A stretch of DNA of 37,465 bases from a virus. Numbering within the stretch: position 1 is the first letter of the stretch; every line of letters begins with the position of its first letter. Positions 1-37,465 of the stretch are shown piece by piece. Location of the stretch: positions 1 to 37,465 of IMG/VR virus record IMGVR_UViG_3300032323_001302; one strand, written 5' to 3'. The position numbers and the translations under genes are program-made. The notes beneath the pieces were generated by a model. The model had not been told where the DNA came from, made no database searches, and was given only the letters and a program-made list of their open reading frames with translations.

Positions 1-1695
1 AGCAAACTATTTAATTTACCACAAACTAGAAAAGCAGAAACTTTACTAAAAGAACAACAACGTGCAGCAAATGCAGCAGAAGAAGCACGTAAGACAGCCG
101 AAGCATTAGAATTTCTTAAAAATAATCCAAGACCAGCACGGCCTGGAGGACCTGGCGCACCACCACCTCCACCTTCGGTAATGGATGACGTATGGGGTGA
201 CTTAGGTTCTGATTTCTGGGGTACAGAAGCTGCCACAGGAGTTGCTACAAAAACTTCCCGCATAAAAGATGCGATATCTGGTGTTGGAAGAACGCTTGCT
301 AGACCAATTACTACACCAGCAAAGTTTGTATCACGAATTGGTAAAGCAGTTCAAAGATCTTTTAAGTATGGAAGAAATGAAAACATTAGGTGGGATGGAA
401 CTTTTAATTATTTTGGTAGAGATATGCTAATGAGAGAGGCTATTGATCGTATTGTTGGACCAATAGGAAGTAAGCTTAATCCAAAATTAACACTAGATGC
501 TAAAATTGCAAAGCTAGATCCATCAGCTCCATCAATAGATGCATACTCTAAGTTACAGAAATTAATGTCTCCATTAGATGGAAGACCTGGATCTTATAAC
601 CTAAAATATAGCAATATACCAAAAAATCTTTTAGAAAATATTGTAAAGAGTCCAGCAAGGAAGGTAGCAGGTTTTGCTACCCAGATAAAAGATAAAGCAG
701 TTAAAAATGTAAACGATATTATTTCTGGAAGAGCCTTAGTTTCTGACAATCCTTTTATTAAAAATCTAGCTATGGCAAAGTACCACGGTCCAAAAAAATT
801 TAAACAAAGCGCTCACTTTGCAATACAGGCTATTGTAGACTCTTTGCCAGGAGGGTTTGAAGGCTTGTTCCAACTTTTAAGGGGTGTTCATAGATCATAT
901 ATTCCATATACAGATGCACCAAAGTCTCCACTTGAAAGAGTGTTAGAGGCTAGAGCTGGACAAGGAAAATTCCCTACAAATGCATATGGACCAGGAAACT
1001 ATTTTGCTACCAGCAGAACAATGTCCGATGAAATATTTGAAAACTTTGGACCATATGCATATAAGACAGCATTAACACCATCAGCAGTTATTAGAGTTTT
1101 GCGAAGTAAAGGATTTGCAACAAAAGATGAAGTGGCAAAGGTTGCAGCAAAGTACGGAATGCCAGGTAGAACTCTTGAAGGAATTGGTTCAAACGCAGAT
1201 GATCCATTACTAAAAGCTTTAATGGATGAAGGATATTTGGGATATAGACATAATGATGCTTTCACTAACTGGATGATGGGAGTTATGCCTGGAATGGGCT
1301 TTAAGCTAACTAAAAATCCAAAATTTGTTGATACTCTGGATGCTCCTAAGTCAGTTATCAAAAAGGCTGCTGGTGGACTCATTAAGGGCCCAGGAACTGG
1401 AACTTCAGATTCAATAAGAGCAACACTTGGTTATGCTGGTGGAGGATCAATTAGAGTTTCAAATGGAGAATATGTTGTAAAGGCATCATCTGTTAAAGAT
1501 TATGGTGTATCTGCAATGAATGCAGTAAATAATGGTACCGCAACAATTGGCACAAACTCTGGCGGTACAGTGTATAATATAAATATGCCTATAACAAGTA
1601 ATAATGCAAACCCAGAAGGCGTAGCAAATGAAGTTATGAGAAGGCTAAAGCTTGAAGTAAGCAAGAATAACAAGAGCAATAAGGTTGGTTTGTAA
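1..1695 (+). CDS. Tail tape measure protein, C-terminal part (5' truncated)
   Basis: The frame is open from base 1, so the ATG at 181 is internal; 564 residues are present. The first 60 residues are a Glu/Ala/Lys-rich helix ending in a Pro-Gly run. Near residues 457-505 is a stretch typical of tape measure C-termini as I know them (GGLIKGPGTGTSDSI, then GEYVVKASSVKDYG). The protein sets tail length and is usually threaded through the tail lumen. Residues about 290-420 hold an ADP-ribosyltransferase-like segment: LLRGVHRS, GPGNYFATS about 35 residues later, and EGYLGYRH near 410. That domain call is tentative because the third catalytic residue is not obvious. The next gene starts on the last base of the stop codon (TAATG), consistent with tape measure followed by distal tail protein. 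The 5' part lies outside the window. Confidence 0.8.
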   Translation, partial: SKLFNLPQTRKAETLLKEQQRAANAAEEARKTAEALEFLKNNPRPARPGGPGAPPPPPSVMDDVWGDLGSDFWGTEAATGVATKTSRIKDAISGVGRTLARPITTPAKFVSRIGKAVQRSFKYGRNENIRWDGTFNYFGRDMLMREAIDRIVGPIGSKLNPKLTLDAKIAKLDPSAPSIDAYSKLQKLMSPLDGRPGSYNLKYSNIPKNLLENIVKSPARKVAGFATQIKDKAVKNVNDIISGRALVSDNPFIKNLAMAKYHGPKKFKQSAHFAIQAIVDSLPGGFEGLFQLLRGVHRSYIPYTDAPKSPLERVLEARAGQGKFPTNAYGPGNYFATSRTMSDEIFENFGPYAYKTALTPSAVIRVLRSKGFATKDEVAKVAAKYGMPGRTLEGIGSNADDPLLKALMDEGYLGYRHNDAFTNWMMGVMPGMGFKLTKNPKFVDTLDAPKSVIKKAAGGLIKGPGTGTSDSIRATLGYAGGGSIRVSNGEYVVKASSVKDYGVSAMNAVNNGTATIGTNSGGTVYNINMPITSNNANPEGVANEVMRRLKLEVSKNNKSNKVGL

Positions 1696-2144
1696 TGGCG
1701 TATTTACTTGAAGCAGGGATACAGGTATCCTTGGATAATGTTAATTGGCAAAAACTTACAGACCACAATAGAGATCCAATTTCTGTATCACAAGAAATTA
1801 TTGAAAGCCAATCAAGAATGGCTAACGGTAGAATGAAAAAATATGTAGTTGCTCAAAAAAATAATATATCAGTGTCTTGGAGCTATGTTCCATCAAAAAC
1901 ATCTGAGACAGCAGACCTAAATCATGGTGCTGCTTGGATTGAATCATTTTATAAAACTAATGTAGGATCTCCAATATATTTAAAGGTTGTAAGTTCTGAG
2001 TTAAACCAGTCTGGAATATTTGTTACTTCTCAAGATGGGTTTGAGGTGTATACTGTATTTATGAGTAATTTTTCTAAAACAATTATTAATAGAACAAAGA
2101 TATCAGACTACGTTAATATAAGCATTGACTTTACGGAGATATAA
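1695..2144 (+). CDS. Putative distal tail / minor tail protein
   Basis: 149 residues, no signal peptide or membrane segment. The sequence opens MAYLLEAGIQVSLDNVNWQK and is beta-rich throughout, with the alternating pattern of small siphovirus tail adaptor proteins. I do not recognise a named family from motifs. The role is inferred from position: it lies between the tape measure gene and the large hub gene, where the distal tail (Dit-like) protein usually sits. It overlaps both neighbours by one base (TAATG at each junction), so translation is probably coupled. An alternative is another small minor tail protein of the tail tip. Confidence 0.55.
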   Translation: MAYLLEAGIQVSLDNVNWQKLTDHNRDPISVSQEIIESQSRMANGRMKKYVVAQKNNISVSWSYVPSKTSETADLNHGAAWIESFYKTNVGSPIYLKVVSSELNQSGIFVTSQDGFEVYTVFMSNFSKTIINRTKISDYVNISIDFTEI

Positions 2145-5100
2145 TGTTAAGTAATGTCAGCTCCTCAGTCTTTACAGGCTCAGATTCAATTACTTTGACA
2201 CCAGTAGTTTCTGCAGAGTGGAACCATAATTTATTTAATGCTCCATATATTACTACCGCTGGAAATGGTACAGAGCTACTTGTCACTGCAATATCTCCTC
2301 TACCAAACAATGTGGAATCTGGTGGTAAGCCTAACTTTACAACTAAAAGCTTTGCTATGTTGCCACCAACTAATATTCCACCAATTACCACATCAATACC
2401 AAACACAACAACCTTTGCCATAACGGGTTCAGTGGTGTCTGCATCTAGTATTAATTTTTCTTGGTCAAATCCACCAACTGGAACTGTATTTTATAGAGTT
2501 CAAACAACTGGTCAATCAGACACAATTTCAACAGGAACAAGCTATACATTTTCTGGGCTATCATCAGGTACATCATATACTGTAACTATTGATGCATATA
2601 ATTCTTCATTTGCTGTTATTGGTAGTGCTAGTGAACTTTTTACAACTCAGTCAGCTGCACAAGATATGGTTAGTAAAGGAAAAATATCATATACTGTATC
2701 TGGAGGATCTAGCTCTGCATATAAAGTAATAACATATGTAAAGACTAGTAGTCCTATTCCAGTAATGATAAATGCATCAGGAAGGGGAACAGATCTTCAA
2801 TACGGCTCTGAGCAGGTTGAGGCAGACTCTTTAGGATGGACTAAGGTTATTACCTATGTAGGATCACAAAGCCCTGATGATACCTTTGCAGAGTTTGTAT
2901 ACACCATCACAGCCAACTCCATGAGCGGTGAAACCAATAATCCAATAGTATATTTTACGGTACCTAAAGTATATGCTACTACCTACTTTGATTATCAAAA
3001 CCATTCTTTATTTCCGACAGAAATGCCATTTACATATTTTAGACCAGGAGAGTCATATGTAGGATCAGGAGATATAAGGTCTACCTTTCCGTCTACATTT
3101 AGAAAGATTACATCTCCAGTCCTTGATGGATATACTGCTGATACATATTTCCCAGTAACTCCAATTTTACAAAATCCAAAATTTTGTCTTGCCTCTAAGC
3201 CTGTACCAATATTAAAAAATGTTTTACCAACAGATACATCTCCATATAGATATTTTGTTTCAGACGAATCATCAAGAAGTATTACATCTATTTATGAAAA
3301 GCCAATTATAACAAACAAGTTAGTTATTAAGTTTAATACCTTAATGACTATTCCAATAGTAAATATAACTATTGGTGAAACAACTATTACAGTTGACGGC
3401 AGTCAAAACATATCTCCTCCAGATAATGGTGTATTAATTTTGTATTGGACTGGCTCTTCTTGGACTAAAACAAAATGGTCATCAATGCCAAAGTTTAGTG
3501 ATTCTGGATCATTGCCGCTATCTACATCTTTTAGCAAGATAACGATAACGCAGATAGATAGAACAACTAATCCAGAATTTTTATCTTTAACAGGAGAAAC
3601 TCCACCACCTTCAGCAGGACCAACAATTACTTCATTCTCTGCTCAATGTGCTAACCCTGATACTGGAAATTGTTTATCATCATCTGCTATTAATAGTCAG
3701 TCGGTTTGGGCCTTGTTTAGTTACTCTAATGCATCATCTTATAAGATAACAACAACTTCTGGAAGTTTAAAAACAAGTAATGCAAATTCAGATACAGATG
3801 CATACCTTGGACTTGGAGTTTGTGGAACAACTTATAGCCTAACCCTAACTGTTTATTCTGGTGATAATCAACAAGGAACTTCTGCATCTCAGACAATAAA
3901 CTATACAGTAAATTGTGCTTCAACTGCAACAGAAACGTCTTCACCTTCATTAAGCGTTACCTCTGATCTAAAGAGGATGCATCTTGTAGAAGTTTCTCCA
4001 AGACTTGAGATTGATTTGACAGACTTTGTTCAGTCTGTATCTATTAGTAAATCTTTAGATGGAAGCAATAACTTACTTCCAATTTCTTCACTAAATTCAA
4101 ACGATGCTCAAATTACTTTATCTGGCATACCAGCTATGATTGGATCAACGATAGTTCCAATTTTTTCTAGTCAAAGTAATCAATCATCTACTATATTAGC
4201 GAACATGCTAAGAAAAAACATTAAATTTTATGTCAACTTTCATCTTAAAGAATACGCATCACCTAACTCAAAAATATCTCCAGATACGTATATTCCTGGC
4301 GGAGTTTTTTATTCAGATTCTTGGGTTGAAAATGATATCCAAAATATTACAGTTCAATGTTTTGATATTTCTAGGTATTTACAATCAATACCAGTACCAG
4401 ATTATGTTGTGAATTTAAAAAGACCATTTGAAATTATAACAAATATTCTAGATCTATCTGGATTTACAGATTACGACTATGACTCTCTTTATAGGGTATT
4501 TGATAGCTCAACTTCTCCAGTAAATCTTTACTATTATTACTGTAACTCTAAAGATTCAACCATTATGGAATGTCTAAATGAATTATTTGTTGCTTATCAA
4601 ATTGGTGCATATATTGATGAGTATGGCATTATGAAGTTTTTAAGTTTGCAAGATATACTTTCATCTTCAGAATCTAATATTTCTTTGCTTGATGGCAATA
4701 TTATGCAGAACGGATTTAATATATCAAATAATGCTAAGCCAGGAAAGATTTCTTTACGATACCAAACACCAAAAATTAAACAGTCTCCATCTCTTCAAAA
4801 TGTAACAGATGCTTCTATAAAGAACTCGCCTTCTTTTATATATACAACATCAAACGATGTTGTGTGGAGTCAGCAAACAGCTGACTCTGTTGGATTTAAT
4901 TATCTTAATGCAGATATGCTAGAAGATGACAATAAGTTTGAGCTCAACAATAACGACTTGCTAGATATTTTTCACACATTCAATATGAGCAATGATGGAT
5001 TTGCATTTATTGAAAATGAAATTGTTTCTTTTGCATATAAGGAATATAAGCTGTCAACTCTTAATGGCAGTAAAGAAAAATTTATATCTATTAAAAATAA

Positions 5101-7102
5101 TCTTGATCTTACTTCACAGATAGATACATATATTAAAGAGCAAGGTATTGGCCTTAGATTGTCAACTGCTAAGATAACATCTGTTTCTGGAGATGGAACT
5201 GAAATTACCTATACATCAAACAACACTTTTAAAGATGGAGACAAAGTAATGATTACTGGAGTTGTTCCATCTATTTATAATATTCAGGGTATTGTTATTG
5301 AAAGAACTTCAACATCATTTAAAGTAGCAGGAAAAGCAACAGGGACATATGTATCAGGTGGAGAAGCCTACATCGCTGCAGATTATGATGTTCTTATAAC
5401 ACCTACAGGAAAAATTACAAACGTAGAGCGTGGACTATTTGGAACTGTGCCTACGGAACATAAAAAGATAACAGATTTAGCAAGTAAGGGTTTGTCAAAA
5501 ATATCTTTAGATTCATATTTTACTATATCTGAAGATATACCCACAACATCAATTGTTAGCACTAAAACTACATATCCAAAAATGCCAGAGGTAAAAAGCA
5601 TTGCCGTAAGTCCAACAGACAATCATTCAACACTTATATTTCCAACATCTCAGGTAGACGTTGGCTATAAAACATACTCCGTTAAATTTAATTTAGGTGA
5701 AGAAGGTGGCGGTGCAGCAGGTCTATTTTTTAATATGGCAGATGAATCTGATCTTACAGGAGCATATTTTGTACAACTTGGAAGATATAATAGGCTTAAT
5801 CCAAAAACAGGAGAATTGTATGATGTGCCAAAATATGATTACACCCTTAGTATTCATGATCACACATTACAAACCTATGCATGGGCAGATGTTACTGCTG
5901 AGTGTGTTAGTATAATTAATAATTTTTCTAAAGTATTAAAGAAAGAAGGCACAGAAGATGCACCTATATATTCTTATGAAATAGATCAATGCTTTAATTT
6001 AAAGGTAGCTCATTATTTAACAGATGGCAAAGATGGAGAAGATGCAACAACTGAATATCCAAAGAACTGTTTATTAGTATTTATAAATAATGTTGAGATA
6101 ACTGGATGGCAAATTCCTGGTACAGAATATGATGAAGAAACCAACCCATCAGCAACTGGCTGGGCACCATCAAAAGTTAATCAACTTACTGGTATGAGAC
6201 AAAAGCCAACAATTCTTAATAATATTACAGTTGGAACAAAATTTGGTTTTTTTGCTTGTGGTGTTCCATTCGCTATAACTAATCTTTTTCCAGCAAAACA
6301 AAACTGGTCTCCACTTTCTACTCCAACAGCCACACTAAGAGAAATACACGCTACCGTAAAACCATTAAAAGAAAGAAGCGTAAGTTACTTTTATCAAGAT
6401 AGAGAATTTTTAAATGGATTAGTTCAAAAACAACCTCTATATACAAAGTCTCCTACTTATCTTATGCAAACAACACCAGAGGTATCTGGAATAAATTATT
6501 ACGATGTTGAATACCAAACCCCAGCTGCTGTTTCTGTAGATGTTCTTCCAGTTGAGTATATGATGAGGTATTTCCCAGGAAATAGGCCAATAGACAAAAA
6601 ACAATTTCAAAAGAAGTTAGTTGATGAATATTCACTATCTTATTCAACACCTCTAAATACTGGCTTTAGAGCAAGAATGGCAATAGCCAATGGAGCACCA
6701 CATATGATTCATCTTAAAAAAGATTCCGATGATCTAAATAATCTAACTGTAACACTTAATCTATGGACCCATGAAATAGTTGCACCTTCAGATCCAGAAA
6801 TTATTGAAAGCGTTATAGACTACTCAAACTTGTCAGAAACAGTACAGATAGATTCGGAATGGATACAGTCTAAGCAAGCAGCTTATAAGATGTTAAAGGT
6901 TGTTCAAAAAGGTATTGAAGGATTTTCTAAAAATGTATCTTTAAATATATTTGGAAACCCATTGATTCAGGTAGGGGATATCGTAAACCTTTCGTACTCT
7001 TTAAACGGAATTTCTCAACAAAAATACCTTGTACACTCAGTTTCTCATAGCTTTAGCCAAGGATTATCAACCTCCCTAAATCTTAAAAGGATTCAGGAGT
7101 AG
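2144..7102 (+). CDS. Large tail hub / tail-tip protein with FN3, Ig-like and lectin-like domains
   Basis: 1652 residues, the largest gene here. Residues about 85-170 form a fibronectin-III-like domain (INFSWSNPPTGTVFYRVQTT, then SGTSYTVTIDAY). About 495-590 is an Ig-like segment with paired cysteines. The core from about 605 (RMHLVEVSPRLEIDLTDFV) and the end (FGNPLIQVGDIVNLSY, then YLVHSVSHSF near the C-terminus) match the pattern of siphovirus tail hub proteins, in which a gp27-like ring caps the tail. Residues about 1005-1075 are an inserted beta module also found in the protein at 14491-15432. Residues about 1170-1400 look like a concanavalin/LamG-type fold. Compared with a typical hub of 400-900 residues, the excess is these adhesion-type insertions, suggesting that it combines the baseplate hub with receptor contact. 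A probable promoter follows its stop. Confidence 0.75.
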   Translation: MLSNVSSSVFTGSDSITLTPVVSAEWNHNLFNAPYITTAGNGTELLVTAISPLPNNVESGGKPNFTTKSFAMLPPTNIPPITTSIPNTTTFAITGSVVSASSINFSWSNPPTGTVFYRVQTTGQSDTISTGTSYTFSGLSSGTSYTVTIDAYNSSFAVIGSASELFTTQSAAQDMVSKGKISYTVSGGSSSAYKVITYVKTSSPIPVMINASGRGTDLQYGSEQVEADSLGWTKVITYVGSQSPDDTFAEFVYTITANSMSGETNNPIVYFTVPKVYATTYFDYQNHSLFPTEMPFTYFRPGESYVGSGDIRSTFPSTFRKITSPVLDGYTADTYFPVTPILQNPKFCLASKPVPILKNVLPTDTSPYRYFVSDESSRSITSIYEKPIITNKLVIKFNTLMTIPIVNITIGETTITVDGSQNISPPDNGVLILYWTGSSWTKTKWSSMPKFSDSGSLPLSTSFSKITITQIDRTTNPEFLSLTGETPPPSAGPTITSFSAQCANPDTGNCLSSSAINSQSVWALFSYSNASSYKITTTSGSLKTSNANSDTDAYLGLGVCGTTYSLTLTVYSGDNQQGTSASQTINYTVNCASTATETSSPSLSVTSDLKRMHLVEVSPRLEIDLTDFVQSVSISKSLDGSNNLLPISSLNSNDAQITLSGIPAMIGSTIVPIFSSQSNQSSTILANMLRKNIKFYVNFHLKEYASPNSKISPDTYIPGGVFYSDSWVENDIQNITVQCFDISRYLQSIPVPDYVVNLKRPFEIITNILDLSGFTDYDYDSLYRVFDSSTSPVNLYYYYCNSKDSTIMECLNELFVAYQIGAYIDEYGIMKFLSLQDILSSSESNISLLDGNIMQNGFNISNNAKPGKISLRYQTPKIKQSPSLQNVTDASIKNSPSFIYTTSNDVVWSQQTADSVGFNYLNADMLEDDNKFELNNNDLLDIFHTFNMSNDGFAFIENEIVSFAYKEYKLSTLNGSKEKFISIKNNLDLTSQIDTYIKEQGIGLRLSTAKITSVSGDGTEITYTSNNTFKDGDKVMITGVVPSIYNIQGIVIERTSTSFKVAGKATGTYVSGGEAYIAADYDVLITPTGKITNVERGLFGTVPTEHKKITDLASKGLSKISLDSYFTISEDIPTTSIVSTKTTYPKMPEVKSIAVSPTDNHSTLIFPTSQVDVGYKTYSVKFNLGEEGGGAAGLFFNMADESDLTGAYFVQLGRYNRLNPKTGELYDVPKYDYTLSIHDHTLQTYAWADVTAECVSIINNFSKVLKKEGTEDAPIYSYEIDQCFNLKVAHYLTDGKDGEDATTEYPKNCLLVFINNVEITGWQIPGTEYDEETNPSATGWAPSKVNQLTGMRQKPTILNNITVGTKFGFFACGVPFAITNLFPAKQNWSPLSTPTATLREIHATVKPLKERSVSYFYQDREFLNGLVQKQPLYTKSPTYLMQTTPEVSGINYYDVEYQTPAAVSVDVLPVEYMMRYFPGNRPIDKKQFQKKLVDEYSLSYSTPLNTGFRARMAIANGAPHMIHLKKDSDDLNNLTVTLNLWTHEIVAPSDPEIIESVIDYSNLSETVQIDSEWIQSKQAAYKMLKVVQKGIEGFSKNVSLNIFGNPLIQVGDIVNLSYSLNGISQQKYLVHSVSHSFSQGLSTSLNLKRIQE

Positions 7103-7118
7103 GCTCTTGTGGTATAAT
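7090..7118 (+). promoter_or_regulatory. Extended -10 promoter before the H-lectin gene
   Basis: TTGTGG directly precedes TATAAT (7113-7118), giving a TRTG-type extended -10. The -35 region (GATTCA, 7090-7095, 17 bases upstream) is poor. The expected start near 7125 lies just before the AGGAG at 7127-7131, giving a leader of about 14 bases to the ATG at 7139. The same ATTCA-spacer-TGTGGTATAAT layout recurs at 13285-13313. Confidence 0.5.
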
Positions 7119-7138
7119 TAATTGACAGGAGATAAAAA

Positions 7139-7690
7139 ATGCCATATGTTAAAATATCAGACCCCAATATCATAGATCTTACTGCCTGGCAGCAGGTTAT
7201 TAATGTAATTAATCAACATAGCGATACTCTTTCTGCTATTACAAACAATTTTGGTCTTCAAGGATCTGGCGTTACAGATTGGAATGGCGAAGCAGAAATT
7301 TATGAGGAATTTAATGCTGGTTCACAGAAAATGCTTTATGGAAAATTTAGAATTGACACTACAGGTGACAACAAAGACTCAAGCATACTAAATGATAGAG
7401 TTTTTCATCAAACAATAGATTTTGATAATGGGCAAACTGGAACAGCTAGCTTTAGTGCAAAACCTATTGTAACTGTTACACCTGCTTTGCTAAGAGAAGA
7501 CATTACTCCAATGGTAAGTAGAAATTCTGGTCTTGTCTGTACTGTTATTGCAATAACTAATACAGGATTTACTGTTCGCATTATTAAGACAAGAGAGTTT
7601 TCTGCAGATGTAGAACAAGGTTCTAAGGTTGACGATCCAAAGCCAACTTCATTTTTTAACATAAACTGGATTGCTATAGGACCAAAGTAA
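7139..7690 (+). CDS. Virion protein with H-type-lectin-like C-terminal domain
   Basis: 183 residues. Residues about 95-183 follow the H-type lectin pattern: FSAKPIVTVTP, a middle strand with NTGFTVRIIKT, and the closing NINWIAIGPK (family pattern: aromatic-x-x-P-x-V, then GF-x-V, then W-x-A-x-G). This domain is found in Helix and Dictyostelium lectins and in phage tail-associated proteins, where it binds sugars. The first 60 residues (NIIDLTAWQQVINVINQHSD) look like a short helical trimerisation or attachment segment. The gene follows the hub and overlaps the next fibre gene by one base (TAATG), so it is probably a tail-tip receptor-binding or accessory protein. AGGAG lies 7 bases before the ATG. 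Confidence 0.6.
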   Translation: MPYVKISDPNIIDLTAWQQVINVINQHSDTLSAITNNFGLQGSGVTDWNGEAEIYEEFNAGSQKMLYGKFRIDTTGDNKDSSILNDRVFHQTIDFDNGQTGTASFSAKPIVTVTPALLREDITPMVSRNSGLVCTVIAITNTGFTVRIIKTREFSADVEQGSKVDDPKPTSFFNINWIAIGPK

Positions 7691-10044
7691 TGGCGAAAGT
7701 ACCGCCTAAATCTGTTTATAAAAGTCCAAAGTCGGTTGCTAGAAATCAGCCAGTAACAGTAAGCGCTGATGATCCAAGAGCAGCATGGAATAAGGTTGGA
7801 CAGTTTAAAGCAAGAGTAGGCTCAGAAGTTGATGTTGTTGGATTAGACGGCATACCATTAATTGATGGCGGTAAAAGTTTAACAGCATCATTTAGTTCAA
7901 CTGGAACACATAAAGTTGTAGAACCAGAAAGATTTGTACGTCCTGGAGTTAATGGTGGAGAAGCTTCCATTCAGTCTGGATTTGGTGCTATAGTACCAAC
8001 AGATATTACTAATGTGTCAACAGCTTGGTCTACAGAATCTGAAAAAACAGAAGATCTTATTGTCACATTTGACTGGGACTATGCAGATCCTGCAAATGTA
8101 TCTGTTACAGAATTTATTTTAGAGATTACTTTATCTACAGGTACAGTACGCCAAACTCCCTATGGATCTTTTCCAGTAAATAAAACACAAACAGGACAAA
8201 CAGCAATACTTACTAAATCTTTAAATAGATCTACACTTGGTGTTTTGTCACTAAACATTACTAAGGTTTGTGTGTATGCAATTGATGCATTTTATAATAC
8301 AAGCGGAAAAGTTTGTGATAATACAGTACCCGCATATGTGCTTAATCTTCCAGTTCCAGTTATAACGGTTGCAGCAGCTAGCAATGGATATAATGTTTCG
8401 TACACTATTCCAACTCAATCTATATTTGATGCTATAGATATTGTTGAATATGAATCAACTGCTACCACTGAGCCAACAGGAGTTACTTACTCAAGAGTTT
8501 ATTTTGATAATATTTCTCCAGCAAATGTTATAACTACTAATACAAACTCTAGATGGGTTAAAGCAAGGTTTTCTTCAGATGGCGGAATATACACTGCGTT
8601 TTCTGCTGCACAAAAAGTAACACCATTAGATCCAATTACCGTAGACACAGTTGGACCTTCAGCACCTACTGGAACAGTAACTGGTGGATTAGAAAGTTCT
8701 GGAACCATAGGTTTTAATGCTTTCTTAAATATATCTTGGACTGCAGTATCAGATACTACCTTAAGAGGGTATAGAATTAGATTTAGACCAGTAACCACTC
8801 CAGTATCAAGTTACTCTTATGTTGATTCACCAGGCAATGGGACATCATTTAGAATAACAGGCCTTGCTTCAGGTACAAATTATGAAGTTGCAATTGCAGC
8901 ATATGATGAATTTAATAATACTTCTTCATCATATCAAACACTAACTGGGAGCCCAGTATCAACTGCTGGATCTCCATTTATAGGAACAAATGTTTCTACA
9001 ACTGGATACTTTCAGGCTGGAGTTCCTGGAACAGATACAGGAGTTTTTAAGTTTGGCTATGGTGTTCAAAATAGTGGGGGAGCATTAAGAGGTTTAGTAT
9101 TTAATGCAAATAACTATTGGTATATAGACTCTAATCAATCTGCTTCATTAAAAGTTGGCGGAGGACCATCAAATTATATTTCATGGAATGGAAGTACATT
9201 TACAGTAGATGGAGATATAACAGCTAGAGGTGGTTCATTTAGTGGAAATATTCTTATGTCAACATCTGGTGCATCCATATATAGCGGAACAATTAATTCA
9301 AATGGAAATTTAACAGGTAATGGTTTTGCATTAAATTCAGATGGACTAAAGGTTGCAAATGGAACCAACTCTGTAACCCTAGACGCAGCTACAGGTTCAA
9401 TTATTGCTAATGCTGGAACAATTGCTGGCTGGACAATAAATTCAAATCAAATTTCAAAAGTTGCTACGGGACAAGGAAAGATTGCTCTAGACTCTACATC
9501 AGGATATATATATGTAACTAGGGATTCAGTAGAAACTACCACAGCTGGTATAAATAGTCCATCAGATGATGACGATAATGTTTTTTGGTCTGGAGGTACT
9601 GGACCAGCAGATGAAACAAGTCCATTTAGAGTTAGACTCAATGGAGATTTATTTGCAAGCAATGCAACAATTACTGGAGAAATTAATGCAACAAGTGGAA
9701 ATATTTCTGGACCAATGGATGTAGATGGACAGCTTTATGTTGGAAATGTTATAATAGAGTCAGTATCTGGAAAATTTTCCATAACAGATACTATTGGTGG
9801 TTATGGAGTTATTTCTACTTCTGAATCTGGTAGGTTGGTTTTGGGTCATTACCAAGAAGATTTTGGAAGACAGGTAAAAGTAGCAAGATCTGCACAAGTT
9901 GCTGGTAATCCAGATGGTGCTGGCGCAGCAAATTCTGGTGGATTAAGAAATATATTTACTAGTACAGTTGCTCAATTTTACAGTAATGCTTATCTATCAG
10001 CAAATGAAGCTAATGGAGACGTAGTGTTACTTTACACACCGTGA
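7690..10044 (+). CDS. Tail fibre / host-specificity protein with FN3 repeats
   Basis: 784 residues. After a Lys/Pro-rich start there are probably three fibronectin-III-like domains (about 110-215, 220-310, 325-430); the third is clearest, with LNISWTAVSDTTLRGYRIRF and SGTNYEVAIAAYDEFNN. Residues about 440-784 form a glycine- and asparagine-rich beta fibre with short repeated turns (DGDITARGGSFSGN, SGTINSNGNLTGNGF, NAGTIAGWTINSNQIS). These resemble the central straight fibre of siphovirus tail tips, which usually forms a trimeric stalk. No enzymatic motif is seen. Its place right after the hub and lectin genes supports a role in host recognition. The true fold needs structure prediction. Confidence 0.7.
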   Translation: MAKVPPKSVYKSPKSVARNQPVTVSADDPRAAWNKVGQFKARVGSEVDVVGLDGIPLIDGGKSLTASFSSTGTHKVVEPERFVRPGVNGGEASIQSGFGAIVPTDITNVSTAWSTESEKTEDLIVTFDWDYADPANVSVTEFILEITLSTGTVRQTPYGSFPVNKTQTGQTAILTKSLNRSTLGVLSLNITKVCVYAIDAFYNTSGKVCDNTVPAYVLNLPVPVITVAAASNGYNVSYTIPTQSIFDAIDIVEYESTATTEPTGVTYSRVYFDNISPANVITTNTNSRWVKARFSSDGGIYTAFSAAQKVTPLDPITVDTVGPSAPTGTVTGGLESSGTIGFNAFLNISWTAVSDTTLRGYRIRFRPVTTPVSSYSYVDSPGNGTSFRITGLASGTNYEVAIAAYDEFNNTSSSYQTLTGSPVSTAGSPFIGTNVSTTGYFQAGVPGTDTGVFKFGYGVQNSGGALRGLVFNANNYWYIDSNQSASLKVGGGPSNYISWNGSTFTVDGDITARGGSFSGNILMSTSGASIYSGTINSNGNLTGNGFALNSDGLKVANGTNSVTLDAATGSIIANAGTIAGWTINSNQISKVATGQGKIALDSTSGYIYVTRDSVETTTAGINSPSDDDDNVFWSGGTGPADETSPFRVRLNGDLFASNATITGEINATSGNISGPMDVDGQLYVGNVIIESVSGKFSITDTIGGYGVISTSESGRLVLGHYQEDFGRQVKVARSAQVAGNPDGAGAANSGGLRNIFTSTVAQFYSNAYLSANEANGDVVLLYTP

Positions 10045-10055
10045 TTGGATAATGT

Positions 10056-12767
10056 ATGGCTATTAAACTAAAAACCATGGACGGTCAAGGCGGATCTACT
10101 TGGAAAGATGTTTCTCAAATAAAGTTAAAGGCTGGTGGCGTATGGAAAAATGTTGCTGCTGGTTATGTTAAGGTTGCTGGTATTTGGAAAATATTTTTTG
10201 GTACTGATACTATTAATGCACCATCAATAGCACAAACAGTAACTTTATCTCAATCTACAAATTCATCTACTGGATTAATTACCTTAACAGGAACAAATTA
10301 TCGTTGGTCTAACACCTCAACACTAACTTATGTTTTTCAAAGAAGCTCTAATGGCGGTTCGTCTTGGGTCACAATATCAAGCGGAACTGCAACCAATCCA
10401 GCAATAGGATCAAGTAATCAATATACATATGAGCTAGCAGATAATAAATCTGATGTAATTCCAAATCTTGACAACTTGTATAGGTTTTCTGTTACAGCAA
10501 CATCTGCTGGAGGATCTACAGCTACTTCAACATCTAACACAGAGTCTGTTTCTGCAGCTAGAGATATATCTAGTTTATCTGTAGTTACCGCAGATACAAC
10601 ATTTGATTCTGTTAAACTACAATTTACTGCGGGAGCGTACTCTTCAAGCTACCTTGTTAGATATACATATAGCGGTATACAAGAAGGGTATTTCAGATCT
10701 GCTGGAAGCGGAAGCCCAACAACAATAACTGTAACGGGTTTATCTCCAAGCACATCTTATAGTTTTTATGTTACCCCATACACTGGCGGTATTGTATCTG
10801 GATCAAATAAAGGATATGGTGGAAACGAAAGCTCACCTGTATCTGCAACAACCAGTGCTGTACCAACACCAGTTAAGATATCTTCACCAACTCTTTCAGG
10901 AACTGGCGCAGCACAGACTTCAATAACAGCTACACCTGGATCATACCAGTCTGGAACATTTGGATTAGTGACAACTAAAATTGTATTTTTTCAATCTCCC
11001 TACACAGTACCAACAGACGGAGAAACATCCCCTTCTGGAACAATACAAGATACTGCAACTCCAGCTCCTACATACACCGTAACACAACCTGACGCTACTA
11101 CACCGAATAAAAAGTATTACGCTAGAGATGCGGTAACAAATGTTGCTGGTACTGTAACATATTATTATTACTCCAACCTTGTAACAGCATTTATTCCAGC
11201 AATAACTGATACATTTAATAGAAGTGTTAGCCCAGGACTAGGTACAACAAGCAGTGGGTACCTATATAGCTCAGTTGTAGAACAAGAAAGATCAACATGG
11301 AGCACAAATGGCTCTGTTGCATCAAGCAGTGGAACAGTATTAAGATATGTGAGCCCAGTAGACCCAGGAAGTTTTTCAAACAGCTATCCACTTCAAGCAA
11401 TTGAATTAACTGGTAAAACTAATTTAACTGCAAGTGTTGAGATTCCTTCAGGTGGAGGAGGGCCAGGAATTGCATTCTGGGTAAGTGGAGCGGGATCATT
11501 CTGGGCAATTGCACCAGCATACTCACAGATTAACTCTACGTCATCTGTTACTTCAACAAATTGTAATGGACCAGCAATTACAACAAATTCAACTGGAACA
11601 AATCCTAATTGTTATGATTGTCCTGTAACTACATCAACATCAGGAGGACCATCTTCTGACTGTAATGCTACAGAATTTTATACTAATTCTACTGGAACAA
11701 GTCCTAATTGTTACAACTGCCCAGTAACAACTATTCCAGCAACAACGTCTTCAGATTGTAATTTTCCAGTACCAAAACAAACAGATGCCCAAGGAACTGG
11801 CTGCTTTGGATGTCCAATAACTACCAATCCAGGAGGCACAAGCTATACTTGCGGTTCTGGAACTACCTATAACTATGGAAGTGCAATAGTGGCACAGGCA
11901 GCATGTAAGGGTTGTTCATATTCAGATACATCTTATGTTGATAAGACTTGTAATGGAGGGCCATTTGAATACTCAAATAATACTTTAAGCGCTGCAGGCA
12001 CATGTAATGGTAAATGTTTTTGTGGACCAGCACAAACAAGAACAACATATGGGTGTACTGGTACAACGCAAAACTATTCAACTTTAGCAGCATGTAATGC
12101 AAGCCCAACAACTACTACATATGATGCAACAACAGTAGGTGTAAGATGTGGTGCCTGTGTTCAACCAATCGCTGGAGTAAATTTATTTAGAGCCCCAGCA
12201 GTTGCTGCTACAAGCAGTACTTATTATAACTGTAATACACTTGTTTGTACAAATGTTGCTCAATTTAGCTGTACATATACAACCGTTGAAACACCAACTA
12301 CTTATACATGTACAGGACAAGATACTTCAACACCAGTTAGATATACCTGCAAAGGAAGAGATACATCAACACCAGTAGTAACATCCTATTCTTGCACTGG
12401 CCAACAGGTTACAAATAACGTTACAACATCTACATATAATACCAATTTAAGAATAATGTCTACTGTTGGCTCATTTGTACCAGTAATAAAAAATCAAAAT
12501 ATAATTTCTAATACTACAGCATTTTCTAAAGTTTACAAAATTGCAGTAACTACAAACGGAAATAATATTACTGGAACAGCTTATAGCAATCTAGCTGGAA
12601 CAGATGTTCTTGGAACTATAACTTATACATGGGTAAGTGGAAATACACCAAAAGCATCTGCTAACGGTTCATCCTATGCTGGAATAATTAAAACCCCATC
12701 AGCTATAGAGAGTGCTAGTATAGACAATAATCCTGGATCAACTTTTGATAATTTGTCTATAATCTAG
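10056..12767 (+). CDS. Tail adhesin: FN3 domains and a jelly roll interrupted by a Cys-rich region
   Basis: 903 residues. The N-terminus has a repeated Trp-Lys pattern (KAGGVWKNV, KVAGIWKIFFG) common at the start of phage tail adhesins. Residues about 55-385 contain about three FN3-like domains (LSPSTSYSFYVTPY marks one). From about 386 (ITDTFNRS) a jelly-roll/concanavalin-like domain begins, and its typical end (NPGSTFDNLSII) is the C-terminus of the protein. Between its halves, residues about 500-790 carry some 26 cysteines in C-x2-C and C-x-G-x-C spacings. These include a 33-residue repeat (NSTGTNPNCYDCPVTT and NSTGTSPNCYNCPVTT). Such cysteine density is unusual for a virion protein folded in the cytoplasm. 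Likely role: host surface binding. Confidence 0.65.
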   Translation: MAIKLKTMDGQGGSTWKDVSQIKLKAGGVWKNVAAGYVKVAGIWKIFFGTDTINAPSIAQTVTLSQSTNSSTGLITLTGTNYRWSNTSTLTYVFQRSSNGGSSWVTISSGTATNPAIGSSNQYTYELADNKSDVIPNLDNLYRFSVTATSAGGSTATSTSNTESVSAARDISSLSVVTADTTFDSVKLQFTAGAYSSSYLVRYTYSGIQEGYFRSAGSGSPTTITVTGLSPSTSYSFYVTPYTGGIVSGSNKGYGGNESSPVSATTSAVPTPVKISSPTLSGTGAAQTSITATPGSYQSGTFGLVTTKIVFFQSPYTVPTDGETSPSGTIQDTATPAPTYTVTQPDATTPNKKYYARDAVTNVAGTVTYYYYSNLVTAFIPAITDTFNRSVSPGLGTTSSGYLYSSVVEQERSTWSTNGSVASSSGTVLRYVSPVDPGSFSNSYPLQAIELTGKTNLTASVEIPSGGGGPGIAFWVSGAGSFWAIAPAYSQINSTSSVTSTNCNGPAITTNSTGTNPNCYDCPVTTSTSGGPSSDCNATEFYTNSTGTSPNCYNCPVTTIPATTSSDCNFPVPKQTDAQGTGCFGCPITTNPGGTSYTCGSGTTYNYGSAIVAQAACKGCSYSDTSYVDKTCNGGPFEYSNNTLSAAGTCNGKCFCGPAQTRTTYGCTGTTQNYSTLAACNASPTTTTYDATTVGVRCGACVQPIAGVNLFRAPAVAATSSTYYNCNTLVCTNVAQFSCTYTTVETPTTYTCTGQDTSTPVRYTCKGRDTSTPVVTSYSCTGQQVTNNVTTSTYNTNLRIMSTVGSFVPVIKNQNIISNTTAFSKVYKIAVTTNGNNITGTAYSNLAGTDVLGTITYTWVSGNTPKASANGSSYAGIIKTPSAIESASIDNNPGSTFDNLSII
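11583..11732 (+). repeat. 99-base tandem repeat encoding a Cys motif
   Basis: Two copies, about 11583-11633 and 11682-11732, encode NSTGTNPNCYDCPVTT and NSTGTSPNCYNCPVTT with only a few base differences. A third, degenerate copy follows near 11784-11825 (QGTGCFGCPITT). The period is 33 codons. This is an in-frame internal duplication within the Cys-rich insertion of the adhesin. Confidence 0.7.
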
Positions 12768-12772
12768 ACAAA
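12752..12772 (+). repeat. Perfect 8-bp inverted repeat at the adhesin stop codon
   Basis: TTTGTCTA and TAGACAAA flank a 5-base loop (12760-12764). The right arm contains the stop codon (TAG at 12765). A short T run follows at 12780-12784, 7 bases after the stem. The stem is AT-rich, so it is at best a weak terminator; its right arm also supplies the -35 of the next promoter, so an operator is possible. Confidence 0.35.
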
Positions 12773-12794
12773 GATGTAGTTTTTGTGATATACT
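12765..12794 (+). promoter_or_regulatory. Promoter before the 12814 small-gene cluster
   Basis: TAGACA (12765-12770) and TATACT (12789-12794) are 18 bases apart, with TTGTGA just before the -10 (TRTG extension). The expected start near 12801 coincides with the AAGGAG (12801-12806) serving the ATG at 12814, so the leader would be about 13 bases. The -35 overlaps the preceding stop codon. Confidence 0.6.
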
Positions 12795-12813
12795 TAAAAA
12801 AAGGAGAATAAAA

Positions 12814-13035
12814 ATGGCAGAAATGAATGAATTACCCCCAGTTAAAGTAGCATTTGTACTTGATAATGAGATAGTTGATATATTACATACAGATGAAAGA
12901 TTAGCTGCAATATTTACAAGCAACCCCATCATACTTGATGTAACAGATAATATGGTTGAAAATGGTGGAACAGCTGCAGTAGGATCAATTTATGATCCAG
13001 AAACTCAAACATTTAGTATAAGAACTGAGGAATAA
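12814..13035 (+). CDS. Small conserved-type phage protein, function unknown
   Basis: 73 residues, opening MAEMNELPPVKVAFVLDNEI with a strong AAGGAG 7 bases before the ATG. It is acidic and appears alpha/beta, with VVDILHTDERLAA-like spacing (helix after a beta strand) and no cysteine, signal peptide or membrane segment. I do not recognise a family from a diagnostic motif, though short proteins of this style commonly follow fibre genes in aquatic phages. It heads a cluster of small genes with its own promoter, and the next gene begins one base after its stop codon. Confidence 0.7.
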   Translation: MAEMNELPPVKVAFVLDNEIVDILHTDERLAAIFTSNPIILDVTDNMVENGGTAAVGSIYDPETQTFSIRTEE

Positions 13036-13036
13036 A

Positions 13037-13312
13037 TTGTCAGAAAAAACACCGTGGCAGTTATGGAAAGAAAAAAGTGCTGGCGATACTGTAAGACCCT
13101 GGGACTTGCTTAATCCAAAAATTGATAGAGTAGATGACGATGTATTTAAATATCGTTATGAAGAAAATTGCTTAAAGTGTCCTTCTTTAATACAGGCTAC
13201 AAAGCAATGTAAAAAGTGTGGTTGTTTTATGAAAGAAAAAGCAAAGCTACCACATGCAACATGCCCACTTGGTAAATGGGGAGCTATTCAAAATACCGAA
13301 GATGTGGTATAA
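13037..13312 (+). CDS. Zinc-binding protein (DUF6171-like), TTG start
   Basis: 91 residues from a TTG, preceded by GAGG in the end of the previous gene. The cysteines lie as ENCLKCPSL, then QCKKCGCFM, then ATCPLGKWG, that is C-x2-C-x8-C-x2-C-G-C plus a final Cys-Pro, with a conserved Trp. This pattern fits the small zinc-ribbon proteins I know as DUF6171, whose function is unestablished. The N-terminal half (WQLWKEKSAGDTVRPWDLLN) is rich in tryptophan. A probable promoter for the next gene lies over the stop codon, which is inside the -10 hexamer. The protein could be a structural accessory or a nucleic-acid-binding factor. Confidence 0.7.
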   Translation: MSEKTPWQLWKEKSAGDTVRPWDLLNPKIDRVDDDVFKYRYEENCLKCPSLIQATKQCKKCGCFMKEKAKLPHATCPLGKWGAIQNTEDVV

Positions 13313-13313
13313 T
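13285..13313 (+). promoter_or_regulatory. Extended -10 promoter overlapping a stop codon
   Basis: GATGTGG precedes TATAAT (13308-13313), which contains the TAA of the gene before. A weak -35 (TATTCA, 13285-13290) is 17 bases upstream. Layout and sequence match the site at 7090-7118. The start would fall near 13320, right at the GGAGG used by the ATG at 13331. Confidence 0.5.
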
Positions 13314-13330
13314 TTTTATGGAGGCATACA

Positions 13331-13543
13331 ATGGAATTAAGTAATGAAGAAAAACAAAATATTGTAAATCAACATATTAAGTCTGTTTTAACAAATGTAT
13401 ATAATTTACAAGTAAGCTTAATAGCAGAAGAAGCAGTAGAACCAGTAAATCAGTCTGCTGTAGATTCTTTAAGCGATCAAATAGCAAAAGAGCTTTTAAA
13501 ACATCAAGCCCTTATTTCTGAATTTGAATCAATACAGGGATAG
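13331..13543 (+). CDS. Small helical protein, function unknown
   Basis: 70 residues, acidic and almost wholly helical by composition (NEEKQNIVNQHIKSVLTNVY, later SLSDQIAKELLKHQALISEF). There are no cysteines, membrane segment or signal peptide. GGAGG lies 7 bases before the ATG. The heptad-like spacing of Leu/Ile suggests a coiled coil or helical bundle. It is followed 9 bases later by another small coiled-coil gene, and the two could form partners; this is only positional inference. I cannot name a family. Confidence 0.7.
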   Translation: MELSNEEKQNIVNQHIKSVLTNVYNLQVSLIAEEAVEPVNQSAVDSLSDQIAKELLKHQALISEFESIQG

Positions 13544-13552
13544 TGTAAAATA

Positions 13553-13744
13553 ATGGATAAAGCACAACTAATAATTACCGCCCTGCAACAAAGAATCGGA
13601 GAAATAGTTTCTAGTTACGAGACTCAGATTGCCGTATTAAGAGCCGAAGTTACTGAATTAATACAAGAAAAACAAAATAAAGAAAAGGCAATTAATGACT
13701 ATTCTTTATCTGTTGAAAATATTCTTAATAAAGAAGATAAATAA
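13553..13744 (+). CDS. Small coiled-coil protein, function unknown
   Basis: 63 residues. From about residue 5 to 60 it is a continuous amphipathic helix (IGEIVSSYETQIAVLRAEVT, then LIQEKQNKEKAINDYSLSV), a likely dimeric or trimeric coiled coil. Short coiled-coil proteins in this position can be fibre chaperones or structural clips, but nothing in the sequence decides this. No good ribosome site is seen just before the ATG beyond a weak AGGG in the end of the previous gene. The next gene starts 4 bases after the stop. Confidence 0.65.
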   Translation: MDKAQLIITALQQRIGEIVSSYETQIAVLRAEVTELIQEKQNKEKAINDYSLSVENILNKEDK

Positions 13745-13748
13745 TTAA

Positions 13749-13940
13749 ATGTTAAAATGTGCTAAGTGTAATGGTCGTGTGTTCGTAGATAGACAATACA
13801 CTGGCACTGATCATATAGAAACAGCTTGTCTTATATGTGGTAATAGAAAGTTCTATCATCCAGTTTCAGAAACAAAAGAAGGACAATGGATACTTCAAAA
13901 GGAAAAATTCAGAGCGAAGCATACAATAACGAGCCTGTAA
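13749..13940 (+). CDS. Small zinc-ribbon protein
   Basis: 63 residues. Two CxxC knuckles, CAKC (4-7) and CLIC (28-31), are 20 residues apart and form a classical zinc ribbon; the tail is basic (LQKEKFRAKHTITSL). Similar small zinc ribbons bind nucleic acids or modify transcription, but no specific function can be read here. The final 55 bases overlap the next gene in another frame if that gene starts at its first ATG, an unusually long overlap for this compact genome. The cluster position beside a helix-turn-helix gene hints at a regulatory pair. Confidence 0.7.
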   Translation: MLKCAKCNGRVFVDRQYTGTDHIETACLICGNRKFYHPVSETKEGQWILQKEKFRAKHTITSL

Positions 13941-14428
13941 TTAAGGGCAAGGTTAAGGTGTGGTTCTTGAATGGGGACTTAGTAAGGGTATATCATAACT
14001 CTCGTTCTACTGGTATGGTTACATTTTATAATATAACTAAAGATCGTTTAGAAACATGCCTACTTTCTGATTTTAAAAAAGGTAGAGAAAGGGCATATAG
14101 CGTAGCAGAAACTGCAAAGCTTGTTAATAGACATAGAAAGTATATGCCAAGTTTAATTAAACGAGGAATCATACCTCCACCAATAGGTGCTAAGCTTAAT
14201 GGTGAAAGAGGTTTTACAATTAGGTCATACTATTCTGAATCACACGTAAGAGAGATACGTGCTATACTTGCAAGCATACATATTGGGCAACCAAGAAAAG
14301 ACAAGTTAATAACTAATAATATGACCCCTACAAGCCAAGAATTGACAAGGCGTATGGGAGACGGTATACTTACATATACTAAAACCGAAGATGGACGATT
14401 TATACCTGTTTGGAGCGAAACCCTTTAG
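13886..14428 (+). CDS. Helix-turn-helix (MerR/excisionase-like) DNA-binding protein
   Basis: Up to 180 residues from the ATG at 13886. Residues about 65-110 hold a MerR-type winged HTH: RAYSVAETAKLVNRHRKYMP followed by LIKRGIIPPP and a basic wing. The N-terminal part (KVKVWFLNGDLVRVYH) is a beta segment, and the C-terminus (LTRRMGDGILTYTKTEDGRF) may be a second small domain. The start is uncertain: AGAAGG is only 3 bases from the ATG at 13886, whereas a GTG at 13958 has AAGGGC at 9 bases and removes the overlap with the zinc-ribbon gene (giving 156 residues). Likely role: phage transcription regulator, perhaps controlling late genes; this is inferred. A promoter follows it. Confidence 0.7.
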   Translation: MDTSKGKIQSEAYNNEPVIKGKVKVWFLNGDLVRVYHNSRSTGMVTFYNITKDRLETCLLSDFKKGRERAYSVAETAKLVNRHRKYMPSLIKRGIIPPPIGAKLNGERGFTIRSYYSESHVREIRAILASIHIGQPRKDKLITNNMTPTSQELTRRMGDGILTYTKTEDGRFIPVWSETL

Positions 14429-14433
14429 GTATA

Positions 14434-14445
14434 CTGTGATATAAT
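14434..14445 (+). promoter_or_regulatory. Extended -10 promoter before fibre genes
   Basis: ACTGTGA precedes TATAAT (14440-14445), a TRTG-type extended -10. No convincing -35 is found at 16-18 bases. The start near 14452 would give a leader of about 39 bases before the ATG at 14491, which has TAGGAG nearby. Confidence 0.45.
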
Positions 14446-14490
14446 TTATTGTATAGATAAATATTTGTAGTGTAAAGCATAGGAGTTAGT

Positions 14491-15432
14491 ATGGCTAAAG
14501 ATTATAACTTAAAGATTGATCAGGGCGCAGACTGGTATCTTGATATTGACTATAAGGATTCAAATGAAGATCCAATAGATCTTTCTGGCTATATTGCAAA
14601 AATGCAATTTAGAGAAGAGACTCAATCAACAAATGCTCCAGTAACACTGCAATCATTAAAAGCCACAATAACTGCTATTAATGTTTCATCTGGTTTTGCA
14701 ACATATACTGCCTCAAACTCTTTTACCGTTGGACAAAATGTAAATATTAGAAATGTTGTTCCAGTTGAATATAACCTAGATAATGCTGTAATTACTTCTG
14801 CAAATTCTACATCTTTTTCAGTTATAGATACTGAGTCATTGTTATTTGCTACATATAGCAAAACAACTTTAGAAGAAGCATCTGCAAACGATGGAACAAT
14901 TACATCAACTTTAACAATTACATTAAATAATGAAACATTTAAGGGCGCAGACGGAGCTAACCTATCTGCTCGTGTTACAAATGTCCCAGCAGGGCTGACT
15001 GCATCATTAATACGTACAAATTCAAGAGTCGCTACTCTTAGTTTTACTGGTAGTGCAACAGCACATGCAAATGCAAATGACGTAACAAACCTAACTATTA
15101 CATTTTTAAATGCAGATATAAATGGTGGCTCTGTCACTGCAGTTCGTGGTTTAAATACAAATAGCCTACAGCTAAATTTTGCAAACCCTGACGGAACAGG
15201 TGCATACGTTGCTCCAACATCAACTTTGCCACCAGCTATTGCATATGCGGATTCAGGAATATCAATAGTTCCAGAAACTGGACATTTATCAATTCATGCA
15301 ACTGCAGCACAAACCACATTGCTTACCGCAAGACAGTATCAATATGATTTAAAAATTATTTCTACTGATGGAATAGTTACTAGACTAATCCAAGGAGTTG
15401 CTGCAATAGACGATCAGGTAACACGTGTCTGA
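14491..15432 (+). CDS. Baseplate-periphery / fibre-attachment protein
   Basis: 313 residues. The start (YNLKIDQGADWYLDIDYKDS, then IDLSGYIAKMQFREE) and the end (QYQYDLKIISTDG, then RLIQGVAAIDDQVTRV) match a small beta-sandwich protein common in phage baseplates and at the head of tail fibres, in which both ends pair into one domain. Two modules are inserted in the middle. About residues 53-110 is a beta module with VVPVEYN and STSFSV, also present in the tail hub. About 125-215 is a repeat-type domain with VTNVPAGLTASL and FTGSATAHANANDVTNLT, known from bacterial extracellular proteins. The stop overlaps the next fibre gene by 8 bases. Probable role: anchoring the following fibre to the tail tip. 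Confidence 0.65.
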   Translation: MAKDYNLKIDQGADWYLDIDYKDSNEDPIDLSGYIAKMQFREETQSTNAPVTLQSLKATITAINVSSGFATYTASNSFTVGQNVNIRNVVPVEYNLDNAVITSANSTSFSVIDTESLLFATYSKTTLEEASANDGTITSTLTITLNNETFKGADGANLSARVTNVPAGLTASLIRTNSRVATLSFTGSATAHANANDVTNLTITFLNADINGGSVTAVRGLNTNSLQLNFANPDGTGAYVAPTSTLPPAIAYADSGISIVPETGHLSIHATAAQTTLLTARQYQYDLKIISTDGIVTRLIQGVAAIDDQVTRV

Positions 15433-17029
15433 TAAAATTATTATTAATCCAGAAGTTACAGAATTAATAACAGTAACTAGAAAAGATTCTAGAGTAGTTG
15501 TTTCTTCCCCAGGCACCCCTGGCCCAGCGGGACAACCTGGAACAACAGACTATAATGCACTTACCAATAAGCCAGACTTAACACAATATGCTACTCAAAC
15601 ATATGTAAATACTGCCATAACTAACATTATTGATGGTGCTCCTGGAGTTCTTGATACCCTAAATGAGCTGGCTGCTGCCATTAATGATGATTCATCTTTT
15701 GCATCAACTATAACTACTGCTCTTGGAAATAAACAAGATAAGGTTTCTGGAGTTTCAGATACAGAAATAGGATACCTTGACGGAGTTACTTCTTCAATTC
15801 AGAGTCAGATAAATGCTAAGTTAGACTCCACAACAGCAGCAACAACTTATCAGGCCATAGTTTCTGGCGTTACTAATACAGAAATTGGATATTTAGATGG
15901 AGTAACTTCTGCAATTCAAACACAACTAAACGATAAGTCAACAGCATCTAAAACTGAAACTTTAACAAACAAAACTTTAACCACCCCTATAATTAATGGA
16001 CCAATGATCACTGCGACTGGTCAAACACCCACTATTCATGGTATTTATTTGCCAGCTCCACATACTATTATTTTTGAAGGAACCACAGCAAATGATTTTG
16101 AAACAACCCTTATTGCTGGCGAGCCAACCGCTGACAGAACAATCACGCTCCCAGATGCAACTGGAACAATTGCACTTACAAATTCACCAACATTTACGGG
16201 TACTGTAGATTTTACAGGGGCAACAATAAATGGAATTCCAACAGCTTCTGCAGCAACACCAACAACATTTGGCACTGTTATAGGAAAAACAGATAGCGCA
16301 CTTGACGAAAATTTTGCAGGCAATGCTGCTTTTGGATGGAATGCTTTATCATCCGTAGACACAGGTTATAACAATGTTGCCCTAGGATCTGGTGCTCTTA
16401 GTGGAATAACATCTGGTTTTAATAATATAGGTATAGGAGCAGGTGCAGGATATGTTCCAGGTGCTGTACTTGAAACAGGAGATAATAATATAATTATTGG
16501 AGTAGGCGCAACCTCTTCTTCTGACTCAGTAAGTAATGAAATTACATTAGGAAACTCAAATGCTACAAAATTTAGGGTTCCAGGAATTAATCTTGAAATT
16601 GATGAAAAATTGGCTTTCTTGGGCAGTTCTCTTTTAGAGCCTTTTAAAACACTTCAATTTAATCCTGGTGGAGTTTATTATGTTGAAGATTACGGAACTA
16701 CATCTTTATATGATCTTCAAACTGAAAATAATTGGACTTGGAATATTAGGGGAAGTCTTACTAAAACAATTCCTGATTTAATATGGAATGGTAACTTTTC
16801 AGCAATAATTAATCTTACTCTTTTGGCAAAAAATGGATCAGTTCCATATTATATGACTGGTTTTCAAATTGATGGAGTTTCACAAACAGTAAAGTGGCAA
16901 GGGAATATAGCACCATCAGCTGGAAATGCAAATTCTATTGATGTTTATACTTTTAACATTATTCCTATAGACTTAAACGGACCTACAAAAATCTATACAG
17001 TCCTTGGATCTCAAAGAAAATTTGGATAA
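15425..17029 (+). CDS. Tail fibre with collagen-like and TEIGYLDGVTS repeats, GTG start
   Basis: 534 residues from GTG. After a short beta start there is a collagen-like piece (PGTPGPAGQPGT), then two copies of the fibre repeat VSDTEIGYLDGVTSSIQSQI and VTNTEIGYLDGVTSAIQTQL (about residues 109-170). ADRTITLPDATGTIAL follows (about 235-250), then GYNNVALGSGALSG repeats (about 315-360), all hallmarks of long fibres of cyanophages and other aquatic phages. The C-terminal 150 residues are a globular beta domain that may be the receptor-binding tip. No intramolecular chaperone motif is evident. It ends the tail block: a clear promoter for the replication block lies in the 76-base gap that follows. 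Confidence 0.75.
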   Translation: MSDKIIINPEVTELITVTRKDSRVVVSSPGTPGPAGQPGTTDYNALTNKPDLTQYATQTYVNTAITNIIDGAPGVLDTLNELAAAINDDSSFASTITTALGNKQDKVSGVSDTEIGYLDGVTSSIQSQINAKLDSTTAATTYQAIVSGVTNTEIGYLDGVTSAIQTQLNDKSTASKTETLTNKTLTTPIINGPMITATGQTPTIHGIYLPAPHTIIFEGTTANDFETTLIAGEPTADRTITLPDATGTIALTNSPTFTGTVDFTGATINGIPTASAATPTTFGTVIGKTDSALDENFAGNAAFGWNALSSVDTGYNNVALGSGALSGITSGFNNIGIGAGAGYVPGAVLETGDNNIIIGVGATSSSDSVSNEITLGNSNATKFRVPGINLEIDEKLAFLGSSLLEPFKTLQFNPGGVYYVEDYGTTSLYDLQTENNWTWNIRGSLTKTIPDLIWNGNFSAIINLTLLAKNGSVPYYMTGFQIDGVSQTVKWQGNIAPSAGNANSIDVYTFNIIPIDLNGPTKIYTVLGSQRKFG

Positions 17030-17042
17030 AGTTATACACGTA

Positions 17043-17071
17043 TTGCACAATTCACTTTGATGTGCTATGAT
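17043..17071 (+). promoter_or_regulatory. Main promoter of the DNA-metabolism block
   Basis: TTGCAC (17043-17048), 17-base spacer, TATGAT (17066-17071), with ATGTGC giving a TRTG extended -10. The start near 17078 leaves about 28 bases to the ATG at 17106, with GGGTGGG as ribosome site. It is the only promoter-like site in the gap between tail and replication genes. Confidence 0.72.
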
Positions 17072-17105
17072 TAGTTTAAAGCAAAAACAATGAAATGGGT
17101 GGGAA

Positions 17106-17312
17106 ATGGAAAACGATTCAACAAAAATTAATGTAACATTAGGCTATACGCTTAATCTTGGTAACTTTCAGTCATTGCGACTTGATCTAGGAGTTGTAGA
17201 TAGCAAGCGTGATGGAGAGACTACAGGCGAAGCTTTTGAGCGTGTTTATAAGTTTGTAGAAGATAAGCTAACTGAAAAGATTCAAGAAGCAAAGTCTGAA
17301 ATCTCAGAGTAA
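17106..17312 (+). CDS. Small protein at head of replication operon, function unknown
   Basis: 68 residues with an N-terminal beta part (INVTLGYTLNLGNFQSLRLD) and a C-terminal helix rich in Glu/Lys (FERVYKFVEDKLTEKIQEAK). No cysteines, signal peptide or membrane segment. Short proteins of this beta-then-helix form are common ahead of the helicase in actinophages, in my recollection, but have no assigned activity. It is the first gene behind the promoter at 17043-17071 and overlaps the next gene by one base (TAATG), so the two are likely cotranslated. Confidence 0.7.
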   Translation: MENDSTKINVTLGYTLNLGNFQSLRLDLGVVDSKRDGETTGEAFERVYKFVEDKLTEKIQEAKSEISE

Positions 17313-17620
17313 TGGCTGAGCGCAAAGACCGAATGGCTTTGCTTAGTAGATACTCAAAGTTGTATACAGCAAGGTATGAGCAAAAGCCATCTCTAAATCT
17401 AAACGTTGAGCAGTGGGCTGCAGATGGACTTATTGAGTCTTACAGTATTGCTCAATGTTATGACTTACTAGAGTACTATTTTTCTGTTGCACAAGAACCA
17501 AGCTGGAACTATTTTGCATACAATGCAGAAAAAATTCTTAATGGTAAACTAGATGTAGAACAAGACATTAGAGAAAGACAACAACGCAGGGCTAAAGCAA
17601 AGGAGTGGCTAAGTGAATAA
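17312..17620 (+). CDS. Small helical protein upstream of helicase; possible loader
   Basis: 102 residues, helical, with many aromatics (MALLSRYSKLYTARYEQKPS, LLEYYFSVAQEPSWNYFAYN) and a basic-acidic C-terminal helix (REMDIRERQQ-type composition). The family is not recognised. It overlaps the helicase start by 8 bases and lies directly before it, which is where helicase loaders or helicase-binding proteins often sit, so a loading role is a positional hypothesis only. Starts at ATG sharing a base with the previous stop. Confidence 0.65.
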   Translation: MAERKDRMALLSRYSKLYTARYEQKPSLNLNVEQWAADGLIESYSIAQCYDLLEYYFSVAQEPSWNYFAYNAEKILNGKLDVEQDIRERQQRRAKAKEWLSE

Positions 17621-18836
17621 TACTGAGGCTAAAGTAATTTCAGCGGTATTACAAGATAAACAACTCCATGTACTACTACAAGCAAATGTAGAGACACTTC
17701 TTAGAACACATAATGATGTATGGAACTTTATTCGTTTATATGCTGAAAATAATGGAACAGTTCCACCTTCATCCTTAGTGGTAGAAAAGTTTAGAGACTT
17801 TGAGGTTCTTAAGGATGTTGGTGCTACTAAGCATCATCTAGAAGAATTAAAAACTGAGTATGTCAATGACAGCATCAAAGATATCTTAAGATCTGCTGCA
17901 AGTGAAGTTCAGAGTGGTCAAGGCGGACAAGCACTTGAAGATTTGATTACTAAAACATCTGCTCTAAAGAAAAACACATCTTCTATTCGTGATATTGATG
18001 CTACAGATATTGATTCTGCTATTTCATACTTTGAGCAAGTGAAGGAACAGCAAGCACTTGGCATGCGTGGTATTAAAACTGGTTTGCCAGGATTTGATAA
18101 CTATCTTCCTTCTGGAATTATGCCAGGACAACTTGGAGTATTTCTCGCATACCCTGGAATTGGTAAGTCATGGATGGCTTTGTACTTTGCTGTTCAGGCT
18201 TGGAAGCAGGGCAAGACACCACTTATTATTTCACTTGAAATGAGTGAGACAGAAGTTCGCAATCGTGTATTCACGATTATGGGCGAAGGCCTGTGGTCAC
18301 ATAGAAAGCTTTCAAATGGTGAAGTAGAACTTGATATGATGAAGAAGTGGCATGCAAGTAGGCTTGAGGGTCGTCCACCATTCCACATCATATCCAATGA
18401 CTCTGGTGGAGAGGTTACACCATCTGTTATTCGTGGAAAGCTAGATCAATATAAGCCAGACTTTGTTGTAGTTGATTATCTTCAGTTAATGAGTCCAAAC
18501 CAGAAGGCTGATAATGAAACGGTAAAGATGAAGAACCTTTCTCGTGAACTAAAGCTTATGGCTATTAGCGAAGAAGTTCCTATCATTGCTATCTCATCTG
18601 CTACACCTGATGATGTTAAGGATATGTCTACTGTTCCTACACTTGCACAGACAGCATGGTCAAGACAGATTGCCTATGATGCTGACTGGGTAATGGCTTT
18701 AGGTCGTGCTAGCAACAGCGATATTATTGAGTGTGCTTTTAGAAAGAACCGTAATGGTTTTATGGGAGACTTCTTAGTGCAGTGTGACTTTGACAAGGGA
18801 TATTATCGCTATAAGGATTTTGAAGATGGTAAGTAA
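17613..18836 (+). CDS. Replicative DNA helicase, DnaB-like
   Basis: 407 residues from GTG, with AAGGAG 7 bases upstream. Residues 1-120 form a helical N-terminal domain like that of DnaB. The RecA-type motor starts near 153 (GIKTGLPGFDNYLPSGIMPG). Walker A is YPGIGKS (180-186) and Walker B FVVVDYLQLM (284-293), with the DnaB-type SLEMSETEVRNR in between. It would unwind DNA ahead of the fork as a hexamer, moving 5' to 3', and works with the primase encoded next, whose start overlaps its end by 11 bases. It is somewhat shorter than bacterial DnaB (about 450-470). No intein or frameshift is seen. Confidence 0.92.
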   Translation: MNNTEAKVISAVLQDKQLHVLLQANVETLLRTHNDVWNFIRLYAENNGTVPPSSLVVEKFRDFEVLKDVGATKHHLEELKTEYVNDSIKDILRSAASEVQSGQGGQALEDLITKTSALKKNTSSIRDIDATDIDSAISYFEQVKEQQALGMRGIKTGLPGFDNYLPSGIMPGQLGVFLAYPGIGKSWMALYFAVQAWKQGKTPLIISLEMSETEVRNRVFTIMGEGLWSHRKLSNGEVELDMMKKWHASRLEGRPPFHIISNDSGGEVTPSVIRGKLDQYKPDFVVVDYLQLMSPNQKADNETVKMKNLSRELKLMAISEEVPIIAISSATPDDVKDMSTVPTLAQTAWSRQIAYDADWVMALGRASNSDIIECAFRKNRNGFMGDFLVQCDFDKGYYRYKDFEDGK

Positions 18837-19752
18837 AGAGATTTATACAGAAGAACAGATTCGTCGTGTTCTTAATGGTGCAGGTCTTGATATTGAGGCT
18901 GAGTTTGGCAATGACTTCATTATCTATTGTCCATACCACAATAACACAAGAACACCTGCTGGAGAAGTAGCAAAGGATAGTGGTTTGTTCTTTTGCTTTG
19001 GATGTCAGGTAACTAAGAATCTTGTTGAGCTTATCATGTTTACTTCTAATAGGTCATATTTTGAAACGGTAAGGTACATTAAGGGTAAAGAACAAAAGTC
19101 TGATATTCAAACCATAGTAGATAAAGCATTATATGCACCACCTGATTTTGTTCAGTATGATGAATTGCTTATTAAAAGATTAAATAAGCAAGCACTTGAT
19201 GCTCCAAGAGCAATGAATTATTTTAATGGTCGTAGACTAACTAAAGATTCAGTTATTAAGTTTGATTTAGGATATTCCGAAAAGCAGGGATCTGTAACAA
19301 TACCAGTTCATTCACCTGATGGCATGTGTATTGGTTTTGTTGCAAGAACAATTGAAGGAAAAGATTTTAAAAATACTCCAGGACTTCCAAAAAGTAAAGT
19401 GCTTTTTAACTTACATAGAGTCAAGAGTTCTAGTATAGTATATGTAGTGGAATCATCTTTTGATGCAATCCGCTTAGATCAAGTAGGTTTTCCAGCAGTT
19501 GCAACGCTGGGGGCTAATGTGTCTGTATCTCAGATCAGACTATTAGAAAAGTACTTCAATAATGTTGTACTAATTGCAGACAACGATGAAGCTGGTATCA
19601 TTATGAAGGATAAACTAGTTGAAAAACTAGGTCATCTGGTAACTGTTATTAGCTTAGATAAAAAATATAAAGATATAGGCGATATGGAAGATGATGACAT
19701 TAAAAAACTGGAGTTCCAGTTTGACAATTCAATCATCTCTATGCTAAAATAG
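18826..19752 (+). CDS. DnaG-like primase (zinc finger plus TOPRIM)
   Basis: 308 residues from the ATG at 18826, which has AAGGA 8 bases upstream; a GTG at 18784 would add 14 residues but has no ribosome site. The CHC2-type zinc finger is at residues 35-60 (CPYH, then FFCFGC). The TOPRIM domain follows: VVESSFDAIR near 206-215 carries the catalytic Glu and VLIADNDEAG near 249-258 the acidic pair. The protein is about half the size of bacterial DnaG (roughly 580-650) and lacks the C-terminal helicase-interaction domain, as in other compact phage primases. It would lay RNA primers for the phage polymerase. A strong promoter lies over its final codons. Confidence 0.9.
   Translation: MVSKEIYTEEQIRRVLNGAGLDIEAEFGNDFIIYCPYHNNTRTPAGEVAKDSGLFFCFGCQVTKNLVELIMFTSNRSYFETVRYIKGKEQKSDIQTIVDKALYAPPDFVQYDELLIKRLNKQALDAPRAMNYFNGRRLTKDSVIKFDLGYSEKQGSVTIPVHSPDGMCIGFVARTIEGKDFKNTPGLPKSKVLFNLHRVKSSSIVYVVESSFDAIRLDQVGFPAVATLGANVSVSQIRLLEKYFNNVVLIADNDEAGIIMKDKLVEKLGHLVTVISLDKKYKDIGDMEDDDIKKLEFQFDNSIISMLK
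19721..19750 (+). promoter_or_regulatory. Promoter for the ssDNA-binding protein and polymerase
   Basis: Consensus TTGACA (19721-19726), 18-base spacer, TAAAAT (19745-19750) with ATGC just before it (extended -10). The site lies inside the last codons of the primase gene. The start near 19757 leaves about 24 bases to the ATG at 19781, with CAGGAG between. It would raise the dose of the ssDNA-binding protein relative to the helicase. Confidence 0.68.
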
Positions 19753-19780
19753 ATAAAACAATAAACAGGAGAAATAAAAA

Positions 19781-20437
19781 ATGGCAATTGTAAAAGGACT
19801 AAAAAACATTAACGCACTAGTAGATAAGCCAAAGTTTGAAGGCACAGGTACAAAAGTTCGTTGGTTTAAGATCGCTGATGGACAAGCAGTTAAGATTCGT
19901 TTTATTGAAGAGCTGGATGAAGATTCAGCAAACTATAATGCAGAACGTGGACTTGCTCTAGTAGTATCAGAGCATACAAATCCAAAGGACTACAAGCGTA
20001 AGGCTGTAGACACAATGGAATCAGAAGGACGTGACTGGGCAGAAGAGATGCACCGTAAGGACCCAAAGGCTGGCTGGAGAGCTCGTCTTCGTTTCTACTG
20101 CAACGTTCTAGTAGATGATGGCATTGAGGCACCATATGTTGCAATCTGGAACATGGGTGTTAGCAAGCAATCAGCATTTAATACTATTCGTGAATATGCA
20201 CTTGAGACAGGTAGCATCTCAAATCTTACTTGGAAGGTAAAGCGTAATGGTCAGGGAACTGAAACAAGCTATACACTTATCCCAAGTACTCCAGATTCTG
20301 CTCCATTTGATTGGGCAGGAATTGAGCCATATCCATTGGAGAAGGCTCTTAACAAGGTTCCTTATGCGGAACAAGAAGCCTTTTATCTAGGCTTTGATAC
20401 TCCTTCATCTTCTTCATCAGCCAATATTGACTGGTAA
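19781..20437 (+). CDS. Putative single-stranded DNA-binding protein (gp32-like)
   Basis: 218 residues, no signal peptide. The core resembles phage ssDNA-binding proteins of the T4 gp32 type: KVRWFKIADGQAVKIRFIEE near residues 25-45 reads like the start of an OB fold, and GWRARLRFYCNVLVDDG near 97-113 like a second strand pair. There is no zinc-finger cysteine set, unlike T4 gp32. The tail is Ser-rich and ends SSSSSANIDW, less acidic than the usual SSB tail. It sits between primase and DNA polymerase and has its own strong promoter, which fits a protein needed in large amounts. The identification is moderate; no diagnostic motif proves it. Confidence 0.6.
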   Translation: MAIVKGLKNINALVDKPKFEGTGTKVRWFKIADGQAVKIRFIEELDEDSANYNAERGLALVVSEHTNPKDYKRKAVDTMESEGRDWAEEMHRKDPKAGWRARLRFYCNVLVDDGIEAPYVAIWNMGVSKQSAFNTIREYALETGSISNLTWKVKRNGQGTETSYTLIPSTPDSAPFDWAGIEPYPLEKALNKVPYAEQEAFYLGFDTPSSSSSANIDW

Positions 20438-20441
20438 CTAG

Positions 20442-23400
20442 ATGAACTACGTTGGCTTACATGTCCATACACACTACTCCTTGATGGATGGTGTTGCTAC
20501 TCCAGAAGAATACGTGAACCGTGCAGTTGAGTTAGGAATGACAGCAATTGCCATTACTGACCACGGTACTTTATCTGGGCATAGGGAACTGCACCGTATT
20601 GCAAAAGCAAATGGAATTAAGCCAATACTTGGTGTAGAAGGCTATATGACGACAAGTATGGCAGATAAGAGAGCAAAGGCAGATCGCCTTGACCCTCTTG
20701 ACCAAAACTATCATCATATAGTCCTTCTCGCTAAGAACCAACAAGGTTTAGAAAATCTTAACAAGATTAATGAGATTGCATGGACAGATGGTTTCTTTAG
20801 TAAGCCAAGATTTGACTTTGAAACGCTTGCTAAATATAAAGAAGGAATTATTGTTACATCTGCATGTCTTAGTGGCTGGATAGCAAAGGCTGTTGAGTTA
20901 GGTGAACTTGCAACAGCAAAAAAGCACATACAGTGGTTTAAAAAAGAATTTGGCGATGATTACTATATTGAGGTAATGCCACATAATCCACCAGAAGTTA
21001 ACAAAGGAATCATTGATCTTGCCGATGCAGCAAAGGTTAAGATCGTCGTAACACCAGACTGTCATCACTCTGACACAAGTCAAAAAGAAGTTCAGGAGCT
21101 AATGCTTCTGCTTAATACACATGCAAAGTTACAAAAAGATGTAACATATGAAAAGTCAAAAAAGCATGATTCATTTATGGATCGCCTTGACTATCTTTAT
21201 GGCGCAGATCGTATGATGAGTTTCAATAAGTTTGATATTCATTTGCTTTCATATGAAGAAATGAAAGATGCCATGGAAAAGCAGGGCATTGATCGTGAAG
21301 ACATGTTCACGTCTACTAACGAAATTGCTGACAAGATAGAAGATTATGATATTAAAGAGCACCTAGATTTACTTCCAGTTCAATATAAAAAGCCAATGGA
21401 TGAGCTCAAGAAACTTGCAATTGAAGGACTAAAAGATAAAAAGTTAGATAAAAATGAAGAATATCTTACAAGACTTGATGAAGAACTAGAAATTATTGGA
21501 CAGAAAAACTTTGGTCCATACTTTCTTGTTGTTCGTAACATGTTAAACTGGGCAAAGAGCGAGGGTATTTTAGTTGGTCCTGGTCGTGGCTCTGCTGCTG
21601 GATCTTTGCTTTGTTATGCACTTGGTATTACAGATATTGATCCAATTAAACATGGTCTATTGTTCTTCCGTTTTATCAATCCAGAACGTAATGACTTCCC
21701 TGATATTGACTCAGATATTCAAGATACCCGTCGTGATGAAGTAAAAGATTACCTTGTCCGTCAGTATCGCCATGTTGCATCTATTGCTACCTTCCTGCAG
21801 TTTAAAGACAAAGGAGTGGTCAGAGATGTTGCACGATGCTTAAACATACCTTTGCCAGACGTAAATAAAGTTCTTAAGGTAGTTGATACATGGGATGACT
21901 TCTGTAACTCAAAGAATACTGTTTGGTTTAGAGAGAAGTATCCAGAAGTAGAGCGTTATGGTGAGCAATTACGTGGCCGCATTCGTGGTACTGGTATTCA
22001 CGCAGCAGGTGTTGTAACAAGTAAAGATCCAATCTTTAGATATGCACCAATGGAGACACGCTCAGTTACTGGACAAGATGAAAGAATTCCAGTAGTAGCA
22101 GTTGATATGGGTGAGGCTGAGAACATTGGTCTTATTAAGATTGATGCACTTGGCCTAAAGACTCTTAGTGTTCTTAAAGATTGCATTGATATTATTAAAG
22201 AACGTGAAGGAACAAAAATTGATCTATTAAAGATTGATATGGATGATGCAAACGTTTATAACATGCTTTCTGATGGTTATACCAAGGGTGTTTTTCAGTG
22301 CGAAGCAGCACCATACACAAATCTTCTAGTAAAAATGCGTGTAAAGAATTTGGCTGAACTTGCTGCTTCTAATGCTCTGGTTCGTCCTGGTGCTATGAAC
22401 ACAATTGGAAAATCTTATATTGCTCGTAAACATGGTCGTGAAAATATTGATTATAAGCACCAAGTTATGAAATCATTTACGGAGGAAACATATGGTTGTA
22501 TTCTTTACCAGGAACAAGTTATGCAAGCATGCGTACAGCTTGGCGGTATGTCCATGTCGGAAGCGGATAAAGTTAGAAAGATCATTGGAAAGAAAAAGGA
22601 TGCTAAAGAATTTGATATTTTCAAAGATCAATTTGTTAAAGGCGCTTCTCAATACCTTGCGCCGAATGATGCGTTAGATCTATGGCATGACTTTGAGGCT
22701 CACGCAGGGTATTCATTTAATAAGTCACATGCAGTAGCATATTCAACATTATCTTATTGGACAGCATGGCTCAAGTACCATTATCCTCTAGAGTTTATGT
22801 TTGCACTTCTTAAGAATGAAAAAGATAAAGATGGAAGAACGGAGTATTTAATTGAAGCAAAACGTATGGGTATCCCTGTTAAACTTCCGCATCTTAATGA
22901 TTCGGAAATTGATTTTAAGATTGAAGGCAAGGGAATTAGATTTGGGCTTACGGGCATTAAATATATCTCTGACAAAATTGCAGAAAGATATATTGCAGGC
23001 CGTCCATTCAGATCATACAAAGAGGTAGAAGAGTTTACTTTTACTAAAGGAAATGGTGTTAATAGTCGTGCCTTGCAAGCAATGAGATGCGTAGGAGCCC
23101 TTACTTTTCCAGATAATCCAGCAAATCCGCAGGAAGTTAAAGAAAATCTATATGAATATCTTAACCTTCCTGAGTTTAACACATCTATTCCACAACACTA
23201 CTATGCCTATATAAATGATGTTGATGAATATGAAGAAACTGGATCGTTTGTTTTGCTTGGAATGGTAAAATCAATTAAGAGAAGCAAGGGTTGGTCAAGA
23301 GTAGAACTACTTGATAAGACTGGCAGTGTTGGAATCTTTGATGAAGAAAACACAACAATTGAAGCTGGAAAAACCTATTTGCTTCTTGCTTCTGATAATA

Positions 23401-23717
23401 GAATTGTTTCTGCAATTCCAGCAGATGAAATAAAAGAATCAAAAGATTCTCTAGTTAAGTTCCTAAATTACAAAATGTTACCGTATAAAGAAGGTGAGCA
23501 CTTTGTTGTATCTTTTAAACCAAGAGTTACCAAAGCTGGTAAAAAGATGGCTTCTTTAGTTGTTGCTGATGCTGGTAGAGAAATGCATTCAATTGTTGTC
23601 TTTCCAATGCAGTTTGCTAAAGCATACATGAAGATTGAAGAGGGAAATATTTATAAGTTTGAATTTGGAAAGACAAAGGATGGAACTGTTATAATGAATG
23701 AGGTAGAAAATGTTTGA
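20442..23717 (+). CDS. dnaE: DNA polymerase III alpha subunit (DnaE-type, C family)
   Basis: 1091 residues (bacterial DnaE about 1160). The PHP domain comes first: GLHVHTHYSLMDG at 4-16, ITDHGTLSG at about 38-46 and VTPDCHHSD at about 204-212. The metal-binding motifs look intact, so this domain may proofread. The palm has GPGRGSAAGS (about 378-387), the catalytic aspartates in FPDIDSDIQDTRRDE (about 418-432) and the third in LIKIDALGLKTL (about 566-577). The fingers contain a CEAAPYTNL segment, and the C-terminus holds an OB fold (FVLLGMVKSIKRSKGWSRVE). It is the phage replicase; most phages use family A or B enzymes instead, though C-family ones occur in actinophages. It overlaps the MazG gene by 8 bases. 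Confidence 0.95.
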   Translation: MNYVGLHVHTHYSLMDGVATPEEYVNRAVELGMTAIAITDHGTLSGHRELHRIAKANGIKPILGVEGYMTTSMADKRAKADRLDPLDQNYHHIVLLAKNQQGLENLNKINEIAWTDGFFSKPRFDFETLAKYKEGIIVTSACLSGWIAKAVELGELATAKKHIQWFKKEFGDDYYIEVMPHNPPEVNKGIIDLADAAKVKIVVTPDCHHSDTSQKEVQELMLLLNTHAKLQKDVTYEKSKKHDSFMDRLDYLYGADRMMSFNKFDIHLLSYEEMKDAMEKQGIDREDMFTSTNEIADKIEDYDIKEHLDLLPVQYKKPMDELKKLAIEGLKDKKLDKNEEYLTRLDEELEIIGQKNFGPYFLVVRNMLNWAKSEGILVGPGRGSAAGSLLCYALGITDIDPIKHGLLFFRFINPERNDFPDIDSDIQDTRRDEVKDYLVRQYRHVASIATFLQFKDKGVVRDVARCLNIPLPDVNKVLKVVDTWDDFCNSKNTVWFREKYPEVERYGEQLRGRIRGTGIHAAGVVTSKDPIFRYAPMETRSVTGQDERIPVVAVDMGEAENIGLIKIDALGLKTLSVLKDCIDIIKEREGTKIDLLKIDMDDANVYNMLSDGYTKGVFQCEAAPYTNLLVKMRVKNLAELAASNALVRPGAMNTIGKSYIARKHGRENIDYKHQVMKSFTEETYGCILYQEQVMQACVQLGGMSMSEADKVRKIIGKKKDAKEFDIFKDQFVKGASQYLAPNDALDLWHDFEAHAGYSFNKSHAVAYSTLSYWTAWLKYHYPLEFMFALLKNEKDKDGRTEYLIEAKRMGIPVKLPHLNDSEIDFKIEGKGIRFGLTGIKYISDKIAERYIAGRPFRSYKEVEEFTFTKGNGVNSRALQAMRCVGALTFPDNPANPQEVKENLYEYLNLPEFNTSIPQHYYAYINDVDEYEETGSFVLLGMVKSIKRSKGWSRVELLDKTGSVGIFDEENTTIEAGKTYLLLASDNRIVSAIPADEIKESKDSLVKFLNYKMLPYKEGEHFVVSFKPRVTKAGKKMASLVVADAGREMHSIVVFPMQFAKAYMKIEEGNIYKFEFGKTKDGTVIMNEVENV

Positions 23718-24042
23718 TGATCTAGCAATTGAGTTGCATAAAAATGCAGTAGAAAAAGGGTTTTGGGGAAGTCCAGAAGATCACGATGCTATAAATGATA
23801 TATTTATTGCTAAACAATGTATGATGATTGTTTCAGAAGTTACTGAGGTAATGGAAGCAGTTCGTAAAGACAAAGGTGAAGAAGAGATTACTAAAGAGTT
23901 TGCAGATATTATTATTCGTACACTTGATTTATATGCAGGAATGGTTGAAGCAGGGTATACTAGATTATCACTTGATCATGCATTAAAAGAAAAGGTAGAA
24001 TTTAATAAAACTAGACCAGAAAAACATGGGGTAAGATTTTAA
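23710..24042 (+). CDS. MazG-like nucleotide pyrophosphohydrolase
   Basis: 110 residues, all alpha. The MazG/dUTPase-superfamily metal-binding motif is present: SEVTEVMEAVRKDKGEEE (E-x2-E, about residues 38-55) and EFADIIIRTLDL (E-x2-D, about 57-68). Such enzymes hydrolyse (d)NTPs to monophosphate and pyrophosphate. In phages they are proposed to adjust nucleotide pools or, for MazG proper, to lower ppGpp; the substrate cannot be told from the sequence. It overlaps dnaE by 8 bases and recA by one base (TAATG), so it belongs to the replication operon. Confidence 0.85.
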   Translation: MFDDLAIELHKNAVEKGFWGSPEDHDAINDIFIAKQCMMIVSEVTEVMEAVRKDKGEEEITKEFADIIIRTLDLYAGMVEAGYTRLSLDHALKEKVEFNKTRPEKHGVRF

Positions 24043-25055
24043 TGATAACAGTAGAAGAAGTATTGGCTCAGTTAAATCCAAAGCTTAGAAAGACCGTAAT
24101 GGCTGGAGATACGGTACCAGCTACAGAATATGCAGCAACACCAAGTTTTGGTTTAAATCGTGCATTAAATGGTGGACTTCCATATGGAAGACAGGTTCTA
24201 GTATGGGGTTCAAAGTCTTCTGCTAAGTCATCACTTTGTCTTCAGATGATTGGTTTGGCACAGAAAGAAGGAAAGATCTGTGCATGGATTGATGCTGAGA
24301 TGTCATATGATAAGGCATGGGCAGAAAGCCTTGGGGTTGATTCATCAAAGCTTATTGTTTCACAGTGTCGTACAATTAATGAGATGGTAGATATTGGCAC
24401 CAGCCTTATGAATGCTGGAGTTGATATAATAGTTATTGACTCTATCACGTCATTGCTACCAGCAATTTATTTTGAAAAGGATTCAGATGAACTTAAGCAA
24501 CTTGAAAATACCAAGCAAATTGGAGCGGAATCTAGAGACTTTAGCAACGCATGGAAAATGCTTAACTACGCTAATAATAAAGTTAAGCCTACTATGCTTG
24601 TCCTTATTAGCCAGTCTCGTAATAATATTAGCGCTATGTATACTAGTCAGCAGCCTACTGGTGGTCAGGCTACTAAGTTTTATTCCTCAACAGTTATTAA
24701 ACTATTTTCATCGGAATCAGACAATCAAGCGATTAAAGGAAAGATTCATGTCGGAGATAAACTTATTGAAGAAAAGATTGGTCGCAAGATCCGCTGGGAG
24801 CTTCAATTCTCTAAAACTTCTCCTGGTTTTCAGTCTGGCGAGTATGACTTTTATTTTAGAGGAAATAATCTTGGCATTGATAGCATTGGTGATCTTGTTG
24901 ATACGGCTGAAATGATGGGAATAGTTGAACGAACAGGTGCATGGTATGTTCTACCTGATGGTACAAAAGTTCAGGGTAGAGAAGGATTTGTTAATAGAGT
25001 GAGAGAAGATCTAGACTTACAAGATTTTATTAAGAGTAAGATACTAAATGCCTGA
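24042..25055 (+). CDS. recA: RecA-like recombinase
   Basis: 337 residues, the usual RecA size. Walker A is GSKSSAKSS (56-64; bacterial form GPESSGKT), so the Gly before Lys is replaced by Ala. Walker B is VDIIVIDS (127-134), preceded by a RecA-type core opening with GLNRALNGGLPYGRQV. LVLISQSRNN (about 186-195) matches the loop 1 region and PTGGQATKFYSS (about 204-215) loop 2 and the strand that follows. It would catalyse strand exchange for recombination-dependent replication and repair, like UvsX in T4. The C-terminal part (GIVERTGAWYVLPDGTKVQG) is the winged region seen in RecA. It overlaps the small zinc gene behind it by 8 bases. Confidence 0.9.
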   Translation: MITVEEVLAQLNPKLRKTVMAGDTVPATEYAATPSFGLNRALNGGLPYGRQVLVWGSKSSAKSSLCLQMIGLAQKEGKICAWIDAEMSYDKAWAESLGVDSSKLIVSQCRTINEMVDIGTSLMNAGVDIIVIDSITSLLPAIYFEKDSDELKQLENTKQIGAESRDFSNAWKMLNYANNKVKPTMLVLISQSRNNISAMYTSQQPTGGQATKFYSSTVIKLFSSESDNQAIKGKIHVGDKLIEEKIGRKIRWELQFSKTSPGFQSGEYDFYFRGNNLGIDSIGDLVDTAEMMGIVERTGAWYVLPDGTKVQGREGFVNRVREDLDLQDFIKSKILNA

Positions 25056-25224
25056 AAAGTTTAAAGTTTTTTCAGGTCAGTTTGCCTGTAAGAAATGCCA
25101 TGAAGAAGTTAACTTGTTAAGGCTTTGGTTAGAAACTGCAGATGTAACATGGATGTGTAGCCAAAAGCATATTTCTAGAGTTCCACTTATACTAACAAAG
25201 AAGGATTATGAGCGAGAGAAGTGA
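25048..25224 (+). CDS. 58-residue putative zinc-binding protein
   Basis: A short gene found by translating the space behind recA. It starts at ATG 25048 inside the last recA codons and ends at TGA 25222-25224, overlapping the nuclease gene by 17 bases. The protein opens MPEKFKVFSGQFACKKCHEE and has CxxC at residues 14-17 plus CSQKH at 37-41, giving a C-x2-C-x19-C-x3-H zinc-finger-like set. The tail is basic. Length, overlaps on both sides and the finger-like spacing support it as a gene; no function can be assigned beyond probable nucleic-acid or protein binding. Confidence 0.65.
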   Translation: MPEKFKVFSGQFACKKCHEEVNLLRLWLETADVTWMCSQKHISRVPLILTKKDYEREK

Positions 25225-25498
25225 GTCAAAAAGAATTGGTGCTAAACAGCATAAAAATTCTGGACGTAATACACATAAAGGCGATGCTACTTGGAAAAAC
25301 TTTACTGTAGATTTTAAGGAATGCTCTAAGTCTTTTACTTTAAATAAAGATGTTTGGGCAAAGGCAGTTACAGATGCTATTAAAAATGGTAATGATCCTG
25401 CAATACTTGTAGTTCTTGGTGATGGTAACTCAAAAGTAAGATTGATGATAACTGAGTTTGAAATAATGGAACAAATAATAGGAGAAGAAGATGAGTGA
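25208..25498 (+). CDS. Small PD-(D/E)XK nuclease, possible Holliday junction resolvase
   Basis: 96 residues. The motif NSGRNTHKGDATWKNFTVDF followed by KE reads as a minimal PD-(D/E)XK core: Asp in KGDAT (about residue 26) and D-x-K in VDFKE (about 34-38). Later come SFTLNKDVWAKAVTDA and AILVVLGDG. This form is shared with short phage endonucleases and archaeal-type junction resolvases, which cut branched DNA. With RecA before it and a Cas4-like exonuclease and RuvC after it, recombination or repair is the most likely context. It overlaps neighbours by 17 and 8 bases. Sequence alone does not settle resolvase versus other nuclease. Confidence 0.6.
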   Translation: MSERSESKRIGAKQHKNSGRNTHKGDATWKNFTVDFKECSKSFTLNKDVWAKAVTDAIKNGNDPAILVVLGDGNSKVRLMITEFEIMEQIIGEEDE

Positions 25499-25799
25499 AC
25501 AACAGAATACAACACTAGAAATGGTAAATGGATTATCTGAAATAGCAGAATATATGAAGGATGAAGAGCTAACTCAGGCACTCACCTTTATAGCAAAGGT
25601 AATTATAAAGCCAGATATTCCAGCACAGGTAGCCAGTATTGAAATTGTAAGACTACAGGCTATTGCTGCAAAGATGGCTTTTAAGGCTACATGGATGGCT
25701 AATGTTGACAAAAATGATAGGGCAAAGAAAAATATCTATTATACGGCAGCAGAATCAATTAACAATTTGGTATCAGCACTCAAATATATCATGCGCTAA
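25491..25799 (+). CDS. Small helical protein of unknown function
   Basis: 102 residues, all alpha (GLSEIAEYMKDEELTQALTF, then an Ala/Lys-rich helix, then AAESINNLVSALKYIMR). No cysteine, signal peptide or membrane segment. It starts within the end of the small nuclease gene (8-base overlap, GGAGAAGAAG as ribosome site) and precedes the Cas4-like exonuclease. I do not recognise a family. Position between two nucleases suggests a partner in DNA repair or recombination, but this is inference only. Confidence 0.7.
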   Translation: MSEQQNTTLEMVNGLSEIAEYMKDEELTQALTFIAKVIIKPDIPAQVASIEIVRLQAIAAKMAFKATWMANVDKNDRAKKNIYYTAAESINNLVSALKYIMR

Positions 25800-25801
25800 C
25801 A

Positions 25802-25810
25802 TGCTATACT
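25802..25810 (+). promoter_or_regulatory. Possible extended -10 before the Cas4-like gene
   Basis: TGC precedes TATACT (25805-25810), just after the previous stop codon. There is no clear -35. The start near 25817 would fall a few bases before AAAGGG (25820-25825), with ATG at 25832. Confidence 0.35.
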
Positions 25811-25831
25811 TATATAAACAAAAGGGATAAT

Positions 25832-26617
25832 ATGACAAAAAATTTACTAAAGCAAGTGATGATAAAAGATGTTGAGACACCAGCACAAATTGATGCTAAA
25901 GAGCTTGTAAAGGCTATTGAGGCTGGATATCTTGTTGGGCGTGAGCCTAAGCATACACAGAAGAAAACCTTTGGTCCTTCTACTATTGCATATGGTCATG
26001 GAGAGTGTCCAAGATATTGGTACCTTGCATTTGAAGGAGCGGTATTTGAAGATAACTCTGACCCATATGCAGTAGCAAATATGACAAATGGAACTCTTGC
26101 TCATGGCAGAATAGAAACAGCGTTTAAGAATTCTGGTATTTCTATTGATTCAGAATTTAAGATATTTAATGACGATCCTCCAATTTTTGGTTATGTAGAT
26201 AACTTTATTAATTGGAAGGGTGAAGAACTGGTAGTTGAAGTAAAGACAACTAATAATGAGGTTTTTGAATATCGTAAACGTACAGGTAAGCCTAAGATGG
26301 GGCACGTTGTACAAATTCTTATTTATATGAAGATTCTCAAGAAAGCAAAGGGAGTTATTATTTATGAAAATAAGAATAACCACGAGCTTCTTGTTATTCC
26401 AGTTCAAGTAAATGATCATTATCGTAAATGGATTGATGAAGCTTTTGAATGGATGAGAGTTGTTCGTAAGTCTTGGGAAGTCAAGCAACTTCCAACAAAG
26501 AATTATAGATCAAACTCTAAGGTTTGTAAAAGCTGTCCAATTAGAAAAGCATGTGACGAAGCAGGAGCAGGTGTTGTTAAGATAGCATCTCTGGAGGAAC
26601 TGAGTGAAGCTTTGTAG
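25832..26617 (+). CDS. Cas4/RecB-like PD-(D/E)XK exonuclease with Fe-S cysteines
   Basis: 261 residues. Nuclease motifs: FGYVDN (Asp123) and VVEVKTTN (Glu136, Lys138), followed by HVVQILIYM (Gln161), the order of the RecB/Cas4 nuclease family. Cys59 (GECPRYW) with Cys232, Cys235 and Cys241 (VCKSCPIRKAC) fit the Cas4/AddB-type iron-sulphur cluster that locks the fold. It would resect DNA ends for RecA-mediated recombination. No cas1, cas2 or repeat array is nearby, so it is a phage recombination exonuclease and not part of a CRISPR system here. The start has AAAGGG 6 bases upstream. The next gene overlaps by 14 bases. Confidence 0.85.
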   Translation: MTKNLLKQVMIKDVETPAQIDAKELVKAIEAGYLVGREPKHTQKKTFGPSTIAYGHGECPRYWYLAFEGAVFEDNSDPYAVANMTNGTLAHGRIETAFKNSGISIDSEFKIFNDDPPIFGYVDNFINWKGEELVVEVKTTNNEVFEYRKRTGKPKMGHVVQILIYMKILKKAKGVIIYENKNNHELLVIPVQVNDHYRKWIDEAFEWMRVVRKSWEVKQLPTKNYRSNSKVCKSCPIRKACDEAGAGVVKIASLEELSEAL

Positions 26618-26894
26618 CAGATGTGATATCAGGTTTACACCAAAGGTCAGTTATCAAATTTACTGCAGCCTTGAGTGCAGAGACCTTGCTACAAAAGATA
26701 AAATTCAGGAAAGATACCAGATAACTCGTAGACAAAAAAGAAAGGGGAAGGACCGTAAATGCTTAGGTGGATGCGGAACTTCTCTTTCTATATACAATGA
26801 TTCTGGTTTTTGTGCAAATTGTAATGTAAGTGAAAAAGCAGTAAATAAAATGTTAAAAGAGTTAAAGGGATTTATTGAATATGAGCAAGAATAA
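26604..26894 (+). CDS. Zinc-finger protein, GTG start
   Basis: 96 residues from GTG 26604, with GGAGG at about 26593-26597. Two zinc sites are visible: CSRC (4-7) with CSLEC (21-25), and CLGGC (53-57) with CANC (70-73). Between them is a very basic stretch (RYQITRRQKRKGKDRK), suggesting nucleic-acid binding. The first half resembles the short HNH-associated or ribosomal-type zinc ribbons often seen in phage replication blocks, but I see no HNH catalytic histidines. It overlaps the Cas4-like gene and the RuvC-like gene by 14 bases each. Confidence 0.7.
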   Translation: MKLCSRCDIRFTPKVSYQIYCSLECRDLATKDKIQERYQITRRQKRKGKDRKCLGGCGTSLSIYNDSGFCANCNVSEKAVNKMLKELKGFIEYEQE

Positions 26895-27471
26895 ATGGGG
26901 TATTGAGTTAAAGCCAGAACGTATCTGCGCTATTGATGCTAGTACAAACAGTCTTGCATATGCAACATTTCACGAAGGAAATCTTAAAGAAGTTGGAAAG
27001 ATTAACTTTGAAGGAAAAGATATATATGAAAAAGTTATTGACGCTGGCAGAAAATCAAAAGGTTTATTTGAATATATAGTAAATGTAGATGCCATAGTAA
27101 TTGAGCACACAGTATTTATGAATAGTCCTAAAACTGCTGCAGATCTTGCATTGGTTCAGGGGGCTTTGCTTGGTGCAGCAGGTCAATCTGGCATTCGTAT
27201 TATTGGTAAGGTTTCCCCAATAACTTGGCAAAACTTTATTGGTAACAAAAAAATATCAAAAGAAGAGAAGGCGATCATTGTTGCAAGAAACCCTGGTAAA
27301 TCTGAATCATGGTATAAGACATATGAGCGTAATTTAAGAAAGCAAAGAACCATTGATTTTATTGAGTTTCAATACAGCAAAAAAATTGAAGATAATGATG
27401 TGGCTGATGCTTGTGGTATTGGTCACTGGGCTGTAAATAACTGGAATAAGGCTATAGGGGTTGACAAATAA
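26881..27471 (+). CDS. RuvC-like Holliday junction resolvase
   Basis: 196 residues from the ATG at 26881 (GGGA 10 bases upstream; a TTG at 26875 is too close to that site). RNase H-like fold with catalytic Asp19 (ICAIDASTNSLAY), Glu75 (AIVIEHTVF) and the acidic cluster Asp171, Asp173, Asp176 (DNDVADACGIG). SPITWQNF near 112-119 matches the RuvC-type helix. It would cut four-way junctions left by recombination-driven replication before packaging, since the terminase genes follow within 600 bases. It has RuvC size (about 170-190). A second putative junction nuclease is at 25208-25498. Confidence 0.85.
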   Translation: MSKNKWGIELKPERICAIDASTNSLAYATFHEGNLKEVGKINFEGKDIYEKVIDAGRKSKGLFEYIVNVDAIVIEHTVFMNSPKTAADLALVQGALLGAAGQSGIRIIGKVSPITWQNFIGNKKISKEEKAIIVARNPGKSESWYKTYERNLRKQRTIDFIEFQYSKKIEDNDVADACGIGHWAVNNWNKAIGVDK

Positions 27472-27475
27472 TCTC

Positions 27476-27631
27476 ATGACTGGTAAACTATATACAAGTG
27501 AAGTATGGCTACGTAAACGTTATTTAGTTGATAAAAAAACTCCACAAGAAATTGCAAAAGAGTGTGGGGCAAGCTTAGAGACTATCTATGTTTACCTTGC
27601 TAAATTTAATCTAAGAAAGAGCAAACGATGA
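27476..27631 (+). CDS. 51-residue helix-turn-helix protein
   Basis: Found by translating the gap behind the RuvC-like gene: ATG 27476 to TGA 27631. Residues about 11-45 form an HTH of the resolvase/Hin type: WLRKRYLVDKKTPQEIAKEC followed by GASLETIYVYLAKFNLRK. The protein is basic and consists of little more than this domain. It overlaps the next small gene by 4 bases (ATGA), the typical coupling of real genes. It could be a transcription regulator or the DNA-recognition part of the packaging machinery; the sequence does not decide. Confidence 0.65.
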   Translation: MTGKLYTSEVWLRKRYLVDKKTPQEIAKECGASLETIYVYLAKFNLRKSKR

Positions 27632-27756
27632 ATAAAGCACAAAAAATTATGATTGGTTTAGGAGTTGCTGGTGCAGTAGGAATTACATATGTCCTCTCAG
27701 CATTGAGAGGCATTCCAGAAGCATTTGAATTAGAAGAAGATGAAAATGAGCAATAA
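27628..27756 (+). CDS. 42-residue single-pass membrane protein
   Basis: ATG 27628 (sharing ATGA with the previous stop) to TAA 27756. The sequence MNKAQKIMIGLGVAGAVGIT starts with a short basic end followed by a Gly/Ala/Ile/Val membrane helix to about residue 25, and ends in an acidic tail (FELEEDENEQ). This is an N-in single-span topology by the positive-inside rule. The function is unknown; small bitopic proteins in phages can be holins, antiholins or inhibitors of host membrane proteins. It overlaps the DUF3310 gene by 11 bases. Confidence 0.55.
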   Translation: MNKAQKIMIGLGVAGAVGITYVLSALRGIPEAFELEEDENEQ

Positions 27757-27991
27757 TTTAACAATTACAGTTGATCAGGTAAATCATCCATATCACTATA
27801 CTTCAGATCCTTCTGGGGTTGAGTGTATACAGATTACTCGTCACCGTAATTTTAATATTGGAAATGCTTTTAAGTATTTATGGAGAGCAGGACTTAAAGA
27901 TGAGTCAAAAACTATACAAGATCTTGAGAAGGCAATCTTTTATATTAAAGATGAAATAAATAGATTAGAGGGAAAATATAGTGTCAACTGA
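27746..27991 (+). CDS. DUF3310 family protein
   Basis: 81 residues from ATG 27746 (a second ATG at 27740 is in frame; AGAAGA is better spaced for 27746). The family signature is clear: VNHPYHYTSDPSGVECIQIT, then FNIGNAFKYLWRAGLKD, then DLEKAIFYIKDEI, the pattern of DUF3310 (SaV1-like) proteins of many phages. The family is helical and usually sits among DNA-metabolism genes; a nucleotide-kinase annotation is common but unproven. It overlaps the small terminase gene by 11 bases. Confidence 0.85.
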   Translation: MSNNLTITVDQVNHPYHYTSDPSGVECIQITRHRNFNIGNAFKYLWRAGLKDESKTIQDLEKAIFYIKDEINRLEGKYSVN

Positions 27992-28517
27992 GGAAGATCT
28001 AGTAAAACATCTTGATCAAGTAAATACTGTTGTGAGCGAATACCTAAAAGGTAACGATCCTACAGTTATTTCAAAAGAATTAGATATTCCACGTACACGT
28101 GTTGTTTCTTTAATTAATGAGTGGAAGACTATGGCATCTGATAATGCCGCTATTCGTGCTCGTGCAAAAGAAGCTCTTGTTGGTGCTGATACACACTATA
28201 GCAAACTTATATCAAAGTCTTATGAAGTTATTGATGAAGCGTCAATGACTAATAACCTTAGTGCAAAGACTGCTGCAATTAAACTTGTTATGGATATTGA
28301 GTCTAAACGTATTGATATGCTACAAAAGGCTGGCCTTCTTGAGAACAAAGAGCTTGCAGAAGAAATGGTTGAGATTGAACGCAGACAAGAAGTTCTTGTT
28401 GGAATACTTAGAGATATAGCATCAGAACATCCAGATATCAGAGATCTTATTATGCAGAGACTATCGTCTATTGCAAAAGAGGGAGAAGTGATTACAGTTG
28501 TCCACGATGTTCAATGA
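27981..28517 (+). CDS. Terminase small subunit-like protein, GTG start
   Basis: 178 residues from GTG 27981 with AGAGGGA 8-10 bases upstream. An N-terminal HTH (PTVISKELDIPRTRVVSLIN, about residues 28-47) is followed by long helices (KLISKSYEVIDEASM, ELAEEMVEIERRQEVLVGIL), the build of terminase small subunits, which bind the packaging site and form rings. Its position directly before the large subunit, overlapping it by 20 bases, supports this. No pac or cos site can be recognised. Confidence 0.7.
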   Translation: MSTEEDLVKHLDQVNTVVSEYLKGNDPTVISKELDIPRTRVVSLINEWKTMASDNAAIRARAKEALVGADTHYSKLISKSYEVIDEASMTNNLSAKTAAIKLVMDIESKRIDMLQKAGLLENKELAEEMVEIERRQEVLVGILRDIASEHPDIRDLIMQRLSSIAKEGEVITVVHDVQ

Positions 28518-30279
28518 TTTCTTTGAAGTTCTAAAAGAAAATCATTTTGTTGAGAAGCCAGTAAATGCAAAGACATTTGTTGAGTCTCCAGACTATCTTG
28601 GTCAACCACCATTATCTGATATTCAATATGACATTGTTGAGGCAATGAGTCAGATTTATCGTAAAGAAGATGTAGTAGATATCCTTGGTGATAAGGGTGA
28701 AGAATACTATAAAAAATATACTAAGAATGAAATTATCTTGCAACTTGGCAAGGGATCTGGAAAAGACTTCGTATCTACAGTAGCATGTGCATATGTAGTA
28801 TATAAGATGCTTTGCCTTAAAGAGCCAGCCGTTTACTATGGTAAGCCTGCTGGAGATGCTATTGATATTATTAACGTTGCTATTAACGCTCAACAGGCTA
28901 AGAACGTTTTCTTTAAAGGTTTTAAATCAAAGATTGAAAGATCACCTTGGTTTGCTGGAAAGTACAACCCTAAAGCAGACTCTATTGAATTTGATAAGTC
29001 AATCACAGTTTACTCTGGACACTCAGAGCGTGAATCACATGAGGGTTTGAACTTGTTTATGGCAGTACTTGATGAAATTTCTGGTTTTGCATCAGAGGTA
29101 GCAACAGGAAATGAACAAGGTAAGACTGCTGATAATATTTACAAAGCTTTTCGTGGTACTGTAGACTCTCGCTTCCCTGATCTTGGAAAGGTAGTTTTAC
29201 TTTCATTCCCTCGCTATCAAGGTGACTTTATTTCTCAACGGTATGATGCAGTAATTGCTGATAAAGAAGTAGTAGAAAGAACACATAAGTTTATTATTAA
29301 TGAAGATCTGCCACACGATAACCCAGACAATAGTTTTGAGATTTCTTGGGAAGAAGACCATATTCTTTCATACAAGATTCCAAAGGTTTTAGCACTAAAG
29401 CGTCCAACTTGGGAAGTAAATCCAACAAGACAGATTGATGATTTTAAGATTGCATTTTTAACAGATCTAGGAGATGCAATGATGCGCTTCCTATGTACAC
29501 CAACATATTCATCTGATGCATTCTTCAAACAAAAAGATAAACTTATTAACTGCATGACATTAACAAATCCTGTGGATAGCTTTAGAAGATTCGCAGATAA
29601 CTTTAAGCCAGACCCAGATAAGCAATACTATGTCCATGCTGACCTTGCACAAAAGCATGATAAGTGTGCTGTAGCGATTGCACATGTAGATAAGTGGGTA
29701 AATATTCAGGTAATTAAAGATTATGAACAAGTAGCACCTATCGTAATAGTTGATGCAGTAGCATGGTGGGAGCCAAAAGCAGAAGGACCAGTAAATCTTT
29801 CTGAGGTTAAACAGTGGATTATTAATCTTAGAAGACAAGGTTTTAATATTGGAATTGTATCATTTGACCGTTGGCAGTCATTTGATATTCAGCAGGAGCT
29901 AAAGCAGGTAGGAATAAGAACTGATACTGTTTCTGTTGCTAAAAAGCACTATGAAGACCTAGCAATGATGGTTTATGAAGAAAGAATTGCTATGCCAATG
30001 ATTCCATTACTTTTGGAAGAAATGTCAGAACTTAAGATTATGAAAGGGAATCGTGTTGATCACCCTAGAAAGAAATCTAAAGACTTAGCAGATGCTGTTT
30101 GTGGTGCTGTTTTTGGTGCTATTTCTCACACACCAAAAGACATGGATATTGAAATAGAAGTTCATACCTGGGGCTCAAGTGAGAAATTTGCCAGACAGCA
30201 AAGAGCTATGGTAGAATTGGAAGACAGGCAAATGCCTGAAGATGTCAAGAGCTTTCTTGACAATTTGAAACTAATATAA
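28498..30279 (+). CDS. Terminase large subunit
   Basis: 593 residues from TTG 28498 (GGGAG 12 bases upstream); an ATG at 28507 is the alternative. The ATPase domain has Walker A in LQLGKGSGKD (about 81-90) and Walker B in FMAVLDEIS (about 187-195). The RNase H-like nuclease domain has YYVHADLAQKHDKCAVAIAH (Asp near 381), GIVSFDRWQS (Asp near 456) and DLADAVCGAV (Asp near 529). This is the motor that packs DNA into the capsid and cuts it. Overlap with the small subunit is 20 bases. The portal gene that often follows is absent; secreted-protein genes come next instead. Confidence 0.93.
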   Translation: MSTMFNDFFEVLKENHFVEKPVNAKTFVESPDYLGQPPLSDIQYDIVEAMSQIYRKEDVVDILGDKGEEYYKKYTKNEIILQLGKGSGKDFVSTVACAYVVYKMLCLKEPAVYYGKPAGDAIDIINVAINAQQAKNVFFKGFKSKIERSPWFAGKYNPKADSIEFDKSITVYSGHSERESHEGLNLFMAVLDEISGFASEVATGNEQGKTADNIYKAFRGTVDSRFPDLGKVVLLSFPRYQGDFISQRYDAVIADKEVVERTHKFIINEDLPHDNPDNSFEISWEEDHILSYKIPKVLALKRPTWEVNPTRQIDDFKIAFLTDLGDAMMRFLCTPTYSSDAFFKQKDKLINCMTLTNPVDSFRRFADNFKPDPDKQYYVHADLAQKHDKCAVAIAHVDKWVNIQVIKDYEQVAPIVIVDAVAWWEPKAEGPVNLSEVKQWIINLRRQGFNIGIVSFDRWQSFDIQQELKQVGIRTDTVSVAKKHYEDLAMMVYEERIAMPMIPLLLEEMSELKIMKGNRVDHPRKKSKDLADAVCGAVFGAISHTPKDMDIEIEVHTWGSSEKFARQQRAMVELEDRQMPEDVKSFLDNLKLI

Positions 30280-30280
30280 T
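30275..30280 (+). promoter_or_regulatory. Possible -10 before the S-layer-like gene
   Basis: TATAAT overlaps the terminase stop codon. A TTGACA at 30257-30262 is only 12 bases upstream, too close to act with this -10, and there is no TG extension. A start near 30287 would leave only about 6 bases to the GTG at 30293, after the AAGGAG, so a start inside or upstream of terminase is equally possible. Confidence 0.3.
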
Positions 30281-30292
30281 AAGGAGAAGTAA

Positions 30293-31999
30293 GTGAATTC
30301 ATTTAAGAAAATCGCTTTGGGACTAGCTGCAGCAATGTCTTTTGGCGTACTATCAGCACTTCCGACAAGTGCTGCTGTAAACGCACCAACTCTATCCATT
30401 GACTCAGCAACAGACGCTGTGACATCTGGTGAGTCTGCTACAGCAGTAGTAACATTGTCGTTCATTTCAGAAACATCAGCAGATACAGCAACAATTATCT
30501 CTGCTATGTTTTCACAGCCAACAGGGTCAACAAAGTCTGCAACCCTATCACTTCTAGAAACATCAACATCCTCAGTAGTTATTGCAGGAAATAATGTTTC
30601 AGCAAACGTTAACTCAACAGTTAACACACCAACATATGTAACAGCAAAGTTCTTGGTAACTCTAAACACCCCAACTGTTGCAGGAACATATGATGCAAGA
30701 ATTTTAACAACAAGCCCAATCAATGGACCATCAGTTTCATGGACAGTAACAGTTAAGGCAGCGGATCTAACTCCATCTGCTTCAACTACTACATCTATCC
30801 TCAATGCTGGTGAAGTAACAACTGCAACCACAGATGCTACAGTTTATGCTCCAAAGGCTACCTCAACAGATGCAGCAGCAGTAATTGTTGTTACACCTAA
30901 GAATGCAGCAGGAGGATCAGCAACTGAGTCAATTCTTGCAACAGTTTCAGGTTCAGGAATGATTGGTAGCGGATCAAATGCAACATCAATTTCAGCACAA
31001 GGTCGCTCATTGGTAATTCCTTCAGGAAACCACATTGGTGTATTTGCTGACGGTACAGCAGGAGTATCAACAATTACTCTCACAACACTTACAGGTGTAG
31101 TTCTTGCAACTGAGAAGGTAACATTCTATGGAGATATCGCATCTATCGTAGCAACAACAGTTAAGCCTGTTATCCCAGTGGGATCAAATGTTTCAACAAT
31201 TAAGGCAGTAGCATATGATGCTGCTGGAGTAACAGTTGGAGCAGGAACACTTAATGCTTTCTCAAGCGATGTTTCAGTAGTGTCTGATTCAGGAACTGCA
31301 GCAACAATCGTAAATGGTGAAGCACTATTTACTCTTACAGGAGTTAAGACAGGTGGAGTTGCTATAACTGTTAGATCAGGAAAAGTATCTTCTTCTCCAG
31401 TGGCAACTCGTGTAGAGGGTGCAGCAGCAACTGTTAAGTTGTCTTTTGATAAGGCTCAGTACCTTCCAGGAGAAGCAGCAACCATTACAGTTCAGGTTCT
31501 AGATGCAGCAGGTCTTCCAGTATCTGGTAAGACACACGCTAATCTATTTGCTACAGGTGGAATTGTTTCTAACTATGCATTTGGATCAGCATCTGATGTA
31601 CTAACATCTACTTCTGTAACAACAGATACAGCAACAGTTAAGACATACAAGGTATTTATGCCACTTGTACAAAATACAATTAAGATTACAGCAACTGGTG
31701 GATCATCTCTTCCAGTAGCAGGTCAGGTTGTAGTTTCTGCAGAGGCACTTGTTGAAGATTCTGCACAGAAGGCAGCAACAGATGCAGCAAAAGAAGCTCT
31801 AGAGGCTTCTAATGCAGCAACAACTGCAGCGCTTGATGCAGCTAAAGCAGCAGATGCTGCAACCGCAGCAGCACAAGCAGCAACAGATGCAGTTGCAGCT
31901 CTTTCAGAGTCTGTAGCTAAGTTAATTGCTGGACTTCAAGCACAAATCAAGTCACTTGCAACGGTAGTTGCAAAGATTGCTAAGAAGGTAAAGGCCTAA
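30293..31999 (+). CDS. Secreted S-layer-like surface protein
   Basis: 568 residues from GTG, with AAGGAG just upstream. The signal peptide is residues 1-28 (MNSFKKIALGLAAAMSFGVL, cleaved after LPTSAA). Residues about 30-480 are Ala/Thr/Ser/Val-rich beta domains of Ig/invasin type (KLSFDKAQYLPGEAATITVQ marks one). The last 85 residues are an Ala-rich coiled coil ending LIAGLQAQIKSLATVVAKIA and a Lys tail. From memory this architecture and C-terminus are shared with S-layer-like proteins of freshwater actinobacteria. There are no membrane anchor or sortase motifs. It stands alone between a possible promoter and a strong terminator, like a moron gene. Roles to consider: coating the infected cell, blocking receptors, or a virion component carried outside. 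Confidence 0.7.
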   Translation: MNSFKKIALGLAAAMSFGVLSALPTSAAVNAPTLSIDSATDAVTSGESATAVVTLSFISETSADTATIISAMFSQPTGSTKSATLSLLETSTSSVVIAGNNVSANVNSTVNTPTYVTAKFLVTLNTPTVAGTYDARILTTSPINGPSVSWTVTVKAADLTPSASTTTSILNAGEVTTATTDATVYAPKATSTDAAAVIVVTPKNAAGGSATESILATVSGSGMIGSGSNATSISAQGRSLVIPSGNHIGVFADGTAGVSTITLTTLTGVVLATEKVTFYGDIASIVATTVKPVIPVGSNVSTIKAVAYDAAGVTVGAGTLNAFSSDVSVVSDSGTAATIVNGEALFTLTGVKTGGVAITVRSGKVSSSPVATRVEGAAATVKLSFDKAQYLPGEAATITVQVLDAAGLPVSGKTHANLFATGGIVSNYAFGSASDVLTSTSVTTDTATVKTYKVFMPLVQNTIKITATGGSSLPVAGQVVVSAEALVEDSAQKAATDAAKEALEASNAATTAALDAAKAADAATAAAQAATDAVAALSESVAKLIAGLQAQIKSLATVVAKIAKKVKA

Positions 32000-32011
32000 A
32001 GCCTTAACAAT

Positions 32012-32046
32012 AAGAGGGTCAGTCTTAGCGCTGGCCCTCTTTTTTG
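32012..32046 (+). terminator. Rho-independent terminator after the S-layer-like gene
   Basis: GAGGGTCAG (32014-32022) pairs with CTGGCCCTC (32031-32039) with one G-T pair, giving a 9-bp GC-rich stem with an 8-base loop, followed by six T. Flanking A-A/T-T can lengthen the stem by two. It is the clearest terminator in the window. Confidence 0.93.
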
Positions 32047-32057
32047 TTGCAATAAAA

Positions 32058-32066
32058 TGATATAAT
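32058..32066 (+). promoter_or_regulatory. Extended -10 directly after the terminator
   Basis: TGA precedes TATAAT (32061-32066), restarting transcription 15 bases after the terminator's T run. No -35 match is seen at 16-18 bases. The start near 32073 gives a leader of about 38 bases to the proposed ATT start at 32111. Confidence 0.45.
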
Positions 32067-32110
32067 AGCCTTAATAGTCATATCACCACTACGACTACAA
32101 GGAGTTAAAG

Positions 32111-34726
32111 ATTAAAAGGTTATTAAGAGTAGCGTTAGTACTATCACTTGCTTTGTTTCCCCTGTTTTTAGTAATTGATAAAGCTCACGCATTGCCAGAT
32201 TCTTACACTTTGTCAGAGTATAACTCTGATCTTATTTCTGCTCAATCTGCTGTAGAAAGTGCAACTGCAGAGGTTGCTATTGCTCAAGCTAACGTAAACG
32301 CAAGCGCTGTTTACCATGAGACAGTAACTGTTAGTGGGCAAAGTAACGTTGTTGTTAATGGAACTTTTGATAATGCTTCCGCATGGTCTAACATTGGTAT
32401 GGGAAATAATACCACAATTACCAACTCTAATATTCCTCGTGTATACGATGGAGTTCTAATCGGGTCCTACTCTTCAGGTGTTTTTGTACTTCAAACAGGA
32501 ACCTTTTCATCTCCTACACGTAACGTAACTTTTTCATACAGAATGTCAAACAACAACGATAACTGGGGAAATAGGCCACAGGCTGACTATTACAGAGTTG
32601 AATTTCGTACCTATGCTGCAAATGGAACAATGTTGAACTATTACAATGTTCAAGGTTCCAATATTTTTGGATGGACTACTTTTACTAATACACCTCAGTT
32701 ATCTCAAGACGCTGTTAGTTGGGATATTGGATTTAGATTTGCTGATGCAGGATTTTGGAACGGTAACTTTGCAGCAAGTCTTGATGATGTAAGTCTTATT
32801 GCAGGAACTACAACTGTTACTCCTGCATACACGTCCTATGATCCGTCCTTAGTTGCGGTACTGCAGCAAAAACAACAGGCATTACAAGCCGCCCAAAGTG
32901 CACTGTCTTCTTTTCCAGCATTGACAATAAACTCTCCATCTAACCTTGTAGCATCAGTAGAGAGCGAAATAATTACTCTAGACTGGGATGCTCCTGCATC
33001 AGGGTTAATTCCTGAAAGATACGCTATCTCTTGGACTATTCCAGGAAATGCTGGATGGGGTATAGCCACAGGAAATGTTGGTGACGCAAACGCATTAAAC
33101 ACCTCAATAGTTATTAACAAATCAGTTATAGCCTCTACAGGTGGATGGAATAAAAACTACACTTTTAAAATTAGATCTGACCATGATTCAGGCAGTATGT
33201 ATTCTGCGTGGTCAAATGAAGTAACCGTAAACATTGTAGAGCCATATACTCCAGCATCATTACCATTTGCTTACCAGTATAGATTGGATGAGAATGCCCA
33301 GATTTCTATATCTGCACCTTCAGGGAAAATGATTGAAACAATAACTGCCTGGTACGGAGATCCAAATGACGGTAACTACGGAGCATTAGTAACTGATACA
33401 TTGACTTCATTAAATAGTGGAGAAACCTCTACAGTTATTTCTGCTACCAACGATGTGTTTGGAGATCCAGTTCCTGGCGTAGGCAAGATATTAATATTTA
33501 ATATTTCATATATAGATTTGCCTGACTCAACTCCTCCAGTGATTGTTGTTATACCTTCAGAAACTAACACAGTAACTACCCCTAGTGAAACAACAACTGT
33601 AACAACGCCTGCTCCTAGTGAAACATCAACAGTGACAGCACCAACTGGGCCAACTGAAGCAGAAATTGCAGCAACAACTGCAGCACTAGCAGCAGCCCAA
33701 GCAGCAGAAGCAGCAAGAATACAGGCAGAGACAGCAGCATTGATTGCAGCCCAAGCAGCAGCAGCCCAAGCGGAGGCTGAAAGAATTGCAGCACTTCAAG
33801 CAGCACAGGAAGCAGAAAGAATTAAGGCAGAAGCAGAGGCAAAAGCAGAGGCTGATCGTATAGAGGCGGAGATTGAAGCAGCAAGAATTCAAGCAGAAAT
33901 AGAAGCCAAGGCAGAAGAAGATCGCATTGCAGCAGAACTTAAAGCAGCAGAAGAAAAAGCAGAAGCGGAAGCAAAGGCAGAGGCTGAACGCATAGAGGCA
34001 GAGCGAATAGCAGAAGAAGAAAGAATTGCGAAAGAAGCAGAAGCAGAAGCTGAGCGTATAGCAGCAGAAGAAAAAGCTATTGCAGAAGCAAAGGCAAAAG
34101 CAGAGGCTGAAGCACTTGCAGAAAAAGAAAGAATTGCAGAAGAAGCAGAGGCAAAAGAATTAGAAGAAGCAAAAGCTGAAGAAGAAGAGGCTGAAGCAAA
34201 AGAAGAAGAATTAAAAGATATACTTGAAGATGCAAAAGATGGAAAAGAATTAACTGAAGAACAAAAAGATATTGTAGTGTCAGCATTGCTAGAAGATCTT
34301 AAGCCTGGAGAATCAATTTCAGCAGCACAAGTACAAGCATCTGGAGTATCTTATGCAGACCTTCCACCAGAAACACCAGTAGAACTACGTACTGACGAAA
34401 ATGGAAACGCACTTGTTATTACTGCTGAAGTTGCTGCAAACATAGAATTAGTTCAAGACCCAGGGGCATTATTAGAGGCAGCCTTTACTGATCCAGGAGC
34501 AGCTTTAGCAGCACTTGGAAGTATTGGTGCAGATATGACAGAGGCAGAAAGAGAAGAAGCAACAGAGATGGTTGTAGCTACAGTTGTAGCAGCAGGAGCA
34601 GCAATTAATGCAGCAGCAGTTGCTGCAGGTGGAGCAACAGGTGGAAGCACAGGTGGAGGAAGTTCTGGCGGAGGTGGTGCATCAGGTGCCAATTCACCAG
34701 GTTCAAGAGGAGGAAGAAAATGGTAA
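32111..34726 (+). CDS. Secreted lectin/FN3/coiled-coil surface protein, probable ATT start
   Basis: 871 residues if it starts at ATT 32111. AAGGAG (32099-32104) is 6 bases before this ATT, which gives a complete signal peptide (KRLLRVALVLSLALFPLFLV to AHA, residue 28). No ATG, GTG or TTG occurs in frame between the stop at 32075 and the TTG at 32153, and that TTG would cut the signal peptide in half. Domains: galactose-binding-like (about 80-230, from NGTFDNASAW), FN3 (about 273-376), a further beta domain, a Thr/Pro linker (480-513), a long Ala/Glu/Lys coiled coil (about 515-710), an acidic helical domain and a Gly-rich end. The C-terminal domain (LGSIGADMTEAEREEATEMV) resembles, from memory, surface proteins of freshwater actinobacteria. 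It could bind cell wall or virions. Confidence 0.72.
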   Translation: MKRLLRVALVLSLALFPLFLVIDKAHALPDSYTLSEYNSDLISAQSAVESATAEVAIAQANVNASAVYHETVTVSGQSNVVVNGTFDNASAWSNIGMGNNTTITNSNIPRVYDGVLIGSYSSGVFVLQTGTFSSPTRNVTFSYRMSNNNDNWGNRPQADYYRVEFRTYAANGTMLNYYNVQGSNIFGWTTFTNTPQLSQDAVSWDIGFRFADAGFWNGNFAASLDDVSLIAGTTTVTPAYTSYDPSLVAVLQQKQQALQAAQSALSSFPALTINSPSNLVASVESEIITLDWDAPASGLIPERYAISWTIPGNAGWGIATGNVGDANALNTSIVINKSVIASTGGWNKNYTFKIRSDHDSGSMYSAWSNEVTVNIVEPYTPASLPFAYQYRLDENAQISISAPSGKMIETITAWYGDPNDGNYGALVTDTLTSLNSGETSTVISATNDVFGDPVPGVGKILIFNISYIDLPDSTPPVIVVIPSETNTVTTPSETTTVTTPAPSETSTVTAPTGPTEAEIAATTAALAAAQAAEAARIQAETAALIAAQAAAAQAEAERIAALQAAQEAERIKAEAEAKAEADRIEAEIEAARIQAEIEAKAEEDRIAAELKAAEEKAEAEAKAEAERIEAERIAEEERIAKEAEAEAERIAAEEKAIAEAKAKAEAEALAEKERIAEEAEAKELEEAKAEEEEAEAKEEELKDILEDAKDGKELTEEQKDIVVSALLEDLKPGESISAAQVQASGVSYADLPPETPVELRTDENGNALVITAEVAANIELVQDPGALLEAAFTDPGAALAALGSIGADMTEAEREEATEMVVATVVAAGAAINAAAVAAGGATGGSTGGGSSGGGGASGANSPGSRGGRKW

Positions 34727-34899
34727 GAATACTAAAGAATATAGTTAAGGATCTAATAGACCAGGCATGGACTCTCCTTGGAATGTTTATTGCCTGGGTA
34801 GTTTTGGACGGAAGCGCAAAGACTATAGTTGGATACGGAATCATAGCAACCACAGGCCTATGGATATTAACTAGTCCTTTTAGAAACAAAGAAGAGTAG
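34720..34899 (+). CDS. 59-residue two-helix membrane protein, holin candidate
   Basis: Found by translating the gap: ATG 34720 inside the previous gene's last codons (7-base overlap) to TAG 34899. Two membrane helices, about residues 15-32 (AWTLLGMFIAWVVL) and 36-51 (VGYGIIATTGLWIL), are joined by a short polar loop (DGSAK). The start is basic and amphipathic (MVRILKNIVKDLIDQ) and the end charged. Size and topology fit class II holins, but no endolysin gene is recognisable nearby, so the role is unproven. Tight coupling to the coiled-coil surface protein also permits a role in anchoring or exporting that protein. Confidence 0.6.
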   Translation: MVRILKNIVKDLIDQAWTLLGMFIAWVVLDGSAKTIVGYGIIATTGLWILTSPFRNKEE

Positions 34900-34905
34900 T
34901 ATAAT
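34900..34905 (+). promoter_or_regulatory. -10 placed for a leaderless transcript of the lipoprotein gene
   Basis: TATAAT ends 7 bases before the ATG at 34913, so the start would be at or next to the A of that ATG. No Shine-Dalgarno sequence is seen before the ATG. The -35 region is poor and there is no TG extension. Confidence 0.4.
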
Positions 34906-34912
34906 ACAAGAT

Positions 34913-35122
34913 ATGAAGAAAATATTATCTATCGTATCTGTAGGAGTGCTTTCATTAGCCCTAACTTCATGCGGTATGCTAGAAAATAGATATCGTTATG
35001 ACTGCCACGATCCTGAAAACTGGTATAATAAAGAGTGCACTGTTCCAGTTTGCTTAGCAGATGGATTATGCACAAAAGACATACTTGGTTTTGATCCTTC
35101 GGAGGGTGGCGTAAATGAGTAA
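34913..35122 (+). CDS. Small lipoprotein
   Basis: 69 residues. A type II signal peptide (MKKILSIVSVGVLSLALTSC) ends in a lipobox LTSC with Cys20, so the mature protein is a lipid-anchored peptide of 50 residues outside the membrane. The mature part has four cysteines (YDCHDPENW, KECTVPVCL, GLCTKDI), which could form two disulphides. From memory, similar small Cys-rich lipoproteins occur next to a two-helix protein in many aquatic phages. Candidate role: superinfection exclusion or lysis timing. A spanin role is unlikely if the host has one membrane. It overlaps the next gene by 8 bases. Confidence 0.75.
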   Translation: MKKILSIVSVGVLSLALTSCGMLENRYRYDCHDPENWYNKECTVPVCLADGLCTKDILGFDPSEGGVNE

Positions 35123-35471
35123 AAAAAGATATACATCAGATGAACTAGATGCACGATTAAAGTTTTTTCTTGGACTAACATTAGGAACAATTTTGTTGGT
35201 TACAACAATGGGTATTTTGTATGCCCTTGTTTTTGTAACACAACCAATAGGCGAGCAGTCAGAAAATGATAAAATGTTTTTTAATGTTTTATCATCTGTA
35301 GCAACATTTATTACTGGAACACTTGCTGGTATTTTGATTGGCAAAAATGGCGGAAGCTCAGAATCTACACAGACTTCTCAGCCATATGAACAACAGCCTA
35401 TTCAAACATCTACACCTGCTGTAACAGAAGCAGTAGACGATCTTGATGATCTTGATGATTTTATTGACTAA
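35115..35471 (+). CDS. Two-helix membrane protein with acidic tail
   Basis: 118 residues. Two membrane helices: about 17-41 (FFLGLTLGTILLVTTMGILY) and about 58-78 (VLSSVATFITGTLAGILIG), with an outside loop ENDKMFF. The N-terminus is basic (MSKKRYTSDELDARLK) and the C-terminal tail is Gln/Thr-rich and ends in a very acidic run (DDLDDLDDFID). It overlaps the lipoprotein gene by 8 bases, so the two probably act together. The topology allows a holin or a membrane partner of the lipoprotein. No family is assigned with confidence. Confidence 0.75.
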   Translation: MSKKRYTSDELDARLKFFLGLTLGTILLVTTMGILYALVFVTQPIGEQSENDKMFFNVLSSVATFITGTLAGILIGKNGGSSESTQTSQPYEQQPIQTSTPAVTEAVDDLDDLDDFID

Positions 35472-35483
35472 TTAACAGATTAC

Positions 35484-35512
35484 TTGACACTATATGGGGT
35501 AGATGGTATACT
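35484..35512 (+). promoter_or_regulatory. Strong promoter before the Ntn hydrolase gene
   Basis: TTGACA (35484-35489), 17-base spacer, TATACT (35507-35512), with ATGG giving an extended -10. This is the best consensus match in the window. The start near 35519 leaves about 23 bases to ATG 35542, with AGAGGGG between. Confidence 0.8.
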
Positions 35513-35541
35513 TAAATATACGCATCTAGAGGGGTTTGGGC

Positions 35542-36066
35542 ATGACTTGTATTGCTGTAGTAAAACATGAAGATAAAATCTACATGGCTGGAGATCGTGG
35601 TGCCTCTGATGATGGAACTATTTTAGCACTTGATGCTCCAAAAGTTTGGAAGATTGGTCCATATCTTATTGGATATGCTGGTGCAATGGACGGAGAAAGA
35701 ATCCGTTATAACTTTAAGCCAACACCTCCAAACATAAAAGATACTGATAAGTTTATGCAAACCAGATTTATCAAAGAGCTTCGTGAATTTTATAATGAGT
35801 TCTGGGTGGATACATCTAAGGATGGAGATCTTGGTTTAATTATTGCAGTTCGTGGTGAAATTTATGAACATAGTTCTGCTGATATGTCTTTGTCTAAGTA
35901 TACTCTTCCATACCTTGCTATGGGCTCAGGCGCAGAATATGCTTACGGAGTTTTGTATGCAACAGATAAACAAAAGAATGCAAGAAACCGTGTAGTATCT
36001 GCAGTTTCTGCAGCAATTAGATTTAGCCCATCTTGCATGGGTCCAGTTGACGTAGTAAGTCTTTAG
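35542..36066 (+). CDS. HslV / proteasome beta-like Ntn hydrolase
   Basis: 174 residues from ATG 35542 (AGAGGGG 7 bases upstream; a TTG at 35536 is too close to it). After removal of Met the first residue is Thr (TCIAVVKHEDKIYMAGDRGA). Counting from this Thr1, Asp17 (AGDRG) and Lys33 (APKVWKIG) fall exactly at proteasome/HslV positions, and MGSGAEYAYG places Ser128-Gly129 at the site of the family's Ser129. The Gly-rich YLIGYAGAMDG after Lys33 and the end (CMGPVDVVSL) also fit. It would be a self-compartmentalising threonine peptidase in the cytoplasm. No unfoldase (HslU, ClpX, Mpa) is encoded nearby, so it would need a host ATPase, act alone, or have another amidase-type substrate. Confidence 0.82.
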   Translation: MTCIAVVKHEDKIYMAGDRGASDDGTILALDAPKVWKIGPYLIGYAGAMDGERIRYNFKPTPPNIKDTDKFMQTRFIKELREFYNEFWVDTSKDGDLGLIIAVRGEIYEHSSADMSLSKYTLPYLAMGSGAEYAYGVLYATDKQKNARNRVVSAVSAAIRFSPSCMGPVDVVSL

Positions 36067-36075
36067 GAGTATACT
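36047..36075 (+). promoter_or_regulatory. Promoter giving a leaderless transcript for the acidic protein
   Basis: TTGACG (36047-36052), 17-base spacer, TATACT (36070-36075). The -10 ends 6 bases before ATG 36082, so transcription should begin at or beside the A of the start codon. A TAGGAG (36064-36069) lies before the -10 and would only serve read-through mRNA. Confidence 0.7.
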
Positions 36076-36081
36076 TTATAT

Positions 36082-36300
36082 ATGAGCGATGAATTTGATG
36101 AAATCTTAAAAGACATTCAGCAAAAAGAATCAGACTTTAATGAGTTTGATATCTGGCTTGAAAATGGAATTTCCAGAGGATGGATAACAGAACCATTTTG
36201 TAATACTCATGATGGAGACCCATACATGACTGAAGAAGAAATGCAGGAATGGGAAGAAGGCGGAGATCCCTGCCAATTAGTTTTCAAAATCAAACAATAA
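36082..36300 (+). CDS. Small acidic protein, function unknown
   Basis: 72 residues, strongly acidic. The first half is a helix (FDEILKDIQQKESDFNEFDI), followed by a compact motif WLENGISRGWITEPFCNTHD and a second acidic stretch (EEEMQEWEEGGDPC) with Cys-Asp pairs. Short proteins with this Trp-x4-Gly-Trp pattern followed by CxTHDG occur in actinophages from my recollection; function is not established. It sits between the Ntn hydrolase and subtilase genes on its own promoter. Whether it partners either protease is open. Confidence 0.75.
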   Translation: MSDEFDEILKDIQQKESDFNEFDIWLENGISRGWITEPFCNTHDGDPYMTEEEMQEWEEGGDPCQLVFKIKQ

Positions 36301-36321
36301 CAACAAACAAAAAGGAATAAA

Positions 36322-37188
36322 ATGAAGAAAATCGTAGTAGTTCTAGCAGCGCTAGTTATGTCACTGGTTACTATTTCACCAGTACAGGCACAAGACCAGA
36401 AGGTATTAGCTATTATTGATACCGCAATTGATTCATCAAGAATGACAAATGTAATTCATGAAGTATGTTTTACATATAACAAGACATGCAATAATAAGTC
36501 TGGATTTGATGAAGGAAAAGGATCTGCAAGAATTAATGATTGGAGAATTAGAGGAGCACTTCATGGATTCAGTATGGCCCAAGTTGCAACTATGGCAGAT
36601 CCAAATGTAAAGATTGTGTTTATTAGAATTTCTGACGAAAAAGTATATGACACATTTTCAATTATTCGTAATGATGGTGGATCATTGGCTCGTGCTCTTG
36701 AGTGGGTATCCAATAATGCATCACGCTTTAATATCAAAGCTGTTTCTATTAGTCAGTCACGAAGTAACTTTTCAGTGGGAACCTGCCCTTCTGACTCATT
36801 ATTTGAATCATCTGTTAATAAACTTAGATCACAAAATGTTCCAACTTTTGTAGCAACGGGAAATGATTCTAAGAAAAATCAAATTGGATTTCCAGCATGT
36901 GTAAGTGGTGTAATCTCAGTAGCAGGAACAGATGCAGACTATAATGTTGTTAGATCAAGCAATATTAATGCAACAACAAGTTTGCTTGCTTTTGTATGTT
37001 TTAGTTTTAGAGGGCAAGCCTGTGTGGAAACCTTAGATTACTTTGGGGTGTCAAGACCAATAGTTGGAACATCTGCTGCTACAGTTCTTGCTGCTAGTCT
37101 TTATCTTAGTAAGAATACTATGAATAGTTTTAATGAGTTCTTTTTGGCATTGCCAAAGTCAAACGGATATTCATATATCTCAAAGTAA
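36322..37188 (+). CDS. Secreted subtilisin-like serine protease (S8)
   Basis: 288 residues, with AAGGAA about 5 bases before the ATG. The signal peptide is residues 1-23 (MKKIVVVLAALVMSLVTISP, then VQA). Subtilase triad in order: Asp33 (AIIDTAID), His81 (LHGFSMAQ), Ser251 (VGTSAATVL), plus oxyanion Asn181 (VATGNDS). The catalytic domain is shorter than in most subtilases (mature about 265) and no pro-peptide is visible between signal and Asp. Five cysteines in the mature region (Cys49, 56, 155, 193, 226, 234 region) could form disulphides. It would be active outside the cell membrane; targets may be host surface proteins, S-layer or rival enzymes. Unusual for a phage. Confidence 0.85.
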   Translation: MKKIVVVLAALVMSLVTISPVQAQDQKVLAIIDTAIDSSRMTNVIHEVCFTYNKTCNNKSGFDEGKGSARINDWRIRGALHGFSMAQVATMADPNVKIVFIRISDEKVYDTFSIIRNDGGSLARALEWVSNNASRFNIKAVSISQSRSNFSVGTCPSDSLFESSVNKLRSQNVPTFVATGNDSKKNQIGFPACVSGVISVAGTDADYNVVRSSNINATTSLLAFVCFSFRGQACVETLDYFGVSRPIVGTSAATVLAASLYLSKNTMNSFNEFFLALPKSNGYSYISK

Positions 37189-37195
37189 AAGGTTT

Positions 37196-37268
37196 TGGTC
37201 TGTAGCTCAGTTGGCAGAGCGGGGAGCTGTTAACTCCTAGGTCGCAAGTTCAAGTCTTGCCAGACCAG
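37196..37268 (+). tRNA. tRNA-Asn (anticodon GUU)
   Basis: Full cloverleaf by eye: acceptor TGGTCTG with CAGACCA (7 pairs), D stem GCTC/GAGC, anticodon stem GGGAG/CTCCT around loop CTGTTAA (anticodon GTT at 37229-37231), and T stem GCAAG/CTTGC with loop TTCAAGT. The discriminator is G. CCA is not fully encoded. It reads AAC and AAT, the latter very frequent in these AT-rich genes. Confidence 0.93.
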
Positions 37269-37272
37269 CAAT

Positions 37273-37346
37273 GCGGATATTGCATAGTGATAGTGCGTAA
37301 CCTTGCCAAGGTTAATGTGCGGGTTTGATTCCCGCTATCCGCTCCA
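37273..37346 (+). tRNA. tRNA-Gly (anticodon GCC), CCA encoded
   Basis: Acceptor GCGGATA with TATCCGC (7 pairs), D stem GCAT/GTGC, anticodon stem TAACC/GGTTA around loop TTGCCAA (anticodon GCC at 37305-37307), and T stem GCGGG/CCCGC with loop TTTGATT, which has T in place of the usual C of TTC. Discriminator T, followed by encoded CCA (37344-37346). Confidence 0.9.
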
Positions 37347-37352
37347 AAAAAT

Positions 37353-37360
37353 GGTATAAT
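37353..37360 (+). promoter_or_regulatory. Extended -10 promoter behind the tRNAs
   Basis: GG preceded by AT gives ATGG before TATAAT (37355-37360). No -35 match lies at 16-18 bases, where the end of tRNA-Gly sits. The start near 37367 coincides with the base of the hairpin at 37366-37386. Confidence 0.5.
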
Positions 37361-37365
37361 AGTAT

Positions 37366-37386
37366 TGTACTGCCTACGGGGGTACA
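37366..37386 (+). other. 5'-leader hairpin with UACG tetraloop
   Basis: TGTACT pairs with GGTACA (one T-G pair), then after a bulged G, CC pairs with GG closing the loop TACG. In RNA this is C-UACG-G, one of the exceptionally stable UNCG tetraloops. The stem starts at the predicted transcript start, about 30 bases before the AAAGGGG used by ATG 37416. Such 5'-terminal hairpins protect mRNA from decay. Confidence 0.5.
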
Positions 37387-37415
37387 TTAACTTATTCGCT
37401 TGAAAGGGGAATAAA

Positions 37416-37465
37416 ATGGTAACACAGTTCGCTATGGATCTTTTCAATGATCCTTTTTTTATTGG
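37416..37465 (+). CDS. Start of an unidentified gene, cut by the window end
   Basis: ATG 37416 with AAAGGGG about 7 bases upstream; the frame is open to the window end. Only the first 16 residues are present (MVTQFAMDLFNDPFFI). The Asp-Pro-Phe-Phe start has a faint likeness to the beginning of phage Hsp20-type small heat shock proteins, but this is far too little to assign. The promoter and stable 5' hairpin suggest strong expression. Confidence 0.6.
   Translation, partial: MVTQFAMDLFNDPFFI

Follow-up and report, generated by a model that had tools for sequence, protein, structure and literature searches.

A viral gene for a proteasome-like N-terminal threonine peptidase with a conserved genomic slot and a conserved promoter

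The 37,465 nucleotides of viral DNA analysed here (IMG/VR record IMGVR_UViG_3300032323_001302; the window) carry, at positions 35542 to 36066 of the plus strand, the gene for a proteasome/HslV-like N-terminal threonine peptidase. It is a real and intact viral gene, ordinary in kind. Computation showed the fold of its product, the catalytic set, purifying selection, a conserved slot in the genome and a conserved promoter. From these results we infer a ring-forming threonine peptidase that would act on unfolded protein during infection and independently of an unfoldase, and we give this reading of its activity, assembly, independence and role an even chance of being correct.

The open reading frame starts with an ATG at 35542 and its stop codon ends at 36066. 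It encodes 174 amino acids, with MTCIAVV at the N-terminus and CMGPVDVVSL at the C-terminus, and consists of Met followed directly by Thr1, without a propeptide. Numbered after removal of Met, the product contains Thr1 (codon ACT, 35545 to 35547, plus strand), Asp17 (35593 to 35595, plus strand), Lys33 (35641 to 35643, plus strand), Gly43 at the oxyanion position, and Gly127-Ser128-Gly129. The first-pass annotation of this DNA had placed Thr1, Asp17 and Lys33 in the exact proteasome register and had pointed to a Gly-Ser-Gly near position 129 and to the closing C-terminal residues; its residue reading was correct throughout. The Pfam search that it proposed was carried out, and the model PF00227 (Proteasome) matched the peptidase with 23.7 bits, above the curated cut-off of 22.4 (E=4.2e-5). 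A six-frame search of the window record with PF00227 gave no match, probably because the single sequence lies near the threshold. The full length of the protein was covered by PHROG_1040, named 'peptidase HslV family' (E=8.4e-22), and weak matches were obtained with the NCBIfam HslV and proteasome-beta models. The HslV equivalog model TIGR03692 scored 20.7 bits, far under its cut-off of 157.75. When a profile of 61 relatives was compared with the PDB, HslV (4.6e-11) and BPH (4.2e-9) were matched over nearly the full length.

An AlphaFold2 monomer, calculated from 61 aligned sequences (the window protein and its IMG/VR relatives), had a mean pLDDT of 90.7 and a pTM of 0.88. Residues 51-57 and 65-86 are helical in the model, which closes with two further helices (131-140 and 147-161). 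Comparison with the PDB yielded 1159 matches at E<=0.001 with BPH and HslV on top, the best solved structures being BPH of Thiobacillus and of Cupriavidus (TM 0.77-0.81), followed by HslV. The viral models that the peptidase matched best were other phage proteins, the first at TM 0.90 and the second, annotated as HslV, at 0.87. The predicted structure is of the alpha-beta-beta-alpha Ntn type, and the protein has Thr1 after Met, Asp or Glu at position 17, Lys33 and an oxyanion Gly. The Ntn-hydrolase fold and intact catalytic set put forward by the first-pass annotation were thus recovered by PF00227, by the model and by the invariant residues described below; a failure to match any Ntn-hydrolase, which it had named as the outcome that would speak against it, was not observed, and the three catalytic residues lie in register. 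The active fold is well supported, and the geometry of Thr1, Asp17 and Lys33 would follow from the fold together with the register.

In the 61-sequence alignment, Met, Thr1, Asp17, Lys33, Gly43, Gly127 and Gly129 were all invariant, and an alignment of 16 sequences was likewise invariant at Thr1, Lys33, Gly43, Gly127 and Gly129. The sole change at position 17 was Asp to Glu, found in the allele group formed by loci L182, L186, L188 and L240. Glu at position 17 is a functional substitute, used by the active Thermoplasma beta subunit. The dN/dS of relatives against the window copy was about 0.04, and the peptidase is under purifying selection. An apparently slower evolution of the peptidase than of the terminase (95% against 79%, in loci chosen by peptidase similarity) was dropped as an ascertainment bias, because peptidase identity in terminase-picked loci ranged from 44 to 97%, with a median of 82%, equal to that of TerL. 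In the four loci with Glu17 an allele swap was observed, the peptidase being 44-47% and TerL 83-93% identical.

The window is related to the Streptomyces Stanwilliamsviridae (TerL 54%, DnaE 55%) and has its core genes in the order seen in BillNye (helicase-primase-SSB-DnaE-UvsX-RecB-RuvC-TerL). By TerL, DnaE and gene order it belongs with Stanwilliamsviridae-like actinophages, a kinship that makes an actinobacterial host likely for the phage group. We take the group to be of freshwater origin from general knowledge of such phages, the records themselves bearing no habitat label. Searches retrieved 583 relatives from IMG/VR, and 156 annotated phage records matched. Among relatives selected by their terminase, each of the 13 with 8.5 kb or more of downstream sequence had the gene, and in the same slot (13/13). 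In Yaboi and BillNye, both Streptomyces Stanwilliamsviridae, the peptidase gene was not found, although positive controls were detected; the downstream genes labelled 'peptidase' that were tested proved to belong to papain-like and C92-like families and not to the Ntn-hydrolases. Arthrobacter phage Hum25 encodes a distant homolog, annotated 'protease'. A genome collection search, which reaches close relatives only, returned no close relative, and a bacterial source of the gene was not upheld within that reach. Defence-system models gave no match, and a scan with the phiTY18 query found nothing.

A sigma70-type promoter, TTGACA-17-TATACT, is located at 35484 to 35512 on the plus strand and starts 58 nt 5' of the peptidase start codon. 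With a score of 11/12 it is the top plus-strand site between 25 and 37.5 kb, in line with the first-pass annotation, which had placed this gene on the best promoter of the window. In counts that include many near relatives and hence do not represent independent events, a TTGACW-N16-18-TATACT promoter of at least 10/12 preceded the peptidase in 101/102 loci, compared with 6% of random 110-nt stretches, and the strict motif was present in 1.28 Mb as 228 copies on the gene strand and 0 on the minus strand, 100 of the 228 preceding the peptidase and many others preceding 72-aa, endolysin and Hsp20 genes. The promoter was kept also ahead of alleles only 44-47% identical in protein. Since the motif is common to the peptidase, 72-aa, endolysin and Hsp20 genes, the peptidase is tied to a shared promoter set. 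The 72-aa gene is preceded, at 36047 to 36075 (plus strand), by another promoter-like sequence of this type, TTGACG-17-TATACT, and in relatives TTGAC[AT] stands in the corresponding place. The strict motif occurs in the whole window only at 14342 and 35484; the copy at 14342 is situated about 150 nt 5' of a gene at 14491.

A neighbourhood survey of 59 loci revealed three constant neighbours of the peptidase, namely a large signal-bearing protein, a membrane protein of about 60 aa and an acidic protein of 72 aa. The gene for the 72-aa protein (36082 to 36300, plus strand; pI 4.05) was found with the peptidase gene in 59/59 loci, and its product had no match in annotated phages. It begins 15 nt past the peptidase stop codon, and the earlier description of the peptidase as a single small gene has to be qualified accordingly. 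Upstream, the family of the 59-aa membrane protein (34720 to 34899, plus strand) was present in 59/59 loci, as were relatives (median 709 aa) of an 857-aa signal-bearing protein, which has no confident family match. The latter, encoded at 32153-34726 of the window, has a long region of repeats rich in Ala and Glu. The S8 subtilase encoded at 36322 to 37188 (plus strand; PF00082, 2.6e-8) starts with a signal-like segment and belongs to a family found in 47/59 loci. It evolves fast (median identity 41%, dN/dS about 0.39), while the adjoining peptidase evolves slowly. A 94-aa membrane protein, whose best PHROG match is named 'nuclease' and which also has a weak holin match, was present in 39/59 loci, a CHAP endolysin in 35/59 and Hsp20 in 29/59. 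A pair of tRNA genes, tRNA-Asn and tRNA-Gly, lies downstream of the subtilase at 37196-37346.

The window ends within a gene for the small heat-shock protein Hsp20, of which it contains the first part (37416 to 37465, plus strand). The 16 residues encoded there, MVTQFAMDLFNDPFFI, agree without exception with the N-terminus of the Hsp20 of locus L029, itself a PF00011 match at 5e-18. Hsp20 was present in 14/16 related records of the window group and in 0/29 phages whose peptidase is of the TSSFRMGQ type, and it is common in aquatic phages; it was therefore rejected as a general partner of the peptidase and regarded as group-specific context only. An Hsp20 gene is also located about 1.6 kb from the homolog on a Rhizobium etli plasmid (L099 875-1351), which may be chance.

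The preferred reading assigns the product to the N-terminal-threonine, proteasome-like 'group I' peptidases, on the HslV/BPH side, as a presumably catalytically competent enzyme whose Thr1 would be exposed by the host methionine aminopeptidase. By analogy with BPH, it would most likely assemble into a homo-oligomeric ring chamber of 6- or 7-fold symmetry, in which unfolded or peptide substrates would be cleaved without a dedicated unfoldase. A strong sigma70-type promoter of the gene itself, of the type common to the 72-aa, Hsp20 and endolysin genes, would drive transcription, and the likely role would be the clearance or recycling of denatured host or phage protein in infection, with the phage Hsp20 perhaps supplying substrate. 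A broader proposal, namely a viral proteostasis module in which a large group of freshwater actinophages would combine a motor-free proteasome-like chamber, feeding by an Hsp20 holdase and the promoter type of the endolysin, is speculative and rather improbable.

No HslU was found in the window. Among related records, which are fragments, so that an ATPase may lie elsewhere in the genome, HslU was found in 0/8 and AAA_2 in 0/12, and neither HslU nor any AAA+ unfoldase turned up in records of up to 116 kb. The first-pass annotation had noted that no ATPase partner is encoded here and had suggested looking for the gene beside hslU in related phages, and both the window and its relatives agree with it. 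Four weak AAA matches all scored under the cut-off, and the best of them, considered as an unfoldase, was rejected, as it reads as an APS-kinase/nucleotidyltransferase protein. A fusion-like gene with APS-kinase and nucleotidyltransferase parts was observed in a related phage (L088 1495-2262).

Against the preferred reading, a host unfoldase could serve the peptidase. The detached peptidase ring would then borrow a host AAA+ protein (Mpa/ARC, ClpX or ClpC) and degrade chosen host proteins, in line with the cooperation of HslV and the proteasome with AAA+ partners and with the failure to find such a partner encoded in the related records. To our knowledge, however, HslU is generally missing from actinobacteria. 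Genome searches also found no unfoldase for BPH (PMC5777263), and Fuchs et al. (2021) saw no co-occurring AAA+ partner for the new homologs that they described (PMC8665760). The hijacking of a host unfoldase, as first suggested for this gene, gained no positive support, and we consider it unlikely.

The constant neighbours bear on another possibility, that the peptidase serves solely to process or ligate one phage or host protein, with connectase-like specificity, e.g. its large repeat-bearing neighbour or the 72-aa one. Every locus surveyed also encodes the 72-aa protein and the large signal-bearing one, and in L182 and L188 the peptidase (46-47% identical) and the large protein (47%) differ as if swapped together, with TerL at 91-93%. 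The 59-aa and 72-aa proteins of the same two loci are, however, still 71-88% identical, indicating that the partners do not all co-vary, and the peptidase model shows both helices of the first pair, a pair that is absent from connectase (PMC8665760). Such a specialised function appears doubtful. A vestigial or moonlighting fold without a peptidase role is less probable still: a literature search on the function of phage members retrieved no study and no reported activity, but the dN/dS of about 0.04, the invariant active site and the conserved promoter of its own all argue against it. Most improbable is that the peptidase co-assembles with the host 20S proteasome and poisons or redirects it, as in the earlier suggestion of poisoned host protease rings, which drew no positive support: actinobacteria, the likely hosts, often carry a 20S proteasome and the fold is compatible, but poisoning would not call for an intact set of catalytic residues, which are nevertheless retained without exception (Thr1, Asp/Glu17 and Lys33), the peptidase is nearest to BPH/HslV and not to PrcB, and homologs also occur in phages of hosts without 20S, e.g. 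E. coli and Vibrio.

Phage proteasome homologs are widespread, and the one studied here belongs, as a fixed gene under its own conserved promoter, to an abundant, presumably freshwater phage group. Isolated relatives, such as the T5-like phage Eps7 on E. coli and Arthrobacter phage Hum25, make the function of a viral homolog directly testable. As possible carriers of AAH, Hum25 and the window group also bear on a gap pointed out by Fuchs et al. (2021), who saw AAH in no phage specific to actinobacteria (PMC8665760).

The peptidase had first been regarded as a candidate for an undescribed function, which could not be upheld: PPH and AAH were reported in phages by Fuchs, Alva and Lupas in 2021 (PMC8665760), a Salmonella jumbo phage with HslV and without HslU was noted in 2020 (PMC7823757), and PHROG 1040 already has a name. 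The phage proteins of PHROG_1040 (T5-like Eps7, Vibrio, Moorella and others) have the same catalytic set as the window peptidase, to which they are 22-35% identical. In a tree of 35 sequences, a well supported branch (97/95) separated the window clade from the clade of members with TSSFRMGQ, in place of which the window peptidase has a GYAGAMDG-type motif. The wider grouping around the TSSFRMGQ clade comprised T5-like, Moorella and Ochrobactrum phages and plasmid proteins of Streptomyces, Rhizobium and Paraburkholderia. AAH shares with the window peptidase its group I character, compact size, Thr1/Asp17/Lys33 and occurrence in phages. The plasmid homologs may be AAH, but in contrast to the window peptidase they carry TSSFRMGQ and sit in the other clade. 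PPH is likewise phage-borne and of group I; identity with PPH was ruled out because PPH has about 140 aa and is without helix H2, whereas the window peptidase has 174 aa and both H1 and H2 (helices 51-57 and 65-86). HslV shares the fold and the catalytic residues. The HslV-like character initially proposed agrees with the PHROG_1040 family match and the fold, but strict HslV was excluded because the score is far under the equivalog cut-off and no HslU was found in the records searched. BPH forms tetradecameric double rings, binds epoxomicin and in some species stands in an operon with Hsp33 (PMC5777263). Its structures (5ovs, 5ovt and 5ovu) are the best solved fold match, it is likewise without propeptide and unfoldase, and its C-terminus is similar (APIDV, compared with GPVDV in the window peptidase). 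The two proteins are, however, only 17-22% identical, and gating may differ, because the loop after helix H2 of the window peptidase, VDTSKDGD, is short and mildly acidic, whereas the pore loop of BPH is long and acidic. The kind of peptidase is thus already known, and what is new is its genomic and regulatory setting, which is unusually consistent, with a fixed slot, a conserved promoter and a separate clade.
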